A DNA stretch of 56,249 nucleotides from Microcystis viridis FACHB-1342 (GTDB lineage Bacteria; Cyanobacteriota; Cyanobacteriia; Cyanobacteriales; Microcystaceae): NCBI RefSeq assembly GCF_014698335.1, contig NZ_JACJSV010000026.1, positions 1 to 56,249 of the forward strand. The letters are read 5' to 3'. The notes below the pieces were generated by a model. That model had not been told where the DNA came from. It worked only from the letters and a program-made list of their open reading frames with translations, and did not search any database. The translations under genes and the position numbers were made by a program. Shown here in pieces: positions 1-56,249 of the stretch. Within the stretch, counting starts at the first letter, position 1, and each line of letters begins with the position of its first letter.

Positions 1-67
1 GCGGGAATCCGATAGAGAGGTTCGTAGTTAACCCAGTACGGGTCAAAGCGTACAAAGCTAATTCTAG

Positions 68-211
68 ATGCAATATTTGCGTACAGAATTAGTAACTATT
101 ACACAAGAGGAAGCTCTCAACAATATACAGGAGGCGATCGAGCTTTATTTACAACCTGATGCTATCGACCTTCTACCCGGAGCAGTAATCCGTGAGGTTA
201 TGGTGGGATGA
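68..211 (+). pseudogene. HicB-like antitoxin remnant
   Basis: A 47-residue reading frame opens directly after an in-frame TAG at 65-67. Its middle (ITQEEALNNIQEAIELYL) matches the conserved helix of HicB antitoxins, which normally follows a longer N-terminal strand region ending in the PGC turn. That N-terminal half is absent here, so the ORF is best read as a decayed or truncated antitoxin. The C-terminus (LLPGAVIREVMVG) fits a HicB tail. No HicA toxin is seen on the window side of it. An intact short antitoxin variant cannot be excluded. Confidence 0.4.
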
Positions 212-264
212 CTCGACTCGGGAGGTGGTAAAATAGTCCGATGCCTGTAAAACATTAACAAAAT

Positions 265-492
265 ATGACTACTCTGTTGCAAAAAGCATTCACAGAAATC
301 CAGAAACTGCCAGAGTCTCTTCAGGATGAACTTGCTCAACAATTGCTGGAAGACATTGAAAGTGAATTAAAATGGCAGCAAAGCCTTTCTAACGAAGATC
401 TGGAATTGGGAGCTTTAATAACAATGGCACAGGAAGCCCTGATAGAAGAACAAGAGGGGAGAACAGAAGATAAAGGCTTTGGAGAAGAATGA
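265..492 (+). CDS. antitoxin of a type II toxin-antitoxin pair
   Basis: A 75-residue acidic protein without a recognisable DNA-binding motif. It begins with an amphipathic helix (LQKAFTEIQKLPESLQDELA), as in small cyanobacterial antitoxins paired with RelE/ParE-type toxins. It overlaps the next ORF by four bases (ATGA, 489-492), a classic translationally coupled TA arrangement. Inference: it binds and neutralises the protein encoded at 489-764. The family is uncertain; the call rests mainly on size, charge and context. Confidence 0.65.
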   Translation: MTTLLQKAFTEIQKLPESLQDELAQQLLEDIESELKWQQSLSNEDLELGALITMAQEALIEEQEGRTEDKGFGEE

Positions 493-764
493 AGTCAGCC
501 AGAACCAAGAGGTTTCGTCAACTTTTTCTCAGTTTGCCGCAAAGGGTACAAGAAACAGCCAAGAAAAATTACGAGATTTGGAAAGAAAATCCACTTCACC
601 CCAGCCTAGAGTTCAAAGAGGTGAAACCAAGAGAAAAAATCTGGTCAGTCAGAGTCGGCATTGGATGGCGAGCATTAGGGATTAAGAAGTCAGATGAAGA
701 AAAGATAGTTTGGTTCTGGGTTGGGTCGCACTCCGAGTATGACAAGATTATAGGTAAGAATTAG
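489..764 (+). CDS. RelE/ParE-family toxin
   Basis: A basic 91-residue protein with the RelE/ParE/HigB fold pattern: an N-terminal helix pair (FRQLFLSLPQRVQETAKKNY), then a strand region with HPSLEFKEVK and WSVRVGIGWRALG, then an aromatic C-terminus (IVWFWVGSHSEYDKII). The arginine-containing strand SVRVGIGWRA sits where RelE-type mRNases or ParE-type gyrase toxins carry functional residues. Which target applies cannot be decided by eye. Start codon overlaps the antitoxin stop. It is the distal gene of a two-gene TA operon next to a restriction-modification locus. Confidence 0.75.
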   Translation: MKSARTKRFRQLFLSLPQRVQETAKKNYEIWKENPLHPSLEFKEVKPREKIWSVRVGIGWRALGIKKSDEEKIVWFWVGSHSEYDKIIGKN

Positions 765-827
765 GAGCGATCTAACCAATCACTGCACCCGACCGAGAGT
801 TAGACTAATAATATTATTCAAGGTTCA

Positions 828-896
828 TGATAGCGGGTCAGTGCGATCGCCGATCGACTTGGTCTGGGTTGACGGCCAACGGTTGACCCGCTATCA
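828..896. repeat. 69-bp element with perfect 13-bp inverted repeat ends
   Basis: TGATAGCGGGTCA at 828-840 is exactly reverse-complementary to TGACCCGCTATCA at 884-896, with 43 bases between that include GCGATCGC. It lies in the gene-free stretch 765-996, between the TA pair and the restriction-modification gene. It could be a small MITE or a strong hairpin that ends TA transcription. There is no T-run directly after it, so a classical terminator is less likely. Confidence 0.6.
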
Positions 897-996
897 GTTC
901 TTCCAGCCTGTAAATTTAAAATAAGCAGTTGGTCATAGCAGATCATTTACCGGTAAAACATTAAGGAAGGTAAATTTTCTTTGTGGGGGGAGGGCA

Positions 997-2979
997 ATGT
1001 CCAAGCTTTTGCCAACACTTCCAGATGGCAAGGTCTGTGATTTCATAGACCAGAAAACCCGTAATGATACGCCCGAAGAATATGTTCGCCAGAACATCGA
1101 GCGTCGATTGGTGCTGGAATTGGGCTATTTGCCAGAACAGATCGAGGTTGAGTATCCAATTAAGCAGGGTAGTAAGACTGTTCGAGTGGATCTGGCTATT
1201 TTCCGTGAGGGGGATCAACACAATCAGGAAAATATTTGGATCATTATTGAGTGCAAAAAAGACTCAGTACCACCCTCAGCCAGTAAAGACGGAGTTGAGC
1301 AGCTTCGATCTTATATGGCGGCTTGTGATAACTCTGAGTGGGGGATGTGGACAAATGGTAGGAAAAAGACCGTCTTGCGCCGCATTAGGACAGAGGAAGG
1401 CATTGAGTATGAAGAGCCTAATGATATTCCTTCTAAGAATGGTAACGTTGAGGAAGTTGATCGCCCAACTCGTGAGTCACTAAAGAATGCAGTTGGTGAT
1501 AATTTACTGTTTTCTTTTAAGATTTGCCACGATCATATTTATGTAACGGATGGGCTACAAAAACAACCTGCTTTTTTTGAGCTTTTAAAGGTTATTTTTT
1601 GCAAGATTCATGATGAGCGTAATTTTCCTAATCCTTTAGAATTTTATGCAACAGCGAAAGAGAAAAAGAGTAATGATGGTCGGTTAACTGTTTTTAATCG
1701 CATTAGCAAGATTTTTAGCGCAGTTAAAAAGCAATACCCTGCTATTTTTGATGCTAATGATGAAATTAAACTTCAACCTCGTTCTTTAGCTTATATTATC
1801 GGTGAGCTTCAACGCTATAGCTTTCTGAGTACAAATATTGATGTTAAAGGGAAAGCCTATGAAGAACTGGTTGGCGCAAATTTAAGGGGCGATCGTGGTG
1901 AATTTTTCACACCTCGAAATGTGCAAAAAATGACTATTCGTATGCTGGAGCCGAAAGTTACTGATAAGATTCTCGATCAATCCTGTGGCACGGGTGGCTT
2001 TTTGGTAATTGCAATGAATGAGGTAATCAAAAAGTTAGAACAATTAGCAGGAGTAACTAGCCAATCGGATATTTGGATGCGAAATGCACTCAATTCTAAA
2101 ATTCAAGAAACAGCTAAAATTAATTTCTTTGGGATTGATATTAATCCAGATTTAGTCAAAGCGACCAAGATGAATATGGTGATGAACAATGACGGCTCTG
2201 GAAATATTCTTAGACAAGATTCTCTGTTACATCCTCATCAATGGGAAGATAGTTTTCGGAAGCAATTTGCCACGGCTTTAGCTATCGATCCAAAAACTTT
2301 ACGCAGTGAGAAAGATCTAGGTCATTTTGATGTAATTGCAACCAATCCCCCCTTTGGTTCAAAGTTACCAATTAAGGATGAAGAAACCTTAAAACAATAT
2401 CAGCTTGCCTATGTTTGGAAAGAAACTGAGTCTGGTTGGGAACCGACAGAACAACTTCAGGGTTCTGCATCACCTGAGATCTTGTTTATTGAACGATGCT
2501 GGCAATTTTTGAAACCAGGGGGACGGATGGGAATCGTTTTACCTGATGCAATTTTGGGCGCTCCTGGGTTACTTTATGTGCGTTATTGGTTAATTAAGCA
2601 TTGCCGAATTGTTGCTTCGATTGACCTACATCCTGATACTTTTCAGCCTCACAATGGGACGCAAACTTCGGTTTTGATTCTTCAGAAAAAGACTGAAAAG
2701 GAAATCGTTCAAGGAACAATGTCTGATTATGAAATCTTTATGGCACAGGTGAAGGCGATCGGACATGATAAACGGGGTAACATCACCTACAGACGCAATG
2801 AGGAAGGGGAAGAGATACTGGTTCCAACTAATCCAGAGTCAATCCCTTTGATCGAGCGAACGGCCACGGGTGAAGGTGTGGCTAGACCGCTACCTCGTCA
2901 GAAAGTTGAGGATGATGATACGGATTTGGTAGCTAATGAGTTTATTGAGTGGAAGAAAAAGGTGGTACTAGGATGGTAA
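997..2979 (+). CDS. nuclease-methyltransferase fusion, HsdM/type IIG-like R-M subunit
   Basis: 660 residues. The N-terminal ~130 residues resemble the HsdR N-terminal nuclease domain with a PD-(D/E)XK pattern: D65 in RVDLAIF and E85-C-K87 in IIIECKKD. Residues ~260-600 form an N6-adenine methyltransferase: GEFFTPRNV at 301-309, motif I DQSCGTGG at 327-334, motif IV NPPFG at 450-454. A GGGGGAGGG ribosome site precedes the ATG. The following gene is the specificity subunit and no translocase HsdR is present. This resembles BcgI-type systems, where cleavage and methylation share one polypeptide. Whether the nuclease is active is inference; it could also be an HsdM with a vestigial domain. Confidence 0.8.
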   Translation: MSKLLPTLPDGKVCDFIDQKTRNDTPEEYVRQNIERRLVLELGYLPEQIEVEYPIKQGSKTVRVDLAIFREGDQHNQENIWIIIECKKDSVPPSASKDGVEQLRSYMAACDNSEWGMWTNGRKKTVLRRIRTEEGIEYEEPNDIPSKNGNVEEVDRPTRESLKNAVGDNLLFSFKICHDHIYVTDGLQKQPAFFELLKVIFCKIHDERNFPNPLEFYATAKEKKSNDGRLTVFNRISKIFSAVKKQYPAIFDANDEIKLQPRSLAYIIGELQRYSFLSTNIDVKGKAYEELVGANLRGDRGEFFTPRNVQKMTIRMLEPKVTDKILDQSCGTGGFLVIAMNEVIKKLEQLAGVTSQSDIWMRNALNSKIQETAKINFFGIDINPDLVKATKMNMVMNNDGSGNILRQDSLLHPHQWEDSFRKQFATALAIDPKTLRSEKDLGHFDVIATNPPFGSKLPIKDEETLKQYQLAYVWKETESGWEPTEQLQGSASPEILFIERCWQFLKPGGRMGIVLPDAILGAPGLLYVRYWLIKHCRIVASIDLHPDTFQPHNGTQTSVLILQKKTEKEIVQGTMSDYEIFMAQVKAIGHDKRGNITYRRNEEGEEILVPTNPESIPLIERTATGEGVARPLPRQKVEDDDTDLVANEFIEWKKKVVLGW

Positions 2980-4613
2980 CTTACGCTTTTAAATCTGATT
3001 ACACGCCAGAGATACCTGATGATGAGTCGGAGAAACTATCGACGACGATCAAACTCAGTGAAGTCCTGGCTGCTGGTGTGCGTCTAGAGGCTTCTGCTTT
3101 TAGCATTGAGGCTCATAATGCAGTTACAGCTTTGACAAATAGTGATTTACCTCTTATTCCGCTTTATGGCAAGGAAGGTCTTTGTCAGGAAGCTCTTGAT
3201 GGCTTTCGTTTCAAGCGAATTTATGTAGATGCTGAACACGGTTTTCCATTTCTTTCTGGCTCAGAGATTATTAGTTTACGCCCTAGAGTAGAAAATTATT
3301 TAAGTTGTAAGCAGACTAAAGGCTTAGATAAATTAATAATCCAAAAGTGGGACATACTAATTTCTTCTTATGGAACTGTAGGTAATATCAGTCTAGCCAC
3401 TGAAATATTTGCAGGTAAAGCCCTCTCAGAAAATGCTATTCGCCTCAGAGCTAATGATCCTGATACAGCAGGTTATATAGCTGTGTTTTTGCGTAGTCGC
3501 TATGGTCGCCCTCAGTTAACTCAAACATCTTGTGGTTCAGTTGTTAGTTATATAAAACCAGAACATCTTGGAAAAGTTTTAATTCCCGATTTGCCGCCGA
3601 TTCGCCGGATTGAAATTGGTCGCTTGATGTGCAAAGCAGGAGAATTGCGTGATGAAGCAAATCATTTGTTAGATGAAGCCGATCGCCTTCTCCATGAACG
3701 TTTAAACCTACCCTATCTCAAAGATATTGCTCTGCGTGGTAGTGCGTCTTTTACGACTACGATCAAAGCTTCTCAACTCATGGGACGATTAGAAGCAAGT
3801 TTTCACGATCCCGAAGCGATCGCTGCTGAAAAACAACTAGCTCAGTTACCTGTTGAAATTACTAAAATTGGCGATCAGCGAATTACTAAAGAAGTTAGAG
3901 CAATTACAAAGTTTAGAGAACGCACCTATGTTGACAAAGGTGGTATTCCTATGCTTAGTAGTAAGCAACTTTTTCAAGTCGATCCAATCGATGTTAAACG
4001 ACTTGCCAAGGGCGCACATACCAAAGATTTACCTGAAATTCAACTAGAAGAAAACATGATCGCTGTTACTCGTTCTGGCACGATTGGGAAAGTACAGATT
4101 ATTCCTAAATACATGGCAGCATGGACAGCTAGTGAAGATGCAACTCGGATTCTAGCATCTGATGATATTAATGCAGGTTATCTTTATGCTTGGTTAGCCT
4201 CAGATTATGGCTACTGTCTCATGACTCGATGTTCCTATGGTTCGGTAATTCTTGAAGTTGATAAAGAAATGTTTTCTTCTGTCCATATTCCATTACCTGA
4301 ACCAGCTATTAGAAATGAAATTGGCGATCTAGTTCTCAAAGCTAACCAACTACGCGATCAAGCTTGGCGCAGTGAACAAGAAGCGATCTCGAAATTAGAA
4401 AAACTGATTTCTTCTAAATCAAATACACCTATGAATAATCAAACACCTATCGAAAGCTTCTCTTTCGCAAATATTAAATTTGACTATAATGCAGAACCAA
4501 TCTGGGAATTAGCCGCCCGACTTTCTGCCAAAATCCCCAATGAAGAATGGGCAAAACTACCAAAAGACTTAGCCCAAAACTTTGACCATTATCAACAGCA
4601 ACAGGATAGTTAG
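2973..4613 (+). CDS. hsdS: specificity subunit HsdS-like with two target-recognition domains
   Basis: About 546 residues from ATG 2973. A GTG at 2949 is open, but AAGGTGG lies ideally ahead of 2973, so I chose the ATG; it overlaps the methyltransferase stop by seven bases. Two repeats (VRLEASAF near the start and MGRLEASFHDPEA around residue 270) mark two target-recognition half-subunits, each followed by a helical conserved segment (IGRLMCKAGELRDEANHLL; IGDLVLKANQLRDQAW). Each half should read one part of a bipartite DNA site. Length is above many HsdS proteins because of a C-terminal tail of ~60 residues. Partner of the upstream fusion subunit. Confidence 0.85.
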   Translation: MVTYAFKSDYTPEIPDDESEKLSTTIKLSEVLAAGVRLEASAFSIEAHNAVTALTNSDLPLIPLYGKEGLCQEALDGFRFKRIYVDAEHGFPFLSGSEIISLRPRVENYLSCKQTKGLDKLIIQKWDILISSYGTVGNISLATEIFAGKALSENAIRLRANDPDTAGYIAVFLRSRYGRPQLTQTSCGSVVSYIKPEHLGKVLIPDLPPIRRIEIGRLMCKAGELRDEANHLLDEADRLLHERLNLPYLKDIALRGSASFTTTIKASQLMGRLEASFHDPEAIAAEKQLAQLPVEITKIGDQRITKEVRAITKFRERTYVDKGGIPMLSSKQLFQVDPIDVKRLAKGAHTKDLPEIQLEENMIAVTRSGTIGKVQIIPKYMAAWTASEDATRILASDDINAGYLYAWLASDYGYCLMTRCSYGSVILEVDKEMFSSVHIPLPEPAIRNEIGDLVLKANQLRDQAWRSEQEAISKLEKLISSKSNTPMNNQTPIESFSFANIKFDYNAEPIWELAARLSAKIPNEEWAKLPKDLAQNFDHYQQQQDS

Positions 4614-5035
4614 TGAGAGTCGTTTTCGCCGATACAGGTTATTGGGTTGCCCTACTTAACCCTAGTGATAATTTGCACAAAAAAGCTGTTCAGCTATCAA
4701 AAACATTGCATCCCGTCTACATCGTTACCAGTGAAGCCGTCCTCATCGAAGTCTTAAACGACTTTTCTAAACGTGGTGAGTATTTCCGTGACTTAGCCAT
4801 AGAGCTAACTCAAAATTTGCGTTCTAACCCCAATGTTAGTATTGTTCCCCAAACCAGTGAGCAATTTGAACAAGGATTAAGACTATATCAACAGCGTAAA
4901 GACAAAGCATGGAGTCATACAGATTGCGTATCTTTCAAAATAATGGAAGAAAATGGAATCAGAGAAGCACTCGCTTATGACAAACATTTTGCCCAAGCAG
5001 GATTCACCGCTCTGATGCGGAATTGTCGGGTATGA
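4613..5035 (+). CDS. PIN-domain ribonuclease (VapC-like)
   Basis: 140 residues with the PIN acidic quartet pattern: D7 in VFADTGYW, E41/E46 in SEAVLIEVLND, D104 in SHTDCVSFKI and D123 in AYDKHF. It starts at GTG 4613, which shares its first base with the hsdS stop codon, so it is translationally coupled to the R-M genes rather than to an antitoxin. PIN proteins are usually metal-dependent RNases. No intact antitoxin lies next to it; a decayed antitoxin-like sequence follows at 5181. A 25-codon ORF (5032-5109) overlaps its stop by ATGA but resembles nothing I know. Confidence 0.8.
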   Translation: MRVVFADTGYWVALLNPSDNLHKKAVQLSKTLHPVYIVTSEAVLIEVLNDFSKRGEYFRDLAIELTQNLRSNPNVSIVPQTSEQFEQGLRLYQQRKDKAWSHTDCVSFKIMEENGIREALAYDKHFAQAGFTALMRNCRV

Positions 5036-5180
5036 GTTCGGAAGTAACGCCCGATTTTAGCAGAGAGTTTCGCCTTAAAAATCCCAACTTAGTAGATTTA
5101 GAAAAATGAGATGCAGCCTTCGTTTAACTGAATATATCGGATATAATCAAAGACAGGTCATGGAACGTTAAAGAAATACC

Positions 5181-5370
5181 GTGAACATCAGCCTAGATCT
5201 ACCTTCAGAGCTAGAGAATGAGTTATCTACAAAATCCTCCTAAAACAGGGCTGGAGCTAGTTGCTTATTGGGAAAGCGTTGGGTTTATTGGCTCCCGACC
5301 TGATATTATCGATAGTTAGGAGCAGTCAAGCAAATTGCGCCATGAAGCTGAAACCCGTGAGCAGGCTTAG
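5181..5370 (+). pseudogene. decayed small antitoxin gene
   Basis: GTG 5181 opens NISLDLPSELENELS, a typical ribbon-helix-helix or VapB-like antitoxin start, but a stop comes at 5241. The +1-shifted frame from 5251 continues as LELVAYWESVGFIGSRPDI, which looks like the usual C-terminal part of such antitoxins. An in-frame TAG follows at 5317, then more antitoxin-like residues to the stop at 5368. One frameshift and one nonsense codon therefore separate three pieces of one gene. No toxin follows; 5371-5444 holds nothing recognisable. Confidence 0.55.
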
Positions 5371-5444
5371 GTAGTAAATGTACCTTGTCGATGATGCTGA
5401 CGAACCAGCAAAAGGTTCGTAAAAACCTACAGCTTGTAGCACCG

Positions 5445-6452
5445 TTATCTGTAAATATTCTCGTTTTCAAGGTTTAATTGGGCAATAGCTCCATCAATTA
5501 AATCACAGCCCTCCCCCAAGGATTCGATGCGCGAAAACCGATCGCGCCAAACCGCCGCACCGGTAAAATCCTGACAATACCAAGCCAGATGTTTCCGCGC
5601 TTGCCAGATACCGCGTTGTCCCTTGTATAGCCATAGCCCCTGTAAATGCTCTTTAGCTAGGCTTAACAGGTCAATAGAGGTGGGTTTCGGCAACTTTTTG
5701 CCTGTTTTGAGGTAATAATCAATTTCCCCCACTAAATAGGGATAACCGAGGGTTCCCCGCGAACACATCACCCCATCGGCCCCAGTAAATTCCAAACAAT
5801 TAATCGCCGTTTCCACAGAAACAATATCACCATTAGCGATGACAGGAATCGATAAAACCTCCTTCACCCGTTTAATCCATTGCCAATCGGCCGGCCCGTG
5901 ATAACCCTGTTCCCTAGTGCGTGCGTGCAGGGTCAACATTTGCGCTCCCGCATCTTCCAAACGACGGGCAAAATCGATAATATTAATCTCCTGAGCGTTC
6001 CATCCCAAGCGAGTTTTCACCGTTACTGGCACCGATACCGCTCCCACCACTTCCCTAACAATTTGCTCGGCAATTTCTGGCTGTCGTAAAAGGGAAGAAC
6101 CACCGCCTTTTTTAGTAATTTTATTAACAGGACAACCCATATTAATATCGATGGTCATCGCTCCTTCTTTAACCGCTTTTTTCGCCGCCACAGCCATAAA
6201 ATCGGGACGGCAATCAAATAACTGCATACTAATTGGTTGTTCTTTGTCCCCGATAACCATTAATTGCGGTAACTCTTGCAGCTGGGAGATTTCTGTCGCG
6301 TTAACCATCTCCGTATAGAGCATCGAATCAGGAGCAAAACGTCTCACCAAGCGCCGAAAAACTAAATCGGTGACACCGGATAAAGGTGATTGCAAGACGC
6401 GGCTATGCACTTCTAAGTTACCGATTTTGAGAGGGGATGAGTAGATAGCCAT
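5445..6452 (-). CDS. dusB: tRNA-dihydrouridine synthase
   Basis: FMN-dependent enzyme reducing uridine to dihydrouridine in the tRNA D-loop. From ATG at 6452 the protein is 335 residues; an upstream TTG at 6497 would add 15 hydrophobic residues absent from the family, so I rejected it. Signatures: QSPLSGVTD (FMN region), MGCPVNKITKKGGG with catalytic Cys107, VTVKTRLGW, HARTREQGYHG and VIANGDI. GADGVMCSRG near the C-terminal part of the barrel binds phosphate. Convergent with nothing and divergent from pgi. Confidence in Dus is very high, in the DusB subgroup high. Confidence 0.93.
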   Translation of the reverse strand: MAIYSSPLKIGNLEVHSRVLQSPLSGVTDLVFRRLVRRFAPDSMLYTEMVNATEISQLQELPQLMVIGDKEQPISMQLFDCRPDFMAVAAKKAVKEGAMTIDINMGCPVNKITKKGGGSSLLRQPEIAEQIVREVVGAVSVPVTVKTRLGWNAQEINIIDFARRLEDAGAQMLTLHARTREQGYHGPADWQWIKRVKEVLSIPVIANGDIVSVETAINCLEFTGADGVMCSRGTLGYPYLVGEIDYYLKTGKKLPKPTSIDLLSLAKEHLQGLWLYKGQRGIWQARKHLAWYCQDFTGAAVWRDRFSRIESLGEGCDLIDGAIAQLNLENENIYR

Positions 6453-6651
6453 AGAACCAGTTAAAAAATCAACAGCCAACACCAGCAAACCGAACAATTA
6501 GGGGATAGTTCCGTCACTGTTAGCATTTTGCCAACCCCTAATATATGCTTAACCGTCAACTTCTAGTCTAAAACTACCTGTATGATGATTGGAGAGGATA
6601 GAATCCTATCTCTCCTAAACGAGTAATTAAACAAAAATTTCGCTTTTTTTT

Positions 6652-8226
6652 ATGGATAATCTGCAACTCTGGCAACGTTACCAAGATTGGTTATACTATC
6701 ACCCTAACCTAGAACTTTATCTCGATGTCAGTCGGATTCCCTTCGATGAGGCTTTTCTCAAAGGTCTAGAAGCAAAATTTGAGCGTGCTTTCCAAGACAT
6801 GGCAGCCTTAGAACAGGGTGCGATCGCCAATCCCGACGAACAGCGTATGGTTGGCCACTACTGGCTGCGCGCTCCTGAACTCGCTCCTAACCAGGAATTG
6901 CGGGACGAAATCACCGAACCCCTAGCACAGATCAAAGAATTTGTCAAGAAAATTCACTCTGGAGCAATTAAGCCGCCCAATCGGTCAAAATTCACCCATG
7001 TTCTCTGTGTAGGCATCGGGGGGTCTGCTTTGGGTCCCCAATTCGTCGCCGAGGCTCTAGCACCCGATTTTCCCGCCTTAGAGATTGCTTTTATTGATAA
7101 TACCGACCCCAAAGGCATCGATCGCACCTTAGCCCATTTACCCCTAGCTACCACCCTGGTTATCGTCACCAGTAAATCCGGCGGCACTCCCGAAGCGAGA
7201 AACGGAATGTTAGAAGTCCGCAACGCTTACGAAAAACAAGATTTAGACTTTCCCCAACACGCAGTCGCCGTCACTATGCCTGGTAGCCAACTGGACAAAC
7301 ACGCCCAAGATTGGCTAACTCGTTTCCCCATGCAGGATTGGGTCGGTGGTCGTACATCAGAACTATCCGCCGTCGGTCTTCTCCCGGCCGCTTTGCAGGG
7401 TATCGACATTAATGAAATGTTAGCCGGGGCCAAAGAAATGGACATCGCCACCCGCGTCCATAACCTGAAAAAAAATCCTAGCGCCCTACTGGCTCTAGCT
7501 TGGTATCATGAGGGCAATGGCAAGGGAGAGAAAGATATGGTGATTCTGCCCTACAAAGACAGTCTCTATCTCTTTAGCCGCTATCTGCAACAATTGGTCA
7601 TGGAGTCCCTCGGTAAAGAAAAAGACCTCGATGGCAAGACGGTTTACCAGGGTATCGCCGTCTATGGTAACAAAGGTTCCACGGACCAACACGCCTACGT
7701 CCAACAATTACGCGAAGGGATTCCCAATTTCTTCGCCACTTTTATTGAAGTGTTAAAAGACCGACAAGGAGATTCCATCGAAGTGGAAACCGGCTCCACT
7801 GCTGGCGATTTCCTCTCAGGATTACTGCAAGGTACTCGACAAGCTTTATACGAAAATAGTCGTCACTCTATCACTATCACGATCCCAGAGGTTACTCCCC
7901 GTCAGGTAGGGGCCTTAATCGCCCTCTACGAACGGGCCGTTAGTTTCTATGCTAGTTTAGTTAACATTAACGCCTACCATCAACCCGGGGTAGAAGCAGG
8001 GAAAAAAGCCGCCGCTTCTATTCTGGATTTACAAAGAAAAATCGTGCAAGTTGTTCGGGAAACGGGAACTTCTCTTGACCTAGCCACTCTAGCGGCCAAA
8101 ATCGGGGCTAGTGACCAAGTTGAAGCTATCTATAAAATTGTCCGTCATCTCAACGCTAATCGGCGCAGTTTAACTATTACCGGCGATTTAAGTAAACCAG
8201 AAACGATCCAAATCTCTGCACGCTAA
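6652..8226 (+). CDS. pgi: glucose-6-phosphate isomerase
   Basis: 524 residues, full length for the cyanobacterial form. It interconverts glucose 6-phosphate and fructose 6-phosphate, linking glycogen, glycolysis and the pentose phosphate routes in the cytosol. The sugar-phosphate loop [13 protein letters not shown], the PGI signature [14 protein letters not shown], and [15 protein letters not shown] are all intact. C-terminal helices carry [14 protein letters not shown] with the conserved lysine region. Preceded by a ~200-bp spacer shared with dusB; followed by repeat-filled DNA. Confidence 0.96.
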
Positions 8227-8227
8227 T

Positions 8228-8490
8228 CAGTTATCAGTTATCAGTTATCAGTTATCAGATGTAAGTTTTAAGTTAATTAGTTATTTAGTTATCAGATGTA
8301 AGTGAATTAGTTAATTAGTTATTTATTTATAGCGTTTCCTAAGCTAGTGAGGTACACTTGTTTTTCTTCCCTTTTGCCTCTTGCCTTTTGCCTAAAACCC
8401 ATAACTTTTGTACCTCAGCAGACTGAAAAACGCTATATCTTCATCTTTATCCCTGTTTACTGTTTACTGTTTACTGTTTACTGATTACTG
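8228..8490. repeat. spacer with period-7 tandem arrays
   Basis: Gene-free spacer between pgi and the permease gene. 8228-8258 is a run of the heptamer CAGTTAT. 8254-8325 holds looser TTAGTTA/TTAATTAG copies and a duplicated CAGATGTAAGT. 8454-8490 is a run of TTTACTG ending in ATTACTG. Such heptanucleotide arrays are the STRR class known in filamentous and bloom-forming cyanobacteria. A small palindromic element (8329-8436) sits between the arrays. Confidence 0.8.
8329..8436. mobile_element. 108-bp MITE-like element, ATAGCGTTT ends
   Basis: The left end ATAGCGTTT followed 12 bases later by GAGGTAC is mirrored at the right end by GTACCTC and then AAACGCTAT. The inside holds repeated TTGCCTCTTGCC/TTTTGCC text and no ORF. 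The right end resembles a second sequence at about 25700-25723 (ATACCTCAG and then AAAGCGCTAT), so the end appears at least twice in the window. No transposase is present; it would need one in trans. Confidence 0.6.
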
Positions 8491-8503
8491 AATATAACTA
8501 ACG

Positions 8504-9718
8504 ATGGAAATGCTCGAAAACCTGAAAATGGCTTTTTCCGCTTTGATGGCCAATAAACTGCGTAGTGGTCTAACTATGCTGGGAATTGCTATCGGTAACG
8601 CCTCCGTCATTGCCCTAGTGGGAGTGGGTGAAGGAGCGCAAAAAGTCGCCCTAGAGCAGTTTGAAGCCCTCGGTCCGAATGTTTTATTTGTTTCCACCTC
8701 CTCGCGCAATGTCCGGCGGACAATTCCTAATCCCCGGCCGCTCACCTACGAAGATGCTCAAGCGATCGCATCTCAAGTTCCCGCCATTGCCGCCATTTCT
8801 CCCGAATTCAGCGGGAAAACAATCTTATCCTTCGGTAATAGAACCAGTAATAGCCCCCTAGTCGGGGTGGGAGCCGATTACCTAAATGTGCGTAACCGTC
8901 AACTATCTAAAGGTAGATTTATTATGGAATCTGACCTGAAACGGGATAATCGCGTGATTGTCTTGGGATCGGAATTAGCTAAAAATTTCTTTGGTAATCG
9001 CAATCCCGTGGGCGAAAATCTTCGCATCGGCAATCTTAGTTTTCAAGTCATTGGAGTTTTACAGGCGAAAGGCTCCTTATTTGAGGCTAATCAGGACGAT
9101 CGAGCCTTAATTCCCCTAACTACCATGTCTAATCGGGTTCAAGGCCGCAGCTCTATCTTTGGCATTCCCCTAACTCATATTTCTGTCTTGGCCAAAAACT
9201 CCAGCCAAATTAAAGCCGCCCAGTTTCAGATTAGCAACCTGCTGCAAATGCGTCATCAGGTCAGCGACGAGAATTATGTGCAGATTTTCCCCCAAACCGC
9301 AATCCTAGAAATGGCCCAAGAAACTAACGATAGTTTAACTAGAATGTTAGCCTCGATCGCTAGTATTTCCCTTTTTGTCGGGGGAATCGGTGTCATGAAT
9401 ATTATGCTCGTGTCAGTCACGGAGAGAACCCAAGAAATCGGGTTAAGAAAGGCTTTAGGAGCGAAAGAAGGGGATATAAAAGGTCAATTCCTCATTGAAT
9501 CGGTGATTTTAGCCACCACTGGCGGAATTATCGGCATTTTTGTCGGCATTCAAGGAATGTATCTAGCGGGAATTTTTGCCGCTTTAACCACCAGTGTCTC
9601 AATCCCCGCCATAATTCTCGCTTTAGGAGTTTCCAGTGCCATCGGTCTGATTTTCGGTGTTGTTCCCGCTCATCGTGCCGCTAAATTAGATCCAATCGTT
9701 GCTTTGAGAAGATTATAG
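8504..9718 (+). CDS. ABC transporter permease, MacB/FtsX family
   Basis: 404 residues. A short cytoplasmic start precedes TM1 (about residues 20-42). A large periplasmic MacB_PCD domain follows (about 45-260), then the FtsX core with three membrane segments near 280-305, 330-360 and 370-392. The loop after TM2 has the conserved ERTQEIGLRKALGA coupling motif. The C-terminus HRAAKLDPIVALRRL is the family's standard ending. MacB-type permeases are mechanotransmission exporters that need a separate ATPase; none is adjacent here, so the ATPase must be elsewhere. Substrate cannot be inferred. Confidence 0.9.
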   Translation: MEMLENLKMAFSALMANKLRSGLTMLGIAIGNASVIALVGVGEGAQKVALEQFEALGPNVLFVSTSSRNVRRTIPNPRPLTYEDAQAIASQVPAIAAISPEFSGKTILSFGNRTSNSPLVGVGADYLNVRNRQLSKGRFIMESDLKRDNRVIVLGSELAKNFFGNRNPVGENLRIGNLSFQVIGVLQAKGSLFEANQDDRALIPLTTMSNRVQGRSSIFGIPLTHISVLAKNSSQIKAAQFQISNLLQMRHQVSDENYVQIFPQTAILEMAQETNDSLTRMLASIASISLFVGGIGVMNIMLVSVTERTQEIGLRKALGAKEGDIKGQFLIESVILATTGGIIGIFVGIQGMYLAGIFAALTTSVSIPAIILALGVSSAIGLIFGVVPAHRAAKLDPIVALRRL

Positions 9719-9879
9719 TTGCTGAAACTATCCAATCTATCCTACTCGAGTCTGACCAAGACAAAAAAGTGAAACTTGAAATTAAGCAGCAATTTCTTGA
9801 CTCTCTAAGACAGACTGAAAAGGGAGAAAGGGAGATTTCAGCCGAGGAAGTAGCTAAAAAACTAGGCTTAAATTGGTAA
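9685..9879 (+). CDS. probable antitoxin with unusual start
   Basis: An open frame from 9685 (after a TAA at 9682) ends at 9879. The C-terminal half reads EISAEEVAKKLGLNW, a helix-rich antitoxin tail, and its stop overlaps the start of the RelE-like toxin. There is no ATG or TTG. Candidate starts are GTG 9769 (36 residues) or an ATT upstream at 9685 or 9712, the latter overlapping the permease stop. Either the start is non-canonical or the N-terminal part has decayed. The call rests on the overlap and on size. Confidence 0.5.
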   Translation: MRSNRCFEKIIVAETIQSILLESDQDKKVKLEIKQQFLDSLRQTEKGEREISAEEVAKKLGLNW

Positions 9880-10148
9880 TAGCCTACTTGGTAGAATTTA
9901 CAGCCGAAGCAATCGCTGGTTTAGCAGCACTCCCTGCAATTATTCAAGAGCAAATTTTCGGTAAAGTTCGCCTGTTGTCGGACAATTTTGCCAATTTTAG
10001 TCCTCAAGCTTTCAGTGCTAATTTGACTGGTCTTTTCAAGCTTCGAGTCGATGACTATAGAGTTATAGTCATTTCAATTAAAATTGAGAATATCAATCCC
10101 AGAGTTTTTAAGGATTTTGTCGGTCTAGACTGTATCACACTTATTTGA
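9873..10148 (+). CDS. RelE-like toxin with altered C-terminus
   Basis: TTG start overlapping the antitoxin stop by seven bases. The first ~60 residues are RelE-like: YLVEFTAEAIAGLAALP, a helical hairpin, then GLFKLRVDDYRVIV, which is the family's LRVGDYRVIY strand. After that the expected final strand and basic tail are missing. The +1 frame near 10110 reads RILSV, which looks like the lost ending, so a frameshift probably replaced the C-terminus. RelE toxins cut mRNA on the ribosome; loss of the C-terminal basic or tyrosine residues would likely disarm it. Confidence 0.65.
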   Translation: MVIAYLVEFTAEAIAGLAALPAIIQEQIFGKVRLLSDNFANFSPQAFSANLTGLFKLRVDDYRVIVISIKIENINPRVFKDFVGLDCITLI

Positions 10149-10393
10149 AATGACTATACTCGTTAAGACTGCAAGGGAGCGCCAGAGCTGCGGAGCAGGG
10201 AGAGGCAGTTTGAGCATTTGTACTAAAAATTTCAATACGCAGTTTAAATTCAGTACAGCTTATCCATCTGGCACAGACAACTCCTGATTAGATAAGCCTT
10301 CCCACTTAGAATATCTACCAGACTAAGCCTGAATCCGCCGTAATTTCCCTGTTACTATCATTTTTATCTAGCCGACGGCTGACCGCTTCAAGA

Positions 10394-10894
10394 TCACTGA
10401 TCACTAAAATCACCGCGACGTTGGATCAGATCTGAGGGGCTAAGATTGGAGACGAAATTGCGAAAAGCTTGACGTTCCTCTTCATCCGCATCACGATCAA
10501 CAGGAATAGAAGCAGAAGCGATCACTTCTTCCATTACCCAGATGGGACTGTTGGTACGCAGGGCAATAGCGATCGCATCACTGGGACGACAATCGATTTC
10601 TTTTTTGACTTCGCCGCGCTGGAGACAGAGAACAGCATAAAAAGTATTATCTTGGAGAGAATGGATGATAATCTTTTCTAAATCCATGTCCCAAGCTTTA
10701 AAAATATTAGCGATCAAATCGTGGGTAAGAGGACGAGGGGGTCTTTGTTGTTCGAGGACGGTGATAATGGCCTTAGCCTGATCTTGTCCGATGTAGATAG
10801 GTAGGGCGCGACGCTCGGAACCATCCTTCAGCAGTACAATGGGACTGCGAGTGATAGCGTCTAGGGCAATTCCAGCGACTTTCATTTCGATCAT
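10394..10894 (-). CDS. bifunctional nuclease family protein (DUF151)
   Basis: 166 residues from ATG 10894. A TTG at 10912 is also open, but a GGAG sits across it at good distance for the ATG. The DUF151 core is complete: VAGIALDAITRSPIVLLKDG, the LPIYIGQDQAKAI segment, and EIDCRPSDAIAIALR. The C-terminal ~35 residues are acidic and then SPSDLIQRRGDF. The family takes its name from plant and bacterial proteins reported to have RNase and DNase activity; the role in cyanobacteria is unclear. The spacer 10149-10393 downstream shows nothing I can name. Confidence 0.85.
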   Translation of the reverse strand: MIEMKVAGIALDAITRSPIVLLKDGSERRALPIYIGQDQAKAIITVLEQQRPPRPLTHDLIANIFKAWDMDLEKIIIHSLQDNTFYAVLCLQRGEVKKEIDCRPSDAIAIALRTNSPIWVMEEVIASASIPVDRDADEEERQAFRNFVSNLSPSDLIQRRGDFSDQ

Positions 10895-11070
10895 GACTAA
10901 TGGCTTCTCCAAGATAGAGATTCAGCTAGGGAAGGAGTGGGAAAGCAACCTGAATAATATAGTGCTTCGTTACACTCACAGTATGCCCTAAGATGGCGGA
11001 GATTAGCCTCATCTTTAATGAAAAAAATACATCAGCTGCCGTCAGGAGTCAGTATTCAGGAGTCAGGAGT

Positions 11071-11130
11071 CAGGAGACTCCGAGACAGGAGACTCCGAGA
11101 CAGGAGACTCCGAGACAGGAGACTCCGAGA
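11071..11130. repeat. four perfect 15-bp tandem repeats
   Basis: CAGGAGACTCCGAGA is repeated four times without mismatch, following looser copies of CAGGAGT from 11041. The unit contains GGAGACTCC, itself nearly palindromic. The same text recurs around 29765-29815 in inverted orientation. It lies in the ~330-bp spacer between the DUF151 gene and rpsD. Confidence 0.9.
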
Positions 11131-11146
11131 CTATTTCTATTTATTC

Positions 11147-11172
11147 TCCCCACACCCCACACCCCACACCCC
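11147..11172. repeat. CCCCACA heptamer array
   Basis: Just over three copies of the heptamer CCCCACA directly upstream of the rpsD leader. It belongs to the same STRR family as the arrays at 16447, 23600, 29655, 31060, 33471 and 51984. Confidence 0.85.
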
Positions 11173-11241
11173 AACTAAATTACTTAATTTGTGCTATGAT
11201 GATAGTTTTGGGATAAATTTAAATAGGAGCAGACTGTTTGT

Positions 11242-11850
11242 ATGTCTCGTTATAGAGGACCGCGCTTGCGCGTTGTGCGTCGTTTAGGGGAATTACCGGG
11301 CCTAACCCGTAAAAATGCCCGTCGTGCCTATGCACCCGGGCAACATGGCCAGGCCCGCAAAAAACGTTCAGAATATGCCATTCGTCTAGAAGAAAAACAA
11401 AAACTGCGTTTTAACTACGGTGTCAGCGAAAAACAATTAGTTCGCTATGTCCGCAAAGCTCGCCGGGCTACCGGTTCCACTGGTCAAGTGCTGCTGCAAC
11501 TCTTAGAAATGCGTCTGGATAATACCGTTTTCCGTCTCGGTATGGCCGGGACAATTCCGGGGGCGCGACAATTAGTCAATCACGGTCACGTCACCGTTAA
11601 CGGTAGAGTTGTGGATATTGCTAGTTATCAGTGCCGTCCGGGTGATGTGATTGGAGTCAGAAATCAAGAGCGTTCCCAGGATCTAGTCAAAAGAAATATG
11701 GAATACCCCGGTTTAGCCAATCTGCCGAGTCATTTGGAATTTGACAAAAACACCCTCGTGGGCAAAGTGAATGGCGTTGTGGAAAGAGAATGGATTGCCC
11801 TCTCGATTAATGAACTGTTAGTAGTGGAATACTACTCTCGGAAAGTCTAG
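11242..11850 (+). CDS. rpsD: 30S ribosomal protein S4
   Basis: 202 residues, full length. S4 binds 16S rRNA early in small-subunit assembly and helps set translational accuracy. The N-terminal basic part ([20 protein letters not shown]) and the S4 RNA-binding motif ([20 protein letters not shown] to [14 protein letters not shown]) are intact. The C-terminus [12 protein letters not shown] is canonical. It stands alone, as in many cyanobacteria, with a TAGGAG about 15 bases upstream of the ATG and its own terminator. Unlike the Bacillus-type protein it lacks the N-terminal zinc cysteines. Confidence 0.97.
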
Positions 11851-11874
11851 GAAAAAAGCCTTTTCCAGATACCT

Positions 11875-11900
11875 TGAGGACGCAATTGGCAGCGTCCTTA
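11875..11900 (+). terminator. rpsD terminator hairpin
   Basis: Stem AGGACGC (11877-11883) pairs with GCGTCCT (11892-11898) around an 8-base loop, extendable by one wobble and one A-T pair, and is followed by TATTTTATT. It lies 25 bases after the rpsD stop. A smaller GGAAAA/TTTTCC hairpin precedes it. Confidence 0.75.
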
Positions 11901-11973
11901 TTTTATTGGTTAAATTTAGGTTGACAGATAGCAAAAATTACGATGCTAGAAACAAAATTAGGGAAATATAAAT

Positions 11974-12118
11974 GGCTCTCCCAGGTTTGGTGAGTAAAAT
12001 GTATTCTAAGATACAGTCTTGCAGGCGACTAAGTGGAACGAACCACAGAGACACAAAGGACACAAAGATCGATCACTACTATATAAGTTGAACTTATCAC
12101 ACAAAGTCGAGAAGAGCC
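11974..12118 (+). mobile_element. 145-bp MITE, GGCTCT ends, copy 1
   Basis: Begins GGCTCTCC and ends GAAGAGCC, so GGCTCT/AGAGCC are inverted termini. Inside it carries AAAATGTATTCTAAGATAC and then GTGGAACGAACCACA plus ACACAAAGGACACAAAGATC. Essentially the same sequence occurs once more, inverted, at 53670-53816. It has no coding capacity. It is in the gene-poor stretch after rpsD. Confidence 0.8.
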
Positions 12119-12141
12119 AATAAATCTCTCTTTCGAAAAAA

Positions 12142-12558
12142 TTAACCAGACTGATAACTTAGTGCAGGTGTAACCAATAATTCAATTTGTGATTCTGCTA
12201 CCTCTGCTGTATCTTGGAAAATCAAGCCTTCTAAACTGTATCCATCTTCCTCACCTTCGGGCTTCTGATAATATTCAACAATTGTGCCAATACTTCCTTT
12301 TTTGGCTCTTCGTTACTTGGTATGGTTCGATAGGGGGGCATAAATCGACTAAATCCTTATCTGGCAAGGGATTTAATTGATTAGTTCACTCTAGATAGAA
12401 AATAATTGACAAAAATCGCTAAATGCCTTTCTATATAGGGGTTCCATCCCTTATAACCCCCGTCCATTGCATAACACAAACCGAATAGCCCCTTTTTTTA
12501 AACCATATTCGGGAATATCTTCTGTTAAAAACACTTGGGAAAATAGCTTAAATTTCAT
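12142..12558 (-). pseudogene. interrupted DUF4926-like gene
   Basis: On the minus strand ATG 12558 (with GGAG ahead) encodes MKFKLFSQVFLTEDIPEYGL then KKGAI to about 12484, the usual start of small DUF4926-type proteins. The family's continuation resumes only at about 12305 as KKGSIGTIVEYYQKPEGEED and runs to a TAA at 12142. The ~180 bases between are unrelated and contain stops; KKG(A/S)I is duplicated on both sides, suggesting an insertion at this point. The function of the family is unknown; such genes often neighbour toxin-like genes. Confidence 0.55.
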
Positions 12559-12957
12559 CTTGCTTGCTCCTAAATGGCGAATAGCGTTACAAACTTTGTT
12601 TCTTGCTCAGTCACCATCCCCGTGTCTCCCCGGCCAGGGAGATAAATGTAAAGATTTATTAAATTGTATCTTAGAATACAATGTGTGAGCAAGGTAGTAT
12701 ATATCGTTTTTTTGGGTCTCCACTGAGAGTCACGTTGCGCTGTCGTTCAGCCCAACCTTACGAAAGCCGCAAGCACGCTGAGATGTACCGATTGACGGAG
12801 TTAATCAACCATCGACTGGGAAAAGTTCCTGACTATCCCCACCCCTAGTAGGTAGTCTTCAACCAGTCAGCTGTGCACTTCAAACTTGAATTAGCCTACC
12901 TGATTAGTTTTGTAATTTAACCAAGTAAATCAGCCCATATGTCTTTGAGAGGATATT
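12559..12957. other. gene-free stretch
   Basis: No convincing gene. GTATCTTAGAATAC at about 12668 echoes the motif inside the 145-bp MITE but the rest of that element is absent. Around 12793-12849 a short frame reads YRLTELINHRLGKVPDYPHP before a stop, probably a remnant of something I do not recognise. The last 60 bases lead into the methyltransferase gene. Confidence 0.4.
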
Positions 12958-13734
12958 ATGAAACTCCAGACTGAAAATAAAAAACCAGAATCCCAATACG
13001 AAAAAAACCAAGATTTTAACTTAATTAACCGATACCTACATTCTTTGAGGTATAAAAATCTTGTACAGACAATAAACAACTTTCAAGTGAATACTTCAAG
13101 ACAAGGAAAGATTATAAAAATCCTAGACATAGGCAGTGGCTTTGGTCGAACTTTTTCAACATTGGATGAAAAATTTAATATCGATTACTGGGGGATAGAA
13201 TTGTTTAAAGAGTGGCATGAAACTGCCTGCGAAAGATATGGTGAAAAAAACAATTTTCATAATATTTTGGGTTCTGCCTTAGACAGGGAAGTTTACAGTC
13301 GTATACCTGAGCCTGATATTGTCACTGCTCTGGAAACATTTGAACACCTACCGGAGCGAGATCTAGTCAGACTGATAGAGTTTTTAGCAGATACTGTAAA
13401 ACCTCAACTCCTGATTGCCTCCGTCCCTGTCGAAATAGGACCTATTATTTGGATTAAAAATATTGGTTCGTTTATAACTGGATATGCTAGAAATGGATTC
13501 GCTAGGGGATATACCCTGGAAGAAACTTTTTGGGCGGGACTATACCAGTTGGATAAACTGCCTGTTCACGGAAGAGGTGAAGGTGTTGCAGACCATAAAG
13601 GGTTTGACCATAGATGGTTAACTCAAACCATTCGTCAAAATTTCAAGATACTGGAAATAAGAAAGTTTCCCTTTAATTTCCTCCCTGCATCCCTAGCCAC
13701 CTCATTGTTTATAGTTGCGGTTACTAGGGAATGA
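12958..13734 (+). CDS. class I SAM-dependent methyltransferase
   Basis: 258 residues preceded by GAGAGGA at good spacing. Motif I is ILDIGSGFGRTFSTL (about residues 57-71), and the acidic post-I strand is DYWGIELFKEWHE. PEPDIVTALETFEHLPERDL is the motif IV/V region of small-molecule methyltransferases. The C-terminal part has hydrophobic strands, not membrane segments. The protein stands alone among pseudogenes, with no pathway partner, so the substrate is unknown. The AT-rich coding style matches its neighbours only loosely; recent arrival is possible. Confidence 0.8.
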   Translation: MKLQTENKKPESQYEKNQDFNLINRYLHSLRYKNLVQTINNFQVNTSRQGKIIKILDIGSGFGRTFSTLDEKFNIDYWGIELFKEWHETACERYGEKNNFHNILGSALDREVYSRIPEPDIVTALETFEHLPERDLVRLIEFLADTVKPQLLIASVPVEIGPIIWIKNIGSFITGYARNGFARGYTLEETFWAGLYQLDKLPVHGRGEGVADHKGFDHRWLTQTIRQNFKILEIRKFPFNFLPASLATSLFIVAVTRE

Positions 13735-13812
13735 AACCAATGTAGGCCTATGGCTAGGGAAACTGTCAAAAGGACTGAAGGATGTAAAATAAGGAACCAA
13801 TAAATTTTAGAA

Positions 13813-13893
13813 CCTTTTGTCAGTGAAACCGTCTACATTGAAACCAGTTTAGCATCGTCTCCTAAGATTGGTTTGAGCGCAATAATAGTCTAG
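13813..13893 (+). pseudogene. possible PIN-domain N-terminal fragment
   Basis: In one frame VYIETSLASSPKIGLS appears before a TAG at 13891. VYIETS is the usual first strand of one PIN-toxin subfamily (MxxVYIETSIVSYL). Nothing after it continues the domain. The remainder of 13735-14049 has no recognisable gene. Confidence 0.3.
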
Positions 13894-14049
13894 AGAAAAC
13901 CTACACAACCTAATTCCTTTAGAATATTCAAAACCTTGCTATATCTAGAAAACGGGTGGGTGCATCTCATATTTGTAAAAATATCATCTAGACAAGACAC
14001 CATTAAGATAGGCACAACGTAAAGATAGAATAGAAGAAACGTTCTCATT

Positions 14050-14502
14050 ATGAAAACTAAATTATCTCAGCTTTATGAAACTGATTTTAATTTGTGGCTT
14101 GAGCAAACCGTAAATCACTTAAAAAAGGGCAATTTAGAGGCACTCGATTTAGATAACTTAATCGAAGAAATATCCGATATGGGACGTAATAATAGACGGG
14201 AGGTATTCGTCCGTTTAAAAGTTCTCTTGATGCACTTACTTAAATGGCAATATCAACCAGAAAAACGGACTAATAGCTGGATAAATACCATTGATGAGCA
14301 AAGAGAACAATTAGAGCTTATTTTCAGGGATAGTCCTAGCTTAAAACCCTATTTAGCCGATATTTTCGCAGAATGTTATCAAAAAGCAGTGCGAGGGACG
14401 GTAAATGAAACTAATTTACCAAAAGAAACTTTTCCAGTTGATTGTCCTTTTAGCCAAGAACAGGTTTTAAAGTGGGATTATCTTCCTGAAAATAGCTTTT
14501 GA
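14050..14502 (+). CDS. DUF29 domain protein
   Basis: 150 residues matching the DUF29 family, which is abundant in cyanobacteria. The hallmark start LYETDFNLWLEQTVNHLKKG is followed by LDLDNLIEEISDMGRNNRRE, then RLKVLLMHLLKWQYQPEKR and a tail ending FPVDCPFSQEQVL. All-helical, cytoplasmic, function unknown; members are often found near toxin-antitoxin or mobile regions, as here. Full length and intact. Confidence 0.9.
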   Translation: MKTKLSQLYETDFNLWLEQTVNHLKKGNLEALDLDNLIEEISDMGRNNRREVFVRLKVLLMHLLKWQYQPEKRTNSWINTIDEQREQLELIFRDSPSLKPYLADIFAECYQKAVRGTVNETNLPKETFPVDCPFSQEQVLKWDYLPENSF

Positions 14503-14536
14503 ACAATAGCAGTTTTATGATAAAATTGCCCTGCTG

Positions 14537-15793
14537 TCAAGACTGATTTTTTTCTTGCCAAATAGCCAAGGCCATTTGATGAACAAATCGCCAAGGTAGA
14601 TGATGCTGACGGGCAATTGCGGCACAATCTTCGTATTCTGGTTGTACGGTAATCGGTTGATTAATTGACTCTTTATAGGCAACTTTTAGCCGAATTTGAC
14701 CATAGACAGTATCGATCGATTGTATCTCTCTTTTTAAGATTGATCGCTCTTGAATTGTCCTTCTAATGCCTAAAGTTGTGGTTTCCTGAAAGATCATATT
14801 TTCACAAATAGCAATTTTATCCAAGCCACAAATTACTGTCAAAAGTATTCCCAAACGGGATTTTTTCATAGTAATTGCTTGACTAAATACATCCAAGGCA
14901 CCCACTTGTAATAAAGACTCACTTAAGTAGGCGATCGCTTGCGGATTTAAGTCATCAATTTGAGTTTCTAAAACTGCCACGGTTTCGCTTTCATCTAGCT
15001 TTTCTGATTCTTTTTTCCCTAACCAAAGCCGGACAAGATTGGGAATCGGTAAATCTTTTGTCCCTGCTCCTAAACCGACCTTTTCTAACTGCATTTGCGG
15101 CGGTTTACCGAAACTTTTAGCTAAAGTTGTCACAATAGCTGCCCCCGTGGGTGTTACTAACTCCGCTTCGATGCCATTACTATAAATTGGTACTTGTCCC
15201 TGACTGAACAATTGTACTACTGCTGGCACAGGAACCGGTAAACGACCATGGGCGGCCTGAACTGTACCGCCGCCGGTGGGTAGAGAAGAACAGTATAATT
15301 CACTCACCGATAGCCAATCCAAACCCAAACAAGTCCCGACGATATCGATAATGGCATCGGTTGCCCCGACTTCGTGAAAATGCACTTTTTCCGGTGCGAT
15401 CCCGTGAACAGCCCCTTCTGCGATCGCAAGTTGTTGAAAAACCGCTAAACTCCATTCTTGGACTTTCTGGGGTAAATTTGCCTGTTTAATTAAATTTTCA
15501 ATCTCCAGTAAATGGCGAGCGGGGGTATGATGGTGATGGTGGTGATGATCAGCAGACTTCTCGGCAGTGACATCGACGTGAATCTTAGTGGCAATTTGAC
15601 CGCGACGATGCACTTTTTCGGCTCTTAACTGATATTCATCCTCAATTCCTAAAGTTTTTAGTTGTGCAATCAGGTATTCTAAGGGGACTCCTAAATCTAC
15701 TAACGCCCCTAAACACATATCCCCGGCAATTCCCGTGGGACAATCCCAATAGGCGACGATTTTGCTATCATGGCTACTATTTACTCTCTCCAT
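14537..15793 (-). CDS. larC: nickel-pincer cofactor biosynthesis protein LarC
   Basis: LarC inserts nickel into the pyridinium dithiocarboxylate cofactor used by lactate racemase and related enzymes. The signature [20 protein letters not shown] is at the N-terminus. A seven-histidine run ([15 protein letters not shown]) is the nickel-rich linker. The middle motif [15 protein letters not shown] and the C-terminal [15 protein letters not shown] segment show that both LarC1 and LarC2 parts are in one uninterrupted frame. The best start is ATG 15793; the frame extends further upstream but with unrelated sequence. That start overlaps the divergent YrdC-family gene by 24 bases. LarB and LarE are not in the window. 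Confidence 0.9.
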
Positions 15794-16411
15794 CCGGAAA
15801 ATCCCCAACAACGTTCTATCCAAGAAATCTGTCATGCCCTGAAAAATGGGGCAATTATGCTTTATCCTACCGACACCGTCTATGCGATCGGTTGCGATCT
15901 CAATGTGAAATCCGCCGTCGAACGAGTTCGCCAAATCAAGCAACTATCTAATGATAAACCCTTGACGTTTCTCTGTTCTTCTTTGTCGAATATTTCCGAG
16001 TACGCAGTGGTCAGCGATTATGCCTATAAGATTATGCGACGAGTTATACCCGGTCCCTACACTTTTCTCTTACCGGCGACTAAATTAGTGCCGAAAGTGG
16101 TGATGAATCCGAAGCGGAAAACCACTGGTATCCGGGTTCCCGATCATGTTATCTGTCGCACTATTCTCGAAACCCTAGAAAATCCTATTATCTCTAGTTC
16201 TGCCCATCTTCCCGATCAGGAGGGGGATTTTCCCACCAAGGGATTAGAAACCCCTAGGTTATTCGATGCCCTCGATCATATAGTTGATTTAATTATCGAA
16301 GATGGTTCGGCTCCCGGTTCGGAAGTGTCAACAATTGTTGATTTTACCAGCGATCAACCGGATATCGTGCGTCAGGGTTTGGGTTGGCCGGAATTACAAC
16401 AATGGTTATAA
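15770..16411 (+). CDS. YrdC/Sua5 family threonylcarbamoyl-AMP synthase
   Basis: 213 residues. The family makes threonylcarbamoyl-AMP from threonine, bicarbonate and ATP for the t6A37 tRNA modification. Visible features: the [13 protein letters not shown] nucleotide-binding loop, [15 protein letters not shown], the [11 protein letters not shown] segment, and [22 protein letters not shown] near the C-terminus closes the domain. No Sua5 C-terminal extension, so it is the short YciO/TsaC type; YciO-type paralogues may have a different role. Its 5' end overlaps larC on the other strand. Confidence 0.88.
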
Positions 16412-16446
16412 CAGTGATTTTAGCCGTCAGCCGTCGGTTTTTTGCT

Positions 16447-16548
16447 CCCCACACCCCACACCCCACACCCCACACCCCACACCCCACACCCCACAACTTC
16501 GCACTTGCCACTGATAACTGATAACTGATAACTGATAACTGATAACTG
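16447..16548. repeat. CCCCACA and ACTGATA heptamer arrays
   Basis: 16447-16495 is exactly seven copies of CCCCACA. After a 14-base gap, 16510-16548 is over five copies of ACTGATA. Both have period seven. They fill the spacer between the YrdC-family gene and hsp20. Confidence 0.92.
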
Positions 16549-16660
16549 TATCGGTTATTGCGACTTTTTATTTCCTGAAAACCGCCTTGTGTAAGCCAAG
16601 TTAGTTGCTTATTATGGAGGTAATCGCAGTCAGAGAAAACCTCTCAAGGAAATTATTACT

Positions 16661-17071
16661 ATGGCTTTCACTCTTTATTCTCCCTTCCTAGAAATTAATT
16701 CTGTTCAACGTCAAATCGATCAACTTTTTCAAGAAGTATTACCGACAACTTCATCGGTATCTCGTCCCCCGGTGGAAATCTCTGTTAATGAGGATTCCGT
16801 AGAATTAAAAATCGAATTACCCGGTGTGGATATTAAAGATATCGATGTGGAGGTTAGCAAACAAATGGTGGCTATTAATGGGCAACGTCAACGCCCTGCC
16901 GAGGTGGAAAACAGCGAATTTTATTATGGTAAATTTAGTCGCTTGATTACCCTACCAGTGGAGGTGCAAAATAGCCAAGTTACCGCTAACTATCAAGACG
17001 GTATTCTTTATCTCACCCTCCCGAAAGCGGTGGCAGAAAAAAATAAAGTGGTGAAAGTTAATCTTGGTTAG
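16661..17071 (+). CDS. small heat-shock protein (Hsp20)
   Basis: 136 residues, the length of cyanobacterial HspA-type chaperones. The alpha-crystallin domain runs from PPVEISVNEDSVELKIELPG to the C-terminal strand. ANYQDGILYLTLPK is the conserved beta9 motif, and the tail KVVKVNLG carries the I/V-x-V anchor. The N-terminus (MAFTLYSPFLEINSVQRQID) matches the cyanobacterial form. It holds unfolding proteins and can stabilise thylakoids during heat or light stress. AAGGA precedes the ATG. I saw no CIRCE element upstream. Confidence 0.93.
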   Translation: MAFTLYSPFLEINSVQRQIDQLFQEVLPTTSSVSRPPVEISVNEDSVELKIELPGVDIKDIDVEVSKQMVAINGQRQRPAEVENSEFYYGKFSRLITLPVEVQNSQVTANYQDGILYLTLPKAVAEKNKVVKVNLG

Positions 17072-17078
17072 ATGAAAA

Positions 17079-17105
17079 AAAGACTGGAGAATTTCTCCAG
17101 TCTTT
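17079..17105. terminator. bidirectional terminator between hsp20 and hpf
   Basis: AAAGACTGGAGA (17079-17090) is exactly complementary to TCTCCAGTCTTT (17094-17105) with a three-base loop. A-rich sequence lies on the left and T-rich sequence (AGTTTTATTT) on the right, so it can stop transcription from both convergent genes. Confidence 0.88.
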
Positions 17106-17129
17106 AGTTTTATTTGTGGTCGCTAACTG

Positions 17130-17729
17130 TTAATTGGATTCTTTGCCATTTACGTTAACGGGACGGGGTTGAATAACACCAAAACCGCCGTGATTGCGTT
17201 GATAGATAACGTTGATTTCGTTAGTGTCTTTGTTGCAGAACATAAAGAAATCGTGATCGACTAATTGCAATTGTGTTAGTGCTTCCTCAATAGTCATCGG
17301 TGGCATAGCAAAGTATTTCATCCGCACTACTTCCGCAGGTAATTCGGGAGTGCGATCGCCAATTAGGTTATCATCTAAGGGTTTCTCTTGCACCACCTCG
17401 CTAGTTTTAACGGTGGCGTTGGTGCGATGATCCACCAGTCTCTCTTTATACTTGCGGAGTTGACGAGCGATTTTATCAGAAACTAAATCAATACTTGCGT
17501 ACAAATTTTCGCTTCCTTCTTGAGCGCGAATCACTGTTCCATTAGCATAAACCGTTACTTCCGCTTTGTGGCGATCGGGAATGCGTGCATTCTTTTCCAC
17601 GGAGAGGTGAACATCAACTTTTGTGGTTATGCCGTTAAAATGTTTCACCGCTTTCTCCAGCTTTTGTTCGACATAATCATGAATAGCTTCGGTGACAGCG
17701 ATATTATTGCCCTGAATCAATAGCTTCAT
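17130..17729 (-). CDS. hpf: long-form ribosome hibernation factor (LrtA/HPF)
   Basis: 199 residues from ATG 17729; the GTG two codons earlier lies inside the GGAG-to-start spacing, so the ATG is preferred. The N-terminal ribosome-binding domain ([20 protein letters not shown] to IARQLRKYK) is followed by a linker and the C-terminal dimerisation domain ([17 protein letters not shown] to [11 protein letters not shown]). Long HPF pairs 30S subunits into 100S dimers during stress or darkness. In Synechococcus PCC 7002 the homologue lrtA is light-repressed with a long leader, consistent with the large spacer upstream here. Confidence 0.93.
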
Positions 17730-17735
17730 ACTCAC

Positions 17736-18187
17736 TACTCCATCTAAAAATTTTGCTATAGACCGTCCACATCAACTATTTTTAAGGGATGTTGATGCTA
17801 GGAATTTAATCCTCAAAAATCCGCTCGATCGCGCTGTTGTCAGAGGTCACAGTCTAGATATTGTCGGTGTTTTCGTTCTCTTTTTTTTGTCGGATCGCGC
17901 GGAAAATTCATCGGGTCGAGCGCCTATTTGCAACTAGATTTATTTACCTCTATTCTAACAAGTTTCTCTCAACCTTTTCTTAACAGAAGTGCGAAGTTCT
18001 GTTAACTTTTATTTAAAGAAACCGATTTTCGCCGCCAGCAAGAGAATCCGGTGATTGTTTCTCCTGTGGGACGGTTAACATCCGAATAGATGGGATATCC
18101 TTAGATTAGCACTTAGTATTCTCCCCAACATCTATATCTTCTCTTCTTTTAATCTTCCTTTGCGCTCCTTTACATTTCTTAAATATT
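17736..18187. promoter_or_regulatory. divergent hpf/lipB control region with hairpin
   Basis: A 450-bp spacer between divergent genes. TTAACAGAA (17980-17988) pairs perfectly with TTCTGTTAA (17997-18005) over an 8-base loop. It lies about 250 bases ahead of hpf and could be in its leader or be an operator. The rest includes CGATCG sites and pyrimidine-rich text before lipB, with no clear promoter boxes and no ORF. Confidence 0.45.
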
Positions 18188-18202
18188 TTGACACATCTCG
18201 CA

Positions 18203-18871
18203 ATGAATGCTCAAAAAATACCTCGTCTCTGTGGGCTGAAAATTCAGGCAATTACCCCCTATTCTCTGGCCTGGGCGCAACAGCGATCGCTGGTGGGGGC
18301 GAGAATTGCCGATCCTGACTTACCCGATGTGCTGCTACTACTGGAACATCCCCCCGTTTACACCCTCGGTACTGGTTCAGATATTAAGTTTATTAAATTT
18401 AATCTTGACAAAACCGATAAAGAAGTGTACCGAATCGAGCGAGGAGGAGAAGTCACCCATCACTGTCCGGGGCAGTTAGTGGGCTATCCGATCCTCAATT
18501 TGCGCTATTATCAGCAGGATTTACACTGGTATTTGCGACAATTAGAAGAAGTCATCCTGCAAACTATCGCTATTTATGGATTGTCGGGGGAAAGAATCGC
18601 GGGACTGACGGGGGTATGGGTAGAAGGGTATAAAATAGCGGCGATCGGTATTAAAGTTAGTCGTTGGATTACCTATCATGGTTTTGCCATTAATGTTTGT
18701 CCGGATTTAAGCGGTTTTGCCGAAATTATTCCCTGTGGGATTGCTAATAAACCCGTGGGCAGTTTGCAGCAGTTTCTGCCTAATATTAGTCTTATGCAAG
18801 TACAGCAAGATTTATCGAGAGTTTTCGCCTCAGTTTTCGGTGTGGAATTATTTTCTCTTGACAAGGATTAA
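18203..18871 (+). CDS. lipB: octanoyltransferase
   Basis: 222 residues from ATG 18203; a TTG at 18188 would add five. LipB moves octanoate from acyl carrier protein to lipoyl domains of the 2-oxoacid dehydrogenases and glycine cleavage H protein. The motif region [19 protein letters not shown] is present, with THHCPG in place of the usual TYHGPG. The catalytic lysine and cysteine lie in [19 protein letters not shown] and FAEIIPCGI. The next gene begins one base after its stop, implying a two-gene operon. Confidence 0.92.
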
Positions 18872-18872
18872 T

Positions 18873-20135
18873 ATGAGCGATCGCAAAGACCCAGAAAAAC
18901 TCGCCGCAGAAAATAGGGCCGATAACCCCGAAAATAACGGTAAAACCAGTTTATCAGCCCCCGATGCCTCCGAATACGTCTCCTCTTTATCTTCCCGTAA
19001 TCCTCTGCGTCAGCGCATCCTACTATTAAAAGATCTTCGGCCGGGTAACGCGGGGTTACTGTTGGCCCCCCTGATGGTGATGACTATCGGCCTCGTCTTT
19101 AGCTGGGACTGGTTAGGCTTTTCTGGGGCGATAGTAGCGATATTAATATCTTTACAGGTGATTTTGCCCTCTATTCGCCAGTGGATCGCCCATTATCTCA
19201 CCCCCTCTGAACGTCAGACGGTTTTCGCTTTTATCGTTTTTATAGCTGCTCTGGCCGGATTAGGGAAATATTTAGGGGTTTATGATCGCATATTGCGATG
19301 GTTGGAGAGTTTTAAATACGATGAGTTCGGTTCCTGGGCCGAGTGGGTGGGGGCCTTGGGACAGATTATGATCGCCGTGTTAGCGGTCTATGTGGCTTGG
19401 GAACAGTACGTTATTTCTAAGGATTTAACCATACAACAAAATCGCATTACCCAACAACAGACGATCGATTCCTATTTTCAGGGCATTTCCGATCTAGCCT
19501 TGGATGAGGAGGGATTTTTAGAAGATTGGCCCCAGGAAAGAGCGATCGCAGAAGGTCGCACCGCTTCTATCCTCAGCAGTGTCGATGCCTCTGGGAAAGC
19601 GAAAATACTGCGTTTTTTGAGTCAATCGCGGCTATTATCACCGATTAAACGCGATCGTTATCTAGGCCGACCGATTCTAGACGGGGAAGGGGGTTATGCG
19701 GAGGATCGAGAGTTCGGTACAAGAGTAGTACAATTGGGGGTAATGTTAGCGGGGGCCGACATTTCTGGGCAGGATCTGCGCTGGACCGATTTAAGCGAAG
19801 CGAATATGGTGCGGGCCGATTTAAGTTATAGCGATTTGGTGAAAGCAAATGTATCGCGGACAATTCTCTACGAAGCTAATTTAAGAGGGGCAGATATCAA
19901 AGGGATGCGTTTATTTTATGGTTCCCTAGAAAATGCTACCCCCCGCAGTCGTACCGTTCCCCCCAATTATGACAGTGGAGAACACACGGGAGCAGTGGTA
20001 GAAAATGTCAATTTTACCGGGGTGAAAAACATGAGCGAGGAACAACGTCACTATTGTTGTCGTTGGTGTGGGGAAAAGTCCCGCGCAACCATTCCGGGGG
20101 GATGTGCTGATATTGCCAATCTTTTGGGCCGTTAA
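18873..20135 (+). CDS. membrane protein with pentapeptide repeats
   Basis: 420 residues. I start it at ATG 18873 with AAGGA immediately ahead, one base after lipB; the frame is open further upstream inside lipB but that is shadow. A polar N-terminus is followed by four hydrophobic segments at about residues 60-105, 120-140 and 165-180. A coiled region follows (AWEQYVISKDLTIQQNRIT), then a pentapeptide block (ADISGQDLRWTDLSEANMV to EANLRGADIKG). The C-terminus has a CCRWC motif. It resembles a cyanobacterial family of unknown function combining membrane and pentapeptide parts. Confidence 0.82.
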   Translation: MSDRKDPEKLAAENRADNPENNGKTSLSAPDASEYVSSLSSRNPLRQRILLLKDLRPGNAGLLLAPLMVMTIGLVFSWDWLGFSGAIVAILISLQVILPSIRQWIAHYLTPSERQTVFAFIVFIAALAGLGKYLGVYDRILRWLESFKYDEFGSWAEWVGALGQIMIAVLAVYVAWEQYVISKDLTIQQNRITQQQTIDSYFQGISDLALDEEGFLEDWPQERAIAEGRTASILSSVDASGKAKILRFLSQSRLLSPIKRDRYLGRPILDGEGGYAEDREFGTRVVQLGVMLAGADISGQDLRWTDLSEANMVRADLSYSDLVKANVSRTILYEANLRGADIKGMRLFYGSLENATPRSRTVPPNYDSGEHTGAVVENVNFTGVKNMSEEQRHYCCRWCGEKSRATIPGGCADIANLLGR

Positions 20136-20202
20136 CGGAGGCGATCGGCAGGGGGCAGTGTTATAATCAGTGGTATTCATTGCTAATAATTCCCGCAAAC
20201 TT

Positions 20203-20433
20203 ATGAATCAAAAAGTCGTTATTCTTGCCACTGCTTCCGCTAGTTTATTAACCCTATTAGTTACCACTAACTCCGTACAAGCTGCCCCAGAGTCCTTTCA
20301 TCCTAGTTTCAATACCGAGAACTTAGGTGACATGATTATCGCCAAGACAACCGGGGAAGAAAATCCGATTTTACGTCATCTTAATTGTAGTTGTGCCGCC
20401 TGCACGCAATCCCTTAACTCCTCACTCAATTGA
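20203..20433 (+). CDS. small secreted protein with CxCxxC motif
   Basis: 76 residues from ATG 20203. It has a clear Sec-type signal peptide (KKR-poor but hydrophobic ILATASASLLTLLV and then VQAAPES with an AXA site). The mature ~50 residues end with LNCSCAACTQSLNSSLN. The three closely spaced cysteines could bind metal or form disulfides in the periplasm. No known family recognised. Its last 12 bases overlap the end of the convergent gene. Confidence 0.6.
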   Translation: MNQKVVILATASASLLTLLVTTNSVQAAPESFHPSFNTENLGDMIIAKTTGEENPILRHLNCSCAACTQSLNSSLN

Positions 20434-21618
20434 TAATTTTCCGCCCCAACGATCCTGGGGGATAAAAGTCCGCTCTAGATTAATTTTTGCCACGGGTTCC
20501 GTGAGGGTAAATTCTCCCGATTCGATCAGTGCTTTTAATTCTAAAGCGGCTTCCCGGGACAGGGAAATACTGGCCAAAGGAGCCACCCTCACACTTTTTC
20601 CCTCGATCATAATCCGACCGCTTTTTAGTTTAGCGTAGGTGATTAAACCAAAGGTAGGACGGACTCGCCGGGGAATCGAAAAATCCACCACTGGAGCGAC
20701 AATTTCCTCATCTTTTACGGCACAATGTCGAACGATTTCCTCGCTTAAAATCGGAATCGGTACTGCTACCCCTAACATTAAAGAAGCCCCATAATTTTTG
20801 AAATAACAACCCCGCACCCAGCGAGCATTCATTTGTTTAGCATCCCCAATTAAGGCTAAGGTGGAAGCGGGACCAATAGGAGTTCGATTTTGTAGGCGTT
20901 TTTGCAGGGGAAAATGTTGGGTTCCTTCCCAGGCAATATAACCGATTCCTCCTCCCAAAAAAATGCGCGTACCGATGCCGATAGCCTCTAAATCTGGGTC
21001 ATTTAACAGGGGAGAAATTGCCCCGGGGTTAGAATACACTGCATTACCTAATCGTGGCTGTAGTGGTCCTAAATAAGTATATAAAGTCCGCTCTCCTCCA
21101 TTGACTCCGACGATAAAATTCTGGTAGAGATTGCGAGGATTAAAAAGATAAAATTGATTGATAGTCTCCTTAGAAATAATCGTTTCAAAAGAAGTGCGAG
21201 GATAACAATCAGTGGCCTGGCCGACAGCGCGCAATTGAATCGATTTTCCAGCGATTAAATCCTCAATAATATGTCCGCCGCCCCTTTCGGGATTTTCTCC
21301 CTCTAAATTCTCATTTTTGGCCGCTAGATCACTAATAGCACTGGCTCCTAAATATAAATCCACCGCTCCAAAACCAGCATAAGCAGGAATCCCATCTAAC
21401 CAACATTGACGAATTTTTATCGGCGGATCCGTCTGACCTAAATTAATAATTGCCCCCGAAGATTCCATCGGTTCAAAAGTTCCCGTACAAACCACATCTA
21501 CTTGGGAAAAAACCTCCTTAATTCCCATCTCGCTCACGCGGCTTTTTAATTCCTCTACTGTCCAGACTACAGCAGTTTTTTTAGCGATCTTGTCGTTGAT
21601 TTCAGCGATTGTTCTCAT
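20422..21618 (-). CDS. homocysteine biosynthesis / L-aspartate semialdehyde sulfurtransferase family (DUF39)
   Basis: 398 residues, full length for the DUF39/HcyBio family. In methanogens this domain converts aspartate semialdehyde to homocysteine using inorganic sulfur. Family features: TIAEINDKIAKKTAVVWTVE at the start, VVCTGTFEPMESSGAIINLG, the conserved YLGPLQPRLGNAVYSNPG, and WEGTQHFPLQKR. A cysteine at RGCYFKNYGASLMLGVAVPI is a candidate catalytic residue. The companion ferredoxin-like domain is not fused or adjacent. Cyanobacteria also have methionine-cycle routes, so its physiological role is uncertain. Confidence 0.85.
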   Translation of the reverse strand: MRTIAEINDKIAKKTAVVWTVEELKSRVSEMGIKEVFSQVDVVCTGTFEPMESSGAIINLGQTDPPIKIRQCWLDGIPAYAGFGAVDLYLGASAISDLAAKNENLEGENPERGGGHIIEDLIAGKSIQLRAVGQATDCYPRTSFETIISKETINQFYLFNPRNLYQNFIVGVNGGERTLYTYLGPLQPRLGNAVYSNPGAISPLLNDPDLEAIGIGTRIFLGGGIGYIAWEGTQHFPLQKRLQNRTPIGPASTLALIGDAKQMNARWVRGCYFKNYGASLMLGVAVPIPILSEEIVRHCAVKDEEIVAPVVDFSIPRRVRPTFGLITYAKLKSGRIMIEGKSVRVAPLASISLSREAALELKALIESGEFTLTEPVAKINLERTFIPQDRWGGKLSIE

Positions 21619-21655
21619 AATAAGTAGCTGGTTATAATTAAATTGAAGATGTATT

Positions 21656-21746
21656 CCCCCTTAATAAGGGGGTGCCGATCCCCCCTTAATCCCCCCTTAA
21701 TAAGGGGGGTGCCGATCCCCCCTTAATCCCCCCTTATTAAGGGGGG
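21656..21746. repeat. CCCCCCTTAAT palindromic repeat cluster
   Basis: Three nested inverted copies of CCCCCTTAATAAGGGGG separated by GTGCCGATC. Each can fold into a strong hairpin. Related single copies lie near 49814 and 54511. This sequence type is widespread in cyanobacterial spacers. The remaining spacer to 21975 holds an ACTGATTA/ATCACTG heptamer array at 21901-21933. Confidence 0.88.
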
Positions 21747-21975
21747 CATCTGAAAGTTTTCAACACCTACCTACTTAAAAATTGGCAAGATGGGGGTTAG
21801 GGAGCTTTTTGCTGTTATCAGTCAACAGTTATTAGATGTGAGTTTTCAGTGAGTGGTATTAACTGAGCAGTATTAAATGGCGGTGACAGTGCTGTTTTTT
21901 CACTGATTACTGATTACTGATCACTGATCACTGTTATAAGATGAGAAAGGGAAAATTTACGATCGAAGCTTTTCT

Positions 21976-22902
21976 ATGACAGTTACACCCGTTCCGGCCT
22001 CCTTTAATCCTGTTTCTGGTCTAGTTAACCGTATTCTCGGCATAAAACCGCTTTTTGACATCGCTCGCTATCAGGCCCGCAATATGATGATTAAAAGAGC
22101 CGAAAAACTAGGCGTACCTTGGCGAGAAACCGTCAAACAATGGCAGCAACGGGATTGGAGTCAGGAACTGCAAGCGGTAGAAAATCCCGATCTCGTCTAT
22201 CCCGAATACTACGTTTGTTCTTTCCACGCTTACGAAAAGGGCAATTTAGACTGGTTGCCAGCTTTTGAGGTAGAATCTGCCGCCTATGCTGTCCATTCTA
22301 CCATCTGGCCCGGGGCGGGGATGGACGGCGACCCGCGATTGCGACGGGAATATCACCGGATATTAAAGGAGCAAATCAAGGCAAAAATTAACGATATTGT
22401 CGATTTAGGCTGTAGTGTCGGCATGAGTAGCTTTGCGCTGCAAGATACTTATCCGCAAGCGCGGGTAACTGGGTTGGATCTCTCTCCCTACTATTTAGCA
22501 GTTGCTCAATACCAGGCTCAACAAAAACAAAAGACGATTCAATGGCAACACGCGGCTGCGGAAAAAACTCAATTACCCAGTCAGTCCTACGATCTGGTAT
22601 CTTCGTTTTTAATGTTTCACGAACTACCCCAACAGGCTACTAGAGAAATTTTCGCCGAAGCGCGTCGTTTATTGCGATCGGGGGGTTATTTGACGCTGAT
22701 GGATATGAATCCGCGCTCGGAAATTTATCGAAAAATGCCCCCTTATGTCCTCACCTTACTCAAGAGTACCGAACCCTATCTCGATCAATATTTTACTCTC
22801 GATATCGAACAGGCATTAGTTGAAGCGGGGTTTCAAGCACCGATCATTACCCCCACCAGTCCCCGACATCGGGCGATTGTTGCGCGGGTTTCCGAATCAT
22901 AA
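21976..22902 (+). CDS. class I SAM-dependent methyltransferase
   Basis: 308 residues. An N-terminal helical part of ~130 residues precedes the Rossmann fold. Motif I is IVDLGCSVGMSSFAL, then RVTGLDLSPYYLAVAQYQA, SYDLVSSFLMFHELP (motif IV) and LLRSGGYLTLMDMNP. The pattern is that of the UbiE/Coq5-like small-molecule group, common in cyanobacteria; the extended N-terminus makes a quinone substrate uncertain. The stop lies 14 bases before hupE, so the two are probably cotranscribed. Confidence 0.85.
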   Translation: MTVTPVPASFNPVSGLVNRILGIKPLFDIARYQARNMMIKRAEKLGVPWRETVKQWQQRDWSQELQAVENPDLVYPEYYVCSFHAYEKGNLDWLPAFEVESAAYAVHSTIWPGAGMDGDPRLRREYHRILKEQIKAKINDIVDLGCSVGMSSFALQDTYPQARVTGLDLSPYYLAVAQYQAQQKQKTIQWQHAAAEKTQLPSQSYDLVSSFLMFHELPQQATREIFAEARRLLRSGGYLTLMDMNPRSEIYRKMPPYVLTLLKSTEPYLDQYFTLDIEQALVEAGFQAPIITPTSPRHRAIVARVSES

Positions 22903-22916
22903 TTTTGAGGTAATCA

Positions 22917-23570
22917 ATGAAGATAATTTTTCGTCAAAGCTGGACAAAGATATTAACTATTGTCCCTCTCTTTCTGTTAATTTTTGCCAGCAAAACCCTC
23001 GCCCATCATGCCATGGCAGGGCAAACTCCCGATAATTTTTGGAATGGATTTTTATCGGGTTTAGCTCACCCAGTTATCGGTTTAGATCATTTAGCTTTTG
23101 TGGTGGCTAGTGGTTTAATTGCTGTGGGGATGGAACAGGGTTTATTAATTCCGATCGCTTTTGCGATTGCTACTTTAATCGGGACGGGGATTCATTTACA
23201 GGGAATAAATTTACTTTTTCCTGAAGGGATTGTTGCCCTTTCTGTGGTGATTTTTGGACTAATTTTAACCCTGAAAAAAGGGTTACAAAATCATTCTAAT
23301 CTCTATACGATCGCTCTGGCAACTTTGGCAATGATCGCGGGAATTTTCCACGGTTATGCCTACGGAGAATCAATTATCGGGGCGCGAGTTGCCACTTTAG
23401 TTGCCTATTTAATCGGTTTTACCGTCATCCAATTAGCGATCGCATCTGGGGCTTTTGTCCTTGGCAGTGTCATCAAGGAAAAATTAGCCAAGCAAGCGAC
23501 TCTAATTAGTAAGTTAATCGGATTGGCAATTATGGCGATCGGTACAACTTTTTTAGTGGGAATTAAGTAG
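22917..23570 (+). CDS. HupE/UreJ family nickel or cobalt transporter
   Basis: 217 residues. It has a signal-like first helix (LTIVPLFLLIFASKTLA), then HHAM at the mature start and the family motif HPVIGLDHLAFVVASG. About six further membrane helices follow, with FHGYAYGES as the second conserved motif containing histidine and glutamate. HupE/UreJ proteins take up Ni or Co across the inner membrane, often for hydrogenase or urease; larC elsewhere in the window is another nickel user. GAGG precedes the ATG. Its TAG stop coincides with the first bases of a mobile element, so the C-terminus may have been changed. Confidence 0.88.
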   Translation: MKIIFRQSWTKILTIVPLFLLIFASKTLAHHAMAGQTPDNFWNGFLSGLAHPVIGLDHLAFVVASGLIAVGMEQGLLIPIAFAIATLIGTGIHLQGINLLFPEGIVALSVVIFGLILTLKKGLQNHSNLYTIALATLAMIAGIFHGYAYGESIIGARVATLVAYLIGFTVIQLAIASGAFVLGSVIKEKLAKQATLISKLIGLAIMAIGTTFLVGIK

Positions 23571-23785
23571 GGTCTGCTGAAAAAGTTTGTTGGTGGGGGC
23601 AGGGTGTGGGGTGTGGGGTGTGGGGTGTAGGGTTTTACCGATTTTGAGGTAGTCAGTTACCTAATTTTCAGTGAAAAAGTACCTGAATTTTACCCCCGAT
23701 CCCTCCAATGGTCGGCACTTTTTGAGGTCAAAAAAGTCTAAAAGCCTTATCCAACAAGGTTTTTAGATTTATTCAGCAAGCCCTA
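23568..23785. mobile_element. 218-bp element with TAGGG..TGCTGAA ends
   Basis: The left end TAGGGTCTGCTGAA and the right end TTCAGCAAGCCCTA are imperfect inverted repeats. The right end, read inward (TAGGGCTTGCTGAATAAATC), resembles the terminus of IS4-like cyanobacterial insertion sequences. A GGGTGTG heptamer array (23600-23629) sits near the left end. No transposase frame remains. The spacer from 23786 to 23965 shows nothing else clear. Confidence 0.7.
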
Positions 23786-23965
23786 AGTAAATTAATCTCG
23801 ATGGGGCTAATTATTAATGGCTCTCTTGAGGTTATGAGATCGAAGAAAGGGCGTACAATATACGCCCCTACCAAACAAGTACGGGAGAGGCACTGAATTG
23901 GAAGAGGAGTTAGGAATTGAGTTCTCAAAGCAAAAATAATCCTAATTCCTACCCCTACTATTTTT

Positions 23966-24970
23966 TTAGGTTTCAGAGGGGAAGTAACCAAACAGTTTTT
24001 TATAATCAGAGGCCAGATATCCTCGATGAAAAAAACCTAATTCTTCGGCAATTTCATAAGTTAATTTTGTCTGATTATTTTGGTTAAGAGATTGATGTAA
24101 AGCATTAAGACGAAGCAACTTAAAATAATTGTAAGGAGACATTTGATAGAAGTCTTTAAATATATATTCTAAGGTGCGTTGACTTACTTTTAATTCTTGA
24201 CAAATCGCTGGAATAGTCAGATCAGAACGCAGATTTTTTCTCATCATTTCTTCTGCTTTTTTGAGAATAGAGGTGCGTCTGATAGCGTTTTTAGGGGTTT
24301 TAATATCTTTGGTTACTGCTAAAGTCAAAAGAAAATCTTTGACAATTTCTTCTTTTAATTTTTGCCTGACAAAATTTAATCTTAGTGCTTTTCTTTGCCC
24401 AGATATTTGTTGACAATCTAAATTAAATAGCATTCGATAAAGTTGATGACAAGATTGTTGGAGATGACGAATTTTTTCCGATGGGCAAATCACAACAGAA
24501 GAAGCGGAAGAATTTAAAAACTTTTTCGCTTCTGGTAGCTCTAAATTTTGGCACAATTGTTGCAGATAATTATCATGAACGTAAAGCTGAAAACGATTGG
24601 AAAAGGGATGTTGAAAAATGGAAATTTCTGATTTAGGGGGGACAATCCCAAGATAGTTATTTTCTACTGAGTACAAATTTTGGAAGAAGACAGAATTCAC
24701 CTGAATAGGAATCGCAAAAACCCACATTTTAGAATGGACTACTCCCACAACATTTATTAAACAATTACGTTGCGATAATTCTAACATCACTTCATCGATG
24801 ATGATCCTTGAAAGATACCCTTCAAAATGATCACCACTGAGTTGTAAAGCATCTCCGTTGACAAATTCTCGATTCTGAAAATAGCGAGAAAAGTCACAAA
24901 AATATTCACTTTTAAAGGTTAATTCCTGAGAATCAATTAAAATATCGGTTTTACTGTCAAAAATAAACAT
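23966..24970 (-). CDS. AraC-family transcriptional regulator
   Basis: 334 residues. The C-terminal ~100 residues contain both AraC helix-turn-helix units: LTIPAICQELKVSQRTLEYI then a linker KDFYQMSPYNYFKLLRLNAL, and second EIAEELGFFHRGYLASDYKK followed by LFGYFPSET. The N-terminal ~200 residues resemble the ligand domain of the OruR/PchR-like subgroup but no ligand motif is readable. Transcribed away from the repeat ORF at 25166; a 195-bp spacer lies between. Target genes cannot be inferred. Confidence 0.9.
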   Translation of the reverse strand: MFIFDSKTDILIDSQELTFKSEYFCDFSRYFQNREFVNGDALQLSGDHFEGYLSRIIIDEVMLELSQRNCLINVVGVVHSKMWVFAIPIQVNSVFFQNLYSVENNYLGIVPPKSEISIFQHPFSNRFQLYVHDNYLQQLCQNLELPEAKKFLNSSASSVVICPSEKIRHLQQSCHQLYRMLFNLDCQQISGQRKALRLNFVRQKLKEEIVKDFLLTLAVTKDIKTPKNAIRRTSILKKAEEMMRKNLRSDLTIPAICQELKVSQRTLEYIFKDFYQMSPYNYFKLLRLNALHQSLNQNNQTKLTYEIAEELGFFHRGYLASDYKKLFGYFPSET

Positions 24971-25165
24971 CTATGTATAACTCCTTGGTTATTGAGTAAA
25001 ATTAAACTTTTTTTGCCCATCAATTTAAAGACCTGCGTTTTTTGGATCATCTTAGCATAGAGGACTGAGTAGTATGAGTTACAGCAGAGTTGATTTGTTA
25101 ATTTTGTCCATCAGTGTAGTTCCGTTTAAATCTCTCACTTTTTCCCGTTATTAATTACCAAGTAA

Positions 25166-25669
25166 ATGTCGATGGTTAAACAATATATGCCATTTAAAGA
25201 TTGCTCTAGGGTATTGGGTGCAGAAATTCTTCAATTACGTCCCCCGGCATTTTCTGATGACCCAAAATATAACACATTTAGCTATACCTATTATCCAGGG
25301 GGATTGGAAATTTCCGATAGCTATATCTATTATCCAGGAGAATCAGAAATTTCCGAAGCCCTTGCCAGGGAAATCCCTACGTTCGCCGTTCCCCCGACAA
25401 ATTATCCAGAGGGATTGGAAATTTCCGATAGCTATATTTATTATCCAGGAGGATCGGAAATTTCCGAAGCCCTTGCCAGGGAAATCACTACGTTCGCCGT
25501 TCCCCCGACAAATTATCCAGAGGGATTGGAAATTTCCGATAGCTATATTTATTATCCAGGAGGATCGGAAATTTCCGAAGCTGTTGTTCCTAATATTAGC
25601 ACTTGTCTCTATGCGCTCAAAGCAATCATAGCATTTTTCATCAGAATGAGCCATGGGCAAGAGGCTTAA
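25166..25669 (+). CDS. unrecognised protein built of 37-residue repeats
   Basis: 167 residues. The unit NYPEGLEISDSYIYYPGGSE then ISEALAREI and TFAVPPT recurs with a period of 37 residues (111 bases), and each unit contains two YxPxxxEIS half-repeats. DNA copies are nearly identical, with the palindrome GGAAATTTCC (one AGAAATTTCC variant) at 25306, 25345, 25417, 25456, 25528 and 25567, alternating spacings of 39 and 72. Because the period is a multiple of three, two other frames are open too, so coding is not proven. No signal peptide or membrane segment in the repeats. No family recognised. Confidence 0.4.
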   Translation: MSMVKQYMPFKDCSRVLGAEILQLRPPAFSDDPKYNTFSYTYYPGGLEISDSYIYYPGESEISEALAREIPTFAVPPTNYPEGLEISDSYIYYPGGSEISEALAREITTFAVPPTNYPEGLEISDSYIYYPGGSEISEAVVPNISTCLYALKAIIAFFIRMSHGQEA

Positions 25670-26072
25670 ACCCTTTGTTGGCAAAACTTGTCGATACCTC
25701 AGTAACGTGAAAAGCGCTATAACTACACATCTAAGCCACCGACATCGTCTTCATCATCAGGAGGGGCTGTAACATTCAGCGTTAATCAAGGAGACCCGAT
25801 CATAAACTTACTAGGCGGCTCCGGTGGTAAAGAATTTTATGAGGGTGTAATATTGCCAAATGGAGATCTAAAAACTAACTGGCAACTGACTCCTTTTATG
25901 AACCTCGCCGTCGTCACCAATTATATTTTTGGTTTCGTCCTCATCGTTTTTGGCAGCGATAGTGCGATCGCAGATTGTGTAGAGAGTTTGTCGGGTGGGC
26001 AATGCCTATTTTACATTCAAGGTAAAATAGAGCCAAGGAAGTTAGTAGAGAGAGAAAGCTATTTTGCCAGCT
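25670..26072. other. gene-poor stretch with coding remnant
   Basis: 25700-25723 matches the right end of the MITE at 8329-8436. After it a frame without start codon reads SKPPTSSSSSGGAVTFSVNQ and goes on through GDPIINLLGGSGGKEF to a hydrophobic segment near 25910-25960 and a stop before the Uma2 gene. It looks like the remnant of a secreted or surface protein. An ORF from TTG 25853 would cover only its last part; I do not call it a gene. Confidence 0.35.
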
Positions 26073-26687
26073 ATGAGCCAAACCCTACCTAAAACTGTTA
26101 ATTTCGAGGAATTCGTCCCTTGGCTGCCTGAAAATTCTGGAGTACGTTATGAGCTACACAAGGGAAATATTATTGAAATGGCACAACCCGCAGGAGAACA
26201 CGAGGAAATCAAAGGATTTTTAACTGTTAAACTCAGTGGAATAATTGATAGACTGGGTCTTCCTTATTTAATTCCTAACCAAGCGATTGTCAGACCTGCT
26301 GGTAAAAACTCTGGTTATTTTCCTGATGTATTAGTGCTAAATCGAACCAAGCTCGCTCAGGAAAAATTATGGAAAAAAGAATCAATCCTTAGTGAGGGTG
26401 CATCTATCCCTCTGATAATTGAAGTGGTATCGACTAACTGGCGTGATGATTACTACTTAAAATTTGCTGATTATGAAGAAATGGGTATTCCTGAATATTG
26501 GATTGTCGATTATGCAGCCTTGGGTGGGCGTAATTTTCTTGGCACTTCTAAACAACCGACCATCTCTGTTTGTCGCTTAGTTGAGGAAGAATATCAAATT
26601 CGGCAATTTCGAGATAGTGATCGCCTAATTTCTCAGACTTTCACGGAATTAAATCTCACTGTCAATCAGATTTTCTTAAGTCTGTAG
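26073..26687 (+). CDS. Uma2 family endonuclease-like protein (DUF820)
   Basis: 204 residues from ATG 26073; TTG 26064 is possible but less likely. The Uma2 fold belongs to the PD-(D/E)XK group: RYELHKGNIIEMAQPAGEHE at the start, then FPDVLVLNR (candidate D) and PLIIEVVSTNWRDDYYLK with E-V-V and a following lysine (candidate ExK-like). YEEMGIPEYWIVDYAA is the conserved helix-strand. Cyanobacterial genomes carry dozens; many may be inactive, and the role is unknown. Confidence 0.88.
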   Translation: MSQTLPKTVNFEEFVPWLPENSGVRYELHKGNIIEMAQPAGEHEEIKGFLTVKLSGIIDRLGLPYLIPNQAIVRPAGKNSGYFPDVLVLNRTKLAQEKLWKKESILSEGASIPLIIEVVSTNWRDDYYLKFADYEEMGIPEYWIVDYAALGGRNFLGTSKQPTISVCRLVEEEYQIRQFRDSDRLISQTFTELNLTVNQIFLSL

Positions 26688-26890
26688 GGTGTGCATCGTC
26701 CACCTTACTCTTTTCGCTTTTTTCTTCAGTTTGAGGGGTTGATTTTGCCGATTAAAATCCGCAATTATTGCCTTTATTTGCTCCATCTGCTTGAGTTTTA
26801 AGCCATTAATCTCAATTTATTTTATCGCTTTCGTGTTCATGTTCTCAAGGTCGTTACTAAGACAAGATCGTAAACTAAGACGCATTTTAA

Positions 26891-29641
26891 ATGAGAGAAA
26901 TTTGGGGATCCCTATTTATTTTTTTAGTCTGTCCTATTATCGGGGGATTGCCTCTGATTGATTGGATAAATTATCTCGTAACTGGACGTAAATTATCCCA
27001 ATTAGGTACTGGTAATATCGGTGTAACTGCCGCTTTTTACCATGGGGGTAAATTGGTGGGAATTTTGGCGGTAATTTCGGAAGCAGCCAAGGGAATTATC
27101 GTTATTCTCCTAACCCGTTTATTTTTTCCCACCGGCTCCACGTGGGAATTATTAGCTTTAATTGCCTTAGTCATGGGGCGCTATTGGTTAGGAAAAGGTG
27201 CGGGAACTACTAATGTTTTCTGGGGATTAATTGTTCACGATTTTGTCGCTGTTTTTCTCACCTTAATCATTAGTGGGATTAGCTTTACTGTCTTTCGAGA
27301 AAAATCTACGGGTAGATTGGTAGGATTATTTTTATTAGCTTTAATTCTCACCTTGCGCCGTCCCCACGATTCAGGTTATATTATAACTGCCATTGCTTTA
27401 GCCTGTTTATTAGGGGCAATTTTTCAAAAAATCGCCGACGATTTAGACTTACCTGAAGCAAATGTTAACAATGAATCAAAAACTATGTTTCGTTTTTTTC
27501 GTGGAGATCGATCAATCCAAACTCTTGATGACAATCTAGCAGCTTCAAAAGTGGGACAAAAGTCCGCCACTTTAGCCGATCTTAAGCGTGCCGGTTATCC
27601 CATTCCTAGGGGTTGGATTTTACCACCAGGAGATGATCCACAACCGTTAATAGAATCTCTTCATCCTGATATTAATCATCCCTTAGTCGTGCGCTCTTCC
27701 GCTATTGGAGAAGATGGTGAAACCGCTTCATCTGCGGGACAATATACCACAATTCTTAACGTTGTTGATCAAGAAAATTTAGCGGCGGCGATTTTAAGTT
27801 GCCAAACCTCCTATAATAGTCCTAATGCTGTTAATTATCGACTCGATCGAGGTCAAGAAAACACGGCCATGGCTGTGTTAATTCAAGAACAAATTCGAGG
27901 AGTTTTTTCGGGGGTTGCCTTCAGTCGTGATCCGATTAATCCTCTCAGTTTAGATGTGGTTATTGAAGCTTTACCCGGAGATGCCACCAGAGTTGTATCG
28001 GGAAGAGTCACCCCCGAAAGTTATCGAGTTAATTTAGAAGAAAATATCATCATCGGAGCGGGAGATATTCCCCCGGCTATTATTCAACAGGTAGCTAATC
28101 TTTGTCGGCAATTAGAAAACCTTGATCATGGCATTCCCCAAGATATAGAATGGACTCATGACGGACACAAATTATGGTTATTACAGTGCCGTCCTATCAC
28201 TAATTTACAGCCAATTTGGACAAGAAAAATCGCAGCTGAAGTTATCCCCGGAGTGATTCGTCCTTTGCCTTGGTCGATTAATCGTCCTTTAACCTGTGGA
28301 GTTTGGGGAGATATTTTCCAGTTAGTTTTAGACAAAAAAGCCCTCGATTTGGACTTCAATGAAACAGCGACTTTACACTATCAAAGAGCCTATTTTAATG
28401 CTTCTTTATTAGGCACAATTTTCCGTCGCATGGGATTACCTCCAGAAAGCTTAGAATTCCTGACCAAAGGAGCAAAGTTTACCAAACCACCGTTAACGGC
28501 AACCTTGGCTAATTCCCCTGGTTTATTAAAACTTTTAGGACGGGAATTACAGTTAGAAAAAGACTTTAGCCAAGATCAAAAAACCTATTTTATCCCAACG
28601 CTCGAAAAAATTAACGCTACTTCCCTAGAAGCTTTATCTTCAGGGGAGATTTTAGAGCAAATTGAGGAGATTTTAACCGTCTTAAAAAAAGCCACCTATT
28701 ATAGTATTCTTGCCCCCCTTAGCTTCGCTTTGCGTCGCAGTATCTCGCGAGTACCTTTTGAGAAATTGGATAACTCTCAAGCACCGGAAATAGCCTCAAT
28801 GCGATCGCTATCTGAACTGAGAAAAAATACGCTCGATCGAGATTTTGACTCAGCTTTTTCCCTCTGGTTAGAAACCTACGGTTATTTAAGCGAAGTGGGG
28901 ACTGATATTTCGATACCGAGATGGCGAGAAAATCCCCCATATCTGCTACAACTACCCTTAGATATTCCGGGCAATAATAGCCAGAAAAAAGTCAAATCTT
29001 CCCACAATGTCCAAAAAAGATTAAATATCAAAAACCAAGTGACTGAAATTTACTCCCGTCTTTTAGCTCACCTACGCTGGCATTTTCTCGCTTTGGAAAC
29101 CCTCTGGTTACAGCAACAAATATTATCAGAGACGGGAGATATATTTTATCTAAACTACTCAGAAGTTATCCAGTTAGGTCAGAATAATAATATCGCCAAT
29201 CTTAAGCAGATTATCCGTCAGCGTCGCCAACAATTCCAAGAAAACTCTCAATTAACTGATATTCCCTATATTGTTTATGGACAACCACCGAAAAGAGAAT
29301 TTTTAGTTTCAAATTTAACTGCCAAAAAACGCTTACAGGGAATTGCCGCTAGTGGGGGGACAGTGGAGGGACGAGTCAAAATTATGCCAACCCTACAAAA
29401 TCTAGAAATTGCCCCTGATACTATTCTCGTTATTCCCTATACTGACTCAGGATGGTCCCCTTTATTATCCCAAGCTGTGGGCATTATTGCCGAGGTGGGG
29501 GGACAATTATCCCATGGTGCTATTATTGCCAGAGAATACGGAATTCCGGCGGTTATGGATGTGCATAATGCCATGAAATTGTTAAAAGATGGTCAATTAA
29601 TTCGTCTCGATGGCAGTCAAGGAATTATTGAAATTCTCTAG
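26891..29641 (+). CDS. PlsY-like membrane domain fused to PEP-synthase-type ATP and phosphohistidine domains
   Basis: 916 residues. Residues 1-185 resemble glycerol-3-phosphate acyltransferase PlsY: several membrane helices, GTGNIGVTAAF at 39-49 (PlsY GSGNxGATN) and MGRYWLGKGAGTT (PlsY GHxFxxFKGGKG, with His to Arg). Residues ~205-440 form a PPDK/PpsA ATP-binding domain with an apparently complete site: VVRSSAIGEDGETASSAGQ at 267-285, GVFSGVAFSRDP, and DIEWTHDGHKLWLLQCRPIT near 420-438. About 350 residues of unassigned sequence follow, then a swivelling phosphohistidine domain with GGQLSHGAIIARE and His875. The C-terminal PEP/pyruvate barrel is missing, as in rifampicin phosphotransferase. 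Substrate unknown. Confidence 0.85.
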   Translation: MREIWGSLFIFLVCPIIGGLPLIDWINYLVTGRKLSQLGTGNIGVTAAFYHGGKLVGILAVISEAAKGIIVILLTRLFFPTGSTWELLALIALVMGRYWLGKGAGTTNVFWGLIVHDFVAVFLTLIISGISFTVFREKSTGRLVGLFLLALILTLRRPHDSGYIITAIALACLLGAIFQKIADDLDLPEANVNNESKTMFRFFRGDRSIQTLDDNLAASKVGQKSATLADLKRAGYPIPRGWILPPGDDPQPLIESLHPDINHPLVVRSSAIGEDGETASSAGQYTTILNVVDQENLAAAILSCQTSYNSPNAVNYRLDRGQENTAMAVLIQEQIRGVFSGVAFSRDPINPLSLDVVIEALPGDATRVVSGRVTPESYRVNLEENIIIGAGDIPPAIIQQVANLCRQLENLDHGIPQDIEWTHDGHKLWLLQCRPITNLQPIWTRKIAAEVIPGVIRPLPWSINRPLTCGVWGDIFQLVLDKKALDLDFNETATLHYQRAYFNASLLGTIFRRMGLPPESLEFLTKGAKFTKPPLTATLANSPGLLKLLGRELQLEKDFSQDQKTYFIPTLEKINATSLEALSSGEILEQIEEILTVLKKATYYSILAPLSFALRRSISRVPFEKLDNSQAPEIASMRSLSELRKNTLDRDFDSAFSLWLETYGYLSEVGTDISIPRWRENPPYLLQLPLDIPGNNSQKKVKSSHNVQKRLNIKNQVTEIYSRLLAHLRWHFLALETLWLQQQILSETGDIFYLNYSEVIQLGQNNNIANLKQIIRQRRQQFQENSQLTDIPYIVYGQPPKREFLVSNLTAKKRLQGIAASGGTVEGRVKIMPTLQNLEIAPDTILVIPYTDSGWSPLLSQAVGIIAEVGGQLSHGAIIAREYGIPAVMDVHNAMKLLKDGQLIRLDGSQGIIEIL

Positions 29642-29654
29642 GCATTAGGGGACA

Positions 29655-29816
29655 GGGTGTAGGGTGTGGGGTGTGGGGTGTAGGGTGTAGGGTGTAGGGT
29701 GTGGGGTGTGGGGTGTGGGGTGTGGGGTGTAGGGTGTGGGGTGTGGGGAGAATAAATAAAATAATCTCCTGACTCCTGACTTCTGACTCGGAGACTCCTG
29801 ACTCGGAGACTCCTAA
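29655..29816. repeat. long GGGTGTG heptamer array plus GACTCC repeats
   Basis: 29655-29749 is about thirteen heptamers of GGGTGTG/GGGTGTA, the longest array in the window. 29757-29816 has CTCCTGACT and CGGAGACTC copies, the reverse of the text near rpsD. The following spacer (29817-30229) is AT-rich and shows no gene, apart from poly-A/T runs near 30125-30165. Confidence 0.92.
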
Positions 29817-30229
29817 CCCAATGGTAGATGTTGGATTTTTGCAGAAGTTCTATTTTTCGACAAAGATAAGCAAAAATTATCTATTGACTGCAATAACTTG
29901 AGAATATTTAAATTAATATTTCGCAATATTTACAAATTCTTAAGAATTAATTGAGAAAGATTTTTATTTAACAACGATGTTCCAATGGTTACAGCGATTT
30001 GATATAATTTCATAATCGGTTATTCTATACTTTTTTGGGCAGCAAAGGTTGAAACCCTTGCCACACCTAGAAGATAATCCCAATTAAGACAGGTAAATGA
30101 GTCAATTTCACCCACAACGATGATCTTTTTTTTGTGTAGTTTTATTGCAAAAAAAAAGTTTTTTTGACAAAAAGCACAAAGTATGATAGACCACCAATGG
30201 ATTTCTAGCCGCAAACAGTAGCTGCTATA

Positions 30230-30925
30230 TTAACTGGTTAAACCGTGTTTTAGGGCAAAACGTACCAATTCCGTGCGACTATTAGTACCAGTCTTGCTAA
30301 ATAAGCGACTGACGTATTTTTCTACGTTCCTAACGCTGGTTTCTAGACGACTGGCAATTTCTTTATTCATCAATCCCTCCGCTACTAAATCTAAAACACT
30401 TTGTTCCCGGGGGGTCAGATCAACTTTAATCGGGGGGGGAGTGGTAGTAAAAGTGTTCTGTTGTCCCACCTGCTGTTTTAATTCCCGGATATCTCGGGCA
30501 ATTTCTTCTAATCTAGCGTTTTCGCTGGTGGCTTGCAGGGATTGACGACGGCGCTCGATTAAAGACTTGATTAATGCTTCTAATTCTTCGGGATCGAAAG
30601 GCTTGGATAAATAAGCATCACAACCAGCATTATAACCCTGAATGCGATCGCTTGTCATCCCCCTTGCAGTGAGAAAAACCACGGGAATTGTCTGAAAACG
30701 AGCATCTTCGCGCAATTTCTTCAGAAACTGATAGCCATCCACCTGCGGCATCATAATATCGGAGATAACTAATTCCGGAATTTCTTGATTGAGTAAATCC
30801 CAGGCTTCGTTAGCATTACTAGCAGTTCTTACCTCGAATTCATCCCCGTACTGTAGATATGCTTGCACAGATTCACGAACCCCCGGTTCGTCATCCACTA
30901 ACAAAACTTTCGCAGGTGTGTCCAT
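30230..30925 (-). CDS. NarL/LuxR-type response regulator, Rre1/Ycf29-like
   Basis: 231 residues from ATG 30925. Receiver domain: VLLVDDEPGVRESVQAYL with the acidic pair, the phosphoacceptor aspartate in ISDIMMPQVDGY, and the lysine in YLSKPFDPEELEAL. ARGMTSDRIQGYNAGCDAYL is the stretch shared with chloroplast Ycf29 and cyanobacterial Rre1, an orphan regulator linked to the Hik2 kinase. A Q/R-rich linker leads to the LuxR helix-turn-helix: LTPREQSVLDLVAEGLMNKE to SVRNVEKYVSRLFSKTG. Not paired with a kinase here. Divergent from the second phosphotransferase-like gene. Confidence 0.88.
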   Translation of the reverse strand: MDTPAKVLLVDDEPGVRESVQAYLQYGDEFEVRTASNANEAWDLLNQEIPELVISDIMMPQVDGYQFLKKLREDARFQTIPVVFLTARGMTSDRIQGYNAGCDAYLSKPFDPEELEALIKSLIERRRQSLQATSENARLEEIARDIRELKQQVGQQNTFTTTPPPIKVDLTPREQSVLDLVAEGLMNKEIASRLETSVRNVEKYVSRLFSKTGTNSRTELVRFALKHGLTS

Positions 30926-30975
30926 CAATTTCTCGCAGCGATCGAATATTGTCCGAATCCTATCTTATCAGCTAA

Positions 30976-31112
30976 GGAGATAGGAGTCAGTAGTCAGTAG
31001 TCAGGAGATAGGAGTCAGGAGATAGGAGTCAGGAGATTGCTTTTATTTATTCTCCCCTCTCCACACCCTACACCCCACACCCTACACCCCACACCCTACA
31101 CCCTACACCCCA
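30976..31112. repeat. GGAGTCA/GGAGATA and CCCTACA arrays
   Basis: 30976-31037 carries alternating GGAGATAGGAGTCAGG units. 31060-31112 carries CCCTACACCCCACA heptamers. They lie between the response regulator and the divergent gene at 31227, so both promoters must lie in the short remaining flanks (30926-30975 and 31113-31226). Confidence 0.88.
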
Positions 31113-31226
31113 CTTTCCAGATCATCCTCAAGATAGTGACGGTGAGTTAAACTAGCAGATAGAACCAAAAAGTTACAAAAATCACACAATAATTTTACAA
31201 TCCTTTCACCATTCTTAACAAATCCC

Positions 31227-33383
31227 GTGACCATTCTCTGCTGGCTCGATCGCATTAGTGCTTCTGATCGCCCCCTGGTGGGGGAAAAAGCTTTTATTGC
31301 CAGTGAATTACACCAGCGAGGATACCCAATTATCAGGGGATTTGCCATTTTTAACCGCATTTTTGCGGAATTTTTGGAAACTATCAACAATACTGACTCA
31401 TTCCTGACTGATTTTCCCCAGTCTTCCCTCTATTTAGACGTAGATAACCCAAAAGCTCTGCAATTAGTCGCCAAAGAAAGTCGCCGCGCCATTTTACAAG
31501 CGCAAATTCCTCCTCTCTGGTTAGAAGAACTAACGGCGGCCGTGGCACAATTATCCATGGATAGCCTAGTATGGCGCTTTTCCTTACCTGCTCATCTGGC
31601 TCGGCGAACTCTCGGTTTATTTTCCGCCCCCATCAGTGGAATTAAAGCAGATAATCTAGAAAATGCCCTAAAACAAGCTTGGGCGGAGTTATTCACCGCC
31701 AGAAGTCTATTTTATTGGCGAAAAGTGGGAATTGGTTTAGAAAAAATTCAATTATCTTTACTGGTACAACCATTATTACCGGCCAATTGTGCGGGAAATG
31801 TGTTGATTAATGACGATAACTGGAAAATTCAGGCAGTTTGGGGGTTAGGACACAGTTTAGTTAATGGAGAAGTGGCACCGGATACCTATATTATCGATCG
31901 CTCCGGTCAATTACGCAGTCGGCAATTAGGCAATAAATCCCGCGCTTATTATCTCAATAGTGACAGTAATCTGCTTGCGGCACAATTATTAGCACCCAGT
32001 TTACAGGAAAGCTACTGTTTAGATAATTTCGCCCTCGATCGCCTTTGTCAACTGGTTCAATCTCTACTAGCGGAAAAACCCCGCTTAACCAGCATAGAAT
32101 GGCTGATGATGCTAGATGGTCAAATTTATATTCTCAACTGTCACAGTCAGGAAATCACCGCTACTACCTCCAATTATCCCTTAAGAGGATTAGGGGCATC
32201 CCCGGGGTTGGTATCGGGAGTGGCAAAAGTGATCAGCAATTTCGACTCCCCAGAGGCAAATTTTCAGGATTGCATTCTGGTTACTACTAATTTACCTCCG
32301 AAAAAACTGCCCCATTTACGCCAAATTCGAGCAATGATCACGGAACAGGGGGGATTAACTAGCCATGGAGCCATCTTAGCCCGGGAATTAGCCATTCCTG
32401 CCATTGTCGGGGTAAAAAATGCCACAGAAATTATCCGCTCAGGCGAGATAATTTTAGTAGATGGTACGAGGGGAATTATTTCTCTAGCATCTCAGGAACA
32501 GATTTCCTTACCCCCAGCACCCCCCAGAGAAACCGACGGGACGGCAATTGCTACCCGTTTGATGGTTAATCTCAGTCAAACTGAAAGTATTGCCAGAATC
32601 CGAGAACTGCCTATTGATGGGATCGGTTTATTGCGCTCAGAATGGATGATTTTAGAGTTACTTTCTCAGCGCAATCTAGAAGAATGGTTAACACCAGAGC
32701 ATCAAGAAGCATTGATCGAGAGATTAAGTGATTTAATCGCACAATTTGCCCTTAGTATCCAGCCTAAGCCTTTATTTTACCGTTCTTTTGATGCTCAACA
32801 TTCGGCTAAAGACAGTCGGGGAACCCATGGTTATATATTAGATCCGACTCTATTTGATCTAGAATTGCAAGCTTTACGACGGGTACAAACCACCAGCGCC
32901 ACCAATATTAATTTACTGCTTCCCTTTGTCCGTGGGGTTGAAGAATTTATTTTCTGCCGGCAACGGGTACAATCGGCTTTACTCACTCAAGTCCCTTCTT
33001 TCCAATTGGGGATAATGGTGGAAGTACCGGGGGTAATCTTTCAATTGAGGGATTATGTGCAAGCAGGGGTACAGTTAATCGCTATTGGTACTAATGATTT
33101 AACTCAATTACTTTTAGGTAGCGATCGAGAACATTTCTCAGAATATTTTAACGCCCGTCATCCCGCAGTCAGGGCAGCTTTAAAACAAATTATCACTCAA
33201 GCAAAAGTTTTACAGATTCCCTGTTCCGTTTGCGGCATGGCCATCGTCCAGTATCCTGAAATTATCGATGATCTGATTGCTTGGGGTGTGACTTCTCTTT
33301 CGGTGGATACAGAAGCAGTTTTAGCCACTAGAGAGGCAATTGTTCGCGCAGAAAGAAGGTTTTTATTGGAAAATGGCAGATAA
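31227..33383 (+). CDS. PEP-synthase-like protein with degenerate ATP domain
   Basis: 718 residues from GTG 31227. Residues 1-310 keep the outline of a PPDK/PpsA ATP-binding domain (VWGLGHSLVNGEVAPDTYII), but key positions are lost: the RSS..ED loop reads WRFSLPAHL, and the terminal LQSRP motif reads YILNCHSQEI. Residues ~330-420 form the phosphohistidine domain (GGLTSHGAILARELAIPAIV, His380). Residues ~440-710 form the PEP-binding barrel, which looks intact: GIGLLRSEWMI, LGIMVEVPGVIFQL, AIGTNDLTQLLLGSDREH and CSVCGMA with Cys669. Likely binds PEP and phosphorylates its own histidine. It may cooperate with the 26891 gene product, which has the opposite deficiency. Confidence 0.85.
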   Translation: MTILCWLDRISASDRPLVGEKAFIASELHQRGYPIIRGFAIFNRIFAEFLETINNTDSFLTDFPQSSLYLDVDNPKALQLVAKESRRAILQAQIPPLWLEELTAAVAQLSMDSLVWRFSLPAHLARRTLGLFSAPISGIKADNLENALKQAWAELFTARSLFYWRKVGIGLEKIQLSLLVQPLLPANCAGNVLINDDNWKIQAVWGLGHSLVNGEVAPDTYIIDRSGQLRSRQLGNKSRAYYLNSDSNLLAAQLLAPSLQESYCLDNFALDRLCQLVQSLLAEKPRLTSIEWLMMLDGQIYILNCHSQEITATTSNYPLRGLGASPGLVSGVAKVISNFDSPEANFQDCILVTTNLPPKKLPHLRQIRAMITEQGGLTSHGAILARELAIPAIVGVKNATEIIRSGEIILVDGTRGIISLASQEQISLPPAPPRETDGTAIATRLMVNLSQTESIARIRELPIDGIGLLRSEWMILELLSQRNLEEWLTPEHQEALIERLSDLIAQFALSIQPKPLFYRSFDAQHSAKDSRGTHGYILDPTLFDLELQALRRVQTTSATNINLLLPFVRGVEEFIFCRQRVQSALLTQVPSFQLGIMVEVPGVIFQLRDYVQAGVQLIAIGTNDLTQLLLGSDREHFSEYFNARHPAVRAALKQIITQAKVLQIPCSVCGMAIVQYPEIIDDLIAWGVTSLSVDTEAVLATREAIVRAERRFLLENGR

Positions 33384-33431
33384 CCTCGGCAAAAGGAGCG
33401 TTAGGGGTTGGCTGTTGGGGAAGATGTTAAG

Positions 33432-33532
33432 TAGGGTTTGCGACAAAAAATTTCTCGTATGGGTAAAACCCTACACCCCACACCCCACACCCCACACCCT
33501 GTCCCCACGAAAAACTTTTTCAGCATATCCTA
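33432..33532. mobile_element. 101-bp element carrying CCCCACA heptamers
   Basis: Left end TAGGGTTTGCGACAAAAAAT and inverted right end TAGGATATGCTGAAAAAGTT share about 20 of the first 27 positions. Between them lie four CCCCACA heptamers (33471-33499). The same end-plus-array combination occurs at 23568 and around 51955. It abuts the broken end of the GH15-like gene. Confidence 0.7.
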
Positions 33533-33545
33533 ATTATACTTATCC

Positions 33546-34166
33546 CTAAAACTGGTTTCTAGCAAGGCTTTCAAAATAGCTTGACATAAAAACTTGATTT
33601 AAGTGACCGCTATCCTCATCCTGCCAATAACTAATCGCTTGAAAATATAAGGGGAATAGGGCAATTGTTTCTAGACAATCGGGGGAAAGCTGAATATATT
33701 TTTCCCGTGCTAAACGACAATAAAACCAGAGAAAATAGCCAAGAGTATCATTTTGTGCGTGTTGCCAAACTTGGTCAATTTCCGTTAGTGTACGTCCCTC
33801 AAAACGAATATGAGGACGTTCCCTGATCTTTTCAGGATTAACCCGACCTTGGATAATATTAATAAAACGCCTTTGGAACTTTTGAAAATAGTTCATCAAA
33901 GTCTGAATATTCTTGACAGCGATCGCTGTCTGTCCGATAATATAGTGAGAATAAGCCAGATAAACGTTATCCCTCAGCCAAACATTGGCATATCCAGTGT
34001 ATTCTGTCTCATTACTGACTAATGCTGCTGGAAATAAGCCATTTTCCAGATGGGGAAATCTCAAGACATCATTTTCCGACAAAAACGCGGATAATCTCTG
34101 AAGCTCCCCCAGAGAGTAGCGGTATTTAATGAAATCGAGAATTTTTTCGTTGTGAACAACCAGCAT
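33546..34166 (-). pseudogene. GH15-like (glucoamylase/phosphorylase-kinase type) gene, 3' truncated
   Basis: From ATG 34166 the frame encodes the N-terminal half of a cyanobacterial GH15-family protein: HLENGLFPAALVSNETEYTG, VWLRDNVYLAYSHYIIGQTA, RPHIRFEGRTLTEIDQVWQH, AQNDTLGYFLWFYC and finally ISYWQDEDSGH. At that point relatives go on with the WEE motif and the catalytic C-terminal half; here the sequence changes to LNQVFMSSYFESLARNQF and stops. About half the usual ~380 residues are missing. The break lies ~90 bases from the mobile element at 33432-33532. Probably inactive. Confidence 0.7.
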
Positions 34167-34217
34167 CGGCAAAATACTCAAATAATCTGCTCAAAAACGC
34201 ATTTATCTCGCTCAATT

Positions 34218-34568
34218 CTACTGAGAAACCCAAAAAATGCGTCTTTGATTAGGATCCCGTCGGGGACTTTGTTCCCCCATCACTTGCCGCGCTTGACTAG
34301 GATCAAAGCTGCGAGTAAATTGATCTCGCAATTGATTAACCCGTTCCTCCTTTTCTTGGGCCGCCAAACGCACTTCTTCTAATTTTGCCTGTTGCATCTG
34401 TTGGTAGGGTAACAAACGAGCGATCGCAAAAACCGCCGTGATGGAAATGGCGCTATAGGCAATAATTCGCATCCAAATCTCGATAATTTGCCATTTTTGG
34501 GATTTATTGCCGCTTTTTGGCTTTTTTTGCGGTTTTTTGTCGGTTTGGTTTCGTGTTCGTGCGGTCAT
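34218..34568 (-). CDS. single-pass membrane protein with coiled coil
   Basis: 116 residues. A very basic N-terminus (lysine/glutamine-rich, about residues 1-25) precedes one membrane helix (IIAYSAISITAVFAIARLLP, about 35-55). A charged coiled coil follows (QQAKLEEVRLAAQEKEERVN), then a conserved-looking tail SFDPSQARQVMGEQSPRRDP. This topology, cytoplasm to membrane to periplasmic coil, resembles FtsL/DivIC-like or similar scaffold proteins, but I cannot assign it. It appears to be a conserved cyanobacterial protein of unknown function. Confidence 0.65.
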   Translation of the reverse strand: MTARTRNQTDKKPQKKPKSGNKSQKWQIIEIWMRIIAYSAISITAVFAIARLLPYQQMQQAKLEEVRLAAQEKEERVNQLRDQFTRSFDPSQARQVMGEQSPRRDPNQRRIFWVSQ

Positions 34569-34651
34569 AGATTTATGAGTACAAGTAAAATCGGTGAGAA
34601 AGGTGGCTAATTACTTTCAATTTACACCCAATCACTGATAACCGATAACCG

Positions 34652-34703
34652 AAAAAACCCCAATCGGTCTATCCTATAACTAGGTTAGACGGGATTGGGG
34701 TTT
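34652..34703 (-). terminator. psaM terminator
   Basis: On the minus strand AAACCCCAATC pairs with GATTGGGGTTT, extended by GTCTA/TAGAC, and is followed by TTTTTTC. It starts about 14 bases after the psaM stop. The stem is long and GC-rich enough for an efficient rho-independent terminator. Confidence 0.85.
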
Positions 34704-34716
34704 ATTGAAAGCGACT

Positions 34717-34809
34717 TTACTTATAAAGTTCCGTCGCTAGACGAAAAGCCAAAATCCCGGGGATTAAAGCAATTACCAGAGCGACTAAAACTTGAGTATC
34801 AGAAAGCAT
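34717..34809 (-). CDS. psaM: photosystem I reaction centre subunit XII
   Basis: A 30-residue single-helix protein. It reads MLSDTQVLVALVIALIPGIL and then AFRLATELYK, matching cyanobacterial PsaM (SDTQ..ALV..L.PA.LAFRL.TELYK). PsaM sits at the trimer interface of photosystem I in the thylakoid membrane and helps stabilise trimers. A strong GAGGAGA lies ahead of the ATG, and its own terminator follows. It is monocistronic and divergent from the TerC-family gene across a 190-bp spacer. Confidence 0.93.
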   Translation of the reverse strand: MLSDTQVLVALVIALIPGILAFRLATELYK

Positions 34810-34998
34810 TGCTGATTATCTCCTCATAAAGATATTCATCCAATACTTTCCGACATCATCGGGGTTCTCTGCATCATTTCGTTACAAGACTTCATATCTC
34901 CCCACCCCGATGACGGTTATCTCCCCTAGAAAAGAAAGTTGTAAAAGCGTTAAGCTGAGATATTGCCATGATTACATTTATTTTTACCTGCGGCCTCA

Positions 34999-35718
34999 AT
35001 GTTAGACTCGCTCCTTGATTCATCTCTAACCCTTAGTCTAAAAACCCCGTTAATTCTGTTGGTTCTCATTGCCCTAGAAGCGGTATTATCAGCAGATAAC
35101 GCCATTGCTCTCGCTTCCATAGCACAGGGATTAGGAGATCATCAGCGTCAACGTCAGGCCTTGAATATTGGCTTAGTTTTCGCCTATATTCTCCGTATGG
35201 TCTTGATTCTTACTGCCACCTGGGTGGTCAAATACTGGCAGTTTGAACTTTTGGGAGCAGTATATTTGCTCTGGTTAGTCTTTAATTACTTTGCCTCCCC
35301 TGAAGACAAGGATCACACCCATCATAGTCTCAAGTTTCAATCTCTCTGGCAAGCTATCCCCCTAATTGCCGTTACTGATTTAGCTTTTTCCCTCGATAGT
35401 GTTACCACCTCCATCGCCGTGGCCGATGATACTTGGTTGATCCTGCTTGGTGGTACGATCGGAGTAGTTACCCTGCGCTTTATGGCGGGTTTATTTATTC
35501 GCTGGTTAGAGGAATACACCCACCTAGAAGATGCTGGTTTTGTCACCGTCGGTTTGGTGGGTTTAAGATTGCTGTTGCGGGTGATTAGTCCCGATTTTGT
35601 GCCGCCGGAATGGATTATGATTAGTTTAATTGCTATCCTCTTTGCTTGGGGTTTCTCAAAACGCAACGATCGAGAACCAATAGAGAGTGATCCCATCCAA
35701 TCTGATGAATTGCCATAA
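34999..35718 (+). CDS. TerC family membrane protein
   Basis: 239 residues with about seven membrane helices. The TerC signature acidic motifs are present: LEAVLSADNAIALASIA in the first helix and DLAFSLDSVTTSIAVADD in the fourth. A histidine-rich loop (KDHTHHSLK) lies between them on the presumed cytoplasmic side. TerC proteins are linked to tellurite resistance in bacteria, manganese export in some species, and thylakoid assembly in plants; the role here is open. The C-terminus is polar and acidic. Confidence 0.9.
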   Translation: MLDSLLDSSLTLSLKTPLILLVLIALEAVLSADNAIALASIAQGLGDHQRQRQALNIGLVFAYILRMVLILTATWVVKYWQFELLGAVYLLWLVFNYFASPEDKDHTHHSLKFQSLWQAIPLIAVTDLAFSLDSVTTSIAVADDTWLILLGGTIGVVTLRFMAGLFIRWLEEYTHLEDAGFVTVGLVGLRLLLRVISPDFVPPEWIMISLIAILFAWGFSKRNDREPIESDPIQSDELP

Positions 35719-35764
35719 AATAATCATCAGGAGTCAGTAATCAGTGATCGGATTTGAGTTTTCA

Positions 35765-35800
35765 GTTCACTGTTCACTGTTTACTGTTTACTGTTCACTG
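35765..35800. repeat. TTCACTG/TTTACTG heptamer array
   Basis: Five heptamers alternating TTCACTG and TTTACTG in the short spacer between the TerC-family gene and the DCC gene. Confidence 0.88.
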
Positions 35801-35822
35801 AAAAGAGAATCCCTAGAAGATC

Positions 35823-36305
35823 ATGTCATCTTTACCGACTCAATCTGCTGATACCTTAGAAAATTCTACTCGATCGCCCTCTTGGAAAATTAAACTCCTC
35901 TACGATGGAGAATGTCCCCTCTGCTTGCGGGAGGTTAATTTTCTGCAAAAACAGGATGCTGGGAGAGGATTAGTTGCTTTTGTCGATATTGCCGCCGAAA
36001 ACTATAATCCGGAGGAAAATGGCGGTATTTCCTTCGCGGCAGCCATGGGACGAATCCACGCCGTACTAGCTGATGGTACTATTATCCAAAATGTGGAAGT
36101 GTTTCGCCAAGTCTATGATATTTTGGGCATTGGTTGGATTTATGCCGCTACCAAATGGCCGGTTATCGGGTTTCTAGTGGATATTATCTATGAAATTTGG
36201 GCTTCTTGGCGATTAACCTTAACCGGAAGACCGAATTTAAAAACAATCTTAGCAGAACGTCAAAAACGTCTGGAATGCAACTCATCAAATCGTTGTTCTC
36301 AGTGA
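35823..36305 (+). CDS. DCC-family thiol-disulfide protein (DUF393)
   Basis: 160 residues. After a polar N-terminal ~20 residues comes the DCC hallmark LLYDGECPLCLREVNFLQ with a CPLC redox pair in a thioredoxin-like fold. The conserved middle MGRIHAVLADGTIIQNVEVF and the hydrophobic WPVIGFLVDIIYEIWA follow. The C-terminus contains two more cysteines (LECNSSNRC). Family members are predicted oxidoreductases of unknown partner. It is the last native-looking gene before the GC-rich block. Confidence 0.9.
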   Translation: MSSLPTQSADTLENSTRSPSWKIKLLYDGECPLCLREVNFLQKQDAGRGLVAFVDIAAENYNPEENGGISFAAAMGRIHAVLADGTIIQNVEVFRQVYDILGIGWIYAATKWPVIGFLVDIIYEIWASWRLTLTGRPNLKTILAERQKRLECNSSNRCSQ

Positions 36306-36359
36306 GTTAAAATCTCCTAACCCTACACCCCACTCAGAATTACCCCTTGGGATGGGATA

Positions 36360-36446
36360 CTAAATCCGTTGAGTATAGGCTACTTATAAGGACAGTCAAA
36401 AGGCAAAAGGAGAAATAAATAATCAGTTTTTAATAACCAGATTTAA
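36360..36446 (+). mobile_element. 87-bp MITE-like direct repeat, left copy
   Basis: Starts CTAAATCCGTTGAGTATAGG and ends AATAACCAGATTTAA; the ends are imperfect inverted repeats (CTAAATCC against GATTTAA). It shares CTAAATCCGTTGAGTATAGG and AATAAATAATCAGTTTTTAA with the copy at 45579-45672 in the same orientation. No ORF. It lies immediately outside the first gene of the GC-richer block. Confidence 0.78.
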
Positions 36447-36479
36447 TGTGATAATTCTGCCTAGTAAATAAATGGTACT

Positions 36480-37172
36480 TTATTTTCTTGCCAGTCCCTG
36501 ACTGCGACCGATGATCGCCCAGAGATAACTAATTGCTAAGGCCAAAAACGTGAGGGGAATACTTTCTTTGACGATAAAAATCCCTAAACCGATCAGCACA
36601 CAGGGAACAAAGGTACTTCCCTGACTGGTTAAGATAGTGGCGATGGTCGGCACACTGGTCAACCCGTAGGCGAACGCACACCAAACCCCCACCAGAATCA
36701 AAAACACGCTGACGATAACGATCAGACTTGTCACGGTACTACTGGCAAACAGGGGAACGTAAATACCGATATTATCGCTGCCGTTGGCGACGGTCAACGC
36801 GGCCACGCTATAGGTGCGCGGGTCAAACCAACCACCGAAGGGGGAATCTTTCGCACCCTCTAGGTCCAATTCGACATTCTCCGGCTCTTCCTCCTTCTCC
36901 TCTTCTTTGAGAAGGGAAACGATGCCGAGAATCACAGGAACGAGGCCTAGATAGCGAATCCACGGGGTAGGGATGAGAAAACACCCGAAAAACCCCGCTA
37001 AACTGGCAATAACCAGCAGACTAAAGCCGATATACTGACCGATGACGATATCGCGATGACGGAAGAGTTTCCCCGTTTGGCTGAATAGAATCGTCAGGAT
37101 CAATATATCGTCGAGGTTGGTGGCGACGAATGCCGCTACACCGGTAGATATCGCGATCACAATCTCGATCAT
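36480..37172 (-). CDS. CadD-family cation exporter
   Basis: 230 residues, about six membrane helices. The conserved entry FVATNLDDILILTILFSQ and the second half motif ALTVANGSDNIGIYVPLFA match the CadD (cadmium resistance) family, a relative of LysE-type exporters. A cytoplasmic loop is strongly acidic (EEEKEEEPENVELDLE) and may bind metal. Last gene of a same-strand series that begins at 44121. It is paralogous to the gene at 43447. Substrate is inferred to be a divalent metal. Confidence 0.85.
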   Translation of the reverse strand: MIEIVIAISTGVAAFVATNLDDILILTILFSQTGKLFRHRDIVIGQYIGFSLLVIASLAGFFGCFLIPTPWIRYLGLVPVILGIVSLLKEEEKEEEPENVELDLEGAKDSPFGGWFDPRTYSVAALTVANGSDNIGIYVPLFASSTVTSLIVIVSVFLILVGVWCAFAYGLTSVPTIATILTSQGSTFVPCVLIGLGIFIVKESIPLTFLALAISYLWAIIGRSQGLARK

Positions 37173-37308
37173 GGTTTTTTTCCTTAAGATGGCCGTCGGG
37201 TTCGTCCGTTCGTTAAACCTTGTTCGGCTTTTCCTTCAAAGGTTCTGGAACGGGAGAATTTTACTACCTATCCCGATCGAGAAACTGTATTTCCCACAAC
37301 CGATCGCC

Positions 37309-38400
37309 CTAGGCCGCTGCGGGATGGAAAAAGAAAGCGAGGGCGATCACCGCGTAGGTCGCGACGAGTAATATACCCTCTAGCCAGTTCGAGCGACCGT
37401 CGTTACTGATCGAGTTAGTCAGCCACACCGCGACGGCGACGGCGACCAATTCAAACGGATCGAAATCGAGAGCCATCGGCTGACCGAGGAAATAACCCGC
37501 AATCACGAGGACGGGTGCGACAAAAAGTGCGATTTGCAGACTCGAACCGACGGTGACAGAAACCGCCAGATCCATTTTGTCTTTTAAGGCGACCCTAACC
37601 GCGGTGGCGTGTTCGGCCGCGTTGCCGATAATTGGCAGCAGGATCACCCCCGTGAAAAGGGTCGTTAATCCTAATTTATGCGTGGCTTCCTCTAGGGTAT
37701 TAACTAATAATTCCGATTCGATCGCCACCCCGATGGTCACCAGCAGTAATATCCCCACCCACAGCCAGAGATTCGGCTTTTTTACGCTTACGGCTTCTCC
37801 TGGCTCTTCATCGAGAGCTGCGCCCCCCACCTCGTAAAGATAGGTATGGGTCTTCATCGAAAAAAGCAGACTCAGACAATACACAAAAATTAATACCGCC
37901 GCCAACGCTACCGAGAGACGCTGTAGGGCGCTCTCCTGGATTGCGGCGGAGGTGTATTGAAAGGTTGTGGGTAGGAGGATCGCCGCGACGGCGAGATTCA
38001 TCGACGAGGAATTTAAACGGGCGGTCACGGGCTGGAATTTCTGTTCTTTATAGCGTAAGCCGCCGAAAAACATCGACAAGCCCGTTACCAGCAGCAGATT
38101 CCCGATAATCGAACCGGTAATCGTCGCTTTCACCACCTCGATCAAACCTTCTTCGAGGGCGGCGTAGGCGAGAATTAATTCGGTAGCGTTGCCGAAGGTG
38201 GCGTTCAATAAACCGCCAAGATTAGGACCGACCACGACGGCGATTTCCTCGGTTGCCTTTCCCATGTAAGCGGCCAGGGGAACAATCGCTAGACAGGCAC
38301 TCAGGAAAACGATCGTCACGTCCCAACGCAGGAAATTCCCAGCGATCGAGATCGGGACAAAAACCAACAAAATAGCGAAAATCCAGTCCTTTCTATTCAT
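37309..38400 (-). CDS. cax: Ca2+/H+ antiporter, CaCA superfamily
   Basis: 363 residues with eleven or so membrane helices in two homologous halves. The diagnostic repeats are GNATELILAYAAL in the first half and GNAAEHATAVRVAL in the second. An acidic loop (AALDEEPGEAV) separates the halves, as in Cax proteins. It exchanges cytosolic Ca2+ (or Mn2+/Cd2+) for protons. It lies between cadD-like and pstB on the same strand with gaps of 70-140 bases, consistent with one transcription unit. Confidence 0.93.
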   Translation of the reverse strand: MNRKDWIFAILLVFVPISIAGNFLRWDVTIVFLSACLAIVPLAAYMGKATEEIAVVVGPNLGGLLNATFGNATELILAYAALEEGLIEVVKATITGSIIGNLLLVTGLSMFFGGLRYKEQKFQPVTARLNSSSMNLAVAAILLPTTFQYTSAAIQESALQRLSVALAAVLIFVYCLSLLFSMKTHTYLYEVGGAALDEEPGEAVSVKKPNLWLWVGILLLVTIGVAIESELLVNTLEEATHKLGLTTLFTGVILLPIIGNAAEHATAVRVALKDKMDLAVSVTVGSSLQIALFVAPVLVIAGYFLGQPMALDFDPFELVAVAVAVWLTNSISNDGRSNWLEGILLVATYAVIALAFFFHPAAA

Positions 38401-38472
38401 AGCAATGGGTGTCTCGGCATAAAACCGCGCACGGTTTTGAAAAACAGACTATCAGCCTTTTTTCCGTTTCAA

Positions 38473-39270
38473 TTACCCAAATCGCCCAGTAATATACTCC
38501 CGGGCCTCGTCGGTTTGCGGATTGCCGAACATAACTTCCGTGGGGCTGAATTCGACTAATTTTCCCCGGCGTTTCCCGGACGAATCGGTTTCGGTGTTAA
38601 AAAATGCCGTCCAGTCGGCGATCCGCGATGCCTGCTGCATATTGTGGGTGACGGTGACGATCGTGTAACTTTCCTTCAGTTGTAGGCACAATTCCTCCAC
38701 CTGACGGGTAGAGATGGGATCGAGGGCCGAACAGGGTTCATCCATCAATAAAACATCTGGCTTCATAGCGATCGCACGGGCAATACAGAGGCGCTGTTGC
38801 TGTCCCCCCGATAGTGCCGTTCCTTTTTCTTTCAGTTTGTCCTTTACTTCCTCCCAGATCGCCGCCTGCCGCAGGGAATACTCGACCAATTCGTCCAGAT
38901 TTCCCTGATAACCGTTGGTTCGGGGCGCGTAGGCGATATTCTCGTAAATGCTCTTGGGAAAAGGGTTGGGACGTTGGAAAACCATCCCCACCTGTCGCCG
39001 TAACTTGACTGCATTGACCTGCGAATCGTAAATATTCTGATTTCGGTAAAGTAGTTTTCCCTCCACCTTGGCGCCGGGGATCAGATCATTCATTCGGTTA
39101 AAGCAGCGCAAAAGGGTACTTTTCCCGCAACCGGACGGCCCGATAAAGGCGACGATTTTTCGTGCAGGAATTTTAATATGAACGTCCAGAAGAGCGAGAA
39201 ATCCATTATAAAAAACTTTCACTCCTTCCGCCTCGAAAACACTGTGATCGGCGTTAAGGTGGGTAGTCAT
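38473..39270 (-). CDS. pstB: phosphate ABC transporter ATP-binding protein
   Basis: 265 residues, full length. Walker [22 protein letters not shown]-loop [20 protein letters not shown], signature [20 protein letters not shown] and Walker [14 protein letters not shown] are all intact. The [14 protein letters not shown] segment is characteristic of PstB. It powers high-affinity phosphate uptake with PstC and PstA. Fourth of the ordered set pstS-C-A-B. A GCGATCGC octamer lies inside the gene, so the donor was probably also a cyanobacterium. Confidence 0.97.
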
Positions 39271-39384
39271 GGTAAAAATTCTCCTGAGTATGGTTAAAGA
39301 TGTGTTTCGAGGGCAGTGGGGAGTAGAGGAGTGGGCAATTAAAAAGTTAAATAGACTTATCTAACCTCCCGCCTGCTGCCTTCC

Positions 39385-40275
39385 CTAATTCGGTGTCGAA
39401 TAGCGTTGACGTAGATAGATGGCGATGGCGTTGAGGGCGAGAATTAACAGGATCAGAACGATAATCGCGGCCGCCGCCGCATTGGCGAAACCGGGTTCGG
39501 GACGGGTGATATAGCTGAAAATTTGAATCGGTAGTGCCATAAAGCGTTGGAATAAACCAGGATCGAAAGTGAGGAAACTAACCGCACCGACGACCATTAA
39601 GGAAGCCGCGTCCCCGATCGCCCGCGACACGGAGATAATCACCCCCGTGAGAATCCCCGGCACCGCGTAGGGTAAAACATGGTGTTGGATCGTCTGCCAT
39701 TTGGTACTGCCTAGACCGTAGGAGGCTTGGCGTAGGGAATCGGGAACCGCCCGGATCGCCTCCCGCGCCGTGACGATAATCACCGGCAGCGAGAGAAGCG
39801 CAAGGGTTAACGCACCGGAAATCAGCGTCGGGCCAAAATTGAGCAGATAGTTAAAAACCGCTAATCCCAATAAACCATAGACGATCGAGGGAACCCCGGC
39901 CAGATTGCCGATATTCACCTCGATCAGTGCCGTCCACCAAGTTTTCGGGGCGTATTCCTCTAGATACAAAGCCGACCCGACCCCGATCGGCACCGCCACG
40001 AGAAGCACGATAATTCCCAGATAGAAACTACCGATGATCGCCGGACGGATACCGCCCCTTTCCGGGAAACGGGAAGGCGTTTCCGTGAGGAATCCGGGGG
40101 TTAAGAGTCGTCCGAGTCCATCGTGGGCGATATTCAACACCAACAGCGCCAGAACGAACAAACCGATCAGTAAACCGAAGAGGAAAAGATACTCGCAGAA
40201 TTTGCCGATCGCCTCCCGGCGTTCCAGATGGTCGATAAATTCAACGGTATCGGACTTAACAGAGGATTTAACCAT
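39385..40275 (-). CDS. pstA: phosphate ABC transporter permease PstA
   Basis: 296 residues, six membrane helices. The permease loop SLPVIIVTAREAIRAVPDSL to LRQASYGLGSTKWQTIQHHV is the EAA motif that docks on PstB. PSIVYGLLGLAVF and SRAIGDAASLMVVGAVSFL are PstA features. It starts six bases before the pstC stop region, so the pair is tightly linked; a 114-bp gap separates it from pstB. Confidence 0.96.
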   Translation of the reverse strand: MVKSSVKSDTVEFIDHLERREAIGKFCEYLFLFGLLIGLFVLALLVLNIAHDGLGRLLTPGFLTETPSRFPERGGIRPAIIGSFYLGIIVLLVAVPIGVGSALYLEEYAPKTWWTALIEVNIGNLAGVPSIVYGLLGLAVFNYLLNFGPTLISGALTLALLSLPVIIVTAREAIRAVPDSLRQASYGLGSTKWQTIQHHVLPYAVPGILTGVIISVSRAIGDAASLMVVGAVSFLTFDPGLFQRFMALPIQIFSYITRPEPGFANAAAAAIIVLILLILALNAIAIYLRQRYSTPN

Positions 40276-40281
40276 GGCAAA

Positions 40282-41226
40282 TCAATCGTATTTTTCTTTA
40301 AAACGGTGGGAGATCCAGTAACTGGCCAGATTCAGTGCCAACGTGATCAGAAAAAGCAGCGCGCCGACCGCGTAGAGGGTTTTAAAACTGAGACTGCCCC
40401 GGGGCGCATCTCCCCCGGAAATCTCGGCCATAAAAGCGGTCATCGTGGCGATCGACTCGAAGGGATTGAGGGTAAGCCGGGGTTGCGAGCCGGCGGCGAT
40501 CAACACCGTCATCGTTTCCCCCACCGCCCGCGACATTCCCAAAATAATCGAGGCCATGATCCCGGAGAGGGCGGCGGGGAGAACCACTTTAAAAATCGTT
40601 TCCAGCTTGGTAATTCCTAGGGCGTAGGAACCCTCGCGCAGGGAACGGGGAACCGCTCGGATCGCGTCTAAACTAATCGATCCCACCGTGGGAGTGATCA
40701 TGATCCCCATCATTAACCCGGCGCTGAGGGCGTTAAAAATCTCGACGGGGAAAAGATTCCGCAAAGTGGGCGTGACCACCAGTAGGGCGAAGTACCCGTA
40801 CACCACCGTGGGAATCCCGGCGAGAAGTTCCACCGCAGGGCGTAAAATCGCCGCTAGGTTCGGTTTTGCGTATTCGGCGAGGTAGATCGCGGAAGATAGG
40901 CCTAAAGGAACCGCGACGGACATAGCGATGGCCGTGGTTAAAAATGTCCCGTTAATTAGCGGCCAGATGCCGAAATGAGGGGTGGCGAACAGTGGAGTCC
41001 AACGGGTATCGAGAAAGAATTGGGCGAAAGATACCTCTTGAAAAAATCCCCAGGTTTCGCTAAAAATAATCGCCACGATGCCGATCGTCGTCGCCACGGA
41101 AACGAAGGCGCAAGCGAAGAGAATGACCGCGATCATCTTCTCTTGAATATCGTCGCCGGGGCGCTTGAGGAGTGAATTATCTGCCGCGAAAAAAGAATTA
41201 TCGAAAGAACTCGGGGTTAAGGTCAT
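40282..41226 (-). CDS. pstC: phosphate ABC transporter permease PstC
   Basis: 314 residues, six membrane helices. The first periplasmic loop has FFLDTRWTPLFATPHFGIWP, typical of PstC. The EAA loop reads SLDAIRAVPRSLREGSYALG, and MSRAVGETMTVLIAAGSQ follows. Only 20 bases separate it from pstS. The coding sequence is clearly GC-richer than neighbouring native genes: by hand count the 60 bases 40381-40440 contain 34 G+C. Confidence 0.96.
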   Translation of the reverse strand: MTLTPSSFDNSFFAADNSLLKRPGDDIQEKMIAVILFACAFVSVATTIGIVAIIFSETWGFFQEVSFAQFFLDTRWTPLFATPHFGIWPLINGTFLTTAIAMSVAVPLGLSSAIYLAEYAKPNLAAILRPAVELLAGIPTVVYGYFALLVVTPTLRNLFPVEIFNALSAGLMMGIMITPTVGSISLDAIRAVPRSLREGSYALGITKLETIFKVVLPAALSGIMASIILGMSRAVGETMTVLIAAGSQPRLTLNPFESIATMTAFMAEISGGDAPRGSLSFKTLYAVGALLFLITLALNLASYWISHRFKEKYD

Positions 41227-41246
41227 GGTTTAACAAAATTCCTTTT

Positions 41247-42245
41247 TTAGATAAAGTTCGTGATCGGTTCTCCCGGTTTAGCTTTGCCGAATTTCGATCC
41301 CGTTTCCCTGCGCTCGAATTTCCGCAGGGTTTTGACGTAGGCCTCATCAGGTAAAGCGACGTAACCCACCCCATCGACCCATTTCCATGAATTTTCTAAA
41401 TAGAAGCGCACGAATTTTTCCAGGGATGGATTCGTTTTTAAATTATTCTTGTTGACGTAGATAAACAGGGGACGGGAAAGGGGATTATAGACATTGCGGA
41501 GAACGTTATGGATGGGGACCGGTTTGACGCATTTTCCTTCATTATTTTCGATCGCCACCAAGTTCAATCGATCTTGGTTCTGCATATAGAAAGAGATGCC
41601 TAAATACGCAAGCGCGGATGGATTGCCGATCACCCCCTGTACGAGGGCGTTTTGATTGCGGTTCGGGGTAAAATCGGTGCGGCTATTTCTCCGTTTTCCC
41701 GTAATCGCTTGGGTGAAATAATCGAAGGTTCCCGTATCGGAAGGCGGGGCGAAAAGTAATAATCTCTCGTCGGGAAATTTGGGATTAATCTGTTTCCAAC
41801 TGGTAATCCTACCCTCCGCTTTGGTGTTCCACATTTTATCGAGTTCTTTAATCGTTAAACACTTGGCGAATTGATTTTTTTTATTGACAATCACCGCCAA
41901 TCCGTCGATCGCCATCGGTAATTCCAGAAATTCCACGCCGTTTTCCCGACATTTCTCGATCTCTTCTTTCCGGATCACCCGCGATGCCCCGGCAATGTCG
42001 AGATTTCCGGCGCAGAACTTACTAAAACCGCCCCCGGTTCCACTGGTGGCGACGCTTACCCGCGCTTCGGGATGGATTCTTTGATATTCTTCGGCAACGG
42101 CGAGGGAGAGGGCGAAACCCACCGCACCTCCGTCGATCGAGACTGGCGCTTCTTTCTCGGCCGAGTCGGCCGGGCGACCGCAACCGGCGATCAAATTACT
42201 GGCCATCAGAAGGGAGATTAGGAAAAAATAATGAGAGAATTTCAT
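41247..42245 (-). CDS. pstS: phosphate-binding lipoprotein PstS
   Basis: 332 residues. Lipoprotein signal with lipobox LIAGC (Cys22). Phosphate-contact stretches include ATSGTGGGFSKFCAGNLDIA and SDTGTFDYFTQAITGKRRNS. The PstS fold is complete to the terminal region. It captures phosphate in the periplasm and delivers it to PstC/A. First of the pst set, but preceded on the same strand by another binding protein, giving the operon two. Confidence 0.94.
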   Translation of the reverse strand: MKFSHYFFLISLLMASNLIAGCGRPADSAEKEAPVSIDGGAVGFALSLAVAEEYQRIHPEARVSVATSGTGGGFSKFCAGNLDIAGASRVIRKEEIEKCRENGVEFLELPMAIDGLAVIVNKKNQFAKCLTIKELDKMWNTKAEGRITSWKQINPKFPDERLLLFAPPSDTGTFDYFTQAITGKRRNSRTDFTPNRNQNALVQGVIGNPSALAYLGISFYMQNQDRLNLVAIENNEGKCVKPVPIHNVLRNVYNPLSRPLFIYVNKNNLKTNPSLEKFVRFYLENSWKWVDGVGYVALPDEAYVKTLRKFERRETGSKFGKAKPGEPITNFI

Positions 42246-42265
42246 AGATTAAAGCGGGAAAAATG

Positions 42266-43339
42266 TTAGGAAGCCGACTGGTTTTTAATCTGCTCGAAGA
42301 TGCCGTTATTGGCCAGAAATTCCTTTTCGATCAACGTCCAACCGCCGAGATCTTGGGCGTTGAAAAGGGTCTTGATCGGCGGAAATTGTAGTCCTTCATC
42401 CTTGGCCACGAAGGGATTGACCGAGCGATAGCCTAATTTGGCCAATTCCTGTTGTGCCGGCTCGGAATAGAGGAAATTCACAAAGGCCTCGGCCACCTCT
42501 CGCGTGCCGTGTTTATCGACATTTCTATCCACCACCGCCACGGGATTATCGATCGAGATATTGACCGGGGGGACTAAGTAATTGGTATCTGGTTGATTTC
42601 TTGCCGCTAGAATTACCTCGTTTTCGTAGGTGACTAAAACATCGCCCTTTCCCTCTTGGAAAAAGGCATTGCTGGCGTCCCGTGCGTCCCTAGCTAGGGT
42701 GGGAATCTTTTGATAGATCCGGCGGACAAAATCCCATGCCTGTTGCGGTTCGCCCCCCGTTTGCGTCACCGAACCCCAGAGGGCTAATAACTGCCAAATA
42801 GCGATCCCGGAAGTTTTCGGATCGGCGGATAGAACCGTAACGTCCTCTCTAGCCAGATCCGCCCAAGATTGAATCTTTTTCGGATTTCCCGCCCGCGTCA
42901 CGATCGCTGCAACCGAGTGACTCACCACCCCCCGCCGCGGCACCCGATCTTCCCAACCGCGATTAATCAGGCCAGCTTGAGATATCCGCATCACGTCGAG
43001 GGGAAGGGCCAGATGTACCACGTCCGCCTCTTGTTTCCCTGCGATCACGTCATCGGCCTGGGCCAGGGAACCGCCGTAACTCCGCTGGAAAATGACTTTT
43101 TGGTTATGCTCTTTCCGCCATTTCTCGACGAATTTCGGGATAATCTGGTCGTGGGCGGCTTTTGTGACCGAGAAGGAAACGAGATTCAGTTTCACCTCCG
43201 GTTTTGAGCCGATCCCCCCGCAGGAGGCGAGGGCAATACTTGCCAACAGTCCCACTAACAGGAAGGAAAGGAAGCTCCTCCCCGATAAGGAACGAAAGCG
43301 ACGAAACAGCGATCGAATTGACAACAGTGATACATTCAT
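42266..43339 (-). CDS. sulfate-binding-protein homologue (Sbp/CysP family)
   Basis: 357 residues. A long basic N-terminus leads to a signal helix and lipobox (IALASCGG). LNLVSFSVTKAAHDQIIPKF and QSYGGS-like RSYGGSLAQADDVIAGKQ are the Sbp signature; ADPKTSGIAIWQLLALWGSV and VTYENEVILAARN also fit. Sbp normally feeds CysT/CysW/CysA, none of which is here. Instead it sits 20 bases ahead of pstS, so it may serve the Pst permease or bind a related oxyanion. That is inference. Confidence 0.88.
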   Translation of the reverse strand: MNVSLLSIRSLFRRFRSLSGRSFLSFLLVGLLASIALASCGGIGSKPEVKLNLVSFSVTKAAHDQIIPKFVEKWRKEHNQKVIFQRSYGGSLAQADDVIAGKQEADVVHLALPLDVMRISQAGLINRGWEDRVPRRGVVSHSVAAIVTRAGNPKKIQSWADLAREDVTVLSADPKTSGIAIWQLLALWGSVTQTGGEPQQAWDFVRRIYQKIPTLARDARDASNAFFQEGKGDVLVTYENEVILAARNQPDTNYLVPPVNISIDNPVAVVDRNVDKHGTREVAEAFVNFLYSEPAQQELAKLGYRSVNPFVAKDEGLQFPPIKTLFNAQDLGGWTLIEKEFLANNGIFEQIKNQSAS

Positions 43340-43446
43340 CGGGATTTTCTCGATAAGGTTGATCTAAACCAACTAATTTTTTCTTCTCTCTTCCTGAATT
43401 TTGACTCCCGTGGGATCTGGAGATTGGCGTTTACGGGGGGTCTAAT

Positions 43447-44121
43447 TTACCCGATGGGAATCAACAGGCGATAGGATCCGTTATCGAGAATAATCCGTAG
43501 GCCCAACCACATCAGCACAAAAGGGAAAAGCTTACTCGCATAACGGCTGAGGACAACCGCGATCCCCGGTTGGCGGGTTAGATTATAGGAGAGAAATAAC
43601 CAAGTACAAACGATTAGATAGCAGATCGGGATGATTACGGCTAACTGCGCCACGGTACTATTGGCGAATAGGGGAATGTAGATACCGAGATTATTGCCGC
43701 CATTGGATATCGTGACCGCGGAAACTTTATAGGTTTGGCGATCGCTGAGGACTTGAGCGAGGGATAGTCTGCGGGAGGCGAATCCATGAAATTGGGCGTT
43801 TCTTTGCAAATTCACCTTGTGATCTGCGGTTTCCCTCTCGTTATCCCGATTTAACGTCAGTAAATTTCTCACACCGATGAGGATCGGCAAGATTCCGAGA
43901 AGACCGATATAAATCGGTGGGATGATTAAGCCGAGTAGAAAACCCATCAAGCTAACCGATACCAAGACCGTAAACCCGACTAGCTCGCCGACGACGACGT
44001 GAACCGGGCGAAAGGTACGATTTACCTCGCTAAAGAAGCCAGTTAGATAAATATTGTCGTCGAAGGTGGTGGCTATGCCGGTGGCCACCGCGATTTTGAC
44101 GATTTCGATCAACCAATCCAT
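43447..44121 (-). CDS. second CadD-family cation exporter
   Basis: 224 residues from ATG 44121, which has GAGGTGG five bases ahead; a GTG at 44130 is also open. Six membrane helices. The motifs GIATTFDDNIYLTGFFSE and AVTISNGGNNLGIYIPLFA parallel those of the 36480 gene (DD retained in the first, SDN changed to NNL-type in the second). The cytoplasmic loop is basic-mixed rather than acidic. Probably the promoter-proximal gene of the long minus-strand series. It brackets the pst set together with its paralogue. Confidence 0.82.
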   Translation of the reverse strand: MDWLIEIVKIAVATGIATTFDDNIYLTGFFSEVNRTFRPVHVVVGELVGFTVLVSVSLMGFLLGLIIPPIYIGLLGILPILIGVRNLLTLNRDNERETADHKVNLQRNAQFHGFASRRLSLAQVLSDRQTYKVSAVTISNGGNNLGIYIPLFANSTVAQLAVIIPICYLIVCTWLFLSYNLTRQPGIAVVLSRYASKLFPFVLMWLGLRIILDNGSYRLLIPIG

Positions 44122-44162
44122 CCATACCACCTCGATCTCTCAAATGCGGGCGCAATTTCATT

Positions 44163-44199
44163 TTGAAACTATATCATTTTCAATACATTTATAAATGTA
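44163..44199. promoter_or_regulatory. palindromic operator candidates in divergent promoter
   Basis: TACATTTATAAATGTA (44184-44199) is a perfect 16-bp palindrome. TTGAAA (44163-44168) and TTTCAA (44178-44183) form a second inverted repeat adjoining it. Both lie in the 216-bp spacer between the divergent cadD-like and SsuA-like genes. The AT-rich dyad resembles ArsR/SmtB- or Fur-family metal-regulator sites, but the regulator is not in the window. Confidence 0.6.
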
Positions 44200-44337
44200 C
44201 TTTGTTACACAATCGAGGAGTCGTGGATTTTTATAGTATGTAGATAAAACTAATGGAACCTCTCCCGATCAAGTTGGGAAACCCTTCCCTCTTGTCCCCT
44301 TTCCCGATCATAAATCTTGTTTTCTGCGAGAAATCCC

Positions 44338-45576
44338 ATGCTCCACCGTTCGATCAAGTGTCTCTGGAAACCGTGGCGAAATTGGCGGGCAGTTCGTCCT
44401 GCGGTGCTTTTTGTTACCAGCCTGGTCGGGAGCTTTCTCCTGGCTGGATTTTCCCACACGATCGCCGTCGGTCAAAATTCTCGCTCGGATAACCCGATTC
44501 TGAACCTCGTCGATAGCTTTAAATTCCCCCGAAATACCACTCCCCGACTATTGGAAACCGTGGGATTATTTATCGCTGGAATTCTCTTCTGTATCGCGAT
44601 CGATCGCTGGTTCAAGCGCTCGACCCCCTCCGATATCACTCCCCTTGCCAAACAAGCGCGGCGGCTAGGAACCCTCAAGATCGGCTACCCCGAGGGTATG
44701 ACCAATCTGGAAGTTCTCCGCGCCCAGGCCTTTCTGGAAAGACGCTTAAAACCCTTTGGGGTGACGGTAACGTGGACGAGTTTTCTGGCCGCTTCCTCTC
44801 TGATCGAGGCCTTGAGCAACGGAACGATCGATTTCTGCGGTGGTGGCGGTACGGCGAGTATTTTCTCCCAAGCGGCGGAACACGTCTTCGTCCGGGTAGC
44901 CAAGGAAAAATATACCGCCCCGAAAGGTCAGGCGATTCTCGTGCCAGAGGATTCGCCAATAGAGACGTTGGCGGATTTAAAAGGAAAAAGAATCGCCTTC
45001 GATCGAGGTTCGAGCGCCCATTACGTCCTTATCCGCGCCCTGATGAGAGTGAATCTAGAATTAAACGATATCGAACCGGTGTATGCAACCCAACCGGAAG
45101 CACTGGCGCTTTTCCGTCGCGGTGAGATCGACGCTTGGGTGGTCTGGGTTCCCTATTCTCCCACGGAGACGCGCACCTATCCGGGAAGACCGTTGGCCGA
45201 TCTAGAGAGTATCTTTGGGGAAAACGCCTCTCTAGAAGTGCCGACCTATTATTATGCGGTTCCCGAATTGGTGCGGGATTATCCCGATGTACTGAAGGTG
45301 ATTTTAGAAGAGGTGAACGAGGCGGGTGCCTGGGCGAAACAACAGGAGTTAGAGGCGACGAGACGCTTGGCAGCTCACCACGAGATCGATCCGGCGATCG
45401 TGACTAATCTCGAACAACGGGCCTCTGAACGTGCCATTATCCCGATCGATGATCGCTCTCTGGCAGCCCTACAACACCAAGCTCATATCTTCCGAGACCT
45501 GAAGCTGATCCCCCATCGGGTCAATGTGCGCGACGGAACCTACACCCTACAGACGAAACAAAATTGGACATATTAA
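44338..45576 (+). CDS. SsuA-like sulfonate/nitrate-type substrate-binding protein, membrane-anchored
   Basis: 412 residues from ATG 44338; a TTG at 44317 is also open. Two N-terminal hydrophobic segments (AVLFVTSLVGSFLLAGFS and TVGLFIAGILFCIAI) replace a normal signal peptide. The binding domain starts at LGTLKIGYPEGMTNLEVLRA and continues with GVTVTWTSFLAASSLIEALS, GTIDFCGGGGTASIFSQAA, DLKGKRIAFDRGSSAHYVLI and WVPYSPTETRT. That is the aliphatic-sulfonate/NMT1 family. No matching permease or ATPase is adjacent. It is the only plus-strand gene of the GC-rich block and its stop touches the right-hand repeat. Confidence 0.85.
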   Translation: MLHRSIKCLWKPWRNWRAVRPAVLFVTSLVGSFLLAGFSHTIAVGQNSRSDNPILNLVDSFKFPRNTTPRLLETVGLFIAGILFCIAIDRWFKRSTPSDITPLAKQARRLGTLKIGYPEGMTNLEVLRAQAFLERRLKPFGVTVTWTSFLAASSLIEALSNGTIDFCGGGGTASIFSQAAEHVFVRVAKEKYTAPKGQAILVPEDSPIETLADLKGKRIAFDRGSSAHYVLIRALMRVNLELNDIEPVYATQPEALALFRRGEIDAWVVWVPYSPTETRTYPGRPLADLESIFGENASLEVPTYYYAVPELVRDYPDVLKVILEEVNEAGAWAKQQELEATRRLAAHHEIDPAIVTNLEQRASERAIIPIDDRSLAALQHQAHIFRDLKLIPHRVNVRDGTYTLQTKQNWTY

Positions 45577-45578
45577 TA

Positions 45579-45672
45579 CTAAATCCGTTGAGTATAGGCT
45601 ACATATCAGGATAGGCAAAAGGCAAAAGGCAAAAGGAGGAATAAATAATCAGTTTTTAATAACAGGATTTAG
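45579..45672 (+). mobile_element. 94-bp MITE-like direct repeat, right copy
   Basis: Begins CTAAATCCGTTGAGTATAGG and ends ACAGGATTTAG, so CTAAATCC/GGATTTAG are perfect 8-bp inverted ends. The inside has three GGCAAAA units and AATAAATAATCAGTTTTTAA. Same orientation as the copy at 36360-36446. A TTTACTG heptamer array (45681-45715) follows directly. Confidence 0.82.
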
Positions 45673-45767
45673 GATTACTTTTTACTGTTTACTTTTTACT
45701 GTTTACTGTTCACTGAAAATACTCCCCACACCCTACCCCCATGACAATCTTTGTCAGCATACCCTAA

Positions 45768-47036
45768 CTAACTCAAAGCTTCAAAATAATCGCGAATTTG
45801 ATGATGTCGCCCGGATTGACGCAGTTTTTGCAACGCTTTCAACTCAATTTTTCGCACCCTTTCCCCGGATAATTCCAAGATGCGACCGATATCAGCCAAG
45901 GAATGGGATTTACCATCGAGAAAACCATAGCGCCATTCAATCACTTCTCGTTCGCGAGTGGTTAAATCTGCCAATAGTTCTCTCATATCTCTTTGCAAAG
46001 ATTCATAGACAAGACGATTTTCTGAAGACACTTCTTCAGTTTCCAAAAGGTCTATCAATTCCGTATCTTTTTCCTTACCCACTTTTATTTCTAAGGAAAC
46101 CGAACGCGGCACTGTCATCAACAATTCCCGCACAGTTTCAGGAGTCATCGCTAACTCTTGGGCAATTTCCTCTACGGTCGCAGTACGACCGCGCATTTGT
46201 GAGATTTTCCGTTGTGCTTTCCTAATTCTGTTGAGTTTTTCGGTAATACTAACTGGTAAGCGAATAATCCGGCTTTGAGTTGCGATCGCCCTCGTAATTC
46301 CTTGACGAATCCACCAGTAGGCATAGGTAGTAAAATGATAGCCTTTGGTGGGGTCAAATTTCTTGACGGCGCATTCTAAACCTAGGGTTCCCTCTTGAAT
46401 CAAATCCAATAATTCTAAACCGCGATTCTGATATTTTTTGGCCACCGACACCACCAGACGTAAATTGGACTTAATCATCTGTTCTTTGGCACGGGTACCA
46501 AGGGCAATAATTTCTTCTAATTCTTCCACTTCTAAGCCCGCTAGGTCTGCCCAACGCTGTTTTCCTGCTTTCAAAGCATTTTTTAACTCAGACACGGTGA
46601 TTTGGGCAGTTTCTGCCCAAATTTCTAGGGAGGGACGATGGGCTGATCGAGTTGACCCTGAGAGAAGCCGAAGGGCGGTCAGTCGATCGCAAATCTTAAT
46701 TAACTTGACAAATTGCTGTACTTGTGTATCACCTTGTTTAACGGCAGTGGCGCGCAATTTCAGTAAAGACAGATGACGCTGCACCCGTTGCGCTTGTTCA
46801 ACTTCCTCGTCTCGTTTGAGTAGAGGCACTCTGCCAATGTCTTGTAGGTATAAACGGACTAAATCGGTAGTTGTACGGTTGCTGTAGCTTTTTTGGGGAC
46901 TAGATACTAAATTATCTTCTAAATCACTGCCGAGAAAATCTTCATCTAGGTCGATCGAGTTTTCCTTCAATTTTAGGACAGAAAAAGAGGGGGAGATAAA
47001 TTTAGTTTCGAGCGTCGAGGGGTTAATTGCAGACAT
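45768..47036 (-). CDS. sigC: group 2 sigma-70 factor, SigC-like
   Basis: 422 residues. Region 1.2 TTTDLVRLYLQDIGRVPLLK, region 2 (NLRLVVSVAKKYQNRGLELL to TTYAYWWIRQGITRAIATQS), region 3 and region 4 are all present. The long N-terminus with LYLQDIGRVPLL and the spacing fit the cyanobacterial SigC type. Oddities: residues ~118-132 carry TALRLLSGSTRSA, encoded by an inserted palindrome. The region 4.2 helix reads LSGERVRKIE where relatives have LSRERVRQIE, and region 2 has ECAVKKF for ERAVEKF. It could alter promoter recognition. SigC homologues act in stress and carbon responses. Confidence 0.88.
   Translation of the reverse strand: MSAINPSTLETKFISPSFSVLKLKENSIDLDEDFLGSDLEDNLVSSPQKSYSNRTTTDLVRLYLQDIGRVPLLKRDEEVEQAQRVQRHLSLLKLRATAVKQGDTQVQQFVKLIKICDRLTALRLLSGSTRSAHRPSLEIWAETAQITVSELKNALKAGKQRWADLAGLEVEELEEIIALGTRAKEQMIKSNLRLVVSVAKKYQNRGLELLDLIQEGTLGLECAVKKFDPTKGYHFTTYAYWWIRQGITRAIATQSRIIRLPVSITEKLNRIRKAQRKISQMRGRTATVEEIAQELAMTPETVRELLMTVPRSVSLEIKVGKEKDTELIDLLETEEVSSENRLVYESLQRDMRELLADLTTREREVIEWRYGFLDGKSHSLADIGRILELSGERVRKIELKALQKLRQSGRHHQIRDYFEALS
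46645..46688. repeat. palindromic mini-element inside the sigma gene
   Basis: GATCGAGTTGACC and, inverted, GATCGACTGACC flank a core CTGAGAGAAGCCGAAG. CCTGAGCGAAGTCGAAGG-like cores are a common dispersed bacterial repeat. The element keeps the sigma reading frame and adds residues absent from relatives. Confidence 0.6.
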
Positions 47037-47267
47037 GAGGGCTTTTCTATGGGCGACTGTGATAGGAATTAGAAACTTCTAAATCGTTCACCGTAGTCAT
47101 GGTTTTCCCCCTTGAGCGCGGAAATGATGCAGTCGGGAAAATTTTTTTTCAAAAGCATTGATCTTTAAACCGAGAAGTTACACCAAGTCTGGGGTTGACC
47201 TTCTTGGCCCAACTTCTCAAATTAATGATTGATTTAGAAGTAATTTCCCCTACAGCCTTATTCCTAT

Positions 47268-48329
47268 CTATTCCTGATTTTCCAGATAATTACAGATTTG
47301 TTCTAGTTTAGCCAGGGCTTTTCCTGACTGTAAAGATTGTTCTGCTTGCTGGAAACCCGTGGGGATATCTGGGGCAATTCCACAGCGCCAAAGATAAAAA
47401 CCACCGTTAAAAATTGCCGCGTCGGTTAATTCGTTATTTTCTCCAGCTAATAAACCCTTTAATTTAGCGGTGAGCATCTCTAAAGATTCGAGGGGATAAT
47501 CCGAGGGACAGAAGCCATAATCGCGAGGATTTAGGAAAAATCGCTGAAAGGAAGGGGTATCGGTGGGATTTCCCAGACCAATAATCGCCGTCCGATTACA
47601 GGCTAAATCACAACTCCCCTCTAATCCTTTCACGGTGGTGAAGTGAGAGATATTTCTCAGAGCGAAAGTTTCGCGAAAACGATCCTCGGTGGGGGGATGA
47701 ACAAAACCCGATATCTGATGAATATTACCCACAAAAGGCGACCACATTAACTCTACCGTGGCCATGGGCGGACGTTTACCGATTTGCTCCCGATAGGTGA
47801 CAAAATTCTGTACTAGGGGAAAATGGCGCGGAATATAGAAAAAAGTCAATCCTGTGGTGATTAAACAGTCTTTCACTGCTGCTAAGGATAATTGACTAAA
47901 ATCTGCTCCTAATTGCTGCCAGATTTCCCTGAGGGAAATACCGTATTTAGTCGGCATTCGATCGCCCCCGTGCAGGACTACGGGAACCCCCGCCAACCCT
48001 AAGATTAAAGTAGTGATCGGAGTAACCGGGGCAGTGCGAGAGCGTCCATCGTAGGGATTGCCAAAAATAGCGATCGGATGCTGAAAAGAGGCTGATTCTA
48101 GGGTTATTTGCGGACCAAGCTCGGCGTAGGCATCAAGCATTCCCGCTAACTCATCGCTGGTGGGGCGTTTAATGCGATGGGCAATCATAAAAGCGCCGAT
48201 TTGGGCTGGGGTTGCCTCTTGGGTTAACATCATCTTGGTGGCCATCGCCGCTTCGGGACGGGTTAGATTTTTGCCCGTATGGGTGCCACTACCGATCGCT
48301 TTTAATAATTCTCGAAAAGTATCGCTCAT
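47268..48329 (-). CDS. anthranilate phosphoribosyltransferase-like protein (TrpD2/YbiB type)
   Basis: 353 residues with the nucleoside phosphorylase class III fold: N-terminal helices LLKAIGSGTHTGKNLTRPEA and IGAFMIAHRIKRPTSDELAG. Then, where TrpD has its GTGGD phosphoribosyl loop, this protein has IFGNPYDGRSRTAPVTP. HGGDRMPTKYGISLREI and VHPPTEDRFRETFALRN follow. That divergence is typical of TrpD2 proteins, which in E. coli bind nucleic acid and lack synthase activity. It may therefore not act in tryptophan synthesis. Divergent from nothing close; 47037-47267 shows no gene. Confidence 0.85.
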   Translation of the reverse strand: MSDTFRELLKAIGSGTHTGKNLTRPEAAMATKMMLTQEATPAQIGAFMIAHRIKRPTSDELAGMLDAYAELGPQITLESASFQHPIAIFGNPYDGRSRTAPVTPITTLILGLAGVPVVLHGGDRMPTKYGISLREIWQQLGADFSQLSLAAVKDCLITTGLTFFYIPRHFPLVQNFVTYREQIGKRPPMATVELMWSPFVGNIHQISGFVHPPTEDRFRETFALRNISHFTTVKGLEGSCDLACNRTAIIGLGNPTDTPSFQRFFLNPRDYGFCPSDYPLESLEMLTAKLKGLLAGENNELTDAAIFNGGFYLWRCGIAPDIPTGFQQAEQSLQSGKALAKLEQICNYLENQE

Positions 48330-48372
48330 CTCAAGGAAGAAAATAAAGGATAAATGGGATTGATGGGAATTG

Positions 48373-49344
48373 CTAAGGCTGGACAGGGTGATTTTCTAAG
48401 CTTTTAACCACACTTTGATTCATTTGCCGCACTAATTGACAAAAATGAGCGATCGGTGGTATCTGTAGGCGATCGCTGGTGGTGACAAGGACTACCTGAC
48501 GGGTGAGACGATGACTAAATTTACCATGGTTAAGATGGGGATTTTCGCCACTAGGGGAAGCAAGAGGACGAATGGCGAGGGTGGCATCGCTACGCGCTTC
48601 CATCAGGGCAGATTGAGGCAGAAGAGCGATAATATTACCCTGACGCACCACACCGCGAAAAGCATCAAGGGTGTTTAATTCCATGACAGTTTTTAGGTGG
48701 GCATCCTGACGGGAAAACCATTCTTGTACTAATCTTTGCATTCCGTAGCCATCTTTGAAAACCACTTGCGGATAGGGGATTAATTCCGACCATGGCACTT
48801 CTTTGTATTGGGCAAGGGGATGATTAGCGGCCATGAGAATTTCGATCGCTTCTTCGTATAATATTTCTACCACCATCTCTGGGCTAGAGGTGAGAAAACG
48901 ATTATTCATTACCAAGGCCAGATCTACTAAACCATCCCGCAGCACTTTTAATGCGCGATCGCTGCCCAGAGCTGTAACTCTTAACTGCACTTCTGGGTAT
49001 TCAGCACAAAATTTCGGCAAAATCGGCGGTAAATAGTGGGCGCACACGGAATGAATCGCCGCCACGCACAATTCTGGCTGTTTTCCCGCCTGTAGGTCAG
49101 TGATTTCCTCGTGAACATTCGTCCATTCTTGACAAATTCGTTTCGCCCGGGGCAGTAATTTCTCGCCAGCAATGGTTAATTTCGCTTGGGCGGTACGATG
49201 GAAAAGAGGTAAGCCCAAATCGGTTTCTAGGGATTGAATCTGGCGGCTGATAGTCGATTGGGTGACTCCACACTGGCGGGCAGCTTGACCGAAATTGCCT
49301 GTATCGGCTACGGCTAAAAAGGCTTGCAATTGCTCGATCCGCAT
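48373..49344 (-). CDS. LysR-type regulator, NtcB-like
   Basis: 323 residues. The N-terminal helix-turn-helix IEQLQAFLAVADTGNFGQAA plus RQCGVTQSTISRQIQSLETD is standard LysR. The effector domain starts QAGKQPELCVAAIHSVCAHY and includes VTALGSDRALKVLRDGLVDL; these stretches recall NtcB, the cyanobacterial activator of nitrate assimilation genes. Closely related CbbR/RbcR-type regulators remain possible. No nrt or nir gene lies in the window. A palindrome just upstream suggests autoregulation. Confidence 0.8.
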   Translation of the reverse strand: MRIEQLQAFLAVADTGNFGQAARQCGVTQSTISRQIQSLETDLGLPLFHRTAQAKLTIAGEKLLPRAKRICQEWTNVHEEITDLQAGKQPELCVAAIHSVCAHYLPPILPKFCAEYPEVQLRVTALGSDRALKVLRDGLVDLALVMNNRFLTSSPEMVVEILYEEAIEILMAANHPLAQYKEVPWSELIPYPQVVFKDGYGMQRLVQEWFSRQDAHLKTVMELNTLDAFRGVVRQGNIIALLPQSALMEARSDATLAIRPLASPSGENPHLNHGKFSHRLTRQVVLVTTSDRLQIPPIAHFCQLVRQMNQSVVKSLENHPVQP

Positions 49345-49366
49345 TCTTTCTGGTTTTAATTACATT

Positions 49367-49386
49367 TTGTCATGACCTTATGACAA
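49367..49386. promoter_or_regulatory. palindrome upstream of the LysR gene
   Basis: TTGTCAT (49367-49373) and ATGACAA (49380-49386) are perfect inverted arms around six bases, 22 bases before the start codon. LysR proteins bind dyads of this spacing at their own promoters. Promoter boxes are not clear. Confidence 0.5.
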
Positions 49387-49947
49387 TAACGAATTTTACT
49401 GGGACTTTTGGTAGAAATTGCTACCGTTTTCTCAGTTATCAGTTAGCAGTTAGCCGTTAGCAGGTGTCAGATTTGAGTTTTCAGTTCACTGATTACTTTT
49501 TACTGTTGACTGAGCATTGAAAAAAGCTCTCTGCTCCCTAGGGTTGATTTATTTAAATTAAGTACAGCTGATTTTGAGTCAATAAATTTGACTGAAGATT
49601 CTCAAGTTTATCTTTTTCTAATCAAAAGAGTTAGTTACAATAACTAATCTTTAATCCTCTGCCAATATTTATTATGAATAAATTGATAAAGCTTCTTCTC
49701 AAGCCACTAAAAGCCTATCTCTCTTGAAATTGTCTGAGAGTACATACTCATTTTACAAAGACAGCGATCGCTTTTACTTTTGATATTCTGATGGGAGAAT
49801 GAAACAGCCCTACCTTGATAAGGGGGGTGTCTGATAATTTTTAACGCCTACCTACTTAAAATCTGAGTTCGGGAATCAAAAGGGGAAAAGCGCCAGACCA
49901 GGGAGCTTCTGTTTTACACTAGAATTTGGCCGCCTGAATCTAGATCT
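49387..49947. other. repeat-bearing spacer upstream of chlD
   Basis: 49434-49515 has CAGTTAT, CAGTTAG and TTCACTG/TTTACTG heptamers. A perfect TTAGTTA/TAACTAA hairpin lies at 49631-49647. A 17-codon ORF (49674) encodes only a short hydrophobic-basic peptide and is not called. 49814 carries a partial CTTGATAAGGGGGG repeat. No gene seen. Confidence 0.6.
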
Positions 49948-51948
49948 ATGCCCACTCTGACCCTCAATTTTCCCCTGACTGCCGTTGTCGGCCAAGAAGC
50001 GATTAAATTAGCCCTACTCTTAGCTGCCGTGGATCCCGCCCTGGGGGGTGTGGTAATTGCCGGTCGTCGGGGAACCGCCAAATCAGTCATGGCGCGAGCG
50101 ATACATTCCTTACTGCCACCGATCGAAATTATCGCAGGTAATGTCTTTAATTGTGATCCCAACAATGCCGACGAATGGGACGATCGCACTAAAGAAGAAT
50201 ATAGCAGTGGAGAGGTCCCCACGGAAGTTATCCGGGCCCCTTTCGTGCAGATTCCCCTGGGAGTCACCGAGGATCGTTTATTGGGTTCCGTCGATGTGGA
50301 AGAATCGGTGAAACAGGGGGAACCAGTCTTTCAACCCGGTTTATTAGCCAGCGCCCATCGGGGAATTCTCTACATCGATGAAATTAATCTACTCGATGAC
50401 CAAATTGCTAACCAATTACTCACAGTTTTAAGCGAAGGACGCAACCAAATCGAACGGGAAGGCATCAGTTTTCAACATCCCTGTAAACCAATCCTGATCG
50501 CTACTTATAACCCAGAAGAAGGGGATTTACGAACCCATTTATTAGATAGAATTGCCATTGCGCTTTCCGCCGATGGTGTCCTTAGTTTAGACCAACGAGT
50601 AACCGCCGTCAATCAGGCGATCGAGTATGCTGTTTCTCCCACCGCTTTTATCGCCCAATATGCCCAAGAAATCGATGATCTAAAAACCGAAATTATCCTA
50701 GCCAGGGAATGGTTAAAAGAGGTAAAAATTAAACCCGAACAAATTAGTTATCTAGTCGAAGAAGCGGTGCGCGGTAGGGTAGAAGGTCATCGCGCCGAGA
50801 TTTTTGCCGTGAGAGTAGCCAAGGCCGCCGCCGCTTTAGAAGGTCGGGATTTAGTCAGTGCCGATGACTTAAAAAGAGCCGTCGAATTAGTTATTGTACC
50901 TCGATCGCTGATTACGCCACCACCTCCGGAACAGGAACAACAGCCCCCACCGCCACCACCGCCACCACCGGAACCGCCCCAAGACGAAAACCAGCAGGAA
51001 CAGGAAGAAAAAGAGGAGGAGAAAGAGGAGGAAAAAGAACCGGAACAGCCCGATAATCTGCCGGAAGAATTTGTTTTCGACCCGGAAGGGGTTTTACTGG
51101 ATCCTAGTGTGCTGTATTTTGCCCAGATGGCCCAGCGTCAGGGGAAATCGGGGGCGCGTAACCTGATTTTCTCGGAAGATAGGGGACGTTATATTAAGCC
51201 GATGTTACCCCGGGGCAAGGTGAAAAGAGTCGCCGTCGATGCCACTCTCCGGGCGGCCGCACCCTATCAAAAAGCCCGTCGCTTAAGAAATCCCGAACGT
51301 CATGTGATTATAGAAGAAGGGGATCTGCGCTCAAAACGGCTGGCCCGCAAGGCCGGTTCTTTAATTGTCTTTGTGGTTGATGCCTCCGGTTCCATGGCCC
51401 TGAATCGGATGCAGTCGGCCAAAGGTGCGGTTATGCGTCTGTTAACGGAAGCTTACGAAAATCGCGACCAGATTGCCCTGATTCCTTTCCGGGGTGAGCG
51501 AGCAGATGTACTATTGCCGCCGACCAAATCGATTACCCTAGCGAAAAAACGTCTAGAAACCCTGCCCTGTGGTGGCGGTTCCCCCTTAGCTCACGGTTTA
51601 ACCCAAGGGGTTCATGTGGGGATGAATGCCCGTTTATCGGGGGATATCGGTCAAGTGGTGATTGTGGCGATTACCGACGGTAGAAGTAATATTCCTTTGG
51701 CGAAATCTCTAGGCGAACCGATTCCGGAGGGTGAAAAACCCGATATTAAGGCAGAACTGCTCGATATTGCCGCTAAAATTCGCTCTTTAGGCATTAAACT
51801 GCTGGTTATCGATACAGAGAAAAAATTCGTCTCCACTGGTTTTGCCAAAGAATTAGCCCTAAAAGCCGGGGGTAAATATTATCATCTACCCCGGGCCACG
51901 GAACAAGCGATCGCATCTATGGCGCGAGGGGCAATTGCGGGACTGTAG
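49948..51948 (+). CDS. chlD: magnesium chelatase subunit D
   Basis: 666 residues. ChlD with ChlI and ChlH inserts Mg2+ into protoporphyrin IX, the first step dedicated to chlorophyll. N-terminal AAA+ domain: [20 protein letters not shown] (Walker A-like), [19 protein letters not shown] and [21 protein letters not shown] proline run and an acidic run (about residues 328-370) form the linker. The C-terminal von Willebrand A domain has the MIDAS motif [13 protein letters not shown]. All parts intact and full length. Monocistronic here. Confidence 0.97.
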
Positions 51949-51983
51949 CTGGGGTTTGCCGAAAAAGGTTTTCCTGGGGGCAG

Positions 51984-52019
51984 GGTGTGGGGTGTGGGGT
52001 GTAGGGTGTGGGGTGTAGG
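51984..52019. repeat. GGGTGTG heptamer array after chlD
   Basis: Five heptamers of GGGTGTG/GGGTGTA, preceded at 51952 by GGGGTTTGCCGAAAAAGGTT, which resembles the left end of the elements at 23568 and 33432. The rest of 51949-52217 is T-rich with no gene. Confidence 0.8.
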
Positions 52020-52217
52020 GAAAGAAACCTCTTTCATCTGTGGGGGTGAAAATTTTTTCATCGGGACTGCCCCCTGCCTTCGTTAATGACTTGAATTTTG
52101 CTGATTTTCTGTTTTTCCCGGTCTGGTGTGAGAGAATCTAGAAAAACTTAACAATAATAAGCAATAAGCGAGAGATATACTACAAACAAACATGAGCAAG
52201 TTTTAATTAAGAGAACT

Positions 52218-52721
52218 ATGAGCTTTCGATTTGGCAAAATCTTGATAGCAGGGGTATTAGCGACACTTTTGCTAGTAACTTCCTGTGCTAAAGCTCCCTC
52301 GCAATTTGACCGAGCGCAACAGGAAAGTACCGCTCGCGGGGCGGCGGCAGTGGTGAAAGAATCCACCTCTGGCGGCAGTTTTAATCGGTTTTTCCCGCCT
52401 TCTGGGGGAGGATACGAGCGCGTCTATACCCAGGAGAAAAAAGGCTTTGCTGAGGCAAAACTGAAGCAAGATGGCAAAGTTCTGGCTATGTTAGCCATAT
52501 CTGACATTAGCAATAATCCCGCCGCAGCCAATAAATTCCAAGACAGTCAAACCACAATCAAAGGTTTTCCCTCTATCGAACAGGGTGCAACCGCCAGCTC
52601 CGTTTTAGTCAATAATCGCTATCAAGTCAAGGTTTTATCGCGGGATACGGATTTTGATGCCAGCGATCGCCAAGCTTGGTTGGCTAAGTTCGATTTAGAT
52701 GGTTTAGCAAAATTGAAGTAA
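52218..52721 (+). CDS. predicted lipoprotein
   Basis: 167 residues. A basic start and hydrophobic segment lead to lipobox LLVTSC (Cys23). The mature part is polar: a serine/glycine-rich stretch (KESTSGGSFNRFFPPSGGGY), then QEKKGFAEAKLKQDGKVLAM and a regular alpha/beta-like C-terminus ending FDLDGLAKLK. It resembles a conserved cyanobacterial family of unknown function. The next gene starts 10 bases after its stop with a strong AAGGAG, so both are one operon. Confidence 0.78.
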   Translation: MSFRFGKILIAGVLATLLLVTSCAKAPSQFDRAQQESTARGAAAVVKESTSGGSFNRFFPPSGGGYERVYTQEKKGFAEAKLKQDGKVLAMLAISDISNNPAAANKFQDSQTTIKGFPSIEQGATASSVLVNNRYQVKVLSRDTDFDASDRQAWLAKFDLDGLAKLK

Positions 52722-52731
52722 GGAGACATCC

Positions 52732-53622
52732 GTGAGTAAGCCAATTTTTGAACTGGTGGACAAATTACCGACGAATAATCTCACCGTCAAAGTTCTCAAA
52801 ACCCTTGATTATGTGGTGCCGGGAGAGTGGGATAACCTAGTCGGGTTTAAAAATACGATTATCAAAGTCACCGGCGAAACCGACGAAAGCATGATCCAAC
52901 AGATTGGCGATCGAGCCGTTTGGTTGTTTAATGATAAATCCCAGGGCTATCAACGGGCCCTCTGGCTCTACCAAACCATCGACAGCGCCGATAATGCCCT
53001 AGCCACCGCCTCTCTTGCTAATGCCGTCGGTGGTAAAATTCCCCTCATGGGCGGTTTAATCGAAAGATTAACCCCTGCCCCCGAAAAAGCGCAAACCATC
53101 GATCTAACCTTGAAATTAGTGACCGAATTAGTCGCTTTTTGTCAAATTAATGGCATTCCGGGGGATAGTATCGGGGATTTCGTCACTTCCCTAGGAGATT
53201 ATAGCGGCGAATCCCTGATGCGGATGGCGGCGTTAGTTTGTTTGGATGGTTTGATTCCTCTGGGGGGCAGTTTTATCCGCAAAGTGGAATCCACCCTCAG
53301 CATTCTCCACCCAGAAGACTTAGAATCTAACTCTACTTTCGGCAGTATTAAAGAATTGATTCCGGGGGGAAATACTGCCAGAAAATTAGACTTTATCGGT
53401 CAAAGTTTCGACTCGACTAAAGGTTGGATGAGTAGTTTTGTCAGCGATCGCGATTTGAGCCAGCAGGGATTATTGAGCAAAATTCAGGGATTTATCGACT
53501 TTTCTGCCGATAAATTGGTGTATGTTGGGGCATTTCTCGATATGACGACTAATTACTATGAACATACCGGCATTCAAACCCTGGCTCGTCGTTTAATCGA
53601 AAGAGCCGTGGCGGAAATTTAA
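52732..53622 (+). CDS. conserved cyanobacterial protein of unknown function
   Basis: 296 residues from GTG 52732 with AAGGAG eight bases ahead. Soluble and helical; no signal peptide. Readable features include NTIIKVTGETDESMIQQIGD, AVGGKIPLMGGLIERLTPAP and LVCLDGLIPLGGSFIRKVES, none of which I can tie to a known domain. The neighbouring lipoprotein suggests an envelope-related role, which is only inference. Confidence 0.75.
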   Translation: MSKPIFELVDKLPTNNLTVKVLKTLDYVVPGEWDNLVGFKNTIIKVTGETDESMIQQIGDRAVWLFNDKSQGYQRALWLYQTIDSADNALATASLANAVGGKIPLMGGLIERLTPAPEKAQTIDLTLKLVTELVAFCQINGIPGDSIGDFVTSLGDYSGESLMRMAALVCLDGLIPLGGSFIRKVESTLSILHPEDLESNSTFGSIKELIPGGNTARKLDFIGQSFDSTKGWMSSFVSDRDLSQQGLLSKIQGFIDFSADKLVYVGAFLDMTTNYYEHTGIQTLARRLIERAVAEI

Positions 53623-53669
53623 CTGCAAGACTCTGAAACAAGCGAAGAAAAAGCTCTAGAAAAAGTTTA

Positions 53670-53816
53670 GGCTCTTCTAGGTTCTGTGTGATCAGTTTAA
53701 CTTACATAATGATCGATCGATCTTTGTGTCCTTTGTGTCTTTGTGGTTCGTTCCACCCCCGCGCTCTTGAGAAATGTATCTTAGAATACATTTTACCCAC
53801 CAAACCTAGGAGAGCC
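53670..53816 (-). mobile_element. 147-bp MITE, GGCTCT ends, copy 2
   Basis: Reverse-complement copy of the element at 11974-12118. It begins (plus strand) GGCTCTTC and ends GGAGAGCC, and contains CTTTGTGTCCTTTGTGTC, TGTGGTTCGTTCCAC and GTATCTTAGAATACATTTTA. The two copies differ at scattered positions but align end to end. An ORF across it (53688-53969) is not credible. The remaining spacer 53623-54066 has no gene. Confidence 0.8.
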
Positions 53817-54066
53817 GTGCTTACTTCAGCTATCAAAAAGCAGCGCGTGAAATGCCCGCACAAAATGGAGCAATCAAACAACCCCGATAAATTTTCCTGT
53901 CCCCAACCTGATATGATCGAAATTGGCGATCTTACGATTAAGACCAATGCAAAATTTTCCTATCTCTAAACCCCAATGATTTAGGGCTTTTTTACTTGAG
54001 AATTTGTCGTTAAGGACAGCAGCATCAGCTTATTTTTTATCTTTAGCCCCGCCTATCTAACCGCTC

Positions 54067-54465
54067 ATGTCTATTGAAGAAGCTTTGAAACTCCTAAAAG
54101 AATATGGATGTATTAAACTAAAAATTGCCCAATCTCCTGAAGAAGAAGAAGCTCTAAGACAGGCAATTTTATTGGTTAACCAAGGTTCGGAATCAATTAA
54201 TTTAGGTATCTGTGCCGATAACAATGAAGAGGGATTTAAAGCTCTGAAAGGTTATCTACAAGCCCTAGGATACCCCCTGCCTAATAGTCTCCCAGAAGAC
54301 CAGCCAGAACAGGGAGCGGTGTATATTAAATATAATACCCAAAGACAAGCTTCCTATCTCGATTCTTATACGGGAACCTATCGCGGTGTCCTGGTTTCTT
54401 GTCAATCAGAAAATGATCAATTAGTCGGTACTTATGGTCACTTTCCCCTCGATTTATTCTCTTAA
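54067..54465 (+). CDS. DUF1824 family protein
   Basis: 132 residues matching DUF1824, a small family confined largely to cyanobacteria and chloroplast-bearing eukaryotes. Readable core: LLKEYGCIKLKIAQSPEEEE, NLGICADNNEEGFKALKGYL, and AVYIKYNTQRQASYLDSYTG then YRGVLVSCQSE. Soluble alpha/beta protein. Function unknown. It lies 120 bases ahead of ispD with a palindromic repeat between, so cotranscription is uncertain. Confidence 0.85.
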   Translation: MSIEEALKLLKEYGCIKLKIAQSPEEEEALRQAILLVNQGSESINLGICADNNEEGFKALKGYLQALGYPLPNSLPEDQPEQGAVYIKYNTQRQASYLDSYTGTYRGVLVSCQSENDQLVGTYGHFPLDLFS

Positions 54466-54510
54466 GAGGGATAGTTTTGGGCTTATTTAAGCTATTAACA
54501 ATCATCGGCA

Positions 54511-54542
54511 CCCCCCTAATCAAGGGGGGATTAAGGGGGGAT
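54511..54542. repeat. CCCCCCTAATCAAGGGGGG repeat
   Basis: CCCCCCTAATCAAGGGGGG followed by a second ATTAAGGGGGG arm. Related to the cluster at 21656-21746. It can form a hairpin just after the DUF1824 gene and may act as its terminator. Confidence 0.75.
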
Positions 54543-54588
54543 CAAAGACCAAATCTATTGAATTCTTAACTTTTTACCTGAAAAAAAT

Positions 54589-55269
54589 ATGTATTTGTTA
54601 ATTCCAGCAGCGGGAATGGGTAAACGGATGGGCAGCGATCGCAACAAGTTACTGCTCACCCTGCACGGAAAACCGCTCCTCGCTTGGACTTTGCTGGCTG
54701 CCATGCAATCCAGGGCAATTATCTGGATTGGCATCATGGCACAACCGGAAGACTTTGAGGAGATCCGAGAAATTATAACCGCCATAAATGCCCTTAAACC
54801 CGTGCAAATCATACAAGGAGGCGAAACCAGACAAAAATCGGTTTACAATGGCTTACAAGCCCTGCCAGAGGGGGCTGAGACGGTTTTAATTCACGATGGG
54901 GCGCGATGTTTAGCCACCCCCGAATTATTCGATCGCTGTGCTGTCGCTTTAGCCACTTGTCAGGGTTTCATAGCGGCGGTTCCGGTGAAAGATACGATTA
55001 AAATTGTCGATAGCAAGGGTTGGATTAAGGATACACCCGATCGATCTCGGTTGTGGGCGGCCCAAACGCCCCAGGGTTTTCAGGTAAAATTATTAAAAGA
55101 ATGTCATGAACAGGGCCGAAAATTAGCTTGGGAAGTCACCGACGATGCCGCCTTATTAGAAAAATGTGGTTTTCCCGTCAAAATTGTCGTCGGTGAAGAA
55201 ACTAACTTAAAAATTACTACCCCCGGAGATCTGGCAATTGCCGAATATATTTTAAGTCAACGTTTATAA
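54589..55269 (+). CDS. ispD: 2-C-methyl-D-erythritol 4-phosphate cytidylyltransferase
   Basis: 226 residues. IspD joins CTP to methylerythritol phosphate in the plastid-type isoprenoid route that supplies carotenoids, phytol and quinones. Signatures: [20 protein letters not shown] (CTP loop), [43 protein letters not shown] and [10 protein letters not shown]. Catalytic basic residues in the first loop are present. The last six bases overlap the convergent acetyltransferase fragment. Confidence 0.96.
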
Positions 55270-55545
55270 TTTTTCATCTACTTTAACGCCGTCCGGTTTA
55301 ACAATACGAGCGGGAATACCCACCACCACGCAATTAGGTGGAATATCCTTGACTAGCACTGAATTTGCGCCCACGGTGACATTATCGCCGATGGTAATAT
55401 TTCCCAAGACTTTAGCGCCGGCGGTAATCCTGACATTATTGCCAATTTTGGGGCGACCGCTTTTATCTTTATAGCCAAAGACGGATTTTGTCCACAATGT
55501 AGGGGCGAACTGCGTTCGTCCAAAAGGTACATTATCAAAGCGCAA
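55264..55545 (-). pseudogene. 5'-truncated hexapeptide-repeat acetyltransferase
   Basis: About 75 residues of a left-handed beta-helix acyltransferase ([51 protein letters not shown]) of serine-acetyltransferase or sugar-O-acetyltransferase type. The catalytic N-terminal part is gone: upstream of SGRPKIG the sequence becomes unrelated ([14 protein letters not shown]) and the only start is TTG 55545. This is the C-terminal stub of a lost gene. Confidence 0.65.
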
Positions 55546-55567
55546 GTCCCTTATTTATGACAATGAA

Positions 55568-56025
55568 GTAACTAGAAGTGGCTACTAGGCAAGGCTACGA
55601 GCTTTATGATCATAATAAATAGCTGCTCAAAAAACCCGAAAACGCCATAGGAGTTTAGCAAATGTCTAACGAAACTGTAACTTATTCCCTAGAAGCTATC
55701 CTGACAAGGATTGAGAGTAAAATCGATAAAATCGATGAACGTCTCACAAAATTAGAAATCGGACAGGCCGAACTCAAAGCCGAGTTAAAAGGCGATATTA
55801 AAGTATTAGACGAGAAAATCGAGGGATTAACTACACGGGTTGGTTATCAGGAATTTACCAACCGGGGGATTCTCATCGCTTTGGTGGTGGCCGTCTTGGG
55901 AGGTGCTGCTAAACTTTTTGGTTTTTTCCCCAATCCCTAGAACTGGCTCCTAGGCAAGGCTAGAGGCCTTATGATCATAATAAATGGCCGCTCAAAAACC
56001 CGAAAACGCCATAGGAGTATAGCAA
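55568..56025. repeat. tandem duplication of gene plus leader
   Basis: The leader GGCAAGGCTA..TTATGATCATAATAAAT..CCCGAAAACGCCATAGGAG occurs before both coiled-coil genes (about 55585-55661 and 55952-56025) with few mismatches, and the coding starts are nearly identical for the first ~60 bases. A unit of about 364 bases has been duplicated. Confidence 0.85.
55662..55940 (+). CDS. coiled-coil protein with C-terminal membrane anchor, copy 1
   Basis: 92 residues. A heptad-rich coil (ILTRIESKIDKIDERLTKLE to VLDEKIEGLTTRVG) is followed by one membrane helix (GILIALVVAVLGGAAKLFGF). Similar small proteins are numerous in bloom-forming cyanobacteria and recall XhlA-like phage proteins in layout. TAGGAG sits ten bases ahead of the ATG. 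Function unknown; tail-anchored with a cytoplasmic coil is the likely topology. Confidence 0.75.
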   Translation: MSNETVTYSLEAILTRIESKIDKIDERLTKLEIGQAELKAELKGDIKVLDEKIEGLTTRVGYQEFTNRGILIALVVAVLGGAAKLFGFFPNP

Positions 56026-56249
56026 ATGTCTAACGAAACTGTAACTTATTCCCTAGAAGCTGTCCTAACTAGGATTGAGAGTAAAATCGACTCCCTGGAA
56101 AAACGGATGGATGAGAAAATCGACTCCCTGGAAAAACGGATGGATGAGAAAATCGACTCCCTGGAAAAACGGATGGATGAGAGATTTGACAAAGTAGATG
56201 AGAGATTTGACAAGGTAGAGGACCGGCTAACCAAAGTAGAAATCGGACA
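56026..56249 (+). CDS. coiled-coil protein, copy 2, cut by window end
   Basis: Partial; the frame is open at the last base. It starts MSNETVTYSLEAVLTRIESK like copy 1, then diverges into three nearly identical DEKIDSLEKRM units (30-base DNA repeats, 56085-56174) and two RFDKVDE units, before rejoining LTKVEIG. The coil has been lengthened by unit amplification. The membrane anchor presumably lies beyond the window. Confidence 0.75.
   Translation, partial: MSNETVTYSLEAVLTRIESKIDSLEKRMDEKIDSLEKRMDEKIDSLEKRMDERFDKVDERFDKVEDRLTKVEIG

Follow-up and report, generated by a model that had tools for sequence, protein, structure and literature searches.

A PlsY-dikinase fusion and a PEP-synthase relative with an eroded ATP site near a response regulator in Microcystis viridis

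The locus described here lies in a 56,249-nucleotide stretch of Microcystis viridis FACHB-1342 (NZ_JACJSV010000026.1), which was analysed whole and is referred to as the window. Two large forward-strand genes, here called A and B, flank a response regulator gene, which is transcribed towards A and away from B. An earlier note on this DNA had placed the three genes in this way, and the open reading frame list confirms their coordinates. The genes and their parts are as follows.

26891..29641, forward strand: gene A, 916 aa, an RPH-type dikinase with a PlsY-like membrane domain at its N-terminus
26891..27445, forward strand: PlsY-like integral membrane domain of A (residues 1-185), glycerol-3-phosphate (G3P) clamp lost
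27506..28210, forward strand: ATP-grasp domain of A (residues 206-440), catalytic residues intact
28211..29320, forward strand: helical acceptor-binding region of A (residues 441-810), counterpart of the RIF-binding domain of RPH
29321..29638, forward strand: swivel domain of A (residues 811-916), phosphohistidine H875 (codon 29513-29515)
30230..30928, reverse strand: NarL-type response regulator, probably Rre1/Ycf29, 232 aa, likely ATG start at 30925
30219..33458, no strand assigned: block of regulator plus B, in the opposite orientation to that in three sister genomes (synteny comparison)
31227..33383, forward strand: gene B, 718 aa, GTG start, related to PEP synthase but degenerate at the ATP site
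31227..32159, forward strand: ATP-grasp domain of B (residues 1-311), which retains the fold but has lost some site residues (N304, H306)
32172..32492, forward strand: swivel domain of B (residues 316-422), His380 (codon 32364-32366)
32520..33380, forward strand: PEP/pyruvate barrel of B (residues 432-718), with R470, R519, E599, N623, D624 and C669

Among named records, those closest to gene A come from Microcystis and are 97-98% identical to it. Elsewhere in the window, an open reading frame at 25166-25669 contains a 111-bp tandem repeat (2.6 copies, 97%), and a 211-aa reading frame on the reverse strand at 33546-34181 is fragment-like, its match to the glycosyl hydrolase 15 profile (427 positions) covering positions 18-145 only.

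Fold comparison matches residues 206-916 of A to an entire rifampin-phosphotransferase-type (RPH) dikinase. The order of domains (ATP-grasp, helical acceptor region, C-terminal swivel, with no PEP barrel) is that of RPH-Lm and the small-molecule dikinases, and the ATP-site residues and phosphohistidine are conserved on both sides of the comparison. The equivalents of RPH K22 and R117 and of the swivel His825 are kept in all 81 A proteins aligned, and the T136 position is Thr in 56 and Ser in 25; the roles of these four residues are described in the excerpted text of PMC4844700. The earlier note had read the ATP site and His875 of A as intact and its PEP barrel as absent, which the conserved residues (81/81) and domain matches uphold. 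It had also taken A for one half of a complementary pair, and here the result is different. Because residues 206-916 match the whole of an RPH dikinase, a type that itself has no PEP barrel, A is not a half-enzyme but has a full RPH-type dikinase within a single chain, with a PlsY-like domain in addition. That extra N-terminal membrane domain distinguishes A from RPH-Lm, as may the acceptor motif Arg-Glu...Lys, which, located by motif spacing only, has its Arg in 81/81, its Lys in 80/81 and its Glu in 0/81 A proteins; nothing points to rifampin as the substrate. Confidence in the model of A is low at residues 438-451, 692-702 and 790-811. Paralogues of about 600 aa (G170:C2:1159733, G299:C92:64326 and G280:C211:17811) match only HMM positions 2-443 of A, corresponding to the PlsY-like and ATP-grasp parts without the swivel. 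In G215:C95 and G281:C123, A appears as two adjacent frames, one PlsY-like and one dikinase, through natural fission or a frameshift.

The most unusual feature of the locus, absent from the earlier note, is the remainder of A. By fold comparison, residues 3-205 have the fold of the PlsY acyltransferase. A PDB sequence search with residues 1-180 returned nothing up to an E-value of 10; a default hhalign comparison of A with 21 cyanobacterial PlsY proteins gave a probability of 97.3%. In PlsY, the G3P clamp consists of S35, R45, K104 and N180, with H177 and S142, and the 'phosphate hole' for acyl phosphate of loop 104-107 and H92 (PMC5700162, in excerpt). The whole fold is common to PlsY and A, with Thr (T40) at the S35 position, but A differs in being fused to a dikinase and in five replacements at these sites, R45 to Y50, H92 to R97, K104 to G105, H177 to F178 and N180 to I181. 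Three MAFFT runs agree on all six positions, and four hhalign runs, with default and altered settings, agree on those of S35, R45, H92 and K104. The four clamp residues therefore read T40, Y50, G105 and I181 in the window protein. Since the R45, K104, H177 and N180 positions are replaced, the G3P pocket of A looks lost as judged by alignment, although the domain shows strict conservation at other polar positions. T40, N42, Y50, R97 and G105 are invariant in 81/81 A proteins. Survival of K104 as K/R102 was considered and rejected, as the four profile and three sequence alignments place the invariant G105 there, and this weakens the lipid step of the mechanism proposed below. Matches to PF02660 occur in 95 of 96 class genomes, and among the matches listed PlsY proper scores 153-194 bits and A-type domains 45-72 bits.

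From the conserved residues and the fold, the ATP-grasp domain of A would pass phosphate from ATP to His875. The swivel domain may then carry it to an acceptor in the helical region at residues 441-810. The fused PlsY-like domain would anchor the enzyme to the membrane. It may also hold a lipid or lipid-like acceptor, which is the weakest step of the proposal; the clamp is gone, yet invariant polar residues are kept at the sites that bind substrate in PlsY. The likely net reaction would be ATP plus a membrane-borne acceptor giving the phosphorylated acceptor, AMP and Pi. A different acceptor is a substantial possibility, if one that falls short of even odds: A may act on a soluble small molecule, with the PlsY-like part a mere anchor. 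The replacement of R45, K104, H177 and N180 fits such a role, as does the proposal in the excerpted part of PMC4844700 that the RPH superfamily serves diverse small molecules. Some loci have a small cupin gene after A, which points the same way. It is a Cupin_2 gene, found next to A and in the same orientation in Nostocales-type loci (L189-L236, 21 of the 80 named A loci), and in 16 of the 21 its ATG overlaps the stop codon of A as ATGA, suggesting translational coupling. Against a mere anchor stands the invariance of T40, N42, Y50, R97 and G105, which goes beyond what an anchor needs.

Gene B has the three domains of PEP synthase (PpsA) and its intact PEP half. The phosphohistidine, catalytic Cys and PEP-site residues are kept in 30/30 orthologues aligned. 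B is unlike PpsA in its ATP site, which is eroded in all 30. PPDK residue numbers and roles were used to map this site, comprising K22, R92, E323, Q335 and R337. The R337 position is changed in 30/30, E323 in 16 and K22 in 11, while the R92 position is Arg in 27/30 and the Q335 position Gln in 15/30; the T136 position is Ser in 14/30, in a register that is uncertain. B of the window has N304 and H306 at the ATP site and still has K21, R117 and E291. These three residues, and the Arg and Gln at the R92 and Q335 positions of many relatives, make nucleotide binding possible. A degenerate ATP site, an intact His380 and an intact PEP barrel were what had first been read from the sequence of B, and the 30 orthologues bear this out; an ordinary PpsA with a functional ATP site, named at the same time as the contrary outcome, is not what the alignment shows. 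In relatives of 679-683 aa the ATP site is eroded further. In genomes of f24/g49 (for example, L156 and L157) B is short, at about 680 aa, and the B profile hardly recognises its ATP-grasp part; A has no match there.

B, we propose, is a paralogue of PEP synthase that for the most part no longer uses ATP. Given its fully conserved PEP-site residues, it would convert PEP to pyruvate with phosphorylation of His380, as Enzyme I of the phosphotransferase system (PTS) does. B is nevertheless unlike Enzyme I, in that it retains an ATP-grasp fold, its sequence has no Pfam match to the HPr-binding N-terminal domain, and HPr has no match in its own genome. HPr was likewise not found in 61 of the 99 genomes with B, and where it is present it lies mostly within open frames of 816-925 aa. 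B as a PTS Enzyme I feeding HPr was therefore rejected for this genome, and B is not simply an Enzyme I. In this organism the ATP-grasp fold may instead be a docking or acceptor domain for a partner other than HPr. If this is true, B would donate phosphate from PEP to a protein or metabolite where HPr is often absent, and might thereby report on the ratio of PEP to pyruvate. The conserved Thr378 had raised the idea that the PEP-synthase regulator family PF03618 regulates B; this was rejected, as PF03618 has no match in 194/194 class genomes with a positive E. coli control. The Thr before the catalytic His is conserved in 12/12 PpsA proteins aligned, and PpsA is common, yet none of the 194 genomes has a PF03618 match.

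B could instead be catalytically silent, for example a PEP-sensing partner subunit of PpsA. Loss of ATP chemistry next to a living paralogue is typical of pseudoenzymes, and an intact PEP pocket would suit a sensor. Retention of the phosphohistidine and catalytic Cys in every orthologue aligned suggests that phosphate transfer is still under selection, and we regard a silent B as rather unlikely. It is unlikely, too, that B makes PEP in the ordinary way, or slowly, through an altered ATP site; against such a PEP synthase stand the changes at the R337, E323 and K22 positions, the further erosion in the 679-683-aa relatives and the presence of a canonical PpsA.

The gene between A and B can be placed by type. 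RpaA and RpaB are OmpR-type regulators, and Rre1 is of the LuxR/NarL type. As the regulator here carries a LuxR/GerE DNA-binding domain, Rre1 is its likely identity, and it is probably the core cyanobacterial regulator Rre1/Ycf29. Excerpts of PMC9321951 state that Rre1, RpaA and RpaB occur in all sequenced cyanobacteria, that Ycf29 is the plastid homologue of Rre1, and that a conserved Cys of the Rre1 receiver domain is numbered 153; the sole Cys of our regulator is residue 103, also in the receiver domain, and its number does not agree with Cys 153. The regulator is matched in 112 of 244 genomes of the phylum sample, with two class members lacking a match at threshold among those listed. A regulator dedicated to A and B was rejected, as this one is near universal and lies beside both only in Microcystis among the genomes examined; in G131 it is 6 kb from A.

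Its place in the window has a local origin. In three sister genomes A comes first, then B, then the regulator, and A and B point towards each other; they do so in two further Microcystis records (L165 and L166) as well. Relative to the three sisters, the 3.2-kb block at 30219-33458 is inverted in the window, and it is this inversion that puts the regulator between A and B. The regulator had been suggested as a control point for the pair; this finds no support, a core gene having been put there by a local inversion. The inversion, being in a draft contig, may be an assembly error. Arrays of a GGGTGTG-type heptamer, possibly recombination sites, lie near the ends of the inverted block (29655-29748 and 33468-33499) and upstream of B (31061-31110). 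In the sister locus L107 (G095), about 2.4 kb, including a 366-aa open reading frame, separates B from the regulator.

A and B each belong to a family that is common in cyanobacteria. Counted at E <= 1e-60, with some matches partial, A occurs in 118 of 194 class genomes. B, counted at 340 bits or more plus G011 (two pieces, 289 and 257 bits), occurs in 99, against a PpsA background of 253-300 bits among the matches listed. Both genes are present in 83 genomes, A only in 35, B only in 16 and neither in 60 (Fisher p = 1.3e-11). Within families the association is absent (Mantel-Haenszel odds ratio 0.96, permutation p = 0.71), in a test on the 173 of 194 genomes with a listed family. The 21 dropped include four with A only, G303, G308, G322 and G325. 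Since only three families (f1, f22 and f24) vary in both genes, this stratified test is of low power; the raw signal disappears in it, but there is still room for a link. Entire families have one gene only. In f20, f46 and f47, 14 of the 15 genomes carry A but lack B, and none carries both; in f24, B occurs without A in 11 of 18. Altogether, 51 of the 134 genomes with A or B have a single gene. The earlier note would have taken genomes with only one of the genes, as a rule, to refute the pair; the counts stop short of that, though each gene does persist without the other. For neither A nor B was a universally conserved operon found in 20 loci each plus the window.

As to distance, 23 of these 83 two-gene genomes have A and B together on a single listed contig, and 60 have them on different contigs. 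Start to start, they are 4.3 kb apart in the window, the closest of the 83; G365:C34 (13 kb) and G042:C1 (22 kb) are two close cases outside Microcystis, the latter slightly surprising by chance on a contig of 6.4 Mb. The remaining 20 one-contig genomes have them at least 185 kb apart.

It is against this background that the split system first proposed has to be judged. In a split phosphorelay, B would take phosphate from PEP and A from ATP, their swivels would exchange it, and the regulator would control both. The complementary active sites, the raw co-occurrence and the spacings in G365 and G042 favour such an arrangement, and two-component dikinases exist: swivel-type dikinases are split in HpeHI, CreHI and the phenylphosphate synthase PpsAB, and in HpeHI the ATP-grasp domain is on a separate protein (PMC12167813, in excerpt). 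Those systems share the swivel superfamily with A and B, but they spread their domains over two proteins, whereas A, unlike HpeHI, has its own ATP-grasp domain on the same chain as the other two dikinase domains, so that B is not needed to supply one. Nor do A and B behave as mutually required proteins, with single genes in 51 of 134 genomes and whole families, the association gone within families (at low power), the pair in the other 80 genomes on different contigs or far apart, and the window order different from the convergent order of the sisters by inversion. We consider the relay very unlikely; of the two readings in the earlier note, the split system gains no within-family signal and meets a complete A, while the fallback, that each protein acts on its own substrate, is supported. 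That A is bifunctional, its PlsY part a working G3P acyltransferase, is hardly credible with Tyr, Gly, Phe and Ile at R45, K104, H177 and N180 in all three MAFFT alignments, when R45K alone costs PlsY more than 90% of its activity (PMC5700162, in excerpt) and the genome has a separate true PlsY.

The reading we favour, at a probability of about 0.6, is that A and B work separately, as two distinct members of the phosphohistidine swivel superfamily, A a membrane-anchored dikinase and B driven by PEP, which among the genomes examined are close neighbours only in Microcystis. They are two variants of known enzyme kinds, each with its own substrate question. A bolder version is doubtful. In it, A would be the founder of a class of cyanobacterial membrane lipid dikinases, in which an RPH-type phosphohistidine engine serves a re-purposed PlsY pocket and uses ATP to make either an acyl phosphate or a lipid phosphate, releasing AMP and Pi, and B a PEP-driven phosphodonor that arose from PEP synthase when the use of ATP was lost, an Enzyme I outside the known phosphotransferase systems. 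In either version, A is a conserved cyanobacterial enzyme that joins phosphohistidine chemistry to the fold of a lipid enzyme; should its acceptor be a fatty acid or a lipid, it would open a new way into the metabolism of acyl phosphates or lipid phosphates. We expect catalogues to label the two proteins 'PEP synthase' or 'glycerol-3-phosphate acyltransferase'. Among the matches listed in a literature search of titles and abstract openings, with most subscription journals outside it, no paper was found that deals with a fusion of PlsY to a dikinase or with an ATP-dead paralogue of PEP synthase in cyanobacteria; one cyanobacterial paper matching both PlsY and dikinase, PMC5217662, is a gene list in its excerpted part.

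The genes near A elsewhere include one further kind. In loci L203 and L210, a DAGK/YegS-type lipid kinase gene follows A after a gap of 64-65 bp, which fits the lipid theme. L203 is labelled Tatlockia and resembles the Aliterella locus L210 at this place, and its bin is probably mislabelled.
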